A stretch of 55,277 nucleotides of DNA from Kiritimatiellia bacterium (GTDB taxonomy: Bacteria > Verrucomicrobiota > Kiritimatiellia > SLAD01): assembly GCA_007134735.1 (NCBI GenBank), contig SLKG01000060.1, positions 1-55,277 on the forward strand, read 5' to 3'. Of this stretch, positions 1 to 55,277 are shown piece by piece. The notes under the pieces were generated by a model. The model was given only the letters and a program-made list of their open reading frames with translations, ran no database searches and was not told where the DNA came from. Numbering within the stretch: position 1 is the stretch's first letter; every line of letters begins with the position of its first letter. Position numbers and translations under genes: made by a program.

Positions 1-23
1 CGGCCGCCTGAATGCTGCAAATA

Positions 24-56
24 AAAACCGCCCGGGATAGGTTCCCGGACGGTTTT
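24..56 (-). terminator. Rho-independent terminator downstream of the RRM gene
   Basis: AAAACCG-c-CCGGGA / TCCCGG-a-CGGTTTT stem; on the minus strand it is followed by a T-rich tract (GGTTTTTATTT). Confidence 0.8.
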
Positions 57-74
57 CGTATTGCTGGGTTATGA

Positions 75-338
75 TCAGGAACGCGGAGGGCGATCTTCGC
101 GCGGACGCGCTTCGTTGACCCGGACGGAACGGCCGGCAATTTCCTGATCGTTCAAGGCCTCAATGGCTTTCTGGGCTTCTTCGTTATTCGGCATTTCCAC
201 GAAACCGAAACCCCGCGAACGACCGGTGAATTTATCACGGATCACCTGAGCGGAAGACACCTGGCCATGCGTCTCGAAGGCCTGACGCAGATCATCATCC
301 GACGCCTGGTAGGATAGGTTTCCTACATATATATTCAC
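75..338 (-). CDS. RNA-binding protein, single RRM domain
   Basis: VNIYVGNLSYQASDDDLRQAF...GRSRGFGFVEM contains RNP2/RNP1 motifs; GTG start at 338 preceded by AAGGAG; the 248-aa ORF to 821 is an over-extension. Confidence 0.9.
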   Translation of the reverse strand: MNIYVGNLSYQASDDDLRQAFETHGQVSSAQVIRDKFTGRSRGFGFVEMPNNEEAQKAIEALNDQEIAGRSVRVNEARPREDRPPRS

Positions 339-597
339 GAACGTACTCCTTAACTTCGGCCGCATTTTCCACCCGTCACCTGGCCGGCAGCCTTCAGCCC
401 TTGGAACGGAACAACCATCCAGTTTGCTTGCGCCCGAGGGCCTTCCACAAACCATATGCGCAAACGGTATGAAAATCGCGCGTATGAATGCAAGCAGAAA
501 TATCGGCAGAAACACGGCGGCGGCCGATGGGCGCCAAATAGCCGCACTATTCATTCCGATGTGCGAGCGGGGCAGACTCGCCGGTCTTTTCGAAGAC

Positions 598-3500
598 TTA
601 TTCCACCGCTTCAACCGCTGAGACCGCCACGTATTCGAGGGGTTCGCCAAATGAGCCCACTCCCCGTAAATAGGGCCTGACGCGCAAAACCCCCTCGTCC
701 GCAACGGTCCAGGAAATGGTGATGGCCTGCCCGAAAGCAAGATCCTGGTCAATCCGGATAAAGTGAGGCCGGCGTTCCGGATGCTTGACTTGCACCCACA
801 CGGTCCGGTCCGTTTCATCACGGGACGCCATCCAGCGCGCTGGACCTGTATTGATCAATTCCGCGCGAATGCGTTGCCGGGGACGGACACGAAATGGTTT
901 TCCGGGTGTCCGGTCAACATACTGCCCGTCAATCTCCACGCGGCCCCATTCCGCGTTCACCTGTTCCATGGGGGCCGGGGCCGCATAGGGTTGTTTGCCG
1001 ACGGCATACAATGCGAGATCGGTAACCGGCTTGTTGAATCCCAACGGGCGCACTTCCTCCATACGGCCGGCCGCGGTTTCCTCCCGATATATACCCTTCC
1101 ACACATCCCACAGATCAAGCAAACCGCCCCTCCCCACGGAGCGATCAATCTCCCGCCCCCCCCATGCCGGGGGCGTACCCCGTTCGTCTCGCATCCGGCT
1201 CGCGGCCCGGCGGTACGCCATCTCTACCGGACGCCATGTTCCATCCGGATTCACCAGACCATAATCCGTGGGCCGATATTCATCGAACCGCGGTGAATAC
1301 GCCCGACTCAGCCCGCCAAGGGACTGACTTTTAAACACAAGCTCGTGCATATGTTCATGTACCGATGCCTGATAATCCAGATCGTTTTGAGCCGGCTCAA
1401 GCGGCAGGGGAGAGCCGAATCGTTTCCATACCACCGGCTTCCGGTCACTTACCCCCCGTGCATACGCGGCCAGGAATCCGGCCTCCATGAACCGGGATCG
1501 ATCCCCCGTCAACCCTTCCACGCAAAGCGTCAGGATATCCAGATGAACCGCGCCGGCCGCCGGATCAATCGCCGTAGCCGGATCATCATTCAATACCGAT
1601 ACACACGCCGTTAAAAGCGGTTGGACCCCTTCGTTTCGCAGGGATCTCGTCATATACCCGTATGTCCGGCTTGTATAATCCTCCATGAAACGCCGGTAGG
1701 CCACGCGGGCGGCGCGGTCCGAGTCCGCCCGCTCAACGGGACCGTTCCGATGGTCCCGGGCGTGGAAGGTACCCGGCCGGCCAAGAGAGACGGGAGGGGC
1801 CGTAAGACGGCCTTCGTGTTTCCATAAGGGTTGTCCAAGGACCCGTTCGGCATGCTCCGTGGAACCGAATTGCTCTTGCACCCAGCGCTCCCACGCCTCA
1901 TCCAGGCGTTTGGCGGTCCCGGCTTTGTTCCGGTCATACTTCAAGCCGATATCAAGTGAAAATACGTTTGGCTTTTCGTCTAAACCCGCGGCCTGTATCA
2001 TACGAAGCATACCCGGAATATCCGGTTGATTGATCACCGGCCCGGCAAACCGCACCAGAACCCACAGTCCGTGAGCATCGGCCTCTTCGATAAAGTACCT
2101 GAGTTGTGACGCCTGATCCTTATGCCGATACTCCACCGACACCGCATTCAACCCGGTATCCCGCATCCGCGCCAGATCACGCCGAATCATATACGGCTGG
2201 AAGTGTTCAAGATCCAGCCACTGAGCATCCGTATCCCCGGCCGGAACAGGCGCTTCGTATCGAGCGCCCAGCAGCGAGACCAGAATCCGCTCCCACAATA
2301 CACGTGATCCCACAACGCGGGGTCTCTCCCTGGAAATGGCCGCAGACTCCGGCTTCAGCACCTTGATGGGCTGGATGATTTCGTCATAAATTCGGCCGGC
2401 ATATCCCACATCCTCCAGAACAAGACGAAAATAGTAATCTTCGGCTTCCTCCCCCCGGGCCGGAGCAACACCCAACGTAAAAAACAAGGGCTCCTCTTGC
2501 ATTCGCGCATCAGCCGGCCGCATGGGAGAAGACACGGTTCGCCGAAGGATATTCCCATGCCGGTCCAGCAATTCCGCCGCCACCCGCAATATCCCTTCGT
2601 CGCTTTTCCCCGTTGTGAAACGCGTCGTCAATTGAAAGCGTTCCCCGGGCCGAAAGATGTACTTCCCGGAACCGGCTTGATAGAGAAAGCGTTCGTCTTG
2701 AAGCGCCTGAACCGTCTCGGCAACCATGGACGCCATGGCGCTACGCGTGGCGCGGCTGTAGTCCATGCCGATCCACCCCGCCTTGCGCAGCGGACCCGAT
2801 GCCCGGGGCTCAATATGCAGGGAGGCCGCCCAACCCAGATGCCGGGCCTGCTCGTCGAGCAGTTCGTACAGCGGGACCAGGCGTTTCGCCGGCACCGATT
2901 CGCCCCCAATCCCCGGCGACCGGGGGAACGGACTTTGTATCCGGGCGCCTCGCACACGGTTTGTTACGGTTCCGCACCATGACCGGATACGAATTCCCTC
3001 GGTTTCATAAGACCCCGTCGGTCCCAATCCATATCCCAGGCCGGGCCATCCGGCGCCCTCCTCTCTCGACCGCGGATCCCGGGCTATCCGTACATCCGAA
3101 AGACCATACCGATGATCCCCCGGCCATTGTGGGGCTACATCGTTGTGCAGCCCGACCGAAAGATGGCGCAACTCCGAAAGACGCAAGCGCGCTCCATCCA
3201 CGGGCTCTCCGTCCACCCGGATGAAATCCGTTTCATGGAACACAAATCGCGTCCACTGAGGCCCTACCGTAAAAACCCGTTGCCAAACAGATCCCTTCCA
3301 ATCCTCGCATTCCATGACCAGCGAGCTCGTTCTCGAATCACCCCGCGCCATGAAGATCAGCGTGTTTTCCTCCGCATCCACGCGTTCGGGCTCAAGATCA
3401 AAAGTCCACATGCGATCCCAAAGATCCAGCGCCTCGACTTCCACTTCAATTCCCGGCCAGGGCAAACGGTGATCCCGCGCCACACGAACCGTCCCCCGTA

Positions 3501-4014
3501 CCGTTCCATCATTGTTCTCATGACGCCACAACTGCACGGTGGAAAGACCGGGCACCTCGCGGGCCTGCTCAAACAGTATGTCATGATCCTCTCTCCCGGT
3601 AACCCATTCCCCCTCTTTGCGCCGTACCTGCTCACTAAACGGTGCGCGGCCGACAAGAATCAACGAGCCGCCCTGTTCGTAATATCCCTCAAGAACAGAC
3701 CGGAATTCCTCGGGAAATAGAGCCGCATCGGGAATCAGCAGCACACGGTTCTCCTCAAGGCACCGCCGGGTCACTTCTTCGAAGGCGGACATCGGGGCCC
3801 TTTCCGCCTGCGGTACGATATCCGCCAGCAAAGCCAACATGGCCTCCGTATTCGGTCCCGAAAGCGCCGGAACCACCACGGTTACATGGTCGGAGGGCAC
3901 CACGACGGCTATCTCCGGATCCCGTAACGCACAGGCCGACAACAGCAGAACGAGAATCAACCCCGGATAAAAACCGGAACCACACACGTTATCTCTCTTC
4001 ATCCGATTCCTCAT
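598..4014 (-). CDS. Large putative lipoprotein with a glycoside-hydrolase-like barrel region
   Basis: N-terminal lipobox-like LLLSAC; a segment (RDLARMRDTGLNAVSVEYRHKDQASQLRYFIEEADAHGLWVLVRFAGPV) resembles a TIM-barrel GH; family not identified. Confidence 0.7.
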   Translation of the reverse strand: MRNRMKRDNVCGSGFYPGLILVLLLSACALRDPEIAVVVPSDHVTVVVPALSGPNTEAMLALLADIVPQAERAPMSAFEEVTRRCLEENRVLLIPDAALFPEEFRSVLEGYYEQGGSLILVGRAPFSEQVRRKEGEWVTGREDHDILFEQAREVPGLSTVQLWRHENNDGTVRGTVRVARDHRLPWPGIEVEVEALDLWDRMWTFDLEPERVDAEENTLIFMARGDSRTSSLVMECEDWKGSVWQRVFTVGPQWTRFVFHETDFIRVDGEPVDGARLRLSELRHLSVGLHNDVAPQWPGDHRYGLSDVRIARDPRSREEGAGWPGLGYGLGPTGSYETEGIRIRSWCGTVTNRVRGARIQSPFPRSPGIGGESVPAKRLVPLYELLDEQARHLGWAASLHIEPRASGPLRKAGWIGMDYSRATRSAMASMVAETVQALQDERFLYQAGSGKYIFRPGERFQLTTRFTTGKSDEGILRVAAELLDRHGNILRRTVSSPMRPADARMQEEPLFFTLGVAPARGEEAEDYYFRLVLEDVGYAGRIYDEIIQPIKVLKPESAAISRERPRVVGSRVLWERILVSLLGARYEAPVPAGDTDAQWLDLEHFQPYMIRRDLARMRDTGLNAVSVEYRHKDQASQLRYFIEEADAHGLWVLVRFAGPVINQPDIPGMLRMIQAAGLDEKPNVFSLDIGLKYDRNKAGTAKRLDEAWERWVQEQFGSTEHAERVLGQPLWKHEGRLTAPPVSLGRPGTFHARDHRNGPVERADSDRAARVAYRRFMEDYTSRTYGYMTRSLRNEGVQPLLTACVSVLNDDPATAIDPAAGAVHLDILTLCVEGLTGDRSRFMEAGFLAAYARGVSDRKPVVWKRFGSPLPLEPAQNDLDYQASVHEHMHELVFKSQSLGGLSRAYSPRFDEYRPTDYGLVNPDGTWRPVEMAYRRAASRMRDERGTPPAWGGREIDRSVGRGGLLDLWDVWKGIYREETAAGRMEEVRPLGFNKPVTDLALYAVGKQPYAAPAPMEQVNAEWGRVEIDGQYVDRTPGKPFRVRPRQRIRAELINTGPARWMASRDETDRTVWVQVKHPERRPHFIRIDQDLAFGQAITISWTVADEGVLRVRPYLRGVGSFGEPLEYVAVSAVEAVE

Positions 4015-5675
4015 AACGTCCTGGCCAGCAGTTCGCGCGCATGTTTCACGGTTACCCCCGTCGGATCCTTGCCGCCCAGCATACGCGCCAATTCGTCCAC
4101 ACGTTGCGATTCGTCGAGATGCGCCACCCCGGTAAAGGTCCGACCTTCACGCACCGACTTGGTCACTGCGAAATGCGCATGGCCCATCGAGGCCACCTGG
4201 GGCAAATGGGTAATGCAGATCACCTGGTGATGCCCGGCCACCGCGGCGAGTTTCTGTCCTACCGATCCGGCGATCTCCCCGCCGACATTCGCGTCGATCT
4301 CGTCAAAGACCAGGATGGGAATCCGATCGTGTTTGGCCAGCACGGTCTTGGTGGCCAGCATCACCCGCGATATCTCCCCGCTGGACGCGATCTGCCGAAG
4401 GGGCCGCATGGATTCGCCCACATTCGGTTCGAATCCAAATTCAATTTCATCCATCCCGTCGGCGCGCGGCTCCGACGCTTGTAACGAGACCGAGAACGTG
4501 CCATCGGGAAAACCCAGATCGTTGAGTTCAGCCGTGATATCCCGCGCCAGTTGCCCGGCCGCTTTCGCGCGCTTCTCATGCAATTGCCCGCCCTCCTTCC
4601 GGAGCGCCGCATCCAACCGCTCGATCTCCCGGTCCATCTCTTCCAGGCGTTCGCCGCGGGACTGGAGATCCTCCAGCTTTTTCCGGTTGGTTTCCAGCGC
4701 CGCCAGCACGTCCGGTACCGTCGGGCCGTATTTGCGTTTCATCCGTTGATACTCGGTCATGCGCTGATCCATCCATTCCATTCGCGCCGGATCGGCGTCC
4801 AATTGAGCGGCCATTCGGCTGATCTCCACCGCCAGCTCCTGGACGCGGGCGGCCATGACGCGCAGGTCCTCCCTCCACGTCTCCGCTTCGGGATGAAGAC
4901 GCGATAGTTCATCCAACGCGCGTTGCGCGGAAGCCATCGCGTTGAACGCCGACTCATCGTTTTCCGACAGTACACGGACCGCATCGCCGGAGAGTTCCAG
5001 TATGCGCTGTGCATGACCCAACAAGGCGTGATCCCGTTCCACCTGCTTCTCCTCTTCCTCGGACAACGCGGCTTGTTCAAGCTCCTTCACGCGATGTTTC
5101 AGCACGTCCGCCCGGGCTTCCAAATCCTCGTCGTCCGCCATAAGCTCCGTGCGTCTGGCGATCCGCTCCGCCCGTTCGCGGTACTGCTTTTCATAACGTT
5201 CCCGCTCTTTCCATAGGTGTCCGAACGAATCGAGAATATCGAGTTGGGCGTCCTGATGCAGAAGTGATTGATGATCATGCGGTCCGTGCATGTCCACGAG
5301 TCGATCCCCCAGGCGTTTGAGCACCTGAAGCGTCACCGGACTGTCGTTGACCAGGATCGATCCCGAACCCGAAGTCCGGACGATCCGCCGGATGATCAAT
5401 TGACCGTTTTCACACGAAGACAATCCGCATTCCTCGAGTATCAGATCGATTTCCGCCGAATCCGGCAGCTCGAACACCGCCTCCGCACCACAGGCGTCTT
5501 CGCCCGTCCGAATTAACGACTTGTCCGCCCGCTCGCCCAGGAGAAGCCCCAGCGCGCCGATCAGAATCGACTTCCCCGCGCCCGTTTCCCCGGTGATCAT
5601 GTTTAGACCGGGGCGAAATTCCACCTGTAGATGGTCCACCAGCGCAAGGTTCTTGATGCGCAATACGGTCAGCAT
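4011..5675 (-). CDS. recN: DNA repair protein RecN
   Basis: MLTVLRIKNLALVDHLQVEFRPGLNMITGETGAGKSILIGALGLLLGERAD Walker A; C-terminal ISRVMLATKTVL...ILVFDEIDANVGGEIAGSVG. Confidence 0.95.
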   Translation of the reverse strand: MLTVLRIKNLALVDHLQVEFRPGLNMITGETGAGKSILIGALGLLLGERADKSLIRTGEDACGAEAVFELPDSAEIDLILEECGLSSCENGQLIIRRIVRTSGSGSILVNDSPVTLQVLKRLGDRLVDMHGPHDHQSLLHQDAQLDILDSFGHLWKERERYEKQYRERAERIARRTELMADDEDLEARADVLKHRVKELEQAALSEEEEKQVERDHALLGHAQRILELSGDAVRVLSENDESAFNAMASAQRALDELSRLHPEAETWREDLRVMAARVQELAVEISRMAAQLDADPARMEWMDQRMTEYQRMKRKYGPTVPDVLAALETNRKKLEDLQSRGERLEEMDREIERLDAALRKEGGQLHEKRAKAAGQLARDITAELNDLGFPDGTFSVSLQASEPRADGMDEIEFGFEPNVGESMRPLRQIASSGEISRVMLATKTVLAKHDRIPILVFDEIDANVGGEIAGSVGQKLAAVAGHHQVICITHLPQVASMGHAHFAVTKSVREGRTFTGVAHLDESQRVDELARMLGGKDPTGVTVKHARELLARTL

Positions 5676-5789
5676 ACTTGGTCCTTTTGAGAGTCGGATC
5701 GTATCACGAATAGATGATCACTATGTAGAGCAGTTCGCTGATAAAGTCAATGAACGCGACAGGTCACCCGCGCGAATATGTAGCCGTCC

Positions 5790-5813
5790 GGGCCGCGCAA
5801 GCGCGGCCCCTAC
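5790..5813 (-). repeat. REP-like hairpin with GTAG prefix
   Basis: GGGCCGCGC-AA-GCGCGGCCC-CTAC; perfect 9-bp stem. Confidence 0.85.
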
Positions 5814-5941
5814 AACAGGCAGCTCACGCCGGCATGTAGGGGCTTCGCTCTTGTCACGGCGGAACCCGTTCCGTGACTGCGGGACGGGACAAAGACGGAT
5901 GCGATGCCACTTTGAACCACTAAAACGCATGGAACCCATCC

Positions 5942-5965
5942 GGGCCGCGCAAGCGCGGCCCCTAC
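5942..5965 (-). repeat. REP-like hairpin with GTAG prefix
   Basis: GGGCCGCGCAAGCGCGGCCCCTAC, identical to 5790-5813. Confidence 0.85.
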
Positions 5966-5987
5966 GACGGGCAGCTCACGCCGGCAT

Positions 5988-6011
5988 GTAGGGGCTTCGC
6001 TTGCGAAGCCC
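5988..6011 (+). repeat. REP-like hairpin with GTAG prefix, inverted relative to 5942-5965
   Basis: GTAG-GGGCTTCGC-TT-GCGAAGCCC; perfect 9-bp stem. A partial copy (GTAGGGGCTTCGCT) starts at 5836. Confidence 0.85.
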
Positions 6012-6042
6012 ACTGAAATCCACCGAGGACCCTGTCCCCAAC

Positions 6043-6732
6043 TTATTCACCGATAGCCTCTCGCCGGAGACCGAATTTCTCGACATCGCACGTGATCCAC
6101 TCCTTCGGAGGATATAATTGGCTCTCCAACATCCCAAGGAAATCGAAATCCTCATTGGGATTTTGATACCAATAAGGCCATACTTCCTCACGAGAAAGCA
6201 ATTTCTCGCGATATGGATTCATGTAGATATAGAAGGCATAAGGATTGGCCAATTCATCCGGTCTTAAACGATGTTCATGAAAATCACGCTGCCATGTCAG
6301 GCCGGCTCCTTCTAGTATCGGCTTTGTTATCGCTTTCATTTTCCCTATCACTTGCCCAATTTGCAATCGACCTTTAAGGCGAAACAGCAGGTGAATATGA
6401 TCGGGCATTACAGTTGAGACCATGATGTTCATATCGCCATCCAACTGCATTCGGAACCATGAAAGCATCAATGACCCGGCAACGGGATCACACACGAGCT
6501 TTCGAGCCGGACGCTTACAGCAGCAGGTGAGGAAATACCTGGCTTCCGGAATAGAGAATCGTCCTTTGCGAAGCTGATCGGTTTTCCGTTCCGGTTGGAA
6601 TTTTGATGTCTTCACCGCATACACCCCCTGTTGAATTTGAACGGAATGAAACCCCTCATACCACAAACGGGCGTCGATCGCGACGCCTGGAAAAATCCAA
6701 CACCACGCATGGGGGCCATCCGGGCCGCGCAA
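6043..6732 (-). CDS. REP-associated tyrosine transposase (RAYT; Y1/IS200-like HUH family); start uncertain
   Basis: VMPDHIHLLFRLKGRLQIGQVIGKMKA (HUH-like DHIHLL motif) and AFYIYMNPYREKLL (candidate catalytic Tyr); the extreme N-terminus overlaps a REP hairpin, so the true start is probably internal. Confidence 0.85.
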   Translation of the reverse strand: MRGPDGPHAWCWIFPGVAIDARLWYEGFHSVQIQQGVYAVKTSKFQPERKTDQLRKGRFSIPEARYFLTCCCKRPARKLVCDPVAGSLMLSWFRMQLDGDMNIMVSTVMPDHIHLLFRLKGRLQIGQVIGKMKAITKPILEGAGLTWQRDFHEHRLRPDELANPYAFYIYMNPYREKLLSREEVWPYWYQNPNEDFDFLGMLESQLYPPKEWITCDVEKFGLRREAIGE

Positions 6733-6745
6733 GCGCGGCCCCTAC
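6722..6745 (-). repeat. REP-like hairpin with GTAG prefix
   Basis: GGGCCGCGCAAGCGCGGCCCCTAC, identical to 5790-5813 and 5942-5965. Confidence 0.85.
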
Positions 6746-6760
6746 AACAGGCCCCCGGCA

Positions 6761-6789
6761 TTGACAAACCGGGCGGGGTCGCCTAGCGT
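6761..6789 (+). promoter_or_regulatory. Sigma70-like promoter for the tRNA
   Basis: TTGACA - 17 bp - TAGCGT, about 18 bp upstream of the tRNA. Confidence 0.55.
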
Positions 6790-6807
6790 ACGGTATTCCC
6801 TGTCCAT

Positions 6808-6881
6808 GGCGGAGTAGCTCAGTTGGTCAGAGCAGCGGAATCATAATCCGCGTGTCGTGGGTTCGAGTCCCACCTCCGCCA
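6808..6881 (+). tRNA. tRNA with CAT anticodon (elongator Met or Ile2)
   Basis: Cloverleaf GGCGGAG...CTCCGCC; anticodon stem GCGGA/TCCGC with loop ATCATAA; GGTTCGAGTCC T-arm. Confidence 0.93.
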
Positions 6882-6938
6882 GATCAAAGGGTATGTTCCA
6901 GAAAATATTCAGCCGCCCCGCGATCTACAGGCCTCTCT

Positions 6939-9900
6939 CTAACCGCCCGTATTGTGACGGACACTTCCGGTAACCGCCCGGCGCATACGAATCAGGGAAG
7001 TCCGGGCGTCCTCCTGCACTTCCGGCAACATGGGATCACCCCGTAAAAGGACATCGTCCAACAAGTCGATGGCTTCATGGATCATGCCCTCTTTTTCATA
7101 AATGAGCGCAGTGTAATATTTCGCATAGACATTACCGGGCTGCAGGCTGAGCGCCTGATCCAGGGCCTCCGCCGCCTCTTCCAACCGGTCCATTCGTAGC
7201 AGCACAAGTCCAAGCGTATGCCAGGCACTGCTCTGTTGCGGTTCCATCTCCACCGCCTCCCGGGCCAGCAACAGGGCTTCCTCGTACAGACCGCGCCGCT
7301 GCAAAAGCCATGCCAGATCGGTCAGCACCGCAAAATTCCGCTCCCGCCGCAAACTGGCCCGAAATGAGGATTCCGCCAGCAAATAATGCCCCGCATCGTA
7401 CTGAATCATACCGATGATGTAATTCGCGAGGAAGTTACCGGAATCCAGTCGAAGCAATTTTTCCGCCCGTTCCCGCGCCCGATCCTTTCGCGCATGCATC
7501 CGGTCATAACGAAGCAGCCATTCGAGAGCAGGGATATGATCGGGTTGTTGTTTCAACAGGTTTTCCAGTTGCGCCTCAGCGGCGTCATGCCGATCCGATG
7601 CCGCATACATCTGCGCCAGCACATAATGAATCCGGGGCTCCACGGAACCCATGCGCGTCAGACGGTTCACCGCATTCTCGAACTCATCCAAATCATCCTC
7701 TTCAAGCGCCAGCATACCGAGCGTCGCCCAGGCGCGGTGATGTTCCGGCTCCGTCCGGACCACCTGCCGCAACCGCGCACGCGCTTCGTCAACATGCCCC
7801 GTCAAGGCATCGAGCAACGCCGTCTCCACATCGATCTCGATCGGCGGTGCGTCCATCCCGGCCAGCCGGCCCAGATAAGCCCTGGCTGAATCGTAATCGC
7901 CCCGCGCCATGGTGATTTGAGCCAGGCCCAGCATGGCCTGCCAATTATGCGGATTGCGCTCAAGAATGCGCAACAAGGCCTGCTCTCCCTCTTCCGGACG
8001 CTTTTGGGCCACATACAACGCCGCCAGCAGAAGGTCCATCCGGTCGCCTTCCTCTCCCAAGGCCACGGCCCGCTCCAGTTCGCCCGCGGCAATATGCGGA
8101 CGCCCCGTCGCGGCCCAGGCATATCCCCGCCCGACATGCATTTCGGGAACGCGGACATATCCAAAATGATGCGATAAATTCCATACATTCAGCCCGAACT
8201 CCCGGCTCGCCGAAAGCTCCTCAAATTCCGCTTCGTAGCCGGCGGCCTCGAGATCGTCCTCCCGGCGGGCCAGCGAAATCAAGTTCAACAATGCGCTGAC
8301 ATTGTAGTCGTCCAGCCGGCGCGACCATTGATACGCGTCATATGCCAAATCCCCGCGCCCTAATTCATCCAACATGACACCAAGATTGTTCGCTACCTTG
8401 CCCAGATGCCGCCGGCCGTAACGCATATAGGGTTTCATATAGACGTTATCCGTCTCGAGCGCGGCGTCGCGCCACAACGCGCTCCAGAATTCCACATGCT
8501 CCGCGTATATCTGTTCCGGATCAATTGCGCCGGAATCTCTATGCCCCCTGAACACCATGACCTGGGGTACCGGATAATATTCATGCGAAAACCAAAGGTC
8601 GGGCGCGGACAGGATCATCAGGTCCTGCTCGATTTCCGGATGCATGGAAAACCATTCGTTGATCGCCGGCAATAAACCGATATTCGCCAGGTTCTTCAGG
8701 CGGGGTTCTTCAAAGAAAGAAGCCACGTACCGTAAATAATACGCGTCTCTTCCCATCCGGGGGTTCAATATATTCAGACGGATGCCCCGTTCGTGCGCAA
8801 TCAGTTGAACATTCGCATCCAAAACTCCGTCGGAAATCAGCCAGGTACGCCCTTCCATCCGGTCCAACAACTCATGCGCAAGCCGGTTGACCCCCTTTTC
8901 GGCTCGTCCATCGGCATCGGGAAGGCTTACGGGGATGACGGCCACCATTATCGCCCCGACCGCCGCCGGATAGACACCGCGCAACAGCCGTCGCACTCCC
9001 TGCATGCGCTTCTGTAAGGTGTTGTGTGCATGGAACTCCCGTCTGCGCCGAAACAGAACGACAAACCAATATCCCGCCACATAACCCGCCCATGAAGCCA
9101 TCAGCACATAGGGCGTGACCAGCATCCGGTCCGGCCCCAGCAGGCGGTGGGGAGCCAAACGGAAATTGTACAGAAGAAGAATCGCAAGCGCGGCAAGCAG
9201 TACATGCAATGCGTACGACCCAATCCGGGCCACCCGTTCATGAATGCCTTTCTTGGGCGCCATCACAATCAACCACGGCAACACGGCGATCATAAAAATC
9301 CACAACCATCCCAGTTGCGACATGTTTCGCCTGATTTCCTGGTACTGGTCACGCCAGATCATCCATACGGTTCCAAAGAAATGTTCCATCCCCGCCCAAT
9401 CGGCCGCGGGGCTGTTCCAGAATCGCCATGCCGCATACACATACAGCAGCAGGCCCGCCAGATAACAAAGCACAACCCGGGTCACCGGCCCAAAACCCAA
9501 CCAGCGCCACCGCCACATGGCCACAAACAACGCGAACGCAAAGATGGGCCCCACCATAATAAAGGTGGTAAATTCGACCGTTCCGATTCCATAGAGAATG
9601 ACGAACGGATATAAATGACGCGCCCGCCCCTCGCCCCAGAAACGAAGGAAGAGAAACGTCGCCAGAAGAAGCATGAGGATACTCAGCGATAACGGATGTG
9701 CCCGGTTGGAGACCATCCAGAACGGGGCGCTGAACGCCAGAAACAACGCAGCCGTCATACCGGACAACCCCTGGACCCACGCCGCGTTGAAATGCGCATG
9801 GTTCTCCTCCGCCGTACGATCATGGGGAATACGCGACACCAACTCGTACATCAACCACACGGAAAGCGCCCCGCATACCGCACTGAACGCGTTCGCCAGA

Positions 9901-10133
9901 TACGGAAGCGGCACCCAGGGAACACGATCGAGCAAGCGGATAATGAACCCCCACACGGGAGCCGTCTTGAAATACATCGGATCGATATCCGCATGCCATA
10001 CCAACATCGCCGCGGACGCCCCCGGAAACGCCCCACGCGCCATCGTCCACACATACACGCTCAACGCCGCCAACGCCAAGGCCGGCCCCGTCCATGATGA
10101 GCGCATCCACGACCGATCTGCTTCCCGCTGCAT
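6939..10133 (-). CDS. Polytopic membrane protein (DUF2723/GT39-like) with C-terminal TPR repeats
   Basis: Multiple N-terminal TM segments then a long series of TPR-like units (e.g. SAWHTLGLVLLRMDRLEEAAEALDQALSLQPGN). Confidence 0.8.
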   Translation of the reverse strand: MQREADRSWMRSSWTGPALALAALSVYVWTMARGAFPGASAAMLVWHADIDPMYFKTAPVWGFIIRLLDRVPWVPLPYLANAFSAVCGALSVWLMYELVSRIPHDRTAEENHAHFNAAWVQGLSGMTAALFLAFSAPFWMVSNRAHPLSLSILMLLLATFLFLRFWGEGRARHLYPFVILYGIGTVEFTTFIMVGPIFAFALFVAMWRWRWLGFGPVTRVVLCYLAGLLLYVYAAWRFWNSPAADWAGMEHFFGTVWMIWRDQYQEIRRNMSQLGWLWIFMIAVLPWLIVMAPKKGIHERVARIGSYALHVLLAALAILLLYNFRLAPHRLLGPDRMLVTPYVLMASWAGYVAGYWFVVLFRRRREFHAHNTLQKRMQGVRRLLRGVYPAAVGAIMVAVIPVSLPDADGRAEKGVNRLAHELLDRMEGRTWLISDGVLDANVQLIAHERGIRLNILNPRMGRDAYYLRYVASFFEEPRLKNLANIGLLPAINEWFSMHPEIEQDLMILSAPDLWFSHEYYPVPQVMVFRGHRDSGAIDPEQIYAEHVEFWSALWRDAALETDNVYMKPYMRYGRRHLGKVANNLGVMLDELGRGDLAYDAYQWSRRLDDYNVSALLNLISLARREDDLEAAGYEAEFEELSASREFGLNVWNLSHHFGYVRVPEMHVGRGYAWAATGRPHIAAGELERAVALGEEGDRMDLLLAALYVAQKRPEEGEQALLRILERNPHNWQAMLGLAQITMARGDYDSARAYLGRLAGMDAPPIEIDVETALLDALTGHVDEARARLRQVVRTEPEHHRAWATLGMLALEEDDLDEFENAVNRLTRMGSVEPRIHYVLAQMYAASDRHDAAEAQLENLLKQQPDHIPALEWLLRYDRMHARKDRARERAEKLLRLDSGNFLANYIIGMIQYDAGHYLLAESSFRASLRRERNFAVLTDLAWLLQRRGLYEEALLLAREAVEMEPQQSSAWHTLGLVLLRMDRLEEAAEALDQALSLQPGNVYAKYYTALIYEKEGMIHEAIDLLDDVLLRGDPMLPEVQEDARTSLIRMRRAVTGSVRHNTGG

Positions 10134-10281
10134 CTCTTCTCCCGTTCTTAATACAAAGCTTTAACCCTGTAACCAACCGGCCTTTCACTCCATGTGAATC
10201 GAACCGGGGAAAGCACAACAGATGGAACCCGCACCTGTCTTCCGGACAGAGTACACGCAACCCTCGCCAAGATCAAAAAGA

Positions 10282-10305
10282 AAGGGCATCCCGAAAGATG
10301 CCCTT
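10282..10305 (-). terminator. Rho-independent terminator
   Basis: AAGGGCATC-ccgaaa-GATGCCCTT, 9-bp stem; CTTTTT follows on the minus strand and ACTTTTT on the plus strand. Confidence 0.85.
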
Positions 10306-10327
10306 ACTTTTTAGAATGTGTTTCCGG

Positions 10328-10936
10328 TCACTGCTTGCGGTACCGGATGAACCGTCTTACACCCAGCATCACGACACCCAGCGCGAACATCAGAATCGTT
10401 CCCGGTTCCGGAATAATCATCGCCGTGGTTTGGATATATCCCATATTGAACGTTTGGGCTGTGCCCGGCTGAGGAGTATCAAGATCTATAATTTGCGGAG
10501 ATATCCCCGATACGGCATAATATGTTCCCACCGGCACATCACCAATTTCTGCCAGTGCCTCAAAATCCGTAAGCGGCATGTCCAGCGCAATGAAATACGC
10601 GTAGAGACCGACCGCAAAATCATCCGGCTGCTCCTCAGTCATAAAACTTGTCGTATATCGCCCACCCAAACCGGATCCCATGGCCCGATAAAAGAAATCG
10701 TTCCCGTAGCTCTCCTGCAGAAAATCCAAGGGATCAAAGTTGATGGTCTGATCCGGCGTCAGGTATGTCAGGATGGTCGCACCTGAAGGGATATTGACTC
10801 CCTCGGAATCCTGAAAGTTATTTGCATCCGATGTCCAACGAAATGACGTGACGGTTTGTGCGTACGCGCCCGTTGCCGCCATTCCCAGAACACATATCGC
10901 CGCTAGAACTACAGACATCTTCTTAGTCATTATCAT
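10328..10936 (-). CDS. PEP-CTERM sorting domain secreted protein
   Basis: Signal peptide (VVLAAICVLGMAATGAYA) and C-terminal IIPEPGTILMFALGVVMLGVRRFIRYRKQ. Confidence 0.9.
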   Translation of the reverse strand: MIMTKKMSVVLAAICVLGMAATGAYAQTVTSFRWTSDANNFQDSEGVNIPSGATILTYLTPDQTINFDPLDFLQESYGNDFFYRAMGSGLGGRYTTSFMTEEQPDDFAVGLYAYFIALDMPLTDFEALAEIGDVPVGTYYAVSGISPQIIDLDTPQPGTAQTFNMGYIQTTAMIIPEPGTILMFALGVVMLGVRRFIRYRKQ

Positions 10937-10981
10937 ACTCCCTCTTGAATTAGCCGTATTGACGTATTTCTGATGAAATAA

Positions 10982-11686
10982 TTATGGCCAATCGTACGGT
11001 TTTACTTGTTCCCAAACGGTGGCACTCCCGGATTCATACCAATAACCGCGACCCGGTTGCAAGATAATATCGACGGGCAGGAAATCATCGTCCAACCAAC
11101 CGTCTTCATCATAAAAGGTAAACGTATGATACCTTCTCCCTTCCGCATCCCATACATGAATTTCATCAAGGTCCAACGGGTTCACGCCGGAACGCACATC
11201 GTTGATACTCAATTCGGCAGGATAGGCAAAACTGAACAATCGAAGCCCTTCAGGAACAACAACCGTGTTCGTGGGGGCAAGGTCGTCTCCCGGCACTTCG
11301 CCCATCACAAAAATGGTTTGATTGGTTGACCCTGCAGGTAAATCGACCCAGAAGGCATCGCCCCGCTCTAGAACCGTATCACCGGCAGGAAGGAAATCAT
11401 CATCCAACCAACCGTCACCGTCATAATAGGTATAAGGAGTGTAGCCGGGACCTTGCTGAAACACAAAGACCACGGTGTTGTCGGGTAAATCCGTCCCGAA
11501 AATATCGTCCAGAGTCTGAGCGCTCTGATCAAGATTTACGAACGGGGTGGATACCAGTTCCAGGCGTTCACCGGGTATCTCTACTTTTACATACCCGACC
11601 GCATTCTTACTGCGTACCTCCGCATGCGAAATGGCCACGCCCAGAACGAGGATGAACGCAGAGACAAGAACGATTGATTTCTTCAT
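10982..11686 (-). CDS. Secreted protein with internal duplication
   Basis: MKKSIVLVSAFILVLGVAISHA signal; SKNAVGYVKVEIPG; repeated block Y[Y/D].D[G/E]DGWLDDDFLP. Confidence 0.7.
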   Translation of the reverse strand: MKKSIVLVSAFILVLGVAISHAEVRSKNAVGYVKVEIPGERLELVSTPFVNLDQSAQTLDDIFGTDLPDNTVVFVFQQGPGYTPYTYYDGDGWLDDDFLPAGDTVLERGDAFWVDLPAGSTNQTIFVMGEVPGDDLAPTNTVVVPEGLRLFSFAYPAELSINDVRSGVNPLDLDEIHVWDAEGRRYHTFTFYDEDGWLDDDFLPVDIILQPGRGYWYESGSATVWEQVKPYDWP

Positions 11687-11997
11687 GATGCTATGGCTCC
11701 AATTTATTGATGGCACAATTTAAACGACAATCCCTTAATCTGTAAAGAGAAAAACGTTTACTTTCTACTCGCCCTTTACTCCTGATATATACACACCATC
11801 CGTACATAATTTATACCCGCATGCCTGAAGGATGTCAAGTATTCGGAGGCCTAATTCAAGCGTTTCACCAGATTCGGCCCCTTCCCCTATTTCGGCTCTT
11901 TTCGCCTATTTAAAAGGGATTGGCCGTGGGATTCCTGCTTCTGTTTCCCAATCTCATCTTGCGACCTTCCTGCCCTTTGTATACCCTGCGTTTCTCT

Positions 11998-13017
11998 ATG
12001 ACTCACAACCCGAAATCGACAGGCAATCCGTGGCATATGGGCCGGCTGATGGATCTGGCCACCGGCTACTGGAAATCGGCCGTTCTTTCGGCTGCCGTGC
12101 AACTTGACCTTTTCGAGGCCATCACAGAAACCGGGTCACGTTCCGGGGAACTCGCGGATCGCCTGGGTGTTTCTTCCGAATACGCCGCCGATCTGCTGGA
12201 TGCGCTCACCGCCTTGGAGCTTCTGATCAAATCCGGTGATTCATACCGATTGAACCCGGATGCCCGGAACTTGTTAAGCCGATCCAGCCCGTCCTGTGTT
12301 CTGGACGCGCTTCGTTTTAACATCGATCTCTACCCGCTTTGGGGCCGGCTCGCCGAATGTGTTCAGACGGGGCGTCCCGTTGTGCCTCCCGGCGCGCATC
12401 TTGGCGACGACCCGGAACGCACACGCCGCTTCGTACTCGGTATGCACAGTCGCGCGGTCGCCATGGCGCCCGCGATTCTGCCGCACCTGGATCTTACCGG
12501 CGCGGATACCGTGCTGGACGTGGCGTCCGGGCCCGGCACCTTCAGCCGCCTGCTCGCCGAAAAGTATACCCGAATCCAGGTCACCCAATCCGATCTTCCG
12601 CCCGTGTTGGAGACCGCGCGCGAACTCACGAAGGAAAGCCCTGCCGCATCACGAATCACGTTCCATCCGGCGGACTACCGGAAGGATGCCCTGCCCACCG
12701 GATTCGATACGGCTTTGCTCATCGGCGCCATCCACCAGGAGGATCACGCGACCGCGGGCGCTGTGTTTGGATCAATCCGCAAAACGCTGAAACCGGGCGG
12801 GACGTTCTATGTGGTCGATATGATGTTGAACCGGGACCGAACCGGTCCACTGTTTTCCAATCTCTTCTCCCTGAACATGCGCCTGACGAGCCCGCGCGGT
12901 CGCGTGTTCTCGGACATGGAACTGATTCACCTGCTTGAACAGTCCGGATTTGGCCACGTCGAGTGCCGGCGGCAGGAACACGCGCCGTATTGGATTATCC
13001 GGGCCGAACAACCGTAA
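11998..13017 (+). CDS. SAM-dependent methyltransferase (O-methyltransferase family 2-like)
   Basis: N-terminal winged-helix-like dimerisation region and VLDVASGPGTFSRLLAEKY SAM motif; ATG at 11998 preferred over 11920. Confidence 0.8.
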   Translation: MTHNPKSTGNPWHMGRLMDLATGYWKSAVLSAAVQLDLFEAITETGSRSGELADRLGVSSEYAADLLDALTALELLIKSGDSYRLNPDARNLLSRSSPSCVLDALRFNIDLYPLWGRLAECVQTGRPVVPPGAHLGDDPERTRRFVLGMHSRAVAMAPAILPHLDLTGADTVLDVASGPGTFSRLLAEKYTRIQVTQSDLPPVLETARELTKESPAASRITFHPADYRKDALPTGFDTALLIGAIHQEDHATAGAVFGSIRKTLKPGGTFYVVDMMLNRDRTGPLFSNLFSLNMRLTSPRGRVFSDMELIHLLEQSGFGHVECRRQEHAPYWIIRAEQP

Positions 13018-13045
13018 CCGGGCCGGTGTGTACCGGCACGCTTTA

Positions 13046-16000
13046 TTACAGTCCGATGGCCAGATCGGAAACCGCATCTTCCTCTCCGCCGCGCGCGCGA
13101 TTGCGCTCCGCCTGGGTCTCCAGCGTGAAGGATACGCCGTCGGAATGAATCAGCACGGCGAGATCGCGGTCCGTACTCAGGCAGGCTTCCTCGCCCAGCC
13201 GGTCCGCGTAATAACGCCATGTAATTTCGTATAGATTGACCGCCGTGCGCCCGGCATCGCCCAGCACGGGGCGCGGGTTGCCGAACTCGAAGATGACGCG
13301 CTCCGGCTGCACCCGGTCAAGCAAAGGTTCCGTGTACTCTTCCAAGGCCCGGATTACACGAAACCGCGGCGGACGCTCTTCCCGGCCCGGCCATGCCGCT
13401 CCCTGATGCGGCACCACCAGGATATTCGCGCGCAAGGCTTCGGCATCCCATTGTTCCGCCAACAACCGCTGCCCTTCGTACGCCAGCGGTCCGGGAACCA
13501 GCAGGGCAAAATCGCCGTACACCACACGCAACACCAACGACCCGTTTTCGATGGGAAACGCCTGCGGAATTTCCGCCGGGGGTCCGAGCACTTCGATCCG
13601 GAACGGTTTACCCTCGTGTTCTTCTTCAAACAATACGGCGCCCGACTGTACGGCGCGCACGTGCGTGGCCCAGCCCGCCCACCGGTTGACCGGACTGTCG
13701 TCCCGCCGTTCCAGCGCCTTTGACAACGACGAACGCAGGGGCCATTCATGATGCCGAACCAGCTCGTTGTACATGGTTTCGAGCCGTTCCGGCTCATAGG
13801 CCGCAAGTTGCCGGGGCTCCGCCAGGCGCGCGGTGAATTCCTCAAAGGTCATATCCGAAGACAGATCCGCCAGCATCGGGGGAACATATACGCGGGGAGC
13901 GCGCGCGTGCTCCAAGACGTAGGCGGCGCCCGCCGCGCGTTCGGGCAGGGGCGACGTCAGGATCAAACCGTCAAGATGCCGCTGACGTGTATGCGAGAGG
14001 AACGGCAGAATCGTGCGCACGGCCTCGTTCCGCCGGCCGCGCTCGTGCTCGACGAATCCCGTATCAATGAGAATGCGTTGGCCGCCGGGCGACTCGACCA
14101 GGATGGCGCTCCCGTATCCCACCGACAACACGGTGACGTGCAAGCCGGGCGGTCGCGTATCGAGCGCCCGCGCCACCCAAACCGGCGTGCTGACGACCAG
14201 CGCCAGCGCGCCCAACACCAGCACGGGGGCCGCGCGGTTCCGCCACCCGAATTTCGCGCACGCATCGCACACACGACGCCACAAGGGCCGGTGCCACACA
14301 AAGGCGCCGATGAACAGGTAGTACACCACGATCTCCGTCACGCGGGGACGCCGCACAAACGGATACGGAAAGACCAGCGTACTGACATGCGCCAGCCAGA
14401 GAAAGATCGAGGTGAAGATCCAGTTGGCCGCATTGATTACCAGCGCGATGAAGGGGCCGATGAAGGGCAATAATCCCAACAGGCCCGCAATGGCGGCAAG
14501 CTGCAATACCACGCCGATCAACGGGATGGCCAGCAGGTTCGCGTACGCCCCGGCAAACGGCCACCGGTTGAAATAATAGGCCGACAGCGGAAGCATCATG
14601 CCGACCTGGATGGCAAACTGCGCAGCGACAAACGTGTTCACGGATTCGGGCATGTTCGCAAACGAGAACCCGCGGCTGATCCCCAGCCCCCGGGCCTCCA
14701 GCCGGCCCGCCGCATGAAACGCCACCAGGCACAACAGCGCCCATGGCAACAGAAACAACGGCGTCATGAGCAGGGCCCAATGACGAATGCCGATGAGGGT
14801 CGTCGCGATCACGATCAGAATGACCGCGGCAAAGCGGTTTCCGCGCAGGCGGCACAACTGTTCATGTACCGGCACGGTGATCAGGGCCAGCGAAAGGATC
14901 GCGCCGAACGATAGCGTGAACGAAGGATCCACCACCACAAGAGGATTGTGCAACAGGATCAGAAACGCCGCCACCGGCACGCCGATCAACACCGATGACC
15001 GCAGGCCCCGGTCCATGTAGGCCCACGTCAGCAGAAACAGGCTGTTCATAATCACCGCACGCAAGGTGGACGGACGCGCACCGGTAATGATGGCAAACAC
15101 GACCAGCGCAAAAATCACGCCCGGCACATACACCTGGCGCGGAAAACGCGCCATGGTGAAAATGGCCATGAACATGACCGTTAGAATGGTGACGTGCAGG
15201 CCCGAAACCGCCAGAACATGGTTCACGCCCGAAGACCGGAAATCGTCGACAATCTGCGCTTCGCTTTTCCCCAGTCCGACCCGGCGCGCCCAGGCGGGTT
15301 CCTCCCGGCCCTCCCACGGGTCCGACGCCATGTAGGGCGCGCCCTGCAAGCCGTACCGCAAACCAAGGGTAACCCCGCCCAGGAAGGCCGATTGCGGATA
15401 GGGCATGGTGGCCTTGAACAGACGCAATACCCGGTCGCGCAATCCGAGCGAAAAACCGACGAGCGGGTTGCCGGTCCGCACTTCGCCGTCTTCGGGCGCC
15501 ACGATATGAACAGGCGGCGGTTGGCCGCGCGGCTGGAAAGGACTCATGAGTCCGTAGATATTGTAGTTCTGCATGAACCGCCGCGCATTGAAGCCGCCCG
15601 GATTGGCCTCGGCACGCGCCACCGTGAGTTCGCCCCGGATCTGCACGTCCGCGCCATACGCCTCCGTACGGGCCAATGCGTCGTAGCCGTCCATGCCGGG
15701 GTGAATGGTGACCTGGATGTCGCCGCCCTCAACCCGATAGAACGGTCCCCCGGCTGGAAACTGGATGAACTGCGGCGTAACCGGCAACACGGTCTTGAAG
15801 TCGTACACGCGTGGATCGCCGGTGATCCGGCCCAGCACGGTAACCGGCGACTGCGCCCGGCGGGGACGCACAAACGTTCCGATATGATTCGAAATGCGGT
15901 GTACCGTGATAACGCCCTGTTCCGGGCCGTCCAGCCATTCGATGCCCGTGATCCGGGAAAAAGGCTGTTCCATCACATAATCGGTTCCAACGGGATCGTC

Positions 16001-16546
16001 CGCCTTCAGGGTAATCACCTCGCTGGTCAACGGCATACGGACCACGCGAAACATCCAGCGGCCTTCGGTATCCAGCCGGCACACATCCTGTTCGTTACGG
16101 ACCGGAACGCGCGCGTCGAGTTCGCCCCGAATACGGAGCCGGATGTCGCGGTCCAGTTCGGTATTCGTGGTCAAACGCAACCGGCTGATGTCCGGCAAGG
16201 GCGTGTGTTGATGGAACACGCGCGTCCCTCCATCGATCCGGATCTCCCCGAGCCGCATATCGGGCACGGTATCGGAACTGATATACCGGGTGTATCCCAG
16301 AAATACCGCGGAAAGACACAAGGCCCCGGCCAGCCAGAGGTTCAGGCCGGAAAACCCGGCGCGCTCCGCAACCCGGTCGCCGGACCACCAACCGCGCATC
16401 AACAGGATGGCCGCTACGGCCATGGCAACCCCGGTAACCGCCCTCAATCCAATCAGCCAGGACGGGTCGACGGGGAACAGCATCGCCAGGACCAAGCCGG
16501 CAATATACAGGTAACAGAAACCGATAAGCTTATTCTGGGAAATCAT
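13046..16546 (-). CDS. comEC: ComEC/Rec2-related DNA internalisation protein, with apparently degenerate metallo-beta-lactamase domain
   Basis: SGVNHVLAVSGLHVTILTVMFM competence-domain motif, many TMs, C-terminal MBL-like HVTVLSVGYGSAILVESPGGQRILIDTG; start MISQNKL at 16546. Confidence 0.85.
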   Translation of the reverse strand: MISQNKLIGFCYLYIAGLVLAMLFPVDPSWLIGLRAVTGVAMAVAAILLMRGWWSGDRVAERAGFSGLNLWLAGALCLSAVFLGYTRYISSDTVPDMRLGEIRIDGGTRVFHQHTPLPDISRLRLTTNTELDRDIRLRIRGELDARVPVRNEQDVCRLDTEGRWMFRVVRMPLTSEVITLKADDPVGTDYVMEQPFSRITGIEWLDGPEQGVITVHRISNHIGTFVRPRRAQSPVTVLGRITGDPRVYDFKTVLPVTPQFIQFPAGGPFYRVEGGDIQVTIHPGMDGYDALARTEAYGADVQIRGELTVARAEANPGGFNARRFMQNYNIYGLMSPFQPRGQPPPVHIVAPEDGEVRTGNPLVGFSLGLRDRVLRLFKATMPYPQSAFLGGVTLGLRYGLQGAPYMASDPWEGREEPAWARRVGLGKSEAQIVDDFRSSGVNHVLAVSGLHVTILTVMFMAIFTMARFPRQVYVPGVIFALVVFAIITGARPSTLRAVIMNSLFLLTWAYMDRGLRSSVLIGVPVAAFLILLHNPLVVVDPSFTLSFGAILSLALITVPVHEQLCRLRGNRFAAVILIVIATTLIGIRHWALLMTPLFLLPWALLCLVAFHAAGRLEARGLGISRGFSFANMPESVNTFVAAQFAIQVGMMLPLSAYYFNRWPFAGAYANLLAIPLIGVVLQLAAIAGLLGLLPFIGPFIALVINAANWIFTSIFLWLAHVSTLVFPYPFVRRPRVTEIVVYYLFIGAFVWHRPLWRRVCDACAKFGWRNRAAPVLVLGALALVVSTPVWVARALDTRPPGLHVTVLSVGYGSAILVESPGGQRILIDTGFVEHERGRRNEAVRTILPFLSHTRQRHLDGLILTSPLPERAAGAAYVLEHARAPRVYVPPMLADLSSDMTFEEFTARLAEPRQLAAYEPERLETMYNELVRHHEWPLRSSLSKALERRDDSPVNRWAGWATHVRAVQSGAVLFEEEHEGKPFRIEVLGPPAEIPQAFPIENGSLVLRVVYGDFALLVPGPLAYEGQRLLAEQWDAEALRANILVVPHQGAAWPGREERPPRFRVIRALEEYTEPLLDRVQPERVIFEFGNPRPVLGDAGRTAVNLYEITWRYYADRLGEEACLSTDRDLAVLIHSDGVSFTLETQAERNRARGGEEDAVSDLAIGL

Positions 16547-16739
16547 GGTCCATCCCGCCTTCGTAGGTAACCTCGGGATAATAATCGATATTTGATTGCC
16601 AGAGCGGGGCTTGCTCAACCTCGCCCCGCATCATGGCCTGCGCCGTCTTGCGATAATCGGGATGAAACACCACGATCAGCAGTCCGAGCAGCATGGCGCC
16701 CGCCAGGATATACGCCAGCGCCTTGGATCCTCTCTCCAT
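16530..16739 (-). CDS. Small single-TM membrane protein
   Basis: MERGSKALAYILAGAMLLGLLIVVFHPDYRKTAQAMMRGEV...; its 3' end overlaps the comEC start by 17 nt. Confidence 0.6.
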   Translation of the reverse strand: MERGSKALAYILAGAMLLGLLIVVFHPDYRKTAQAMMRGEVEQAPLWQSNIDYYPEVTYEGGMDHDFPE

Positions 16740-16740
16740 C

Positions 16741-16968
16741 TCATTTATCCTTTCCCTGATCCTCGTCCAACCCGGATTTTCCACTCCGCAAGAGGACAAA
16801 GAACACAAAGAAAAAAGGCAGGCAAGGCAGAAGATACAACACACCTTCCTGCGTGTAAAAAATGCGTTGTTGACCGAATATCAACCACAGAAGATACCCC
16901 AACAATCCGGCTGTGTTCAACCAAAGAACCGCCAGGTGGAGACGGCGGTATGGATGGAGCGGGTTCAT
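16741..16968 (-). CDS. Small two-TM membrane protein
   Basis: MNPLHPYRRLHLAVLWLNTAGLLGYLLWLIF...GVLYLLPCLPFFFVFFVLLRSGKSG; 4-nt overlap with the upstream NERD gene. Confidence 0.6.
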   Translation of the reverse strand: MNPLHPYRRLHLAVLWLNTAGLLGYLLWLIFGQQRIFYTQEGVLYLLPCLPFFFVFFVLLRSGKSGLDEDQGKDK

Positions 16969-17720
16969 CCCTCCCCCACGAACAGGTTCAATGCCTTCGA
17001 TATCTCCTCTTCGCTGTAGGTCCGTTCCGTCTCCTTGTTCGCGATATACGCGACGGCGTCGTGAGGCTTCATCACCGGGATCGCATCCGTGTTCACGGTG
17101 AACGTGGTATACGGAGAGGTAAACACCAATATCCCGTACAGATCCGGCCAGTCGAGCCCTCCACGCCGCAACGCCCCGGACAGGAACTCGATATGCCGCC
17201 GCACCTGACGCAACGGATTGGATACACGAACGGGGTGATCGCCCGGTTTCCGGGTCTGGGTCCACCGGTCATCCTGCTCGCCGCCCTCGAGATGCCCGCG
17301 CCAGTTCTTGGTTTCGATCACACACAGCCCCCGGGGCGAAACCACCAGGTGATCGATCTGGGCCGACTGGCGCCCCATCCTCACCGTGATGTCGTTCAAT
17401 ACATAATGGGTATTATCCAGTTTTTCCGCGAGGGCCCGGGTCACCTGTGTCTCCCCGCGCAACCCGGCTTGAACCCGTTTTTCCTCCAGGCGGTTCTGGC
17501 GGATCTTCATGAAATGCCCCGCGAAGAAAATAGTAGCGGCCGCGCCCAGCCAGAAGACGCCGGCCTGCCCCCTCCAGAAATACAGCACGACGCCGGAAAC
17601 CAACAGGAATACCGCCAAAACGGCTTCAATACGAACAAGGCGGCTCAAGGTGTCCGTCTCCTTGAGCAACGCTTTTTGCTTGAGCGTCAGGGTGGATTCA
17701 TCGGTCAGTACACGCGCCAT
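16965..17720 (-). CDS. Membrane protein with NERD (nuclease-related) domain
   Basis: Two N-terminal TMs, then RGETQVTRALAEKLDNTHYVLNDITVRMGRQSAQIDHLVVSPRGLCVIETKNWRGHLEGG. Confidence 0.87.
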   Translation of the reverse strand: MARVLTDESTLTLKQKALLKETDTLSRLVRIEAVLAVFLLVSGVVLYFWRGQAGVFWLGAAATIFFAGHFMKIRQNRLEEKRVQAGLRGETQVTRALAEKLDNTHYVLNDITVRMGRQSAQIDHLVVSPRGLCVIETKNWRGHLEGGEQDDRWTQTRKPGDHPVRVSNPLRQVRRHIEFLSGALRRGGLDWPDLYGILVFTSPYTTFTVNTDAIPVMKPHDAVAYIANKETERTYSEEEISKALNLFVGEG

Positions 17721-17753
17721 GAGTATCCTGTCTTCCGACTGTGAAACCTGTTG

Positions 17754-18698
17754 TCAGTCCTGCTCCAACCGTTCCAACACCTCGGCGTTGGCCGAACGCG
17801 CACGCGTATCGATGACCCGGATCCGCACACGATCACCGGGCTGTGTATCCGGCACAAAAACGACAAACCCGTCGATACGCGCCACGCCGTCCACTTCCGG
17901 ATTCCGGCGATCCGGCTCCGTGACCGTCACCTCGTGCTCCTCGCCGATCGTAACCGGTGTTTCGCGCACGGGCCGCGGCGCCTCTTCCGGCGCAACAGGC
18001 GCGTCGAAAGGCTCGTCCGATTTCGATACCACCTCCGCACGGGCGAAGCGTTCAAGATCGTCGACAATGACGAATTCCACGTGCTCGCCCAGTTCGGCGC
18101 CCTCCACAAATACCACCTTGCCCTCTACCCGCACGATGCCGTCGCCGTCACGCCCCATATCCGTCACGGTCCCGCGATAGACCCGGCCCAATTCGGTTAC
18201 CGATGGTTCCCGCGTTCGTTCAGGACGATCGGGCCGCCGGGGACGACGATCCGGAACCGGTACGCCGCTTTCCAGCCGCTCAATCAATACGGCATCGGCC
18301 GTGGAGCGCCTCAGACGGCTCACCTCGGCAATCACCACATCGCCCCGTTGCGTGTCCGGCACAAAGGTCACCAGGCCCCCGATCCGGGCGATGCCCGACG
18401 CGCCTTCCCGCGCCTCGTCCTCAATCAACACCTTGTACCGGTATCCCTCCCGGGCTTGAACATCCGGGTCGTCCACGGCATCGATCACCTGCCATATGTT
18501 CACATCAACTTCCCGTGGAGCGGGGGCTTCAATCAACTCGATGATTCTTTCCTGATGCGTGTCGCCGGGGCGCAACGCCAGGTACGCCACCACACCGACA
18601 GCCGCCAGGCAGATTACCAACAGGAGCAACAAAGTGTTGCGGGACAGAAAATCGGATTTCGGGGGCGTTGATTCGGGTTGGGGCTGGTCATTCATCAT
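17754..18698 (-). CDS. Membrane-anchored protein with three TRAM domains
   Basis: One N-terminal TM; three TRAM-like units: GIARIGGLVTFVPDTQRGDVV..., GIVRVEGKVVFVEGAELGEHV..., GVARIDGFVVFVPDTQPGDRV... Confidence 0.75.
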   Translation of the reverse strand: MMNDQPQPESTPPKSDFLSRNTLLLLLVICLAAVGVVAYLALRPGDTHQERIIELIEAPAPREVDVNIWQVIDAVDDPDVQAREGYRYKVLIEDEAREGASGIARIGGLVTFVPDTQRGDVVIAEVSRLRRSTADAVLIERLESGVPVPDRRPRRPDRPERTREPSVTELGRVYRGTVTDMGRDGDGIVRVEGKVVFVEGAELGEHVEFVIVDDLERFARAEVVSKSDEPFDAPVAPEEAPRPVRETPVTIGEEHEVTVTEPDRRNPEVDGVARIDGFVVFVPDTQPGDRVRIRVIDTRARSANAEVLERLEQD

Positions 18699-18924
18699 GC
18701 CTCTCCGGATAGGGTTCGGGTTGTCTGTACGGTTATATGGTCTGTTATGTATACGCTACGTTCGGCCCGGACTCAATCCCAAAGCGGGATTCAGGCAGGC
18801 CCTGTGGAACGCAGGGAGCGCGCTTGCGCGCGAGGCCCGGGATGTGCGGTAACGAAATTCAACATCCAACAGCCAACAAGGAATATCCAATATCCAAGGA
18901 AATCCGATGGATGTTGGGTGTTCC

Positions 18925-19884
18925 TCAGGAATCCTCCAGCAACACTTCGATTTCAGCAAGATCCTTGTCGGGAACGGCGATTTCCGCCGCGGGGGCGATA
19001 CCCCGGATCTGGTCGGGACGACGCGCGCCGACAATGGCGGCGGTGACCTCCGGACGGCGCAGAACCCACGCCACGGCCAACTGCGCTAGCGTGATGCCGA
19101 GCCGTTCGGCAATCGGTTTGAGCCTTTTGACTTTACCCAGGATCCGCGAAAACTCCGGTTCCCGGAACATGGAATCGCGTGTCTTGCGATGATCCGTTTC
19201 GTCCATGGCGTCCACGTAGGCACGATCGATTTTCCCCGTCAGCAATCCCTTCTGCAACGGGCTGTACGCGATCACCCCGATATCGTGTTCCGCGCAATAG
19301 GCGAGCTGTTCCTTCTCCACGTCCCGTTCCAGCATGCTGTAGGGCGGTTGCAGCGAGGCAACCGGATGAATCTTTCGTGCGCGCTCCATCTGTTCGACGG
19401 AGAAATTGGAGACCCCGCCGTAACGCACCTTGCCTTCCCGGATCAGTTCCGCAATGGCGCTCCACCCCTCCTCGATTTCCTCATCGGGCCGTGGCCAGTG
19501 AATCTGGTAGAGGTCGATTGTTTCCACGCCGAGTCGTTTCAGGCTCGCTTCGCATTCCGCCCGTACGCTGTCGGCCTTGAGTGAAAAATACGTCTTACGG
19601 CTTTGTTCATCCCAACGGATGCCGCACTTGGTGGCCACGAATGGTCGCTCCGGCATGGCTTTCAAGAGGCGGCCCAGCACCTCCTCGGCGTGCCCCAATC
19701 CGTACACGGCCGCCGTATCGATCCAGTTGATACCCGAATCCAGCGCGGCCTGGACGGCGTGACTCGATTCACGGTCGTCCTGCGCGCCCCAGCCGAATGC
19801 CCAGTGACCGCCCCCGTGCGCCCAGGTCCCCAGGCCGATAGCTGTCAGCGGCTCTCCGGTATATCCCAAGGTGCGTGTCTGCAT
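18925..19884 (-). CDS. Aldo/keto reductase
   Basis: MQTRTLGYTGEPLTAIGLGTWAHGG; GINWIDTAAVYGLGHAEEVLGRLL; IDLYQIHWPRPD; EVTAAIVGARRPDQI. Confidence 0.92.
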   Translation of the reverse strand: MQTRTLGYTGEPLTAIGLGTWAHGGGHWAFGWGAQDDRESSHAVQAALDSGINWIDTAAVYGLGHAEEVLGRLLKAMPERPFVATKCGIRWDEQSRKTYFSLKADSVRAECEASLKRLGVETIDLYQIHWPRPDEEIEEGWSAIAELIREGKVRYGGVSNFSVEQMERARKIHPVASLQPPYSMLERDVEKEQLAYCAEHDIGVIAYSPLQKGLLTGKIDRAYVDAMDETDHRKTRDSMFREPEFSRILGKVKRLKPIAERLGITLAQLAVAWVLRRPEVTAAIVGARRPDQIRGIAPAAEIAVPDKDLAEIEVLLEDS

Positions 19885-20002
19885 GATGATCTCCTCCCTC
19901 CACCATTTTTTAAAAAACAGGGAATGTCGAAGACAATGCCGCCTTCAATACTTGCGAAGGCGGGGTCGGGCTTGCCCACATTAAAAAAACCTCTCCGATT
20001 CA

Positions 20003-21058
20003 TCAAAGATGATGCATGCCGATTTGATCAATAGCCTGAAGAAGCCGATCCATTTCGACATCGGATCCAATGCTGATGCGCAGGTAATCGCCGGTGCGCA
20101 GACCGGGAAAGTGCCGCACGATAATTCCTCCCGAGCGCAACGTTTCAAACAGCTCTTGCGCCCCGATGCCCGGCGGTTTTACCCAGAGGAAATTCGCTTC
20201 CGACGGAAATACCGTGAATCCCCGCTTGCGCAATGCGTTCGCCGTGTGCTCGCGTGTGGCCTTGATCCGATCGGATATCCCGCGCATGTATTCCGGGTCG
20301 GACAACGCGGCGCGGGCGATCTCCTGCGCCAGCCGGTCCACGTTGTAGATGTCCTTGATCTTGTTCAACGCCTCAATCAACGGACGCGGACCCACGGCGT
20401 AGCCCAACCGGATTCCGGCCAGTGAATACGACTTCGACAACGTGCGCGTTACAAGCACACGGTCCAAAGTCGTCGCGAGGTCTATGGCGTCTTCCCGCGC
20501 GAAATCCACGTAGGCCTCGTCCATCACCACCACGCCCGGAAACGTCTTGCAGAATTTCTCGATTACCGGTTTCGGGTACTGGATGCCGGTCGGCGCGTTG
20601 GGCGAGGTGATGAAGAACAGCGATGCGGCATACGAGTCCGGCATGGCCCACTCGAAATCCGGGCCGAGCTCCACCGGCCGGGTTTCGACCTCCTCGATCG
20701 CACACAACACCGGGTACAGCGAATACGAAGGATCGAAATACCCGACCGATCCCCCGCCCCGCTCGACGAACGCCCGGATACACAAAGCCAGGATCTCGTC
20801 CGAACCGTTGCCAACGATCACCTGTTCCGGTTCACACCGGTGCAATTGCGCAACGACCTCGCGCACGCCGCGGCTGGTGGGATCCGGATACAACCGAAGC
20901 GATTCCGTCGCGGCGCGGGCCAACACCTCCGCCACGCACGGAGACGGCGGATACGGATTCTCGTTCGTGTTCAGCTTGATGACCTCCGCACCGAAGGGTT
21001 GCTCGCCGGGTACATAGGCGGACAAGGACTGCACGGATTTCTTGATAAATTCGTTCAT
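20003..21058 (-). CDS. hisC: Histidinol-phosphate aminotransferase
   Basis: MNEFIKKSVQSLSAYVPGEQPFGAEVIKLNTNENPYPPSP; VIVGNGSDEIL; TRTLSKSYSLAGIRLGY PLP-lysine motif; start taken at 21058. Confidence 0.92.
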   Translation of the reverse strand: MNEFIKKSVQSLSAYVPGEQPFGAEVIKLNTNENPYPPSPCVAEVLARAATESLRLYPDPTSRGVREVVAQLHRCEPEQVIVGNGSDEILALCIRAFVERGGGSVGYFDPSYSLYPVLCAIEEVETRPVELGPDFEWAMPDSYAASLFFITSPNAPTGIQYPKPVIEKFCKTFPGVVVMDEAYVDFAREDAIDLATTLDRVLVTRTLSKSYSLAGIRLGYAVGPRPLIEALNKIKDIYNVDRLAQEIARAALSDPEYMRGISDRIKATREHTANALRKRGFTVFPSEANFLWVKPPGIGAQELFETLRSGGIIVRHFPGLRTGDYLRISIGSDVEMDRLLQAIDQIGMHHL

Positions 21059-21177
21059 GATCCCCTGCGTTCGAGCTTCGTGGCGCGCGGGCGCCTTTCC
21101 CGGGAACGCCGAGCCCCAGCTCGGCCTGTTGCACACGGCGCGCCCTGCGAAACAGCCAACCCGTGTTACCTGATCCT

Positions 21178-21202
21178 GCTCCCTGCTGGAGCAGGGAGCT
21201 AC
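21178..21202 (-). repeat. GTAG-type hairpin
   Basis: GCTCCCTGC-TGGA-GCAGGGAGC-TAC; minus strand reads GTAGCTCCCTGC..GCAGGGAGC. Confidence 0.6.
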
Positions 21203-21299
21203 AAAGATTCGCCGGATAGCAGCCGGAGATGCCTCGACTGCGCGCGGCATGACCACTTTTCTCTTTTCGAGTTAAAAAAACCAACCCCGCGATTCGATC

Positions 21300-21325
21300 C
21301 ACGGGCGTCGCTTGCGACGCCCGTG
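21300..21325. repeat. Perfect 12-bp stem hairpin with CGCTTGCG core
   Basis: CACGGGCGTCGC-TT-GCGACGCCCGTG. Confidence 0.8.
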
Positions 21326-21367
21326 ATAGTGACCGCCTTTCCCGGGAACGCCTAACCCCGGCCCGGC

Positions 21368-22696
21368 TCACCGCCGGTCGAACCGGATCGACGCCGAGCG
21401 GGCGTGGGCATCCAGCCCTTCCACCCGGCCGAACGCCTCGATGACCGGCAGGGTTTCCTTCAAATCGGCGCTGGTGAACAACATCACGCTCATCCGCTTC
21501 CGGAAATCATCCACCGACAGCCCGGAAAACATGGCCGCGGTGCCGCCGGTCGGCAGGACGTGACTGGGGCCGGCGGCAAAGTCGCCCACGCTCTCCGGTG
21601 TCCACGGTCCGACGAAAACGGCGCCGGCCGCCCGCACCTTCTTGAGCCAAGCACGCGGTTCGCGCACCATCAGTTCCAGGTGCTCGGGCGCGAATTCGTT
21701 GATCAGGTCCATCCCTGCTTCCAATGTTTCCGCCGCCACCAGAAGCGTGCCGCGATGAAGCACTTCGTACACGGGCCCCTGACGGTCCAGGTACTCGGCC
21801 TGTTTCAACAACTCCTTCCGCACCGCTTCGGCCAATCGCATGGAGGACGTCACAAGGAGCGCTTTCTCCTGGCCCGTTCCGTGTTCGGCCTGCGACAATA
21901 AATCCGCCGCGACATGGGCGGGCGAAACGGAATCGTCGGCAAAGATCGCAATCTCACTGGGTCCGGCCACCATGTCAAGGGCTACACGCCCGTATACCAG
22001 CCGCTTGGCGGCGGTAACGTAGGGCCCGCCGGGTCCGACGATTTTCTGCACCCGCGGCACGGTTTTGGTCCCGTACGCCATGGCGCCGATCGCCTGTATG
22101 CCGCCTATGCGATAAATCTCCGTCGCGCCGGCCAAATCCAGCGCGTACAACAAGTACGGGTTGACCCGTCCGTTTTTGCCCGCCGGGGTACAGGCCACGA
22201 TTTCCGGCACTTCCGCCACACGGGCCAACCCCACGGTCATCAGGGCGGTGGATACCAGCGGCGCCGCGCCCCCGGGAATATACGCCCCGACACGTTCAAT
22301 CGGGACAAACCGTTCGCCGATCTGCCCGCCTTTCGGGCTGGAAATTGACCAGTCACGACGCATGGCCGCGCGGCTGAACCGAATGATCCGTTGCAGGGCT
22401 TCTCCCGCAGCCAGGCGGAACTCGCGATCCACCTGTTCACGCGCCGTCTGGATCTCCTCGCTCGATACCGCCAGCTTGGAGGCCGTGAGTTTAACCCCGT
22501 CATATTCCCGGATGTACCGAAGTACCGCCGTATTGCCCTTCCGGCGGATGTCGTCCAGGACGCGTTGCGCCACTTCCTCGGCTTTGGGGTCCACCGCGGG
22601 GCGCTTCAAGAACCGGGTTAGTACCGGCACGGAACGGTCCGGCGACCAGCTGATCAGCCGGATATCGGGTTGCTTGGTTCTGCTTGTGGCGTTCAC
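21368..22696 (-). CDS. hisD: Histidinol dehydrogenase
   Basis: VERVGAYIPGGAAPLVSTALMTVGLARVAEVPEIVACTP; VDMVAGPSEIAIFAD-type block; FVGPWTPESVGDFAAGPSHVLPTGGTA. Confidence 0.95.
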   Translation of the reverse strand: MNATSRTKQPDIRLISWSPDRSVPVLTRFLKRPAVDPKAEEVAQRVLDDIRRKGNTAVLRYIREYDGVKLTASKLAVSSEEIQTAREQVDREFRLAAGEALQRIIRFSRAAMRRDWSISSPKGGQIGERFVPIERVGAYIPGGAAPLVSTALMTVGLARVAEVPEIVACTPAGKNGRVNPYLLYALDLAGATEIYRIGGIQAIGAMAYGTKTVPRVQKIVGPGGPYVTAAKRLVYGRVALDMVAGPSEIAIFADDSVSPAHVAADLLSQAEHGTGQEKALLVTSSMRLAEAVRKELLKQAEYLDRQGPVYEVLHRGTLLVAAETLEAGMDLINEFAPEHLELMVREPRAWLKKVRAAGAVFVGPWTPESVGDFAAGPSHVLPTGGTAAMFSGLSVDDFRKRMSVMLFTSADLKETLPVIEAFGRVEGLDAHARSASIRFDRR

Positions 22697-22706
22697 TGAT
22701 TTCTCT

Positions 22707-22940
22707 TTATGTTTTTACGGCTTCGTTCAGACATCCGCACCGGGAACACCGCGCCAACGGGACGTCCCGGGCATCCAGGTAAACAAATTCACAAACCTGA
22801 CACCGGTAAATGCGTCTTCGGCCAGGTGTCCACCGGGCGGCTTGTTCGCGCATCAGGTAGTATAGCCAGCACACGCCGATGATCACAAGGTGGAATGCCA
22901 TGGGGATCAGAATCAGCGCCGGAAAGGATACCTCCATCAC
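22707..22940 (-). CDS. Small membrane protein with C-terminal zinc-ribbon-like motif
   Basis: N-terminal TM and two CxxC motifs: YRCQVCEFVYLDARDVPLARCSRCGCLNE. Confidence 0.6.
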   Translation of the reverse strand: MMEVSFPALILIPMAFHLVIIGVCWLYYLMREQAARWTPGRRRIYRCQVCEFVYLDARDVPLARCSRCGCLNEAVKT

Positions 22941-23728
22941 GGAACCTCCCGTCGGTCGCGCGGCATTCCTTCCGGCATGACCGCATAGATTCGCAGGCGC
23001 CCGGAAACAGGCGCTTCGCCGTAATGCACCCGCCAGGCATAGAGACTGCGGGATAGTTCCTGGTTGATCCGCTCAAGATCGGCGCGCCGCTCCAGCAGAA
23101 CCCGGTTCACCACGCCCCGTTCATCCGTTGAAAGAAAGACCTCCACTTCCCAGGAGGCCGTGGTCTCCTCCACCAGGCGCTCCGGCAAGGGACGCTTTTC
23201 AAACAGGTCTTCCCGAAGACCCTCTCCAAATTCCATGCGTAGCACGGGTTCATGCGGTTCCGGAAATCCATCGAACACCGATCGCGTAACGGGCCGAAGA
23301 CTCGGGCCTTCATACCGGACGCGCACATCTTCCGGCGGCCCCCCCCCCGTTACGGCCGGTTCGTCCGGCCGGGCGAACACCGGACTTTTCAAGGTCATGG
23401 AAATATCGAGCGGGGGTTGAATGGGCGGCCGCAACCCGGCGCCCCGGATCAACAGGGGACGACTGAACCCCAGCGGAGAGGGCAAGGCAAAAAGCACGGG
23501 AGAGCGAAATGCGAGCGGATCTTCCGCCGCCGCTTCCTCGATGAGTTCCACCGGCGGCAACGTCCAAAGACTCACCTGCGCCTGCGGAATCCTGGTTTCC
23601 GGGGTGAAATATTCCGGGGCGGAGGCGGTCAAACCGATCCACCAGATTCCGTGAAACAAAAGAGCCAGGACCAGGGCCGAAATCCATACCCGGCCGGAGG
23701 GCTTGTCCTGTGTACGACCGCGCCTCAT
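22937..23728 (-). CDS. TonB-like energy transducer
   Basis: N-terminal TM (ISALVLALLFHGIWWIGL) and TonB_C-like tail; adjacent to exbD/exbB. Confidence 0.6.
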   Translation of the reverse strand: MRRGRTQDKPSGRVWISALVLALLFHGIWWIGLTASAPEYFTPETRIPQAQVSLWTLPPVELIEEAAAEDPLAFRSPVLFALPSPLGFSRPLLIRGAGLRPPIQPPLDISMTLKSPVFARPDEPAVTGGGPPEDVRVRYEGPSLRPVTRSVFDGFPEPHEPVLRMEFGEGLREDLFEKRPLPERLVEETTASWEVEVFLSTDERGVVNRVLLERRADLERINQELSRSLYAWRVHYGEAPVSGRLRIYAVMPEGMPRDRREVP

Positions 23729-24210
23729 GGACCATTCTCCGGCATTTCGGAAATTCCGCGCGTCGCCATGGCGACCTCCTCCACGCCGGCATCCATCGCC
23801 ATGCTGAAAATCCGCAGGATCGTACCGTGATCCACCCGCTGATCGGCCTCAATGATAATCGAGATCCCGGGGCGAACCGCGGCCGCCCGGACCATTCGTT
23901 CGCGTAACCCCTCCACGGTCGTCCGCTCATCGTCAAAAAATACAAAGCCTTCCCGGCAGATCGTGACGACCATGGCATCGGAACGAACGCCGGAAACAAA
24001 GGGGGATTCGGGCAAATCCACATAGACCCCGGGCTTCAGCACGTGCCAGGAATTCATGATCACGAACAGGAGGAGGATCAGTACCAGGTCCGCCAGGGGA
24101 ACCGCGCTGACCACGCCCCGCGCATAGCGCAGCCGTGTCCGGTAGCGGCGCTTGAGAAAGCTGAGCTGATCATGAATGGCGATATCCGCTTGCTCAGGCA
24201 TAGGGATCAT
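23725..24210 (-). CDS. ExbD/TolR family biopolymer transport protein
   Basis: VPLADLVLILLLFVIMNSWHV TM with Asp; ISIIIEADQRVDHGTILRIFSMAMDAGVEEVAMAT. Confidence 0.85.
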   Translation of the reverse strand: MIPMPEQADIAIHDQLSFLKRRYRTRLRYARGVVSAVPLADLVLILLLFVIMNSWHVLKPGVYVDLPESPFVSGVRSDAMVVTICREGFVFFDDERTTVEGLRERMVRAAAVRPGISIIIEADQRVDHGTILRIFSMAMDAGVEEVAMATRGISEMPENGP

Positions 24211-24835
24211 TTTCCTTCCGCGGCAATTGACGTGTTAAGAATTTGAGGATTTCCGCCGAGGCATGTTCCATTTCCAGCATAATGGATTCGACGCGCCCCA
24301 CCAGGAAGTTATAGGCCACATAGGCCGGGATCGCAACGGCCAGACCCGCCCCGGTGGTAATCAGCGCCTCCCACATTCCTCCCGCCAGGTCGCCGGCATG
24401 AATAAGGGGGGCTTTCTCCTGGAACACGATGAAGGCCTGGATCAACCCCAGAATGGTGCCCAACAAACCCAGCAGGGGCGCGATCTGGGCGATAGTGGCT
24501 AAAATGGGCAGATTCCGCTCCAGCCGCGGAACTTCGGCCAAACCGGCCTCCTGGAGCGCTCGATGCAATTCCTCGGGATCGGCCTCCTGTTTTAATATCG
24601 CCGCCCGCACCATATGCGCCACCGGACCGGGCGTGTCCTCGCAAATACTGACCGCCTCCACAATATTGCGGCGCTTCAGCACGTTATAGATCCCCTCCAA
24701 AAAATCATCCGAATTGATCTGCGCGCGATGCAGATGAAACAACCGCTCCAGAAAGATCACCAAGGCGGCCACACTGGCCGCCACGATAATCCACATAACC
24801 GGTCCGCCCTTTTGAATCAGTTCAAGCATGATCAA
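24194..24835 (-). CDS. ExbB/TolQ/MotA family proton channel protein
   Basis: LERNLPILATIAQIAPLLGLLGTILGLIQAF...GDLAGGMWEALITTGAGLAVAIPAYVAYNFLVGRV. Confidence 0.93.
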   Translation of the reverse strand: MIMLELIQKGGPVMWIIVAASVAALVIFLERLFHLHRAQINSDDFLEGIYNVLKRRNIVEAVSICEDTPGPVAHMVRAAILKQEADPEELHRALQEAGLAEVPRLERNLPILATIAQIAPLLGLLGTILGLIQAFIVFQEKAPLIHAGDLAGGMWEALITTGAGLAVAIPAYVAYNFLVGRVESIMLEMEHASAEILKFLTRQLPRKENDPYA

Positions 24836-27357
24836 ATCCTTCCATGTTCCATTTCGATATTCCGGATACGCCGGGCGGCATCCGGTCCGGCCGGCACGTC
24901 CGCCTGCACCACGCGTTCCAGAATATGTACCGCTTCACGCCATTGCCCCTCCGTTTCCTTGATTGAAGCCGCGGCAAACGCCGCCCGCGTAAACCAGACC
25001 GTGCAATCCGGACTCCGAACGGATCGGTCATCCAAGTAGGTATAGATCACATTGACATAGCGGTCGAGGGCTTCACGGGCATCCCCCTGTTTTTCCCGAG
25101 TGCGCCCGATCTTGAATTCAGCCTGCAATTGCAGCCCGACCGAAGCGGTCGGACTCTCCATGACGGCCCGGTAGGACGCCAGCGCCTCTTCATACCGATC
25201 CGGATCCTCGCTGCCCAGCATGAATTGACAATCACCGCGCCGTCCGTATGCCTGATTCACCAGGTAGCTGTCCGGATGCTTCCTGATAATCTCCTCGAAA
25301 GCCAGAATCGCCCCCGCAAACTCCCCTAGATGGCTCAACGCGTCGCCCTGAGCGAATCGCACCTCCGCCATGCGGGGACTTTGCGGATATTGGCGGGCCA
25401 AACGATTGAAGTACTCGATCGCACGCAGATATTCCTGCGCCTCCATCGACGCGCGCCCGGCCCGGTAAAGCGCCTCGACGGCCATCGGGGTCTCAGGGTG
25501 TTGCTCGATCAGCTCCAGAAAACGCTCTTCGGCTTTGACATAATCGCCCCGGTTATAATGATATTCGGCCAACCAGAACAGGACATCCGCCGTCCAACGG
25601 GATCGAGGGAATCGCTCAATGAACTCCCGGCAGACCCGGAAAGCCTCCTCGCTGCGACCGAGCAGATACAGGCACCATCCCCTCATGTAGAACGCCTGTT
25701 CCGTGACATCGTCTCCGAAAGCCTTTTCCACAATCCGCTCGAAATCCTCGAGCGCTTCCACGAAAAGTCCCGATCGATACCGGATCAATCCGCGCCGATG
25801 AAGGGCCTGCCGAAAAACCTCGTCTCCGGGATACCCGTCCATAACCCGCTCGTAGGCGGATACCGCCCGGCCCCACTCGCCCAATTCCTCCTTGAGCAAA
25901 CCGATTCGCAACGCGGACGCCTCGGCATACAGGCTCGCCGGAAAGGCGTCTTCAATGGCCCGGAATTCCTGCACCGCTTCCTCCACCCGGCGCAATCGGG
26001 CCAGGCACTCGGCCGCCTGATACAACGCGCGCGGCGCCAGGGTGCTTCCGGGAAAAACCGTGGTCAATCGCAGATACTCGTCCCGGGCCCGCCGGAACTG
26101 GTTGTTTTCGAAATAGGCATCGCCCACCTTGAACAACGCCTGTTGCTTTTCCGTGTCTTCGGGATGCAGTGTGTATGCCTTGTCAAACGAAGCGGCCGCC
26201 TCCCCGTACTGTTCCAGTCCCAACAGGCTCCAGCCCCGGCCCAACAGGGCCTGCGCGCGGCCGTCCCGATCCTCAAACGCATCCAGGTAATGCTGAAACG
26301 CCTTGGCCGCCTGCTCGTATTCGTCCCGATCCAGATGGATACGGCCGATTTCCAACTGGGCCTCGGCGGATACGGGGGCGCCGGGTACATCCCGGATGAT
26401 CGCGCGCAGAAGGTCCAGCGCCGCATCCGGATCCTCCTCGCGAATCAACAGCCGCGCCCGGAAATACCGGCCCTGATTGCGGCGATCCTGCCGCCGGGCC
26501 GCCTGCTCCCCCGCCCGCACGGCCTCAATCGCCGATTCCAGATTCTCTTCCCGTTCATACAACCGGGCCAGCGCGTACCAGGCCTCCGCGGCTCGATCGG
26601 ACGGCAACGCTTCCCGGTCAATCAGCGCTTCCAACATCTCCCGGGCTTCGTCCCCCCGGTCCGCGGCCAGATACAAATGCCCCAGCAGGAGGCGCGCACC
26701 CTGCGCGGATTCACTTTCCGGGAACCGGTGCTCCAGGGATCGAAGCCGCACACGCGCATCCAATTCCCGCTCCACCTCCAAAAGGATCTCCGCCCAATCA
26801 AGCAGGTTTTCCGCCGCTTCCTCGTGGCCGGGATACCGGTCATCAAAAAATTCAAATGCTTCCAGCGCCCGATTGGTCTGACCGGCATGCCAATGCGCAT
26901 GGGCCCCAAGCCGAAGCACCGGAACGGCATACCCCGGCTCGAGTTGGTCCGGATCAATCGTATTCAAGATTTCGATCGTGCGTTCCGGCTGATCGAGATC
27001 AAATTGCGCCCGGGCCTTCCAGAACACATACGGCCCTTCCAACGGCGTGCCCCGTACCCGGCCAAGATGGTCGTCTATACGGTCCATCACATCCTGATAG
27101 CGCCCCTGGTGATACAAGGCCTGCACCAACCACAAGACCCCCTCGGCCTCATGAAAATCGTCCGACGCACGCCGGATGAACGTGGTGAAATATCCCTCGG
27201 CGATGTCGTAGAGCCCGTCTTCCATGGCCGCCTGACCGGATGTCATGGCCGCTTCCATCGCGCGCTCACGCCGCGTCGAAGCCTCCGCGCACAGGACCCC
27301 CGCCAGGCACACCGCAAGCGTCCCTCTTCCGATTCGAATTCTCATACGGTCCATCAT
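24832..27357 (-). CDS. Tetratricopeptide repeat protein with signal peptide
   Basis: Many TPR units (e.g. [54 protein letters not shown]); YbgF/BamD-like repeats. Confidence 0.88.
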
Positions 27358-30221
27358 CGTCTTTTTCCGTCCTGTTCAACCGGACGCCCCACGTATTCTT
27401 TTAAAAACCGGCCCGTATACGATCCGTCCGCCGAAACCACCTCTTCCGGAGAACCCGCCACGACCACCCGCCCCCCGGCATCGCCGCCTTCCGGCCCCAG
27501 ATCAATAATGTAATCCGCCGTCTTGATGACGTCCAGATTATGCTCAATCACCACCACCGTATTACCCGCATCCACCAAGCGCTGCAGTACCGCGAGCAAC
27601 CGGCTGATATCCGCGAAATGCAGGCCCGTCGTGGGCTCGTCCAGCAGATACAACGTTTGTCCCGTGCTCTTTTTGCTCAATTCCGACGAGAGCTTCAACC
27701 GCTGGGCCTCGCCGCCCGACAACGTCGTCGCCGGCTGCCCCAATGTCAGGTACCCCAGCCCAACGTCCGACAACGTGCGCAATTTGCGCTCCAACCCGGG
27801 CACGGCATGGAAAAATTCGAGCGCCTCATCCACGGTCATGTTCAATACCTCGGAAATGTTTTTCCCGGCGTACCGCACCTCCAGCGTCTCCCGGTTGTAC
27901 CGCAACCCCCGGCACTGCTCGCAGGTCACATACACATCCGGCAGAAAATGCATTTCGATCTTGAGAATGCCGTCCCCCTTGCACCGCTCGCACCGGCCGC
28001 CCTTCACGTTGAAACTGTAGCGGCCCGGCCCATAGCCGCGCACCTTCGACGCGGGCAACTGCGCGAAGAGGTTGCGAATCAGCGAAAACGCGCCCGTGTA
28101 CGTCGCCGGATTGCTCCGCGGCGTGCGGCCGATGGGCGATTGATCAATCACAATCACCTTGTCAAGCTGTCCGATCCCGTTAATCCGTTTGTGCGCTCCC
28201 GGGCGCTCCTTGGAACCATAAAAATGACGGAACAGGGCACGCCGCAGAATATCGTCCACCAACGTGCTTTTGCCGCTTCCCGATACGCCCGTCACACACA
28301 CCAGCAAACCCAACGGAATGCGTACGGTGATGGCTTTTAAATTGTTTGCCCCGGCCCCAACGATCTCCAGGACACTCCGGGTCGGGCGGCGACGCTGTTC
28401 CGGAACTTCAATTTCCACCTCCCGTTTCAAATACCGCGCCGTGAGCGACCGGGACGAATTCAGCAGTTCCGGCACCGAACCCGCGCACACCACGTCTCCT
28501 CCGCGAACACCCGCACCGGGACCCAGGTCAATCACGTAGTCCGCTTCGCGAATCGTCTGTTCGTCGTGTTCCACCACGACCACCGTATTGCCCAGATCGC
28601 GCAGATCCTGCAACGTGCGAATCAGTTTCTTGTTGTCGCGCTGATGCAGCCCGATGCTGGGCTCGTCCAACACGTACAACACGCCCACCAGGCCCGCGCC
28701 GATCTGCGTCGCCAACCGGATGCGCTGGGCCTCGCCGCCCGATAACGTCCCGCTTTCCCGGTCGAGGGACAGGTAATCCAGACCCACATTCACCAGGAAC
28801 CGGAGCCGTTCCCGGATTTCCTTAAGCACCTCTTTCGCAATTTCGGCTTCCTGCGGGGTGATGTCGAGATGCTCGAACAGCTCCAGCGCGCGGCGGATCG
28901 ACAATGCGCAGAGATCGTGGATGGAATGACCGCTCACCCGGCACGCCAGCGATTCCGGCCGAAGCCGCGCCCCCTCGCACGTGCGGCAGGGCAGACGACT
29001 CATGTACCCGTGCAGGCGTTGCCGCGTAAATTCGCTTTCCGTTTCTTCCAGCCTCCGTTCCAGGTTCGGAATCACGCCTTCAAACGGTTTCGTGTACCGA
29101 TGATACGCGCCGCCGCGCCAGAACCCGAACTGGATCTCCTCGTCCTCCGACCCGTATAGCAGGATATCCCGGAACTTCTTCGGAAGTTTCGAGTACGGCG
29201 TCTCCATATCGATCTCGTAATGTTTGCAGAGCGCACGGAGTAATCCCTTGTAATAGATGATCAACCGCCGACCGCCGCGCCGCCACGCCTGGACCGCCCC
29301 CTTTTCCAGTGATAACCCGGGATCCGGCACCACCAGGTTTTCGTCGAATACCAGCATCGTGCCCAGGCCGTGACAGGTCGGACACGCGCCGTACGGGCTG
29401 TTGAAGGAAAAATGACGGGGCGTCAACGTGTCAAAGCTGATCCCGCAATGCACGCACGCATTCTTTTCCGAATAGAGCGTTTCCTTTCCTTTCCCCTTGG
29501 CCGGTTGGGTCAACGCGATCAGAATGCCTTCGCCCACACGCAGGGCCGTCTCAACCGAATCGGTCAGTCGGGTACGAATCTTCTCGTCGATCACCAGCCG
29601 GTCCACCACCACTTCGATTGTATGTTTCCTTTTCTTGTCCAGTTTCGGCGTGTCCTCGATCTCGTACAAATCGCCGTCGATGCGCGCGCGGACAAATCCC
29701 TGCTTGCGAATGCCGTTCAGAATTTCCGCGTGTTCGCCCTTGCGCCCGCGCACCATCGGCGCCAACACGATCAGCCGTGTTTTGGGTTTCCGTTTCATCA
29801 ACTGATCCACGATCTCCTCGGCCGTCTGACGGGTAATCGGCCGGCCACACTGATGACAATGCTGACGGCCTATATGGGCATAGAGGAGCCGGAGGTAATC
29901 GTGGATCTCCGTGGTAGTCGCCACGATCGAACGGGGATTCGACCCTGCGGTGCGCTGTTCGATCGAAATCGCCGGGGACAGCCCTTCGATCGAATCCACG
30001 TCCGGTTTCTGCATCTGGTCGAGGAACTGTCGTGCGTAGGCCGACAGGCTCTCCACGTACTTGCGCTGACCTTCCGCGTAGAGCGTGTCGAAGGCCAGCG
30101 ACGATTTACCCGAGCCGCTCAACCCCGTAATCACGGTCAGTTGATTGCGGGGAATCGAGACATGGATATCCTTCAGGTTATGCTCGCGCGCGCCGGTTAC
30201 GATGATCCAGTCCTTGCTCAT
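27354..30221 (-). CDS. uvrA: Excinuclease ABC subunit A
   Basis: [92 protein letters not shown]; start at 30221, not 30575. Confidence 0.97.
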
Positions 30222-30417
30222 GGGTACGGGGTTCCGAAATTGCGTATTCGTACAACCTTTCAGTATAACATGACCCACCCCATCCGCCAGCACTTCCTCG
30301 GCGTTGGGGAGTTGCAGAAGAGTTGCGCCAAGAACCACCATGGCCATTCTCAACGCAACCCTGGGGATGCGGCCCTTCCTGGAAACGCCGAGCCCCAGAT
30401 CGGCCCACAGTGTCCTC

Positions 30418-30870
30418 GGTACCTGTCCCCAAACTACCGGTTTCGATCCCTTTGCTCCGGGCGGCGGCGACGCGCTCTCGTACCTGTCCCTCTTCCGCCC
30501 GGGAACGCCGAGCCGCAGCTCAGCCCACCTTCTTGGTACCTGTCCCCGCCCTGTCCTCCTGTCCCCACCCTGCATTCGTGACGTCGGCAGGGCGCTTTCT
30601 ACGAATATTATTGACTTATTCTATGACGAATAAATTGACGATCGTCAGTTTTTCCGTCATGGATATTGTCAAGTTATTTCCAATCGTTGGAAGGAATTTC
30701 GGGACCGATTTCCAATCATTGGAGATTCTGCTCCGCTCAGTCTCCAACGCCTGAAAACGGCTATTCTCGTACCTGTCCCCGCCCTGTTTCCAACGCCCGT
30801 GCTCTCGTACCTGTCCCTCTTCCGCCCGGGAATGCCGAACCACCTTCTTGGTACCTGTCCCCGCCCTGTT
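30418..30870. repeat. Cluster of six (G)GTACCTGTCCC(C) repeats
   Basis: Copies at 30418-30430, 30480-30490, 30535-30547, 30769-30780, 30807-30817 and 30850-30862; two belong to a duplicated block. Confidence 0.85.
30678..30724. repeat. Dual palindrome element
   Basis: TTCCAATCGTTGGAA (30678) and TTCCAATCATTGGA (30710), 32 bp start to start. Confidence 0.8.
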
Positions 30871-30879
30871 TCGGGTTTC

Positions 30880-30908
30880 TTGACATATTCTTACACATGA
30901 TGTATAGC
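30880..30908 (+). promoter_or_regulatory. Promoter of vapBC with overlapping inverted-repeat operator
   Basis: TTGACA (30880-30885), 17-bp spacer, TATAGC (30903-30908); inverted repeat ATGATGT (30897-30903) / ACATCAT (30914-30920) reaches the ATG. Confidence 0.75.
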
Positions 30909-30918
30909 CTTACACATC

Positions 30919-31155
30919 ATGAGAACCAATATTGAACTGAATGAGGAACTCTTGAAGGAAGCGCGCCGGTATTCCAAGGCCCGCACCAAGCGCGCCCTGG
31001 TCGAAGAGGCCCTGGAAACGTATATCACGACCAAGGCCGAAGCGCGTAAACGCGCCACGTACGCGGATCGGGTGCGATCGATGCGATCCCAACTGGCCGA
31101 TTTGAAGCTTCGGGAGCGTCCCGTCCACATCCTGCGCGAGGATCGGGCGCGATGA
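30919..31155 (+). CDS. vapB: Type II antitoxin, VapB family
   Basis: MRTNIELNEELLKEARRYSKARTKRALVEEALETYI ribbon-helix-helix-like; 4-nt overlap with the PIN toxin. Confidence 0.88.
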   Translation: MRTNIELNEELLKEARRYSKARTKRALVEEALETYITTKAEARKRATYADRVRSMRSQLADLKLRERPVHILREDRAR

Positions 31156-31562
31156 ACCGGTTCGTTCTTGATACCAGCATCGCGCTGGCTTGGTATCTGC
31201 CGGAGGATTTTTCACCGGAAGCGCAATTGTGGCTGAACGATTTCCTGGAGGGCCGCGTGCAATTCTTGGTGCCAACCCTCCACTACTGGGAGATCGGCAA
31301 CGTATTGAGGACCTATGTGCGGCGCCGGGAACTCAAGGACACAGTCGCCCGCGAGATCTACGCCCTGCACTTGGAAGCCCCGCTCGATGTAAAAGACCCG
31401 AACCGGGAAACGGTGCTGGATACGGCGCTTGAGTACAACGCAACAACCTACGACGCCGTATACATCGCCTTGAGCCTGTCGTTGAATATTCCCCTGCTGA
31501 CAGCCGAACGCACCACCACCCCGTGGGTCGTCAAACTCGGCACACTGGCCAGAACGCTTTGA
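31152..31562 (+). CDS. vapC: PIN-domain toxin, VapC family
   Basis: MNRFVLDTSIALAWYLPED; LHYWEIGNVL; TTYDAVYIALSLSLNIPLLTAER PIN acidic residues. Confidence 0.92.
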   Translation: MNRFVLDTSIALAWYLPEDFSPEAQLWLNDFLEGRVQFLVPTLHYWEIGNVLRTYVRRRELKDTVAREIYALHLEAPLDVKDPNRETVLDTALEYNATTYDAVYIALSLSLNIPLLTAERTTTPWVVKLGTLARTL

Positions 31563-31652
31563 TTGACGGATCGTTGCCCGCGCCGGTTCTTCGGGCGGCG
31601 GGGACGCCGCCCCTCCCGAAATCACACACGTTTCCGCGCTTTGCGGCCACGA

Positions 31653-33350
31653 TTATCTCGGGACGCTTTCGTGGTGTTCCCATTGCAGGCCGCCGATGAC
31701 GGACTGCGCAATATTGGTCAGGTGATCCCCGATCTTTTCCACGTTGTCGACCAGGTCGATGAAAATCAGGCCGGCCTCGGCGGAACAGCGATGATCTCCC
31801 ATCCGTCGGACATGATTTTTCCGCAGTTCAACCTGAAGAACATTGAGTCGGTTTTCGACTTCAATGGCCTTCGATGCATGCTCATTTTCGCCGTTCTGCA
31901 ACGATGCATGAACATGCTCAAACATCTGCATTATCATGTCGTATAGTTCTTGCGCCTCGCTCATGGCCTCTTCACTGAATGCAATATTTTGGGCGATTTT
32001 CCGCTCGGCCACTTCCGCAATATTGACCGCCAGGTCGCCGATTCGTTCCAGGTCGTTGACCGTATGCAGCAGTACCGGGATCTCGGCCGATAGTTCCCGG
32101 GTCAGCGGACCGCGTGCCAGCCGGCTGAGATACGTTGTAATCTCATACTGGAATTCATCCGTCTGCTGCTCCTTTTTCCTCACCGATTTCAGCCTTTCCG
32201 GATCATTGTTCAATAACCCGGCAATAGCCCGATCAGCTGCCTTCCCGGAGATTTCAACCATGCGAAGCAGTTCGTAGGTGACCTGCTGAAAAGCCAGGGT
32301 CGGGGCATCCAAGAGATGTTCCTCCAACACAACCGGTTTCTCCTCGGCTTCGTGCGGTTTGACCGGAAGGATCCGAATCACAAGGGCTTCCAGCGCGCCG
32401 ATCATCGGCAGAAAGAGGGCGGTGTTCACCACCTTCAGCAGCGTATTCGCGGCCGCCATATCCGCCATGATGGTCGCCCGCGTGAGTTCCCATGGGGTCA
32501 GCCATGATATGAATTGCCCGAACACCCCCATCCATACGAAGGGCATGATATACAGAACGCCGATTACATTGAATACGGTATGGCCCATGGCGGTGCGCCG
32601 CGCGTTGCGCGATGCCCGGCTGGCGGCAAGCTGCGCCGTAATGGTGGTGCCGATGTTGTCACCCAGGATGAACGGGATCACCAGGTTCAGCACCACGGGC
32701 CAATCCGTGCCAAAGGCCCCCTGCAAGGCCAATACCTGAATCACCATGATCGATGCCGAACTGCTCTGCATCAGGACCGTCAGCAGCGTGCCCGCCAGCA
32801 GCGCCAAGAGCGGATAACTGGAAAGCGTAATGAGTAACTGCTGGGCGCCCGGACTGTCCTTGATCGGCGCAAAGGTTTCCTGCAAAAAGTTGATTCCGAT
32901 AAACAGCAGGCCGAATCCCAGCATGACCTTGCCCAGGTTCCGATTGCGGGATCGACGGGCCAAAATGCTTATGAAAAAGCCGATACCGACAAGGGGGAGC
33001 GCATACATATTGATGCGAAACGTGCCGAACCCGAACATGGAAACCAGCCATGCGGTCACCGTGGTGCCTACATTGGCGCCGAGAACGACACACAAGGCCT
33101 GCCTCAAGGTCAGCAGGCCCGCATTGACAAACCCGACCGTCATTACGGTCGTCGCCGAGCTGGACTGCACCAGCATGGTCGCCAAGGCCCCGAGCAGAAC
33201 GGCCACCAGCCGCTTTCGGGTAAGGGCCGTCAGAAATTGTTTCATCCGGCTGCCGGCTATGGACTTGATGGCATCCGACATCAACCCCATGCCAAAGAGA
33301 AATAGGCCCAGACCCCCGATCACGCCAAACAACATATTCGTCATAAGCAT
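31653..33350 (-). CDS. Na/Pi cotransporter family protein with PhoU-like C-terminus
   Basis: LGALATMLVQSSSATTVMTVGFVNAGLL and LLTVLMQSSSASIMVIQVLAL QSSS repeats; C-terminal helical DLERIGDLAVNIAE. Confidence 0.92.
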   Translation of the reverse strand: MLMTNMLFGVIGGLGLFLFGMGLMSDAIKSIAGSRMKQFLTALTRKRLVAVLLGALATMLVQSSSATTVMTVGFVNAGLLTLRQALCVVLGANVGTTVTAWLVSMFGFGTFRINMYALPLVGIGFFISILARRSRNRNLGKVMLGFGLLFIGINFLQETFAPIKDSPGAQQLLITLSSYPLLALLAGTLLTVLMQSSSASIMVIQVLALQGAFGTDWPVVLNLVIPFILGDNIGTTITAQLAASRASRNARRTAMGHTVFNVIGVLYIMPFVWMGVFGQFISWLTPWELTRATIMADMAAANTLLKVVNTALFLPMIGALEALVIRILPVKPHEAEEKPVVLEEHLLDAPTLAFQQVTYELLRMVEISGKAADRAIAGLLNNDPERLKSVRKKEQQTDEFQYEITTYLSRLARGPLTRELSAEIPVLLHTVNDLERIGDLAVNIAEVAERKIAQNIAFSEEAMSEAQELYDMIMQMFEHVHASLQNGENEHASKAIEVENRLNVLQVELRKNHVRRMGDHRCSAEAGLIFIDLVDNVEKIGDHLTNIAQSVIGGLQWEHHESVPR

Positions 33351-33455
33351 GCCCTGTCACCGAGTGTACGGCACTCCCTGCTTGTTTTGACTTTTCACCG
33401 TATCCGGTTTTAGTTCGACAGGTCAATTATGAAGATACGACCGGTGAATCCAGCA

Positions 33456-34160
33456 TCAGGAAGACAAAAGACTCCGATACATTTCCTCGTGGGATAACAT
33501 TTTTCCGGCATCATCCATGACCCGCATGGCGTCGGCCGAGATCTCGTCGATCAGCGCCACGGCGCCGTCGATCAAACCGAATTCCACCTTCATGTCGATC
33601 AAATCCAGGCCCCGCTCGCGCAGATCGTTCTCCACGATTCGGGCGATCCGGCGGGTCAAGTCCTTGGCGTTGTCCAATTGCGGCCGGGTCAGGAAACCGA
33701 GCGTAACCAGGGCGTCGTCGTTGATCAACGGATCGCCCCGCTCGTCGTCCTTGAGCGTAATCTCGACCAGGTAATCCAGATCCTGCAGTTCCATCTTGAT
33801 ATGAGCGCCGTACCGTTTCAGGAAACTGCCGTACGCTTTGCGGCGGCATACGAACTCCAATCCGCCGCGGCCTTTTCCAGGCAGCACGGCCTCTTTGACC
33901 TCCATGGCATTCCGGTCGAGGTCGACCGAAACCAGGTGCGTCGGAATGCCTTCGTCCTGCAACCGTTGAAAAAAGTACCGGGTAAGCCCAAGCGACATCC
34001 GGCCTTTCCCCTGGATCTGCCCCATAACCGTGTTGGCGCCCGGATCGACCACACCGTTTTCGCCCGTGACGTCATCCTTGAAGACAATCAGCAGATGGCC
34101 GTTCGGCAACCGGTGAATGTCCTTGGTCTTGCCCGAATAGATTTTTTCCTCTGTGCTCAT
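33456..34160 (-). CDS. purC: Phosphoribosylaminoimidazole-succinocarboxamide (SAICAR) synthase
   Basis: KIYSGKTKDIHRLPNGHLLIVFKDDVTGENG; LIDMKVEFGLIDGAVALIDEIS. Confidence 0.95.
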   Translation of the reverse strand: MSTEEKIYSGKTKDIHRLPNGHLLIVFKDDVTGENGVVDPGANTVMGQIQGKGRMSLGLTRYFFQRLQDEGIPTHLVSVDLDRNAMEVKEAVLPGKGRGGLEFVCRRKAYGSFLKRYGAHIKMELQDLDYLVEITLKDDERGDPLINDDALVTLGFLTRPQLDNAKDLTRRIARIVENDLRERGLDLIDMKVEFGLIDGAVALIDEISADAMRVMDDAGKMLSHEEMYRSLLSS

Positions 34161-34168
34161 TTCCTCCT

Positions 34169-35434
34169 CTAATACAAACGTCCCAGCAGGTGATTGATCA
34201 GCAATTCGAGGCGTTTGCGAAGAACCCCGAAGGAATAATGCTTCCGGCCCAGCTGGTAATTGAGATCGGCCATCTCCTTAAGCCGATCGGTGTTTTCCAG
34301 AATCGCCAAGGTATCGTTCACGGCCTTTTCGGACACGAAGTCGTCGAACTCGATGACCTGAAAGCCTTTCGGCATGATGTCGGTCTGGTAGATGGCGTAC
34401 CGGCTCATGACCACGGGTTTACGGTGATGGAGGGCCTCGACGAACGCGTTTCCGAAACCCTCGATCAGGGATGGATACGTAACCAGGTCGGCGATCGTGT
34501 AGGCGTCCGACAGGTTGTACACCTTGCGCCCTTCATCGGTCTTTCCCCGGCGGGGCGCAAACCGGTCGCTACCCAAAATGACCGGCACCTCGAGCGACTC
34601 CGCCAAGCGTCGGATAAATTGCTCGTATTCGTATCCCTCATCTCCCGCGCTGTGGGAGATCACCAGCGTTGCCGGCCGCTCCAACCACTTGACCAGCATC
34701 AAGGCCAGCTCGATCCGCTTGCGCGGCACAATGCGTGTCGGTTGCAACACGACAAGATGATCATCCGGAATACCCAGGTCGGATCGCATATCGATGGAAT
34801 ACTCGTCCGGCCCGGGCGGCGGCGTATCGAAATCCATGACGTTGGGCACCACCGTGGACCGCATGCCGGTCCGCCGCGCCAGTTCGGTGGCCGCGTGAGA
34901 ATTGATCACGACGTTATGAATGCTGGACATGACCGGCGGAAAGGCGGCGCGCAGATAATCCTCAGCCGCGTTCAAAGCGTACCGCGTGCGCTCCCAGACA
35001 AAATCGTGGTGATGGGCGATCGTGGGGATTTCCCTTTCGGCGATGAGCGTGGTCAACGCCAGACCCAGTGGAATGTTCATCGGGATCGAAAGCGCGTTTT
35101 CAACGATCAGCAGATCGATCGAGAACCGCTGGAGGAATTCGCAGAGATCGTTATGCAGTTTGCCGCGGATGGTTCCCACGGCTTCGGAAATCGCAGGCGT
35201 GCGGCGGCGGGTAACGAACAAGGCCTCGTTGATTTCCCGGATGCGGGGATGTTCAAAGTGCGCTTCCGGCGCGATCAGGGTGCGCTCCGAATCCCAGTCG
35301 CTGGTCCCCGCGAAAAAATAACACTCGTGACCCAGTTCCGTCAGGACCTGGACCCACTTTTCCGTTTCCAGCGAAACGCCGTCCGTTCCCTCGAGGCGCT
35401 TGGCCACAATACCGATTCTGTTTCCCCCCGCCAT
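34169..35434 (-). CDS. Glycosyltransferase (GT4-like)
   Basis: MAGGNRIGIVAKRLEGTDGVSLETEKWVQVLTELGHECYFFAG; VVLQPTRIVPRKRIELALMLVKWL; LVTYPSLIEGFGNAFVEALHHRKPVV. Confidence 0.88.
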   Translation of the reverse strand: MAGGNRIGIVAKRLEGTDGVSLETEKWVQVLTELGHECYFFAGTSDWDSERTLIAPEAHFEHPRIREINEALFVTRRRTPAISEAVGTIRGKLHNDLCEFLQRFSIDLLIVENALSIPMNIPLGLALTTLIAEREIPTIAHHHDFVWERTRYALNAAEDYLRAAFPPVMSSIHNVVINSHAATELARRTGMRSTVVPNVMDFDTPPPGPDEYSIDMRSDLGIPDDHLVVLQPTRIVPRKRIELALMLVKWLERPATLVISHSAGDEGYEYEQFIRRLAESLEVPVILGSDRFAPRRGKTDEGRKVYNLSDAYTIADLVTYPSLIEGFGNAFVEALHHRKPVVMSRYAIYQTDIMPKGFQVIEFDDFVSEKAVNDTLAILENTDRLKEMADLNYQLGRKHYSFGVLRKRLELLINHLLGRLY

Positions 35435-35588
35435 GATTCGTTCTCCGCGTGCTGATATAACAACAGGCGCGAGTGTAATCGACATGGTGTTTCCGGTCAA
35501 CCGGGCGGCGGGGGTTGTCGGGGCGATCATGAAAAGCCGGCTCGTGAACCGGTTGGCTATTCAGAACCTTTTGTGCCATGATGAGAGC

Positions 35589-36560
35589 ATGATGAAAAAT
35601 ATTGCGGTATTTACATCGGGCGGCGATGCGCCGGGAATGAACGCCTGCATCCGTGCGGTGGCGCGCACCGCCGCCTATTACGGCATGGAGGCGCTGGGCA
35701 TCATTCGCGGGTATGAAGGCATGATCGAAAATGATTTTGTTTCTTTGCCGCCACGCGAGGTGGCGGGCATCCTTCACCTCGGCGGGACCCTCCTCAAGAC
35801 GGCACGCAGCAAGCGATTTCACACCCGCGAAGGCCGGGACACGGCCTATGCCCACCTGCGCGCACGCGGCGTCGAGGGCCTTGTGGCGATCGGGGGCGAC
35901 GGCACGTTTCGCGGAGCCTGCGATCTGACGGCCGAATGCGAGATCCCCGTGATCGGGATCCCCGGCACGATCGATAACGACCTTGAGGGCACCGATTTCA
36001 CCATCGGATACGACACCGCCATCAATACCGTAATCGAGGCGGTGGACCGCATCCGCGACACGGCCGAATCACATAACCGGCTTTTCATCGTCGAGGTGAT
36101 GGGCAAGGACGCGGGACTGATCGCGCTCCGCAGCGGAATCGGCTCCGGGGCCGAAGCCGTGTTGATCCCCGAATTGCCAACGGACCTGGAACAGGTCATG
36201 GAACGGTTCGAGCAGGGCCGCAAGGACAAAACGTCGTCCATCATGATTGTTGCCGAAGGGGATCAGACCGGCGGCGCCCTGAAGGCGGCCGAACGCATCG
36301 AGCGCGCATACCCGCATTACGACACCCGGGTCAGCATCCTGGGCCACATCCAGCGCGGCGGATCGCCCACCTGCATGGATCGCGTGCTGGCCAGCCGGCT
36401 CGGCGTGGCCGCCGTCGAAGCGTTGCGGGACGGACAACATAACGTTATGGCGGGCGTAATCCATCGGGATATCGCCTTTACGCCGCTTGATCAGGCCGTC
36501 AAGCACCTCCGCCAACCCAACCCGCACTTCCTGCACCTTCTGGACGTTCTGTCGACGTAA
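35589..36560 (+). CDS. pfkA: 6-phosphofructokinase
   Basis: MMKNIAVFTSGGDAPGMNACIRAVART; GLVAIGGDGTFRGA; IPVIGIPGTIDNDLEGTDFTIGYDTAIN; ILGHIQRGGSPTCMDRVLASRLG. Confidence 0.96.
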   Translation: MMKNIAVFTSGGDAPGMNACIRAVARTAAYYGMEALGIIRGYEGMIENDFVSLPPREVAGILHLGGTLLKTARSKRFHTREGRDTAYAHLRARGVEGLVAIGGDGTFRGACDLTAECEIPVIGIPGTIDNDLEGTDFTIGYDTAINTVIEAVDRIRDTAESHNRLFIVEVMGKDAGLIALRSGIGSGAEAVLIPELPTDLEQVMERFEQGRKDKTSSIMIVAEGDQTGGALKAAERIERAYPHYDTRVSILGHIQRGGSPTCMDRVLASRLGVAAVEALRDGQHNVMAGVIHRDIAFTPLDQAVKHLRQPNPHFLHLLDVLST

Positions 36561-36667
36561 AGGGCCGGGCCGGGGCTCCAAAAGAAATGTGTATTAATGC
36601 ATTGAGCAACGTGCTCAATTTGCGTTACAAACCGCTTCCAAAAACCAAACCCGGGGCACGATATCGC

Positions 36668-38353
36668 ATGAACGTAGCGCTTTTCTTCAACATCCTTTTT
36701 TCGGTGGTCGGTGGGCTGGGTATTTTTCTTCTCGGTATGAAGTACATGTCCGAGGGCATGCAGGCCGTCGCGGGACACCGGTTGCGTCGCCTGATCGGCG
36801 CCGTAACCGATAACCGGATCCTGGGGGTCGGGGTCGGATTGCTCGTAACCTGTATGATTCAATCCAGTACGATCACCACCGTCATGACGGTCGGACTGGT
36901 GAACAGCGGGTTCATGAACCTGATGCAGGCGCTTGGTGTCATTTTCGGCGCCAACATCGGCACCACCATCACCGGTTGGATCCTGGTGCTCGATATCGGC
37001 CGATACGGCCTGCCCATTCTCGGCGTTGCGGCTTTTTTCTTCCTGTTTTCCCAGAAGGACCGCCTGCGATACAGCGGCATGACGGTCATGGGCATCGGCA
37101 TGCTGTTCTTCGGCCTCGAATTGATGAAGAACGGGTTTTCGCCCTTGCGCGACCTGGAGGAATTCAGGATCTGGTTCCATGCTTTTGAAGCCACCACGTA
37201 CTGGGGGATTATCAAGTGTGCCCTGGTCGGGTGTATCCTGACCATGATCCTGCAATCGTCCTCCGCCACACTGGGCATCACCATGGGATTGGCCGCCGCC
37301 GGGGTCATCGAGTTTCATACGGCGGCCGCGCTGGTGCTGGGCGAAAATGTGGGCACCACCATCACGGCCTATCTTTCCACACTGGGCGCCTCCACGGTCG
37401 CCAAACGCGCCGCCTGGGGACACATCCTGTTCAACTTTTTGGGCACCACATGGTTCATCCTGCTGTTTCCGGTCGTCATCCCGCTCCTCATCTCAATCGT
37501 GCGTCACGATCCCGACACGATGGTCCTGCGCGACGGCGTCGAAACCTTCCCGTATGTTCTCCGGTCGATCGCCTTGGTGCACACGAGCTTCAACGTCGCC
37601 AACGCGATCCTGTTCCTGCCGTTCGCCGGCCCCATGGCCCGGCTGATCGAACGCCTGCTTCCGGAAAAAACCGCGAAGGAAGTACGCAAGCTCACCTACC
37701 TGGACGCCCGCACCGTCCATGCGCCGCATCTGGCCATCGTGCATTCGCGCCGGCAGATCGTGGTGATGGCCGAAGCCGTAGAGAAAATGTTCGGATGGCT
37801 GGATACCATCCTCGAACATCCGGACACGCATTCCGAACTGGAGGATAAACTGTTTCGCCGCGAAGAAATCCTCGACGAGATGCAAAAGGAGGTCGTGTTG
37901 TATCTCGGCCATCTGCTGGCCGGCGAAGTATCGCACTCCATTTCCGATGAAGCCCGGCATCAGATTCGCATGGCGCACGAATACGAATCGCTAAGCGACT
38001 ACCAGACCAGCGTGCTCAAGGGATTACTCAAACTTCGCGACAATAACCTGGAGATCAGCGAGGATGGACTGAAGGATCTCCGGCACCTCCACCGGGAAAC
38101 GGCCGGCTACGTGCGGACGATCAACGACGCCCTGCGGGAGGCCAACGGGGTTGTCATCCTGCCGCGCGCGAAAGCCGACGGCGAATCCATCACGCATCTG
38201 ACCAAGGAAATTCGCGCACGACACCTTCAGCGGCTGACGGATAAAGCCATTCCGCCCCTCAAGAGCCTGATCTACCTCGATATGATCAACCACTATCGCC
38301 GCATGAAGGACCACGCCTTCAACATCGCGGAAGTGATTGCGGGGGAGAAATAG
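36668..38353 (+). CDS. Na/Pi cotransporter family protein with PhoU-like C-terminus
   Basis: MNVALFFNILFSVVGGLGIFLLGMKYMSEGMQAVAG; LLVTCMIQSSTITTVMTVGLVNSG; ILTMILQSSSATLGITMGLA. Confidence 0.92.
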   Translation: MNVALFFNILFSVVGGLGIFLLGMKYMSEGMQAVAGHRLRRLIGAVTDNRILGVGVGLLVTCMIQSSTITTVMTVGLVNSGFMNLMQALGVIFGANIGTTITGWILVLDIGRYGLPILGVAAFFFLFSQKDRLRYSGMTVMGIGMLFFGLELMKNGFSPLRDLEEFRIWFHAFEATTYWGIIKCALVGCILTMILQSSSATLGITMGLAAAGVIEFHTAAALVLGENVGTTITAYLSTLGASTVAKRAAWGHILFNFLGTTWFILLFPVVIPLLISIVRHDPDTMVLRDGVETFPYVLRSIALVHTSFNVANAILFLPFAGPMARLIERLLPEKTAKEVRKLTYLDARTVHAPHLAIVHSRRQIVVMAEAVEKMFGWLDTILEHPDTHSELEDKLFRREEILDEMQKEVVLYLGHLLAGEVSHSISDEARHQIRMAHEYESLSDYQTSVLKGLLKLRDNNLEISEDGLKDLRHLHRETAGYVRTINDALREANGVVILPRAKADGESITHLTKEIRARHLQRLTDKAIPPLKSLIYLDMINHYRRMKDHAFNIAEVIAGEK

Positions 38354-38494
38354 GGAAGGAGAATGCGCACACTCCGGTTTTGCAAGCGACGTGTTCCGGT
38401 TTTCGCATCGCCGCCCAGCGGCCGGCGGCTTCCGGACTTTTTCCCTATTTCCCGGGGAACGGAATATCCAACAGGCAACAAGGAATAACCCTTT

Positions 38495-38842
38495 TCACCT
38501 CTCTTCCAACCACGGGCGGAGGCGTTCCCGGAGGATTGGAATCAGGCCATGATCGTTGCGGAGATAGATATCCGGAACGTGCAGCACATGAATAGTCTTT
38601 TCCCGGAGGGACGGAAAGAGCGTGATCAGCGCTTCCCGGTGCCCCTCCTCCATGCAGAAGATTTCGTCCGCCCATTCGATGAGCGCTTCGTCGCAAGGGG
38701 TATTCGCGCACATATCCGTTCCGCAGGATCGCGCCTCGATCCGGGGATGATCCCGGAACAGGTCCTCCGCCGTCGGACTGCGCTGCTGGTTTGCGGTGCA
38801 GACAAAAAGAAGCCGCCGCTTTCTGGTTGATGCGGCACTCAA
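38495..38842 (-). CDS. Predicted low-molecular-weight protein tyrosine phosphatase (COG4551-like)
   Basis: RRLLFVCTANQQRSPTAEDLF (C-x5-R-S P-loop), WADEIFCMEEGHREAL, HVPDIYLRND; probable TTG start at 38842 overlapping the upstream stop. Confidence 0.75.
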   Translation of the reverse strand: MSAASTRKRRLLFVCTANQQRSPTAEDLFRDHPRIEARSCGTDMCANTPCDEALIEWADEIFCMEEGHREALITLFPSLREKTIHVLHVPDIYLRNDHGLIPILRERLRPWLEER

Positions 38843-39003
38843 CTCTTGCTCGACGTTTGCGCGAAGAAACCCGCCACCTGCTGGGTCACCGCGGTGCTTT
38901 TGCATTTGGGGCACCGCACCTTCCGGGTTTCGTGTTCGCGGACCGTCATTGTGACATCGAATCTCTTTCTGCATTTCTTACAGCGGTACGGATAGACCGG
39001 CAT
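38839..39003 (-). CDS. FmdB-type zinc ribbon protein (54 aa; below the size cut of the supplied ORF track)
   Basis: Own translation: MPVYPYRCKKCRKRFDVTMTVREHETRKVRCPKCKSTAVTQQVAGFFAQTSSKS*; CxxC...CxxC; Shine-Dalgarno-like AAGGAG just upstream. Confidence 0.85.
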   Translation of the reverse strand: MPVYPYRCKKCRKRFDVTMTVREHETRKVRCPKCKSTAVTQQVAGFFAQTSSKS

Positions 39004-39081
39004 GGGTTATACTCCTTTTGTTTATATCATTCTTAAATTCAACGGGCGTTCGGGAGGAACCCCGTGAACCCGAATGCGTGG

Positions 39082-39166
39082 CGGAAGGGGTGGGATTCGA
39101 ACCCACGAGGCCTTTCGGCCTGCCGGTTTTCAAGACCGGTGCATTCGTCCACTCTGCCACCCTTCC
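39082..39166 (-). tRNA. tRNA-Ser (TGA anticodon)
   Basis: Minus-strand GGAAGGGTGGCAGAGTGG...CCGGTCTTGAAAACCGG...GGTTCGAATCC...CCCTTCC with variable arm GGCCGAAAGGCC. Confidence 0.95.
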
Positions 39167-39203
39167 GACGGCTCTGCCGCATACACTATCCGACTTCGCG
39201 CGC

Positions 39204-40115
39204 CTACTCAATCCCTTCCAACACAGGCTTCACAGACCGGGGCGGCGGCAGGCGGTCGGGGCGAAAAGGATCCTGACGAACATACCCCTCGGGCACGGTA
39301 AATCGCGCGGGATCCATCTCCTCCCGTTCAATGGACAGGAACGTCACGTCACGAACCGCTTCGTCGTTTTCATAGTATCGCACCAGGATGGGAAATCCGT
39401 CCACGGCTTCAAAGTCGGTGAATATCTCCTCTTCCACGCGTTGCGCCAGCGGGCCTTCCTCAACCGCGCGCGCCATCTCCTTCTGGAAGTCCGCCATCTT
39501 CTTGAGAACCCGGAATTCATCGGCCTCCATGCCCAACTCGTCCCAGGGGGTCACCCACAACTCGCGCAACACCGTGTCATCGGCGATCACTTCATACCGC
39601 ACACAACGATGACCGTTTATCGTTTTCCACTCGTCCGTGCGACGAACGCGTCGCGTGCGTTCCCGGTCGATGTCCGGCGCGCGGTCCCGCATCATACCCT
39701 CGAGCGCCTCCCGTTGTTCGTCATCCATGTGCTCAAGCGCGGCTTCCATCCGTCGTCGCGCCGCCCGCATGTGACGAGTCAATTCAACCAGCGTGTTGCG
39801 GTTGATTTCGATGTAGTAACGGGCTTCGTGATCCAGTTTCCACAGCGTCTCCAGATCCGCCCTGTAGATAAACGATTCCGTAATATCCGAAACCGTGACT
39901 TCTCCCACGCGGACGAGCAGACGATCGGCCGTCATCAGCATTTGCCCCGTACGCTGGACCGTAACATCGGACCGGTACACGTTTTCATGAGTGATGAGGC
40001 GAACTCCCGCATTCGCATCCATCCCCATGAAGCACGCCGCGCACCAGGCCGCGCACAGCGCACACCCGGCGCGTCTGCCTACCCAACGCAAAACCATGTC
40101 GAAACCCTCGCTCAT
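39204..40115 (-). CDS. Secreted protein, DUF4412-like
   Basis: N-terminal hydrophobic signal; INGHRCVRYEVIADDTVLRELWVTPWDELG resembles DUF4412-type sequence; start near 40115. Confidence 0.6.
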   Translation of the reverse strand: MSEGFDMVLRWVGRRAGCALCAAWCAACFMGMDANAGVRLITHENVYRSDVTVQRTGQMLMTADRLLVRVGEVTVSDITESFIYRADLETLWKLDHEARYYIEINRNTLVELTRHMRAARRRMEAALEHMDDEQREALEGMMRDRAPDIDRERTRRVRRTDEWKTINGHRCVRYEVIADDTVLRELWVTPWDELGMEADEFRVLKKMADFQKEMARAVEEGPLAQRVEEEIFTDFEAVDGFPILVRYYENDEAVRDVTFLSIEREEMDPARFTVPEGYVRQDPFRPDRLPPPRSVKPVLEGIE

Positions 40116-40262
40116 ACACTCAGCGTATCGCGAAGAACCGGCAAGATCAACCCAGTCCCCCCCGCTTCTCACCCGACCCGCGAAGGTCGTATCCCCCGGT
40201 CCATCGGCGCGGGCCCCACATTTGATCTTGAGTAAGGCCGCGGGATGCGGTATGTAGATTCC

Positions 40263-40844
40263 ATGATGAAAGCGCACATGATTGTTGGCCGCGTACTCGG
40301 AGCGGCGGGAATTGCATTCTCTCTAATTACTTCCGGATGCACTACTTACGGAAGCGCCCGGCAACGCCAATTGACCCATGAGCGCGAAGACATGCTGCTC
40401 ATACGCGAGGATATCCGGCGCCTGGCCGGCCGGATCGAAACGCTCGAAACGGAAACGGATCAGCTGTATCGAGAGCTGACCGCCCTCCGGGAGGAACAGG
40501 CACGCGGCACGGAAAACCAGCGGCAGGATACGGACCGGCGGCTGAACGATCTGGAACGCCGGATTGCCGAAGTGGATCGTACCCGCGAAAAAGACAAACA
40601 GGAAATTGTGGATCGCTTGAGCAGGACCATCGAACAGATCATCGCAAGCACCGCGCAACGGGACCGGACACGCGGTCCGCGCGCCGCGAGCGGCTACGGA
40701 TACGAACACACGGTGCAACCCGGGGAAACTTTGTCGCAAATTGCGGCGGCATACGGCGTAACCGCCCGGGTGATCATCGAGGCCAACGACATCAGGAATC
40801 CCGACATGCTTAGAGTGGGACAGGTATTGTTTATCCCCGAATAA
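40263..40844 (+). CDS. Lipoprotein with coiled coil and C-terminal LysM domain
   Basis: SLITSGCTT lipobox; YEHTVQPGETLSQIAAAYGVTARVIIEANDIRNPDMLRVGQVLFIPE. Confidence 0.9.
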   Translation: MMKAHMIVGRVLGAAGIAFSLITSGCTTYGSARQRQLTHEREDMLLIREDIRRLAGRIETLETETDQLYRELTALREEQARGTENQRQDTDRRLNDLERRIAEVDRTREKDKQEIVDRLSRTIEQIIASTAQRDRTRGPRAASGYGYEHTVQPGETLSQIAAAYGVTARVIIEANDIRNPDMLRVGQVLFIPE

Positions 40845-40883
40845 GTCTTCACCCCGCAACAGAATTCGGAACAGGGGACTCGT

Positions 40884-42197
40884 ATGACCCAATGGTATTT
40901 AAGAAATAGCGAAGACCGGATATACGGCCCGGTCAGCCTGTCAACGCTTCAGCTATGGGCCGCGGACGGCCGGGTCGCTCCCGAGGATTATGTATCCGCC
41001 GACCAGGAGGATTGGCGGCCGGCACCCGACTTGAGAGAGCTGTCCATGAACTGGTTCGTGGACGGCCCCGACGATTCACGATATGGCCCGGTTCATCTGC
41101 TGGCTCTTCGCGACATGCTTCGGGAAGGCTATGTCGAAACCACCGGCTTCATCGAGAACCGGCATACCGGCGAGAAGCAGGAAATCGGCAGGGCGCTTTT
41201 GCCCATGCTCATGAAACAAAACGCCAATCTTATCGATCAGTCGGCGCGGTTTCAGGCGCAGCTTCGCGACCTGGAAACCCGGTCGGGAGAAGAGGAGATC
41301 GCGAAACTCGTTGAAGAAAATGCCCGACTCCAGGCCCGAATCCGGGACATTGAAAACCGCTCACAGGACCATAATGACCTCCTCGACCAGTTGACCCGCC
41401 TGCAGGCTCAAAACCGGGAATTGGAACTGTTGGCCAAGGAGCAGGAGCACGAACTGCAACGCGCCGATCCCGGATACCAGGCACACAATAACCCGCTGAT
41501 GCAGGAATGGAAGCAGGTGGCCCAAAGCAAGGACACCTACGAAAAGGAAGCGCGGAAGTGGAAACAACTGTTTGATGAGGAACGGGCGTCACAGGAACAG
41601 GTCGAGAAGGCACTGAACGAGCAAATCCGCGATCTGCGAAGCCGCCTGATGGAAGCCGAAACCGCGCGGGAACGCATGGCCTTTCAAATCAATCAGATGG
41701 AACGGCGGATGGAGTCCGCCCGAACCGCAAAATCCGAGGAAGGGTCGGAAACAACACCCGGCGAGCTGTGGGACGCCTATAACAATTTGTCCACGAACTA
41801 CGATTCCCTCCTACAACAGCTAAAGGAAAAATCCGAGGAGTTGCGCGAACTCGTGGCGACCCGCGAAGAAAACGAACGATTGGCCGACTCCCGCATGAAA
41901 CAGATGGACGACCTGTTGCAGCGGGAACGGAAAGAGGCGGACAAGGCCCGTCGCCGGCTGGAGGAATTGGAAGAGGCCCACTTGCAACTGGTGCGGTCGT
42001 ACCGGGAAATGAATGACCGTTTTATCCGGATGCGTCAGCACGCAACGGAACACGCCCCGCCTGTTGCCACGCCTTCGCGCAAGCCGTCCACACCGCCGGA
42101 ACACCCTCCCGAACCACCGAGGGGGGAAGAGAAGGATGTCGAATCGAATGTGGATGATACGGAAGCGGATTGGACCCCGAAAGTGCGATTAACCTGA
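40884..42197 (+). CDS. Tandem GYF_2-like domains followed by a long coiled coil
   Basis: MTQWYLRNSEDRIYGPVSLSTLQLWAADGRVAPEDYVS and NWFVDGPDDSRYGPVHLLALRDMLREGYVETTGFI; heptad-rich remainder. Confidence 0.75.
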   Translation: MTQWYLRNSEDRIYGPVSLSTLQLWAADGRVAPEDYVSADQEDWRPAPDLRELSMNWFVDGPDDSRYGPVHLLALRDMLREGYVETTGFIENRHTGEKQEIGRALLPMLMKQNANLIDQSARFQAQLRDLETRSGEEEIAKLVEENARLQARIRDIENRSQDHNDLLDQLTRLQAQNRELELLAKEQEHELQRADPGYQAHNNPLMQEWKQVAQSKDTYEKEARKWKQLFDEERASQEQVEKALNEQIRDLRSRLMEAETARERMAFQINQMERRMESARTAKSEEGSETTPGELWDAYNNLSTNYDSLLQQLKEKSEELRELVATREENERLADSRMKQMDDLLQRERKEADKARRRLEELEEAHLQLVRSYREMNDRFIRMRQHATEHAPPVATPSRKPSTPPEHPPEPPRGEEKDVESNVDDTEADWTPKVRLT

Positions 42198-42213
42198 CAC
42201 GCGGCCACGCGCG

Positions 42214-43416
42214 ATGTCCGGCACGGAAAAGAACAAAGGGCAAACTATTACTCCGCACAGAGGCCCTGTGGTTATGTTGTCCAAGGAAGAAATACAGCGA
42301 TACAGTCGTCATCTCCTCATTCCCGACATCGCGTTACGCGGCCAGGAACAACTCAAACAGGCCTCCGTACTGATCATCGGCGCAGGCGGCCTCGGGTCCC
42401 CGGCGACCCTGTACCTGGCGGCGGCGGGCATAGGCCGAATAGGCCTCGTTGATTTCGACGCGGTCGAATACTCCAATCTCCAGCGCCAGATCATCCACGG
42501 CACGGACGATGTGGGCCGCTCCAAGCTGGAATCGGCGAAGGAAAGCGTTCGCCGGATCAACCCCCTTATCGAGGTGGCGCTCCACGAGATGCCGTTGTCC
42601 TCTGAAAACGCGCTGGATGTCCTGTCCCCGTACGACGTGGTTATCGACGGGACCGACAATCTGCCGACCCGGTACCTGATCAACGACGCCTGCGTACTCA
42701 CGGGCAAGCCATACGTGTACGGCAGTATCTTTCGTTTCGAAGGCCAGGTATCGGTGTTTCATGCAAAGGAGGGGCCGTGTTATCGCTGCCTGTACCCCGA
42801 ACCGCCGCCACCGGGACTGGTTCCCAGTTGCGCGGAAGGCGGTGTGCTCGGCGTACTGCCCGGCGTCATCGGCGTTATCCAGGCCACCGAAGCCATCAAA
42901 CAAATCCTGGGCATCGGCGCCCCGCTGATCGGCCGGTTGCTTCTCTACGACGCGCTCAAGATGTCGTTCCGGGAACTGAAATTGCGGAAGGACCCGGAAT
43001 GCCCGGTCTGCGGTAAACACCCTTCGATCGATCGCCTGATCGATTATGAGCAGTTCTGCGGCATCGGCACGGAAGCCGAAACAGTTCATTTAAAACCGCA
43101 TGAATTGATTCGCGCACCCGAACTCAAGGAGTGCCTTGATCGCGGGAAACGGATCGTGCTGCTCGACATCCGGGAACCGCATGAGTATGAGATCGCCCAT
43201 TTGCCGGATGCCGTCCTGATCCCTCCCGGCGAACTGGAGAAACGTATTGGCGAACTGGACCGCGAGGCCGTGTTTGTTACCTATTGCCGAACGGGACCGC
43301 GAAGCGCGCGCGCCGTAAAGCTGATGCGCGAATCGGGTTTTCAACATGTGCGGAATCTCGAAGGCGGCATCCTTGCCTGGGCGGACGAAGTCGATCCCTC
43401 GCTTCCGAAGTATTAA
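42214..43416 (+). CDS. moeB: MoeB/MoeZ-type adenylyltransferase with C-terminal rhodanese domain
   Basis: LSKEEIQRYSRHLLIPDIALRGQEQLKQASVLIIGAGGLGSPATLYLAAAGIGRIGLVD; rhodanese-like IVLLDIREPHEYEIAHLPDAVLIP...VFVTYCRTGPRSARA; start could be 42274. Confidence 0.92.
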   Translation: MSGTEKNKGQTITPHRGPVVMLSKEEIQRYSRHLLIPDIALRGQEQLKQASVLIIGAGGLGSPATLYLAAAGIGRIGLVDFDAVEYSNLQRQIIHGTDDVGRSKLESAKESVRRINPLIEVALHEMPLSSENALDVLSPYDVVIDGTDNLPTRYLINDACVLTGKPYVYGSIFRFEGQVSVFHAKEGPCYRCLYPEPPPPGLVPSCAEGGVLGVLPGVIGVIQATEAIKQILGIGAPLIGRLLLYDALKMSFRELKLRKDPECPVCGKHPSIDRLIDYEQFCGIGTEAETVHLKPHELIRAPELKECLDRGKRIVLLDIREPHEYEIAHLPDAVLIPPGELEKRIGELDREAVFVTYCRTGPRSARAVKLMRESGFQHVRNLEGGILAWADEVDPSLPKY

Positions 43417-43856
43417 TGCTCCCGGCTCGGCACAACGAGGACGGGACAAGGGGATTTGCGCAGGACTCCTTCGGATACACTGCCCATCAGCAGCTGGTGC
43501 AGGGCGCCGTGCCCGTGTGAGCCCATGACCACGAGATCGGCTTGCTGCCGTTCAATCTCTTCGAGAATCTTGTTAACGGTAGGGCCCTGGATCAACAACG
43601 CCGTCACAGCAAGGCCCCTCGATTCCAGTTCCGCCCTGATTTCATGAATCCTCCGGTGCTCGTCCCGGAATTTTTCGGCCAGTTGATCGCGCACGGTCTG
43701 GGGGCCGGGGTCGTAGCCGACGAAGTCCGGATCCGGCGGCGCCACATGAAGCAGACATATCCGACATCCGTCAAATGCGCGGGCCAGGGTCTCGGCCGAG
43801 GCCACCACATTCGGCGTCACGCAGGAAAAATCAACGGCTGCGATAAGAACGTTCAT
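43413..43856 (-). CDS. uspA: Universal stress protein family
   Basis: MNVLIAAVDFSCVTPNVVASAETLARAF; ADLVVMGSHGHGALHQLLMGSVSEGVLRKSPCPVLVVP. Confidence 0.92.
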   Translation of the reverse strand: MNVLIAAVDFSCVTPNVVASAETLARAFDGCRICLLHVAPPDPDFVGYDPGPQTVRDQLAEKFRDEHRRIHEIRAELESRGLAVTALLIQGPTVNKILEEIERQQADLVVMGSHGHGALHQLLMGSVSEGVLRKSPCPVLVVPSREH

Positions 43857-43896
43857 CAGTCTCCCCCATAAACCCGTCTGCCATCCTGTGTACCCG

Positions 43897-45798
43897 CTAA
43901 TCTTCCAGCCATTGACGGATAGCCGGGGCGGCCGGGTCATCGGGAACCAGGGCCAGAAACCGCCTATAATGACGACGGGCTTCCGAAAGCGTCTCCGGGT
44001 CCTGCGCGTAGATATGCCCGAGCAGATAATGCGCCAGCGCGTAATCGGGATCCACTCTCAACACGGCCCGGGCTTCACGAACGGCCGCTTCGCGGTTCTG
44101 CATATCCCAGTACAACAACGCCAGGTTATGCCGCGCGTTGCGCATGTCCGGCTGAAGTATGACCGCGCGTTCCAGGGCCCGGCGGGCCTCATCCCGACGT
44201 CCCATGGTTCGATGGGCCAACCCCAGATTATACCACGCCTGAACAAACGCGGGATCCAAGGTTACCGCCCGCTCGTAAAAACGAACGGCCGAATCCCAAT
44301 CTCCTCGCCGCTGATGGGTCACGCCCCGGTTAAACGCCTGCACCGCGGAACCGACGTCCCGGGCGATCTCAGGCGGTGATTCGACCGGATCGGGCGGCCG
44401 TGCCGGCCGCGTTTCAAGCGGCTCCTCCACGGCCGGCCTTAGACGGCGGATCCGTTCCCGAGCTTGTCCGGCGCGCGGATCTTCCGGGAATCTATCCTCG
44501 AACGCCTGATAGGCATTCAAGGCCCGATGGGTCAGGTCCAGGATTTCATCATAAAAACGAGCCAGCGCCCACAACGGATCCGGGTTATCCGGTTGTGCAT
44601 CGGAGGCCCGGCTCAAGGCCACGCGTGCTTCGTCATATTCCCCGAGCCGGGCCGCGGCATCCCCCAGCGCCAGGAGTACCGGAACCCAGTCGCCTCTTAA
44701 GTCGACCGCTCGCCGATAGGCTTCCAACGCTTCCCCATGTCTGCCGCGCACCGTGTAAAATCGACCCATCGCGTAGTGCGCATGGTCGGAATCGGGAGCC
44801 CATTCCACCGCCATGCGCAACGCCCGTTCCTCCAGTTCCGGGAGTCCATGCAGACGGGCTTCGGTCGCCGCACGAATACACACACCCGCGGCCAGGCCGG
44901 TTTCGCCTTCCGCCGCCAGACGCCGTGCGCGGTCTATCATGGCTTCCCAAGTATCGGCCGGGGTAACCGGTTCGGGCTCGGGTTCGGGTTCAATCGGCTC
45001 TGCTTCGGGAACAGGATCGGTCACCACATCCTCGGCCGGGGGCTCCAACTCTCCACGCATGCGTGCCAGCGCCCGCTCGGCGTCGCCGGTTCGAGGTAAA
45101 CCCGGCCCCAAATCCAGGTACTGCCGGTAAAACGTCCGGGCTTCCTCCTGCCGGTGGGGTTGACGCTCATACAGTACGGCCAGGTTGTACAACGCCGGCG
45201 GATAGTCCGGAACCGCTTCAAACGCCCGCATTAAGTAAGGCAATGCGGCCGAAGAACCGACGCGTTCCCATTCGAGCAGCGCCAGCGCCGTCAGAATCCG
45301 GGGAGAATGCGGATGTACGGACAGCGCCTCGTAGAAGGCCGACCGGGCCTCCCGCCGGTCCCCGGCATCCATATGTATCCACGCGATATATTCCAGAGGC
45401 CGGGTCTCCTCGGGAGCCAATTCGTATGCGCGACGCAATACCTGTATGGCCCGCTCGGCCTCGCCGCGGTCATGCATCAGGACGCCGATATTATACAGCA
45501 ACTCCCAGCGACGGGGGTCCATGCGCAGACTGCTTTCAAACGCTTCCAGGGCCGCTTCTTCATTATCCAGTTTCCATTCCACCCATCCCAGAAACGCATA
45601 GGCCCGGGCGTTTTCCTCGTGACCCGGCCGCTTGAGAATCGACTGCTCCAGCAAATCCTTGGCCCGGACCCACTCCCCCCGATCCATCCGGCGCAAGGCC
45701 TGTGCGAATTCACGCTCGCCCGGCATGTCGCCGCAGCCGAACGCCATCACCAGCGCCAGTAGTGCCGCACCCATCCAAATGTATGTGGTGTGTCGCAT
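43897..45798 (-). CDS. TPR-repeat lipoprotein
   Basis: LLALVMAFGCGDMPG lipobox-like; many TPR units (AFNRGVTHQRRGDWDSAVRFYERAVTLDPAFVQAWYNLGLAHRTMGRRDEARRALERAV). Confidence 0.88.
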   Translation of the reverse strand: MRHTTYIWMGAALLALVMAFGCGDMPGEREFAQALRRMDRGEWVRAKDLLEQSILKRPGHEENARAYAFLGWVEWKLDNEEAALEAFESSLRMDPRRWELLYNIGVLMHDRGEAERAIQVLRRAYELAPEETRPLEYIAWIHMDAGDRREARSAFYEALSVHPHSPRILTALALLEWERVGSSAALPYLMRAFEAVPDYPPALYNLAVLYERQPHRQEEARTFYRQYLDLGPGLPRTGDAERALARMRGELEPPAEDVVTDPVPEAEPIEPEPEPEPVTPADTWEAMIDRARRLAAEGETGLAAGVCIRAATEARLHGLPELEERALRMAVEWAPDSDHAHYAMGRFYTVRGRHGEALEAYRRAVDLRGDWVPVLLALGDAAARLGEYDEARVALSRASDAQPDNPDPLWALARFYDEILDLTHRALNAYQAFEDRFPEDPRAGQARERIRRLRPAVEEPLETRPARPPDPVESPPEIARDVGSAVQAFNRGVTHQRRGDWDSAVRFYERAVTLDPAFVQAWYNLGLAHRTMGRRDEARRALERAVILQPDMRNARHNLALLYWDMQNREAAVREARAVLRVDPDYALAHYLLGHIYAQDPETLSEARRHYRRFLALVPDDPAAPAIRQWLED

Positions 45799-45852
45799 GT
45801 GATCAGTGATCAGTTAGGTCTCCGGGCTTTTCCCGGATTTTTCAGCAAGCCG

Positions 45853-45929
45853 AATATCCAATATCCAACAAGGAATAACCAGGGATCAAATTTGAAAATT
45901 GGACATTCCTTGTTGGCTGTTGGACATTG
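45853..45929. repeat. Dispersed AATATCCAACA(GCCAACA)AGGAATA element, inverted pair
   Basis: AATATCCAATATCCAACAAGGAATA ... ATTGGACATTCCTTGTTGGCTGTTGGACATT; related copies at 18859-18897 and 38461-38488. Confidence 0.75.
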
Positions 45930-46017
45930 AACCTCTATGGATCATGAATGGTTTCTTAGTTCCCCTGTCTAAACACTGAATACTACTTACTTCTTACTTA
46001 CTTGCTTACTTCCCCCA

Positions 46018-46407
46018 TCAGCCCGCCGCGACCCACACGGTACGCGATCGCGGGCCGTCAAACTCACAAAAAAAGATTCCCTGCCACGTACCCAACTGCA
46101 TTCGGCCGCCCTGCACGTACACACGGGCCGACGACCCCATCATGCTCGCCTTGACATGCGCCGCCGTATTGCCTTCGGCATGTTCATAATCGCCTTCCCA
46201 CGGAATCAACCGGTCCAGTACGACCTTCATGTCACGCATAACATCGGGATCGGCATGCTCATTGATGGTGATACCGGCGGTCGTATGAGGAACAAATACC
46301 GTGACCCAACCCTCATGAACTTTCAGTTCCTTCGCGGCGGCCTCCACGTCGGCCGAGATCTCGACAAAATGTGTGCGATGCGCCGTATGTATGGATATCC
46401 GTTTCAC
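46018..46407 (-). CDS. yjbQ: YjbQ family protein (UPF0047)
   Basis: VTVFVPHTTAGITINEHADPDVMRDM; EGNTAAHVKASMMGSS; LGTWQGIFFCEFDGPRSRTV. Confidence 0.93.
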   Translation of the reverse strand: MKRISIHTAHRTHFVEISADVEAAAKELKVHEGWVTVFVPHTTAGITINEHADPDVMRDMKVVLDRLIPWEGDYEHAEGNTAAHVKASMMGSSARVYVQGGRMQLGTWQGIFFCEFDGPRSRTVWVAAG

Positions 46408-46454
46408 TGTTGCGCCATCCTAAACGATAGTGTAGAGGATATCAAGAACCGCAG

Positions 46455-47702
46455 ATGAATACAGTTATTCTTCTTCAAGTCTTGTCCCTGATCCTGCTTC
46501 TCGGCCTATCCGCGCTGTTTTCCAGCTCGGAAGTCGCCTTCTTCTCTATGGACCCCCTCCGGATCCGGCGCCTGGGCGAAAAAGATGCAACCGCCGCCGC
46601 TCGCATCAAGTCCCTGATATCTCCTCCAACCCGGCTTCTGTCCACGATTCTAATCTCCAATATGGCGATCAACGTCGTCGTGTCCGTCGTGGGGTTCGCC
46701 CTTGCCGAAAACCTGTTCCCGGGACGAGGAGAAGGCGTGGCCATCGTCGGCATGACCCTCTTACTCCTGATCTTCGGCGAGATCAGTCCCAAACGGATCG
46801 CGATGTACTGGCCCGAAATCCTCTGCGCCTGGTATGCGCCGATTCTGATGGCCACGATGAAGGCTCTGACCCCCGTGCGGATCGGCCTGGAGAAGATCAC
46901 CGAAACCTTCCATCACGTGTTCCGGCCGCGCGGCCGCACCCTCTCGGAAGACGAATTCGCGTCGGTGGTGGAGATGAGCGAAGAGGAAGGCGTGCTCCAG
47001 GAAAGCGAGCGCGCCATGGTGAAATCCGTCATCCGCCTCGAGGATCTACAGGCTAAGGATGTGATGACTCCGCGCGTGGATATTATCGGGATCGACCTGC
47101 AGGATTCGCCTAGTGACCCCGTGACGGTGGCCCGGCGCACGCCTCTGCGGCAGATTCCGCTCTATCGCGAACAACTCGACCGGATCGAGGGGCTGCTCGA
47201 CACCCGCCGGTTCCTGCTGGATCCCGGCCACGATCTACGAAACGCCTGGATGCCGCCCCTTTTCGTACCCGAGACCTGCCCCCTCGACAAAATGCTTGCG
47301 CAGTTTCTGCGCGAACGCAAACGCGCGGCGGTGGTGGTCGATGAATACGGCGGCACCGCCGGGATCGTAACCCGCGGGGATATCCTGGAGGAAATTACCG
47401 GGGACATCGACGATGAACATGCCGCCCACAAACTGCTCTTTGAGAGCATGGGCCCGAACCGGTGGCTGGTGGATGGACGGGTCAGCCTGGAGGAAATCAA
47501 CACCCGTCTTGATCTCGACCTGGAGGCCGAGGGCGTGGACCGGCTGGCGGGCTGGATCGCCGCGCAACTGGAACGCATGCCGCAGGTCGGTGAATCCGTA
47601 GACGCCCAGAGCTGCCGCGCAACGGTCCAGCACATGCGCCAGCACCGCATCACCCTGGCGCAGCTCGAAAAAATCGGTGTCGCGGAGGACCGGGAGTCAT
47701 GA
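46455..47702 (+). CDS. CNNM/CorC-type (hemolysin family) transporter, first of a pair
   Basis: LLGLSALFSSSEVAFFSMDPLRIRRL; VMTPRVDIIGIDL CBS-type; AAVVVDEYGGTAGIVTRGDILEEITGDI; CorC_HlyC tail. Confidence 0.92.
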   Translation: MNTVILLQVLSLILLLGLSALFSSSEVAFFSMDPLRIRRLGEKDATAAARIKSLISPPTRLLSTILISNMAINVVVSVVGFALAENLFPGRGEGVAIVGMTLLLLIFGEISPKRIAMYWPEILCAWYAPILMATMKALTPVRIGLEKITETFHHVFRPRGRTLSEDEFASVVEMSEEEGVLQESERAMVKSVIRLEDLQAKDVMTPRVDIIGIDLQDSPSDPVTVARRTPLRQIPLYREQLDRIEGLLDTRRFLLDPGHDLRNAWMPPLFVPETCPLDKMLAQFLRERKRAAVVVDEYGGTAGIVTRGDILEEITGDIDDEHAAHKLLFESMGPNRWLVDGRVSLEEINTRLDLDLEAEGVDRLAGWIAAQLERMPQVGESVDAQSCRATVQHMRQHRITLAQLEKIGVAEDRES

Positions 47703-48670
47703 TCGCCGCATGGGAAATCGCTGTACTGGCCGCCTGCTTCATCGGAGCCGCATTCTATGCCGGCATGGAGACGGGCGTGGTTTCCGTGAACCGGTTGCGC
47801 CTGCACCATCTTGTGCGCCGGAACCGGAAAGGCGCGCGCATCATCCAGAAGTTTCTCGATGAACCGGACAGCCTGCTGGGTACGACCCTGGTCGGAACCA
47901 ATATCTGCCATGTGGCCGTGTCCGTCACGGCCGCCAGCATCGCCACGTCGCTGTTGGGTACGCGGGGCCTGTGGGTCGCGTCCCCCCTTGTTACGGTGGC
48001 CTTGCTGATCGGCGGCGAATACCTTCCAAAAGCATGGTTTCGAAGCTATCCGGCCTATCGGGTTATTCCCTTTGCCCGCATCCTGCTGGTCTCGCGGTAT
48101 GTGTTCTATCCCATCGGGATGGCGGTTACCACCCTCGCCCGCTACGCCGTGCCCGCGCCCGACCCGGACCAGAAGAAAAAGGAACCCCTCATCACGCGCG
48201 AGGAGATCATGCATCTCACCCGCGAAAGCGAACAGGCGGGTTCGTTTTCAGCCGACGAACGCCGCATGATTCATGGTGTTCTCGAACTGACCCGGAAACC
48301 ATGCGGATCCATCATGGTTCCGCGGGATCGAATGATCACCGTACAGGCCGATTCTTCAACCGATGACCTGATCCAACTCGTCCGCGACAAGGGATTCAGC
48401 CGGTTGCCCGTGCTGGACGCGGCCGGGAATCAATTCATCGGCGTGACCCATATTCGCGATGTGCTCACGGACCCCGGCCGATCTCGCAAAACCGCGAGGG
48501 ATTACGTGCGCCCCCCGCAAATCGTTCCGGCTTCACTGTCCGCCGAACAGGTTCTGCCGCGTATGCAGCAATCACGACAACCCATGGCCCTCGTGGCCGA
48601 TGACCGGGATGAAATCGTCGGCCTGGTCACCATCGAGGATATCTTGGAGGAAATTGTCGGAACGCTCTGA
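47699..48670 (+). CDS. CNNM/CBS-type (hemolysin family) protein, second of the pair
   Basis: AAFYAGMETGVVSVNRLRLHHLVRRN; GSIMVPRDRMITV; MALVADDRDEIVGLVTIEDILEEIVG; starts by 4-nt overlap with the previous gene. Confidence 0.9.
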   Translation: MIAAWEIAVLAACFIGAAFYAGMETGVVSVNRLRLHHLVRRNRKGARIIQKFLDEPDSLLGTTLVGTNICHVAVSVTAASIATSLLGTRGLWVASPLVTVALLIGGEYLPKAWFRSYPAYRVIPFARILLVSRYVFYPIGMAVTTLARYAVPAPDPDQKKKEPLITREEIMHLTRESEQAGSFSADERRMIHGVLELTRKPCGSIMVPRDRMITVQADSSTDDLIQLVRDKGFSRLPVLDAAGNQFIGVTHIRDVLTDPGRSRKTARDYVRPPQIVPASLSAEQVLPRMQQSRQPMALVADDRDEIVGLVTIEDILEEIVGTL

Positions 48671-48735
48671 TTTCAGGAGCGCGGCGAAATGCGCACTTGA
48701 GGGATCCGAATGCCGAATTCAAAAAGGAGTTGAAC

Positions 48736-49407
48736 GTGTTGAATAAGCCATCAGGCAAGAAACCGCCGGCCGCTGAAACATCATCGCGCCCGTCCGCCAC
48801 GATCATTCCCGCCGCGGCCGTGATCGTCATCGCCGTCTATGCCGCCACGCAACTGCTTGCCGATATCGCCAGCCTCAAGATCGGCGTGGTGTTCGGCCTG
48901 GCGGTGGATATGGGCGCCTTCATCTTCCCCATCACTTTCACGCTCCGCGATCTGGCCCACAAGGTGCTCGGCCGGAAAAACACGCGCGTATTGATCATTG
49001 TGGCCGCCCTGATCAACCTCGCCGCCGTGGGGTACCTCCTCTTTTCGGCGCAGGTGCCGAGCGATGAAGGCTGGGGCCTGGGCGGGGAATTCGCCGCCAT
49101 CTTCACGCCGATGTGGCGCATCGTGATCTCCTCCATCGTGGCCCAAATCGTCAGCCAGCTCATCAATACCGAAGTCTATCACTGGTTCGTCACCCGTATC
49201 ACCACCCGGTTTCAATGGGCACGGGTGCTGGTGAGCAATACCGTGGCCATTCCGATCGACAACGCCATCTTCGTCATCGGCGCGTTCGGCTGGGCCATGC
49301 CCTGGAGCACCATCGGAGAGATCTTCCTCGTAAACTTCGCAATCAAATACATCGTCATGCTCTTCAGCATTCCGCTGATCTATGCGACAAAATACGACGT
49401 GCGGTGA
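48736..49407 (+). CDS. Queuosine precursor transporter, VUT/YhhQ family
   Basis: AATQLLADIASLKIGVVFGLAVDMGAFIFPITFTLRDLAHKVLGRKNTR; SSIVAQIVSQLINTEVYHWF; GTG start 48736 with AAGGAG. Confidence 0.87.
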   Translation: MLNKPSGKKPPAAETSSRPSATIIPAAAVIVIAVYAATQLLADIASLKIGVVFGLAVDMGAFIFPITFTLRDLAHKVLGRKNTRVLIIVAALINLAAVGYLLFSAQVPSDEGWGLGGEFAAIFTPMWRIVISSIVAQIVSQLINTEVYHWFVTRITTRFQWARVLVSNTVAIPIDNAIFVIGAFGWAMPWSTIGEIFLVNFAIKYIVMLFSIPLIYATKYDVR

Positions 49408-49445
49408 CGGGTATCGCGTGTCGGGTGTCGCGTGTCGCGAAGGAT

Positions 49446-49492
49446 TTCCAGTCGTTGGAAGGAAATTCGATGTCGATTTCCAATCGTTGGAA
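49446..49492. repeat. Dual palindrome element
   Basis: TTCCAGTCGTTGGAA (49446) and TTCCAATCGTTGGAA (49478), 32 bp start to start as at 30678-30724. Confidence 0.8.
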
Positions 49493-49762
49493 GTTACGCG
49501 GCGGGGGCGCCGCGGCTCCAAATCCCGCGCTGCTTCATCATAATGGAGCCCCGACGCCCTCGTCGGGGAAACGCACCCCACGGGCGCACCGCGCGGCGGG
49601 GGCGCCGCGGCTCCATGTTCCCGCGGGTCACCCCGGACCTGTCGCGGGATCTCCAACCGGAGATGTCTCGACTTCACCCGGGAAGACGGCTAAGCTTCCT
49701 CCTTGGAGAATTTTGGCGCACTCGCAGATGAGCGGACATCCGAAACCTGAAACCGTGTTGTC

Positions 49763-50467
49763 ATGAACAAACCCGTCGTCCAGTTTGGCTCCGTAAGCGT
49801 TGGCGATGTGCCGCGCCTGGTCGGTATTGTGTCTTCGCTCGACCAGGCCGATTCCCTGTTTTCGGGCGATCGCCCGCCGTGCGACCTGATCGAACTGCGC
49901 CTCGACCGCATCGGCGTGGATACGGATGACTGGCTCGAATGCGGAAAGGCCGTGGAAGCGCAGGGCTTCCCGGTTATCGCCACGCTCCGTATCGGGGAAG
50001 AAGGCGGGAACTGGACCGGACCCGACACGGCGCGGCGCTCTGTCTTTTTGAACGCCCTGGAACATCTTTCGGCCATTGACATCGAACTCCGCAGTGCCCT
50101 GCTGTCGGAGCTGGCGGAACATGTTGAACGGCGCGAACGCGGCCTCATCGTTTCTCATCATGATTTCAAGAAAACCCCGCAGGAAGCGGATCTCGAGGAG
50201 GTCATCCGGCGCGCCTCGGTTAACAACCATACCGTTGTCAAAATCGCCGCCCACATTGAAAGGGAAAACGACATCGCGCGCCTGAAAAGCCTGTTCTCCC
50301 GGGAACGATCGCTTCCGCTTTGCATCATCGGCATGGGCGAAGCCGGTACGCCCACGCGTGTCGAATTTCCGAAACTCGGATCGTGTCTCGCCTACGGTCA
50401 TCTCGGCGAATCCACCGCTCCGGGCCAGTTGCCGCTCACCGAACTCGCCGCGCGAATCCGGCGGTGA
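49763..50467 (+). CDS. aroD: Type I 3-dehydroquinate dehydratase
   Basis: CDLIELRLDRIGVD; IATLRIGEEGGNW; GLIVSHHDFKKTP; VVKIAAHIERENDIARL. Confidence 0.85.
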   Translation: MNKPVVQFGSVSVGDVPRLVGIVSSLDQADSLFSGDRPPCDLIELRLDRIGVDTDDWLECGKAVEAQGFPVIATLRIGEEGGNWTGPDTARRSVFLNALEHLSAIDIELRSALLSELAEHVERRERGLIVSHHDFKKTPQEADLEEVIRRASVNNHTVVKIAAHIERENDIARLKSLFSRERSLPLCIIGMGEAGTPTRVEFPKLGSCLAYGHLGESTAPGQLPLTELAARIRR

Positions 50468-50499
50468 GCGGTCCGGGCGCCCGTGCCGGCAGGGTTTTC

Positions 50500-50600
50500 G
50501 GTTATAGGTTTCAGGTTCTGGGGTTTTGGGATAATATTCCGCTGGCCTACCGGCACCTATAACCCATAACCTAGAACCCACAACCTAGAACCTGTAACCC
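50500..50600. repeat. Inverted ACCTAGAACC/GGTTCTGGG-type repeats upstream of polX
   Basis: GGTTATAGGTTTCAGGTTCTGGGGTTTTGGG ... CCTATAACCCATAACCTAGAACCCACAACCTAGAACCTGTAACCC. Confidence 0.7.
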
Positions 50601-50606
50601 TCTACC

Positions 50607-52334
50607 ATGCCTCTTCACAACGCCGACATCGTAAACATCTTCGAGGAAATCGCCGATCTGCTCGAGATCAAGGGCGAGAATCCGTTTCGTATCCGCGCGT
50701 ACCGGAACGCGGCGCGGACCATCACCGATCTTCCGCAGGAACTGCGCACCTTGGTCGACGAAGAAACGGATCTGACCGAACTACCGGGAATCGGCAAGGA
50801 TCTCTCGGAGAAAATCAGGGAGATCCTCAAGACCGGCACGGCGCAGGCCCTGGAGGAATTGCGCAAGGAATTGCCCGGCGGAATCACGGAATTGCTCAAC
50901 ATCCCGAATCTCGGCCCGAAACGCGTCAAGGTGCTGTACTCGGATCTCAACATCACCTCGCCGGCCGAACTCAAAAAGGCGGCGGAGGAAGGCCGGATCA
51001 GCCGGTTGCCCGGCTTCGGCGAGAAAATTGAAAAGCACATCCTCGACTCCATTGCGGCGAAGGCCGATACAAGCCGTCGGTTTCTCCGGGCTTCGGTCGT
51101 GCCGTACGCCGAAGCGCTTGCCGATCACCTCCGGAAAGGTCCCGGCGTCAAAACAGTTACCATCGCCGGGAGTTATCGCCGGGCGCAGGAAACCATCGGA
51201 GATATCGACATTCTTGTCGTGGCGGCGTCCAAAAGCCCCATCATGGACCGGTTTATCGAATACGACGAAGTCACCGAGGTGCTGGCGCGCGGCACCTCCA
51301 AATCAAGCGTGGTTCTGCGCACGGGTGTTCAGGTGGACGTACGGGTGGTCCCGGCGAAAAACTATGGCGCGGCTCTGCATTATTTTACCGGTAGCAAGGC
51401 CCACAATATCGCCCTGCGCCGGATCGGCCAGCAGAAGGGATTCAAGGTAAACGAGTACGGGGTGTTCCGGGGAGATAAACAAGTCGCCGGCAAGACCGAA
51501 AGCGAAGTGTATAAGACCCTTGGCCTGTCCTTCATCGATCCCGAATTACGCGAAAGCCGGGGAGAGATTGAAGCGGCGCGGAAAAAGACGCTCCCGAAAC
51601 TGGTCGAGCTCAACGAGATCCGCGGCAATCTTCACGGCCACAGCACATGGTCCGACGGTCATCACTCCATACAAGATATGGCGGAGGCCGCGGCGGAAGC
51701 CGGTCATGAATACATCGCCATTACGGATCACTCCAAATCACTGACCGTGGCACACGGCCTGGACGAGAAACGGCTTCGCAAACAGATAGAAGAAATCGAC
51801 AAGGTGAGCCAGGCCGTTAAGGGCATCGCCATTCTCAAGGGAATCGAGGCGGACATCCTGGAAAACGGCGACTTGGATCTGCCGGATTCCGTATTGAAGG
51901 AACTGGACGTGGTCATCGGGTCTGTTCACAGCAAGTTCAAACTCTCCGCCGAAAAACAGACCGAGCGTATCCTGCGCGCGATGGATCATAAATATTTCAC
52001 CTTCCTTGCGCATCCCACGGGTCGGCTCCTGTTGTCGCGCGATCCCTACGAAGTGGATCTGCCCCGCGTGATCAAGCATGCCCGGGAACGCGGCTGCTAC
52101 CTGGAACTCAACGCGAATCCCCAACGGCTGGATCTGAACGATACGGCCTGCCAGATGGCCCGGGAAGAAGGCGTGCTGGTCGCGATCAACACCGACGCCC
52201 ACAGCATCCAAGACATGCACCTGCTGCGTTTCGGTATCGGCCAGGCCCGGCGCGGTTGGCTGGAGAAGAAGAACGTCCTTAACACACGCAGCCTCAAAGA
52301 GCTGAAGAAACTCCTCGCCGCCGTGCGGGGGTGA
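50607..52334 (+). CDS. polX: DNA polymerase X family with PHP domain
   Basis: HhH: LTELPGIGKDLSEKIREIL; pol X: AGSYRRAQETIGDIDILVVA; PHP: NLHGHSTWSDGHHSIQDMAEAA...YIAITDHSKS. Confidence 0.95.
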   Translation: MPLHNADIVNIFEEIADLLEIKGENPFRIRAYRNAARTITDLPQELRTLVDEETDLTELPGIGKDLSEKIREILKTGTAQALEELRKELPGGITELLNIPNLGPKRVKVLYSDLNITSPAELKKAAEEGRISRLPGFGEKIEKHILDSIAAKADTSRRFLRASVVPYAEALADHLRKGPGVKTVTIAGSYRRAQETIGDIDILVVAASKSPIMDRFIEYDEVTEVLARGTSKSSVVLRTGVQVDVRVVPAKNYGAALHYFTGSKAHNIALRRIGQQKGFKVNEYGVFRGDKQVAGKTESEVYKTLGLSFIDPELRESRGEIEAARKKTLPKLVELNEIRGNLHGHSTWSDGHHSIQDMAEAAAEAGHEYIAITDHSKSLTVAHGLDEKRLRKQIEEIDKVSQAVKGIAILKGIEADILENGDLDLPDSVLKELDVVIGSVHSKFKLSAEKQTERILRAMDHKYFTFLAHPTGRLLLSRDPYEVDLPRVIKHARERGCYLELNANPQRLDLNDTACQMAREEGVLVAINTDAHSIQDMHLLRFGIGQARRGWLEKKNVLNTRSLKELKKLLAAVRG

Positions 52335-52404
52335 AAACCCCCGGAACAGGCCGGGACACGGAGGGATGCCATGGGAGTGGAAGGTTTCGATCAAGGAGGG
52401 AAAG

Positions 52405-52829
52405 AGCCCCGAAGGGGCGACAGATTGTAGGGGTCTGTATCAAAAACCAGCTCACTGCGACCCACCAGAGGACGGGACAACTCAGGTTCGCTCTTCGATA
52501 TTTCCTAAGCTCTTATAGGTAGGGCGGGGCCGCCTTGTCACGGCGTAGCTTCCGAGCGAAGCCGGACGGACCCGCCGGGACATGAGATGGACCAGACCGC
52601 ATCCTGCTTCCCGGCGCGTGCAGCGCCCGCGCCCTACCCTTCCCGCGGTGGATTCCGGCTTGGTAGGGCGGGGCCGCCGGACCCGCCGGAGCAAGGAATG
52701 AGCCGGACCGGATTGGTGAATTCCGGCGCGTGCAGCGCCCGCGCCCTACCTTCCCACGATGGATTTGGGAATGGTAGAGTCACGCGCCCAACGCGGCTAC
52801 TCACTACAATCTATCGCCCCTTCGGGGCT
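52405..52829. repeat. Region bounded by 26-bp inverted repeats (25/26 match) with internal direct repeats
   Basis: AGCCCCGAAGGGGCGACAGATTGTAG (52405-52430) and its inverted copy (52804-52829); CCGGCGCGTGCAGCGCCCGCGCCCTACC at 52611-52638 and 52723-52750; GGTAGGGCGGGGCCGCC at 52518-52534 and 52662-52678. Confidence 0.8.
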
Positions 52830-52868
52830 ACTGTGTCCCGGGTCTCTTCAATTATCGCTCGTAATCCT

Positions 52869-53315
52869 TCAATGACCGGCCACAGGCCTTTCACAAACAG
52901 TTGGATCGCGCAAAGCGCGATTCAACTGCTCTTCTGACTCAAAAGAGGCCACATCGACCCAGATCGCATAGGTGCGGTGATCGCGCAAATCCTGGTCCTG
53001 AAGTTCCACACGAATAATCCGCCCCTTGAAACGGGTCTCCTCGCCCGGCACCCGACCCCGTTCCGTGCCCGCGAAATAGGAGAGATACAGGGTGTTATCC
53101 GTTCGCGATGTGAAGAGATGATGCGTTTGCCCGTCCCGATCCGTCTGTACCCCCACATACACGGCTTGCAGATCAACGATCCGGCCGACCACGGGTTCCC
53201 CGGCGCGCAGGGCCGCGGTCAGGCCCGCTCGAGTCAACACCGGCTCTTCCGCCACAGCCGCCCGGAACAGCCCGCCGACCATCAGCACCGCCATATATAC
53301 AACTCTATGGTTCAT
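52869..53315 (-). CDS. Small secreted protein of unknown function
   Basis: MNHRVVYMAVLMVGGLFRAAVA signal peptide; start overlaps the M28 gene's stop; coding-like throughout. Confidence 0.6.
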   Translation of the reverse strand: MNHRVVYMAVLMVGGLFRAAVAEEPVLTRAGLTAALRAGEPVVGRIVDLQAVYVGVQTDRDGQTHHLFTSRTDNTLYLSYFAGTERGRVPGEETRFKGRIIRVELQDQDLRDHRTYAIWVDVASFESEEQLNRALRDPTVCERPVAGH

Positions 53316-54531
53316 AGACGTTCTCCACGCGATAAAACCTCCGGGAGACCGTTCCTACTTGATTGGTAATGCGCAAGGTCTCCCATCCGTAGAAGTTGGT
53401 AATCACCCCAAGCGTCTGCCACCCGTTTGTATCGGTCAAATCGTCCTTATAAGCCACCCGATACACGGCTCCGGATTGCGCGCTCCAGGAGAACAGGACT
53501 TCGTCTTCTCCCTGGAACGAAGGCGGAGTCAGCGTCGCCGGCAGGATGATCCCAGCCTGTTCGGCCAGGTATGCGGCCGTGCCGCGGGTCAATTCCGCTG
53601 CGTATTCGTGGTCGATGCAACCCGGCGTGTCAATGGAATCGGTGGTCCTGTGGTAATGGGGATTCAATGTGTATTCGATCAGCAGACAGGCATCCATGCC
53701 GTGTAAATGAAACGGATAATGATCGCTGGCGGAGATCGCCCCGCTGTTGACCACGGTGATGGAAGTATACCGTGTCAACGCGGACTGGAGGGCGGCCCGC
53801 ACCGGCGCGTTCGTCGAAGAACTTCCCCCGTAGATGCGCACCTTATCCTGATGGGTGCCCGCCGGATTGTAGGCCAGCATGTCGAGGCTGATCATCCCGC
53901 GCACATCGGAACGAAGAATGAGATTAGTTTTGGCCGGGTCGGTCGTAGTATGCGTGTCGACGAAATGCCAGGCGCCGTGCAGTCCTTTCTCCTCGGCGTC
54001 AAAGGCAATGTACACGATGTGATCACGAAAGGTGTGCGGGCTCAAGATCCGTGCCAGCTCCAGCACGGCGGCTGTTCCGCTGGCATTGTCGTCCGCACCG
54101 GGGCTCAATTCCAGAAATTGACCCGTATCCACGGAGTCGTAATGCGCTCCGACGATGTACCACCCGGCATTGGTGGCCACGCCATACTGCACGGCCACCA
54201 CGTTGTTGCAATTCGTGTAGGTATAACTGACTCCACCGTAAGAACGGGTGAACCAGAAGGGATCCAGCCAGGGGTCCAAACCGAAGGATTCAAAGGAGTC
54301 GAAGATATAATCGCGGGCCTCGTCGTGCTGATAGGCGGGAACGCGGGGTATGTTCGCATCGAGGTCCCCGGTGAAGCCGCGATTCTGGCCGTCGCTCACA
54401 AACAGATTGGTGTGGACCTGCTGGTAACTCTCCGAGGTAATACCGGCGATCACCTCGGCAATGGTAGTCGCCTGGACCGATTGCGCACAAAGGAAGATCA
54501 GGATGGAGCCACATATTATTCTCAAAATCAC
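53305..54531 (-). CDS. Secreted M28-family zinc peptidase
   Basis: Signal peptide; VGAHYDSV, SPGADDNASGTAAVLELARIL, AFDAEEKGLHGAWHF zinc-ligand motifs. Confidence 0.92.
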   Translation of the reverse strand: MILRIICGSILIFLCAQSVQATTIAEVIAGITSESYQQVHTNLFVSDGQNRGFTGDLDANIPRVPAYQHDEARDYIFDSFESFGLDPWLDPFWFTRSYGGVSYTYTNCNNVVAVQYGVATNAGWYIVGAHYDSVDTGQFLELSPGADDNASGTAAVLELARILSPHTFRDHIVYIAFDAEEKGLHGAWHFVDTHTTTDPAKTNLILRSDVRGMISLDMLAYNPAGTHQDKVRIYGGSSSTNAPVRAALQSALTRYTSITVVNSGAISASDHYPFHLHGMDACLLIEYTLNPHYHRTTDSIDTPGCIDHEYAAELTRGTAAYLAEQAGIILPATLTPPSFQGEDEVLFSWSAQSGAVYRVAYKDDLTDTNGWQTLGVITNFYGWETLRITNQVGTVSRRFYRVENVYEP

Positions 54532-54600
54532 CCAATAAATATACCCGATGGTTTCCTATAGATTAAGCAGACGGGACAGGGATGGGGGTTGACGGGGCAA

Positions 54601-54799
54601 GATGGACCGGTACTTGAGGGTTGATCGCGGCGACTTCGAGATTAGCCAGGTTCTTATCCTTATTCACCAGGCACCAGAGCTGCTGGGCAGCACGGTGCCC
54701 GGTGCCAGTCCCCAGAGTTTCGCAAGTTTCATAAAGTGGCGAAGCCAGTCACCGTGTTTCGCGCCCCATAGATGGGTCGGTACTCGAGGGTTGATCGCG
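54601..54799. repeat. 29-bp direct repeat pair (26/29 match)
   Basis: GATGGACCGGTACTTGAGGGTTGATCGCG (54601-54629) and GATGGGTCGGTACTCGAGGGTTGATCGCG (54771-54799). Confidence 0.8.
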
Positions 54800-54812
54800 A
54801 AACTCTGGTGAC

Positions 54813-54888
54813 TGGCACCCCCAACGGGAATCGAACCCGTGTTTCCGGGATGAGAACCCGGCGTCCTGGGCCTCTAGACGATGGGGGC
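54813..54888 (-). tRNA. tRNA-Glu (CTC anticodon), CCA encoded
   Basis: GCCCCCATCGTCTAGAGGCCCAGGACGCCGGGTTCTCATCCCGGAAACACGGGTTCGATTCCCGTTGGGGGTGCCA. Confidence 0.95.
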
Positions 54889-55060
54889 GCAAAAAGCGGA
54901 ATTCAGCTCCAACATAGTATGCTCGACAGGGGAGATCAAGCGCGATCATGGCGCAGGGCGCCGTTCAAGGACATGTATAGATTCATCGGAAACAAACAAC
55001 GAATCTAAGCGCCCCCGCATGCACTTGACCCCGCCGCTCCGCGGGCTTAGCATAGCGGAT

Positions 55061-55277
55061 ATGAAGAGGCTATTTTCAGCAGGTGTGGCAACTGCGATCA
55101 CCGGGGCGGCCCTGCTCGTTTCCGGCTGCCAGACCGCCCGCTATGATCCGGCGCGCCGACGGGCGCCCGCCCCGCCCGATCAGCCGGTCATCACGCCGGT
55201 GGTCGGGGTAACCTCCTTTGAGAACCGCTCGAATTTCACCGGACGCTGGAATCTCGGAGACGGCATGGCGGATATCC
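55061..55277 (+). CDS. Putative lipoprotein, CsgG-like N-terminus (truncated by window end)
   Basis: MKRLFSAGVATAITGAALLVSGCQTARYDPARRRAPAPPDQPVITPVVGVTSFENRSNFTGRWNLGDGMADI; lipobox VSGC. Confidence 0.6.
   Translation, partial: MKRLFSAGVATAITGAALLVSGCQTARYDPARRRAPAPPDQPVITPVVGVTSFENRSNFTGRWNLGDGMADI

Follow-up and report, generated by a model that had tools for sequence, protein, structure and literature searches.

ComEC-type proteins are found in nearly all bacteria, mostly as one copy per genome (PMC6299819). In S. pneumoniae, the C-terminal domain of ComEC has substituted metal ligands and a separate membrane-tethered nuclease, EndA, serves beside it and acts outside the membrane; what happens to the second strand when ComEC has no nuclease has been called an open question (PMC8579336). 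The NERD domain had not been studied experimentally before 2022, and its nuclease activity was undemonstrated in bacteria as of the same report (PMC9040797). SmdA-type membrane NERD proteins have an N-terminal transmembrane (TM) segment followed by a cytoplasmic NERD domain; SmdA is monocistronic, is missing several conserved NERD residues and has a role in cell division (PMC9040797). Single archaeal TRAM proteins (TRAM0076 and TRAM3066, equivalog NF053605, PyTRAM) function as RNA chaperones, and those studied bound RNA and not DNA (PMC5572242).

In the window (the whole stretch of DNA that was analysed, 55,277 nucleotides of a Kiritimatiellia-type bacterium), we found that five open reading frames run head to tail on the minus strand from 13046 to 18698:

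17754..18698, minus strand, 314 aa: triple-TRAM membrane-anchored protein (three PF01938 domains, NF053605, orthologue alignment, TM prediction)
16965..17720, minus strand, 251 aa: NERD protein (PF08378, invariant columns in 18 sequences, AlphaFold model, weak Foldseek matches)
16741..16968, minus strand, 75 aa: mini1, two TM segments (17 orthologues)
16530..16739, minus strand, 69 aa: mini2, single TM segment (16 orthologues, hhalign)
13046..16546, minus strand, 1166 aa: ComEC-family channel paralogue (Pfam, structure model, Foldseek, motif alignments)

The stop of the NERD gene overlaps the start of mini1 by 4 nt (16965-16968) and mini2 overlaps the ComEC gene by 17 nt (16530-16546), while gaps of 33 nt and 1 nt separate TRAM from NERD and mini1 from mini2. 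The coordinates and both overlaps, when recomputed, agree with the preliminary description of this DNA. Its statement that every product has predicted TM segments also holds: hydropathy gives one segment in the TRAM protein, a hairpin in NERD, two segments in mini1 and one in mini2, and the ComEC model has many helices. A promoter scan of the module, run alongside a terminator scan, returned promoter-like sites without excess, and a search of the upstream region for repeats found none.

The order TRAM-NERD-mini1-mini2-ComEC recurs in six families of the class (f1, f5, f8, f10, f12 and f21) with the overlaps kept. Flanking genes differ between the loci of these families, and the only genes broadly common to the loci are the five of the module; because of this recurrence and this restriction, the gene set is not a chance assembly. 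Across 388 genomes of the phylum, strong mini2 matches are present in 26 and module-NERD matches (E<=1e-40) in 26, and the two sets of genomes are identical, which owes something to shared descent. Eight of these 26 genomes, all of family f26, carry the module as two unlinked halves, TRAM-NERD-NERD and mini1-…-mini2-ComEC, and retain both. Among 58 relatives, NERD is present in 17 of the 21 ComEC-positive genomes as compared to none of the 37 ComEC-negative genomes; the four ComEC-positive genomes without NERD hold fragments only or are incomplete assemblies. Thus, the five parts are inherited together in a class-restricted genome set, and we are highly confident that the five genes are a real functional unit, as had been proposed; loss of the neighbourhood in close relatives, which would have spoken against a unit, did not occur. 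We also found no described competence operon that matches the set, in agreement with the preliminary description, and our literature searches found no paper linking ComEC with NERD or TRAM. The module is apparently undescribed.

The module ComEC resembles the ComEC/Rec2 channel (solved chains 30bt and 9ic4) in domain order, channel signatures, OB-fold match and metallo-beta-lactamase (MBL) fold. In the window protein, N-terminal TM segments and an extra beta domain (~97-217) precede a DUF4131/OB domain (~216-339; E 3.4e-8, 33.8 bits against a cut-off of 31.6), a Competence TM domain (430-752; PF03772, E 4.7e-34) and a C-terminal MBL fold without metal ligands (~800-1150). The OB region has a match in the solved chain 9iew (E 6e-6), and for the MBL fold Foldseek gives a match to 9ic4, the ComEC domain from Moorella (E 5.5e-16, TMt 0.81). 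The signatures SGLH and G-x-(R/K)PSxxRA are present in 28/28 module ComECs, which places them in the ComEC family. In contrast to ComEC/Rec2, the window protein scores 108.7 bits for the TIGR00361 equivalog, under the curated cut-off of 190.05; it has lost the metal ligands, carries the extra N-terminal beta domain, and comes with mini2, NERD and, where the assembly permits the test, TRAM. Where the His/Asp residues of motif II would stand, the window protein reads TSPLPER (864-870). Across the module ComECs, the first His is gone in 28/28, the catalytic Asp602 is replaced by Glu in 28/28, and the complete ligand set (H598, D600, D602, H603; numbering of PMC12455585) is present in none of the 28; an NRFxFP-type pin loop was not found in them either. 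The preliminary description had overlooked that this nuclease centre is lost. The genome carries two further ComEC paralogues; the module ComEC is a divergent paralogue, neither the sole nor the most canonical one of its genome. The metal-ligand motif is also absent from the other paralogues here and from ComECs of module-free relatives, and the canonical ComECs of the class are mostly without it, module present or absent.

A Pfam search found no family for mini1 or mini2; both genes are nevertheless real because they have 16-17 orthologues with strictly conserved residues. In the family of the window genome, mini1 has the conserved core FYTQEGVLYLLPxLPFFFV, and the 4-nt overlap of its start with the NERD stop is present in most genomes. 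In mini2, the single TM segment is followed by a conserved tail, P-x-YR ... SPIWxSNxxYYP, and the gene lies directly upstream of the module ComEC at every locus holding both. A 626-aa protein whose gene immediately precedes that of another ComEC paralogue (P938) has a tail homologous to mini2 (hhalign 98.3%, E 1.6e-14), and on this homology mini2 is very probably a ComEC-partner domain. The preliminary description had not noticed this relationship.

The NERD protein (PF08378, E 1.1e-25) begins with a TM hairpin whose ends carry positive charges, followed by a predicted PD-(D/E)xK-like domain. In 18 aligned sequences, E90, D123, H124, E136 and K138 are invariant, with E136-x-K138 forming the ExK expected of the family; in one f26 genome (G054), one of two NERD copies is without ExK. 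The AlphaFold model (pLDDT 91.2) gave weak Foldseek matches (best E 0.013), of which the top ones are mostly nucleases, e.g. Can2, Bax1 and R2; a sequence search for a solved NERD relative found none. As judged from the conserved residues, the protein keeps a PD-(D/E)xK-type site, and a nuclease role is predicted. What had been overlooked is the facing of the domain, which is predicted to be cytoplasmic from the positive-inside pattern of the hairpin. This is the arrangement of the SmdA-type proteins, from which the module protein differs in its gene cluster and its conserved residues.

In the TRAM protein, three stretches match PF01938 (E 2.4e-29, 101.4 bits, over the cut-off), and the NF053605 score (135.2 bits, cut-off 85) exceeds the same equivalog cut-off that defines archaeal PyTRAM. 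Unlike archaeal PyTRAM, a single small soluble domain, this protein of 314 aa has three domains joined by Pro/Arg-rich linkers, is anchored by one N-terminal TM segment (residues ~23-41) and is encoded within a bacterial gene cluster. The number of TRAM domains varies among orthologues and the repeats are kept. The orientation of the TRAM protein, like that of mini2, is ambiguous by charge.

Taken together, these data suggest a model to which we assign even chances: a module of the inner membrane that translocates nucleic acid and has a ComEC paralogue at its core, with a channel, partner subunits, a TRAM array and an exit nuclease. The TRAM array would act as OB-like beads on one TM segment that capture and open RNA or single-stranded DNA beside the channel; mini1 and mini2 would be small channel subunits; ComEC would conduct the strand inward; and NERD, tethered on the cytoplasmic face, would cut it on emergence. 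The outcome would be nutrient scavenging or disposal, not inheritable transformation. We think it somewhat probable that the substrate is a nucleic acid, while inward transport could equally well be right or wrong, and cleavage of the transported strand by NERD is possible at slightly under even odds. The preliminary description had likewise proposed a membrane module in which TRAM binds, ComEC transports and NERD cuts, and the best reading is still that of a ComEC-family channel combined with a nucleic-acid-binding fold and a predicted nuclease. Its choice of DNA as the substrate is unsupported; because binding by the archaeal single TRAM proteins was seen with RNA and not with DNA (PMC5572242), RNA is about as likely as DNA. 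In this lineage, a specialised ComEC paralogue that has lost its nuclease centre is accompanied by two partner proteins, an array of a nucleic-acid-binding type and, as a separate protein, a predicted nuclease. The module supplies concrete candidates for the subunits of a ComEC complex, with mini2 foremost, and could serve to test if such channels carry cargo besides transforming DNA. In a narrower and unlikely version, dedicated to RNA import, periplasmic RNA-specific TRAM beads would unfold extracellular RNA and pass it through ComEC to NERD, which would cut it at the cytoplasmic exit for nucleotide salvage; with a substrate that arrives single-stranded, ComEC would not require a nuclease to degrade a strand.

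Alternatively, the module could be a classical DNA-uptake channel of natural transformation with its parts distributed, in which the TRAM array takes the place of ComEA as the DNA receptor in the periplasm and NERD stands in for the dead nuclease of ComEC. The 58 relatives have PilT in 58/58 and DprA in 53/58, ComEA-like matches are rarer with the module (6/21 as compared to 22/37 module-free; Fisher p 0.03, kinship uncorrected), and S. pneumoniae provides a precedent that the module parallels in both its substituted ComEC domain and its separate membrane-tethered candidate nuclease (PMC8579336). However, EndA acts outside, where the non-transforming strand is degraded, whereas the NERD domain is predicted to lie on the cytoplasmic side; dead ComEC nucleases are found in module-free relatives too; one genome carries three ComEC paralogues; the pin loop was not found in the module ComECs; and the RNA binding of archaeal TRAM proteins (PMC5572242) does not fit a DNA receptor. 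In the window's own genome, an incomplete assembly, we found a ComEA-like ORF and no DprA match; its ComEA-like, PilT and ComF matches lie on contigs other than the module's (the ComF model exceeded its cut-off in no genome), and linkage of the module to comEA, comF, dprA or pilus genes was not found among the genes broadly common to the loci. We consider this reading rather unlikely. TRAM as a ComEA replacement is no more than a lead, since kinship and other helix-hairpin-helix proteins confound the contrast of 6/21 with 22/37. NERD as a plain substitute is weakened by its predicted position and by the absence of the motif from most canonical ComECs of the class; because that loss is not specific to the module, NERD need not replace the ComEC nuclease.

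Two further readings depart from uptake. The module could export or handle RNA or DNA at the envelope, with a cytoplasmic TRAM array collecting strands, NERD trimming them and ComEC passing them outward, or it could act in defence by surveying nucleic acid at the membrane. TRAM is typically an intracellular RNA-binding domain, the topology of the TRAM protein is ambiguous, and NERD also occurs in defence proteins, with weak PADLOC matches here to PglW and NERD+UvrD. However, known ComEC transport is inward, and the module is widely retained within its families while its flanks are not common; we judge this reading quite improbable. The PADLOC matches concern the NERD part only and no PADLOC model fits the whole set, so an anti-phage defence system was rejected. 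It is very doubtful that the ComEC paralogue was recruited for a task without nucleic acids, such as division or the assembly of the envelope, in which NERD and TRAM would be structural parts. The dead nuclease centre of the module ComEC, the loss of ExK in the G054 copy and the involvement of a NERD protein, SmdA, in S. aureus morphology (PMC9040797) are consistent with such a role, but the ComEC channel signatures are invariant in 28/28 proteins, the NERD ExK is invariant in the 18 aligned copies, and the TRAM domains are retained as repeats.

Re-reading the window sequence, we found the five ORFs of the preliminary description on the strand, in the order and with the overlaps that it gave, and Pfam returned three TRAM domains, NERD, and Competence with DUF4131. 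The two small membrane proteins, mini1 and mini2, had no Pfam match. The block and its boundaries are:

17754-18698, minus strand, TRAM protein
16965-17720, minus strand, NERD protein
16741-16968, minus strand, mini1 (75 aa)
16530-16739, minus strand, mini2 (69 aa)
13046-16546, minus strand, ComEC-like protein
226 nt upstream of the block, aldo/keto reductase gene (upstream boundary)
downstream of the block, convergent methyltransferase gene (downstream boundary)

A PEP-CTERM protein (PF07589) is encoded at 10328-10936, just downstream of the module region.

In the 58 relatives compared first, the module type of ComEC is present in 21. The module NERD is found in 17 of these 21 genomes and in 0 of the 37 without this ComEC; the TRAM protein is encoded in 18 of the 21 and in one of the 37; ComEC-positive genomes missing a module part are incomplete, or fragmentary at that site. 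Most of the loci fetched from this set share the order TRAM-NERD-mini1-mini2-ComEC, as do three further genomes (L201, L202, L210), and the 4-nt overlap of the NERD stop with the mini1 start is seen in most genomes. Some large mini2-ComEC overlaps that we computed are artefacts of an over-long ComEC start call. An all-against-all locus comparison found no further broadly shared genes among module loci. Thus the neighbourhood check that the preliminary description had called for shows the five-gene order recurring while the flanks differ: the module is preserved as a unit amid differing surroundings. One locus (L140, G032:C9) reads NERD-TRAM-NERD-mini1-mini2-ComEC-TRAM, with duplicated parts that are module parts only. 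Elsewhere (L141, G034:C5, 6084-7013), a module-type TRAM protein occurs without NERD, the mini genes or the module ComEC, and is perhaps a relic of the module.

When we searched 388 genomes of the phylum, the mini2 profile gave 26 strong matches, all in one class, and the NERD profile gave 26 genomes at E<=1e-40; the two genome sets are identical, for which shared descent accounts in part. Family f26 has a split module, with TRAM-NERD-NERD apart from mini1-mini2-ComEC, and both halves are retained in 8 of 8 genomes. In another genome (G265), NERD has been relocated to a different contig, yet is kept. This retention of split or relocated parts, together with the matching genome sets, argues most strongly that the parts function together. 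Tandem NERD pairs occur in f26 at L144 (8798-10446) and L225-L231. In the f26 genome G054, one NERD copy has lost ExK and the other retains ESK, which suggests a pseudo-enzyme/enzyme pair. Most other f26 loci have a single intact copy by motif scan. At the mini1-mini2-ComEC locus, G054 and three other f26 genomes carry a cation-diffusion-facilitator-like gene, named by eye (L145 4349-5227, L204, L205, L208), which in G054 sits between mini1 and mini2.

The window's genome has three ComEC-family genes. The mini2 profile shows homology to the C-terminal TM tail of a protein of 626 aa that has no Pfam match and whose gene immediately precedes the third ComEC paralogue (L222, G000:C104, 436-5114; 4-nt overlap between the two genes) and that paralogue's relatives, also outside the class. 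Two different ComEC paralogues thus have a partner with a common TM-plus-SN..(YF)(YF)P tail, separate for one (mini2) and fused for the other (the 626-aa protein), and mini2 is a putative channel subunit. The third paralogue has 933 aa and lacks the metal-ligand motif. Beyond the class but within this phylum, such pairs are at L212 and L215.

The module ComEC (1166 aa) scores below the ComEC/Rec2 equivalog cut-off and retains the channel signatures and the DUF4131/OB match. Its AlphaFold model has a mean pLDDT of 72 (about 80-90 in the beta and C-terminal domains, low in the channel). It shows an additional beta domain at ~97-217, and its C-terminal domain matches the Moorella ComEC nuclease domain 9ic4. 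In the Moorella domain, the metal ligands are needed for nuclease activity (PMC12455585). These ligands are lost in 28 of 28 module ComECs: the first His of the motif is Ser in 26 and His in none, Asp602 is Glu in all 28, and Arg replaces the last His in 20. The module ComECs are not alone in this, since an intact motif is likewise missing from the genome's other paralogues and from most of the relatives' canonical ComECs. Loop 2 of Legionella ComEC, with its essential aromatic pin, seems to align with FGNPRPVLG, and no NRFxFP-type motif was found at this equivalent position, where the alignment is less certain.

Across 18 NERD sequences, an alignment that left out the G054 copy without ExK, E90, D123-H124 and E136-x-K138 are invariant. 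The structure model is confident (pLDDT 91); its closest structural matches, although weak, are for the most part nucleases or proteins that bear a nuclease. That bacterial NERD domains act as nucleases is unproven (PMC9040797). Positive charges flank both helices of the TM hairpin, with almost none in the loop, and the NERD domain is therefore predicted to be cytoplasmic. The TRAM protein has a single TM anchor and a TRAM domain number that varies among orthologues; charge balance weakly and slightly favours TRAM domains on the outside. It scores above the cut-off of an archaeal TRAM RNA-chaperone family, and studied archaeal TRAM proteins bind RNA without sequence preference and do not bind DNA (PMC5572242).

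The ComEC family is an established one. What appears to be new is the module of five parts, its restriction to one class and the partner domain. In the open-access literature we found no paper joining the ComEC, NERD and TRAM parts, and a single pattern scan that reached beyond the phylum, run with the TRAM protein, gave another Kiritimatiellae genome as its only full-length match.

That the module is one unit and mini2 a partner is well supported, and a nucleic acid substrate follows from the families; the direction of transport, the type of substrate and the cutting we infer. The TRAM beads would gather nucleic acid, ComEC and its small subunits would pass it through the membrane, and NERD would cut it on the cytoplasmic side. 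From the uptake and processing module of the preliminary description, the functional unit stands; a role in transformation is possible and is not favoured over scavenging, because the pilus retraction ATPase and DprA occur widely among relatives and neither separates module carriers from non-carriers, and ComEA-like matches are, if anything, rarer in carriers. Class-wide, ComEA-like matches are patchy.
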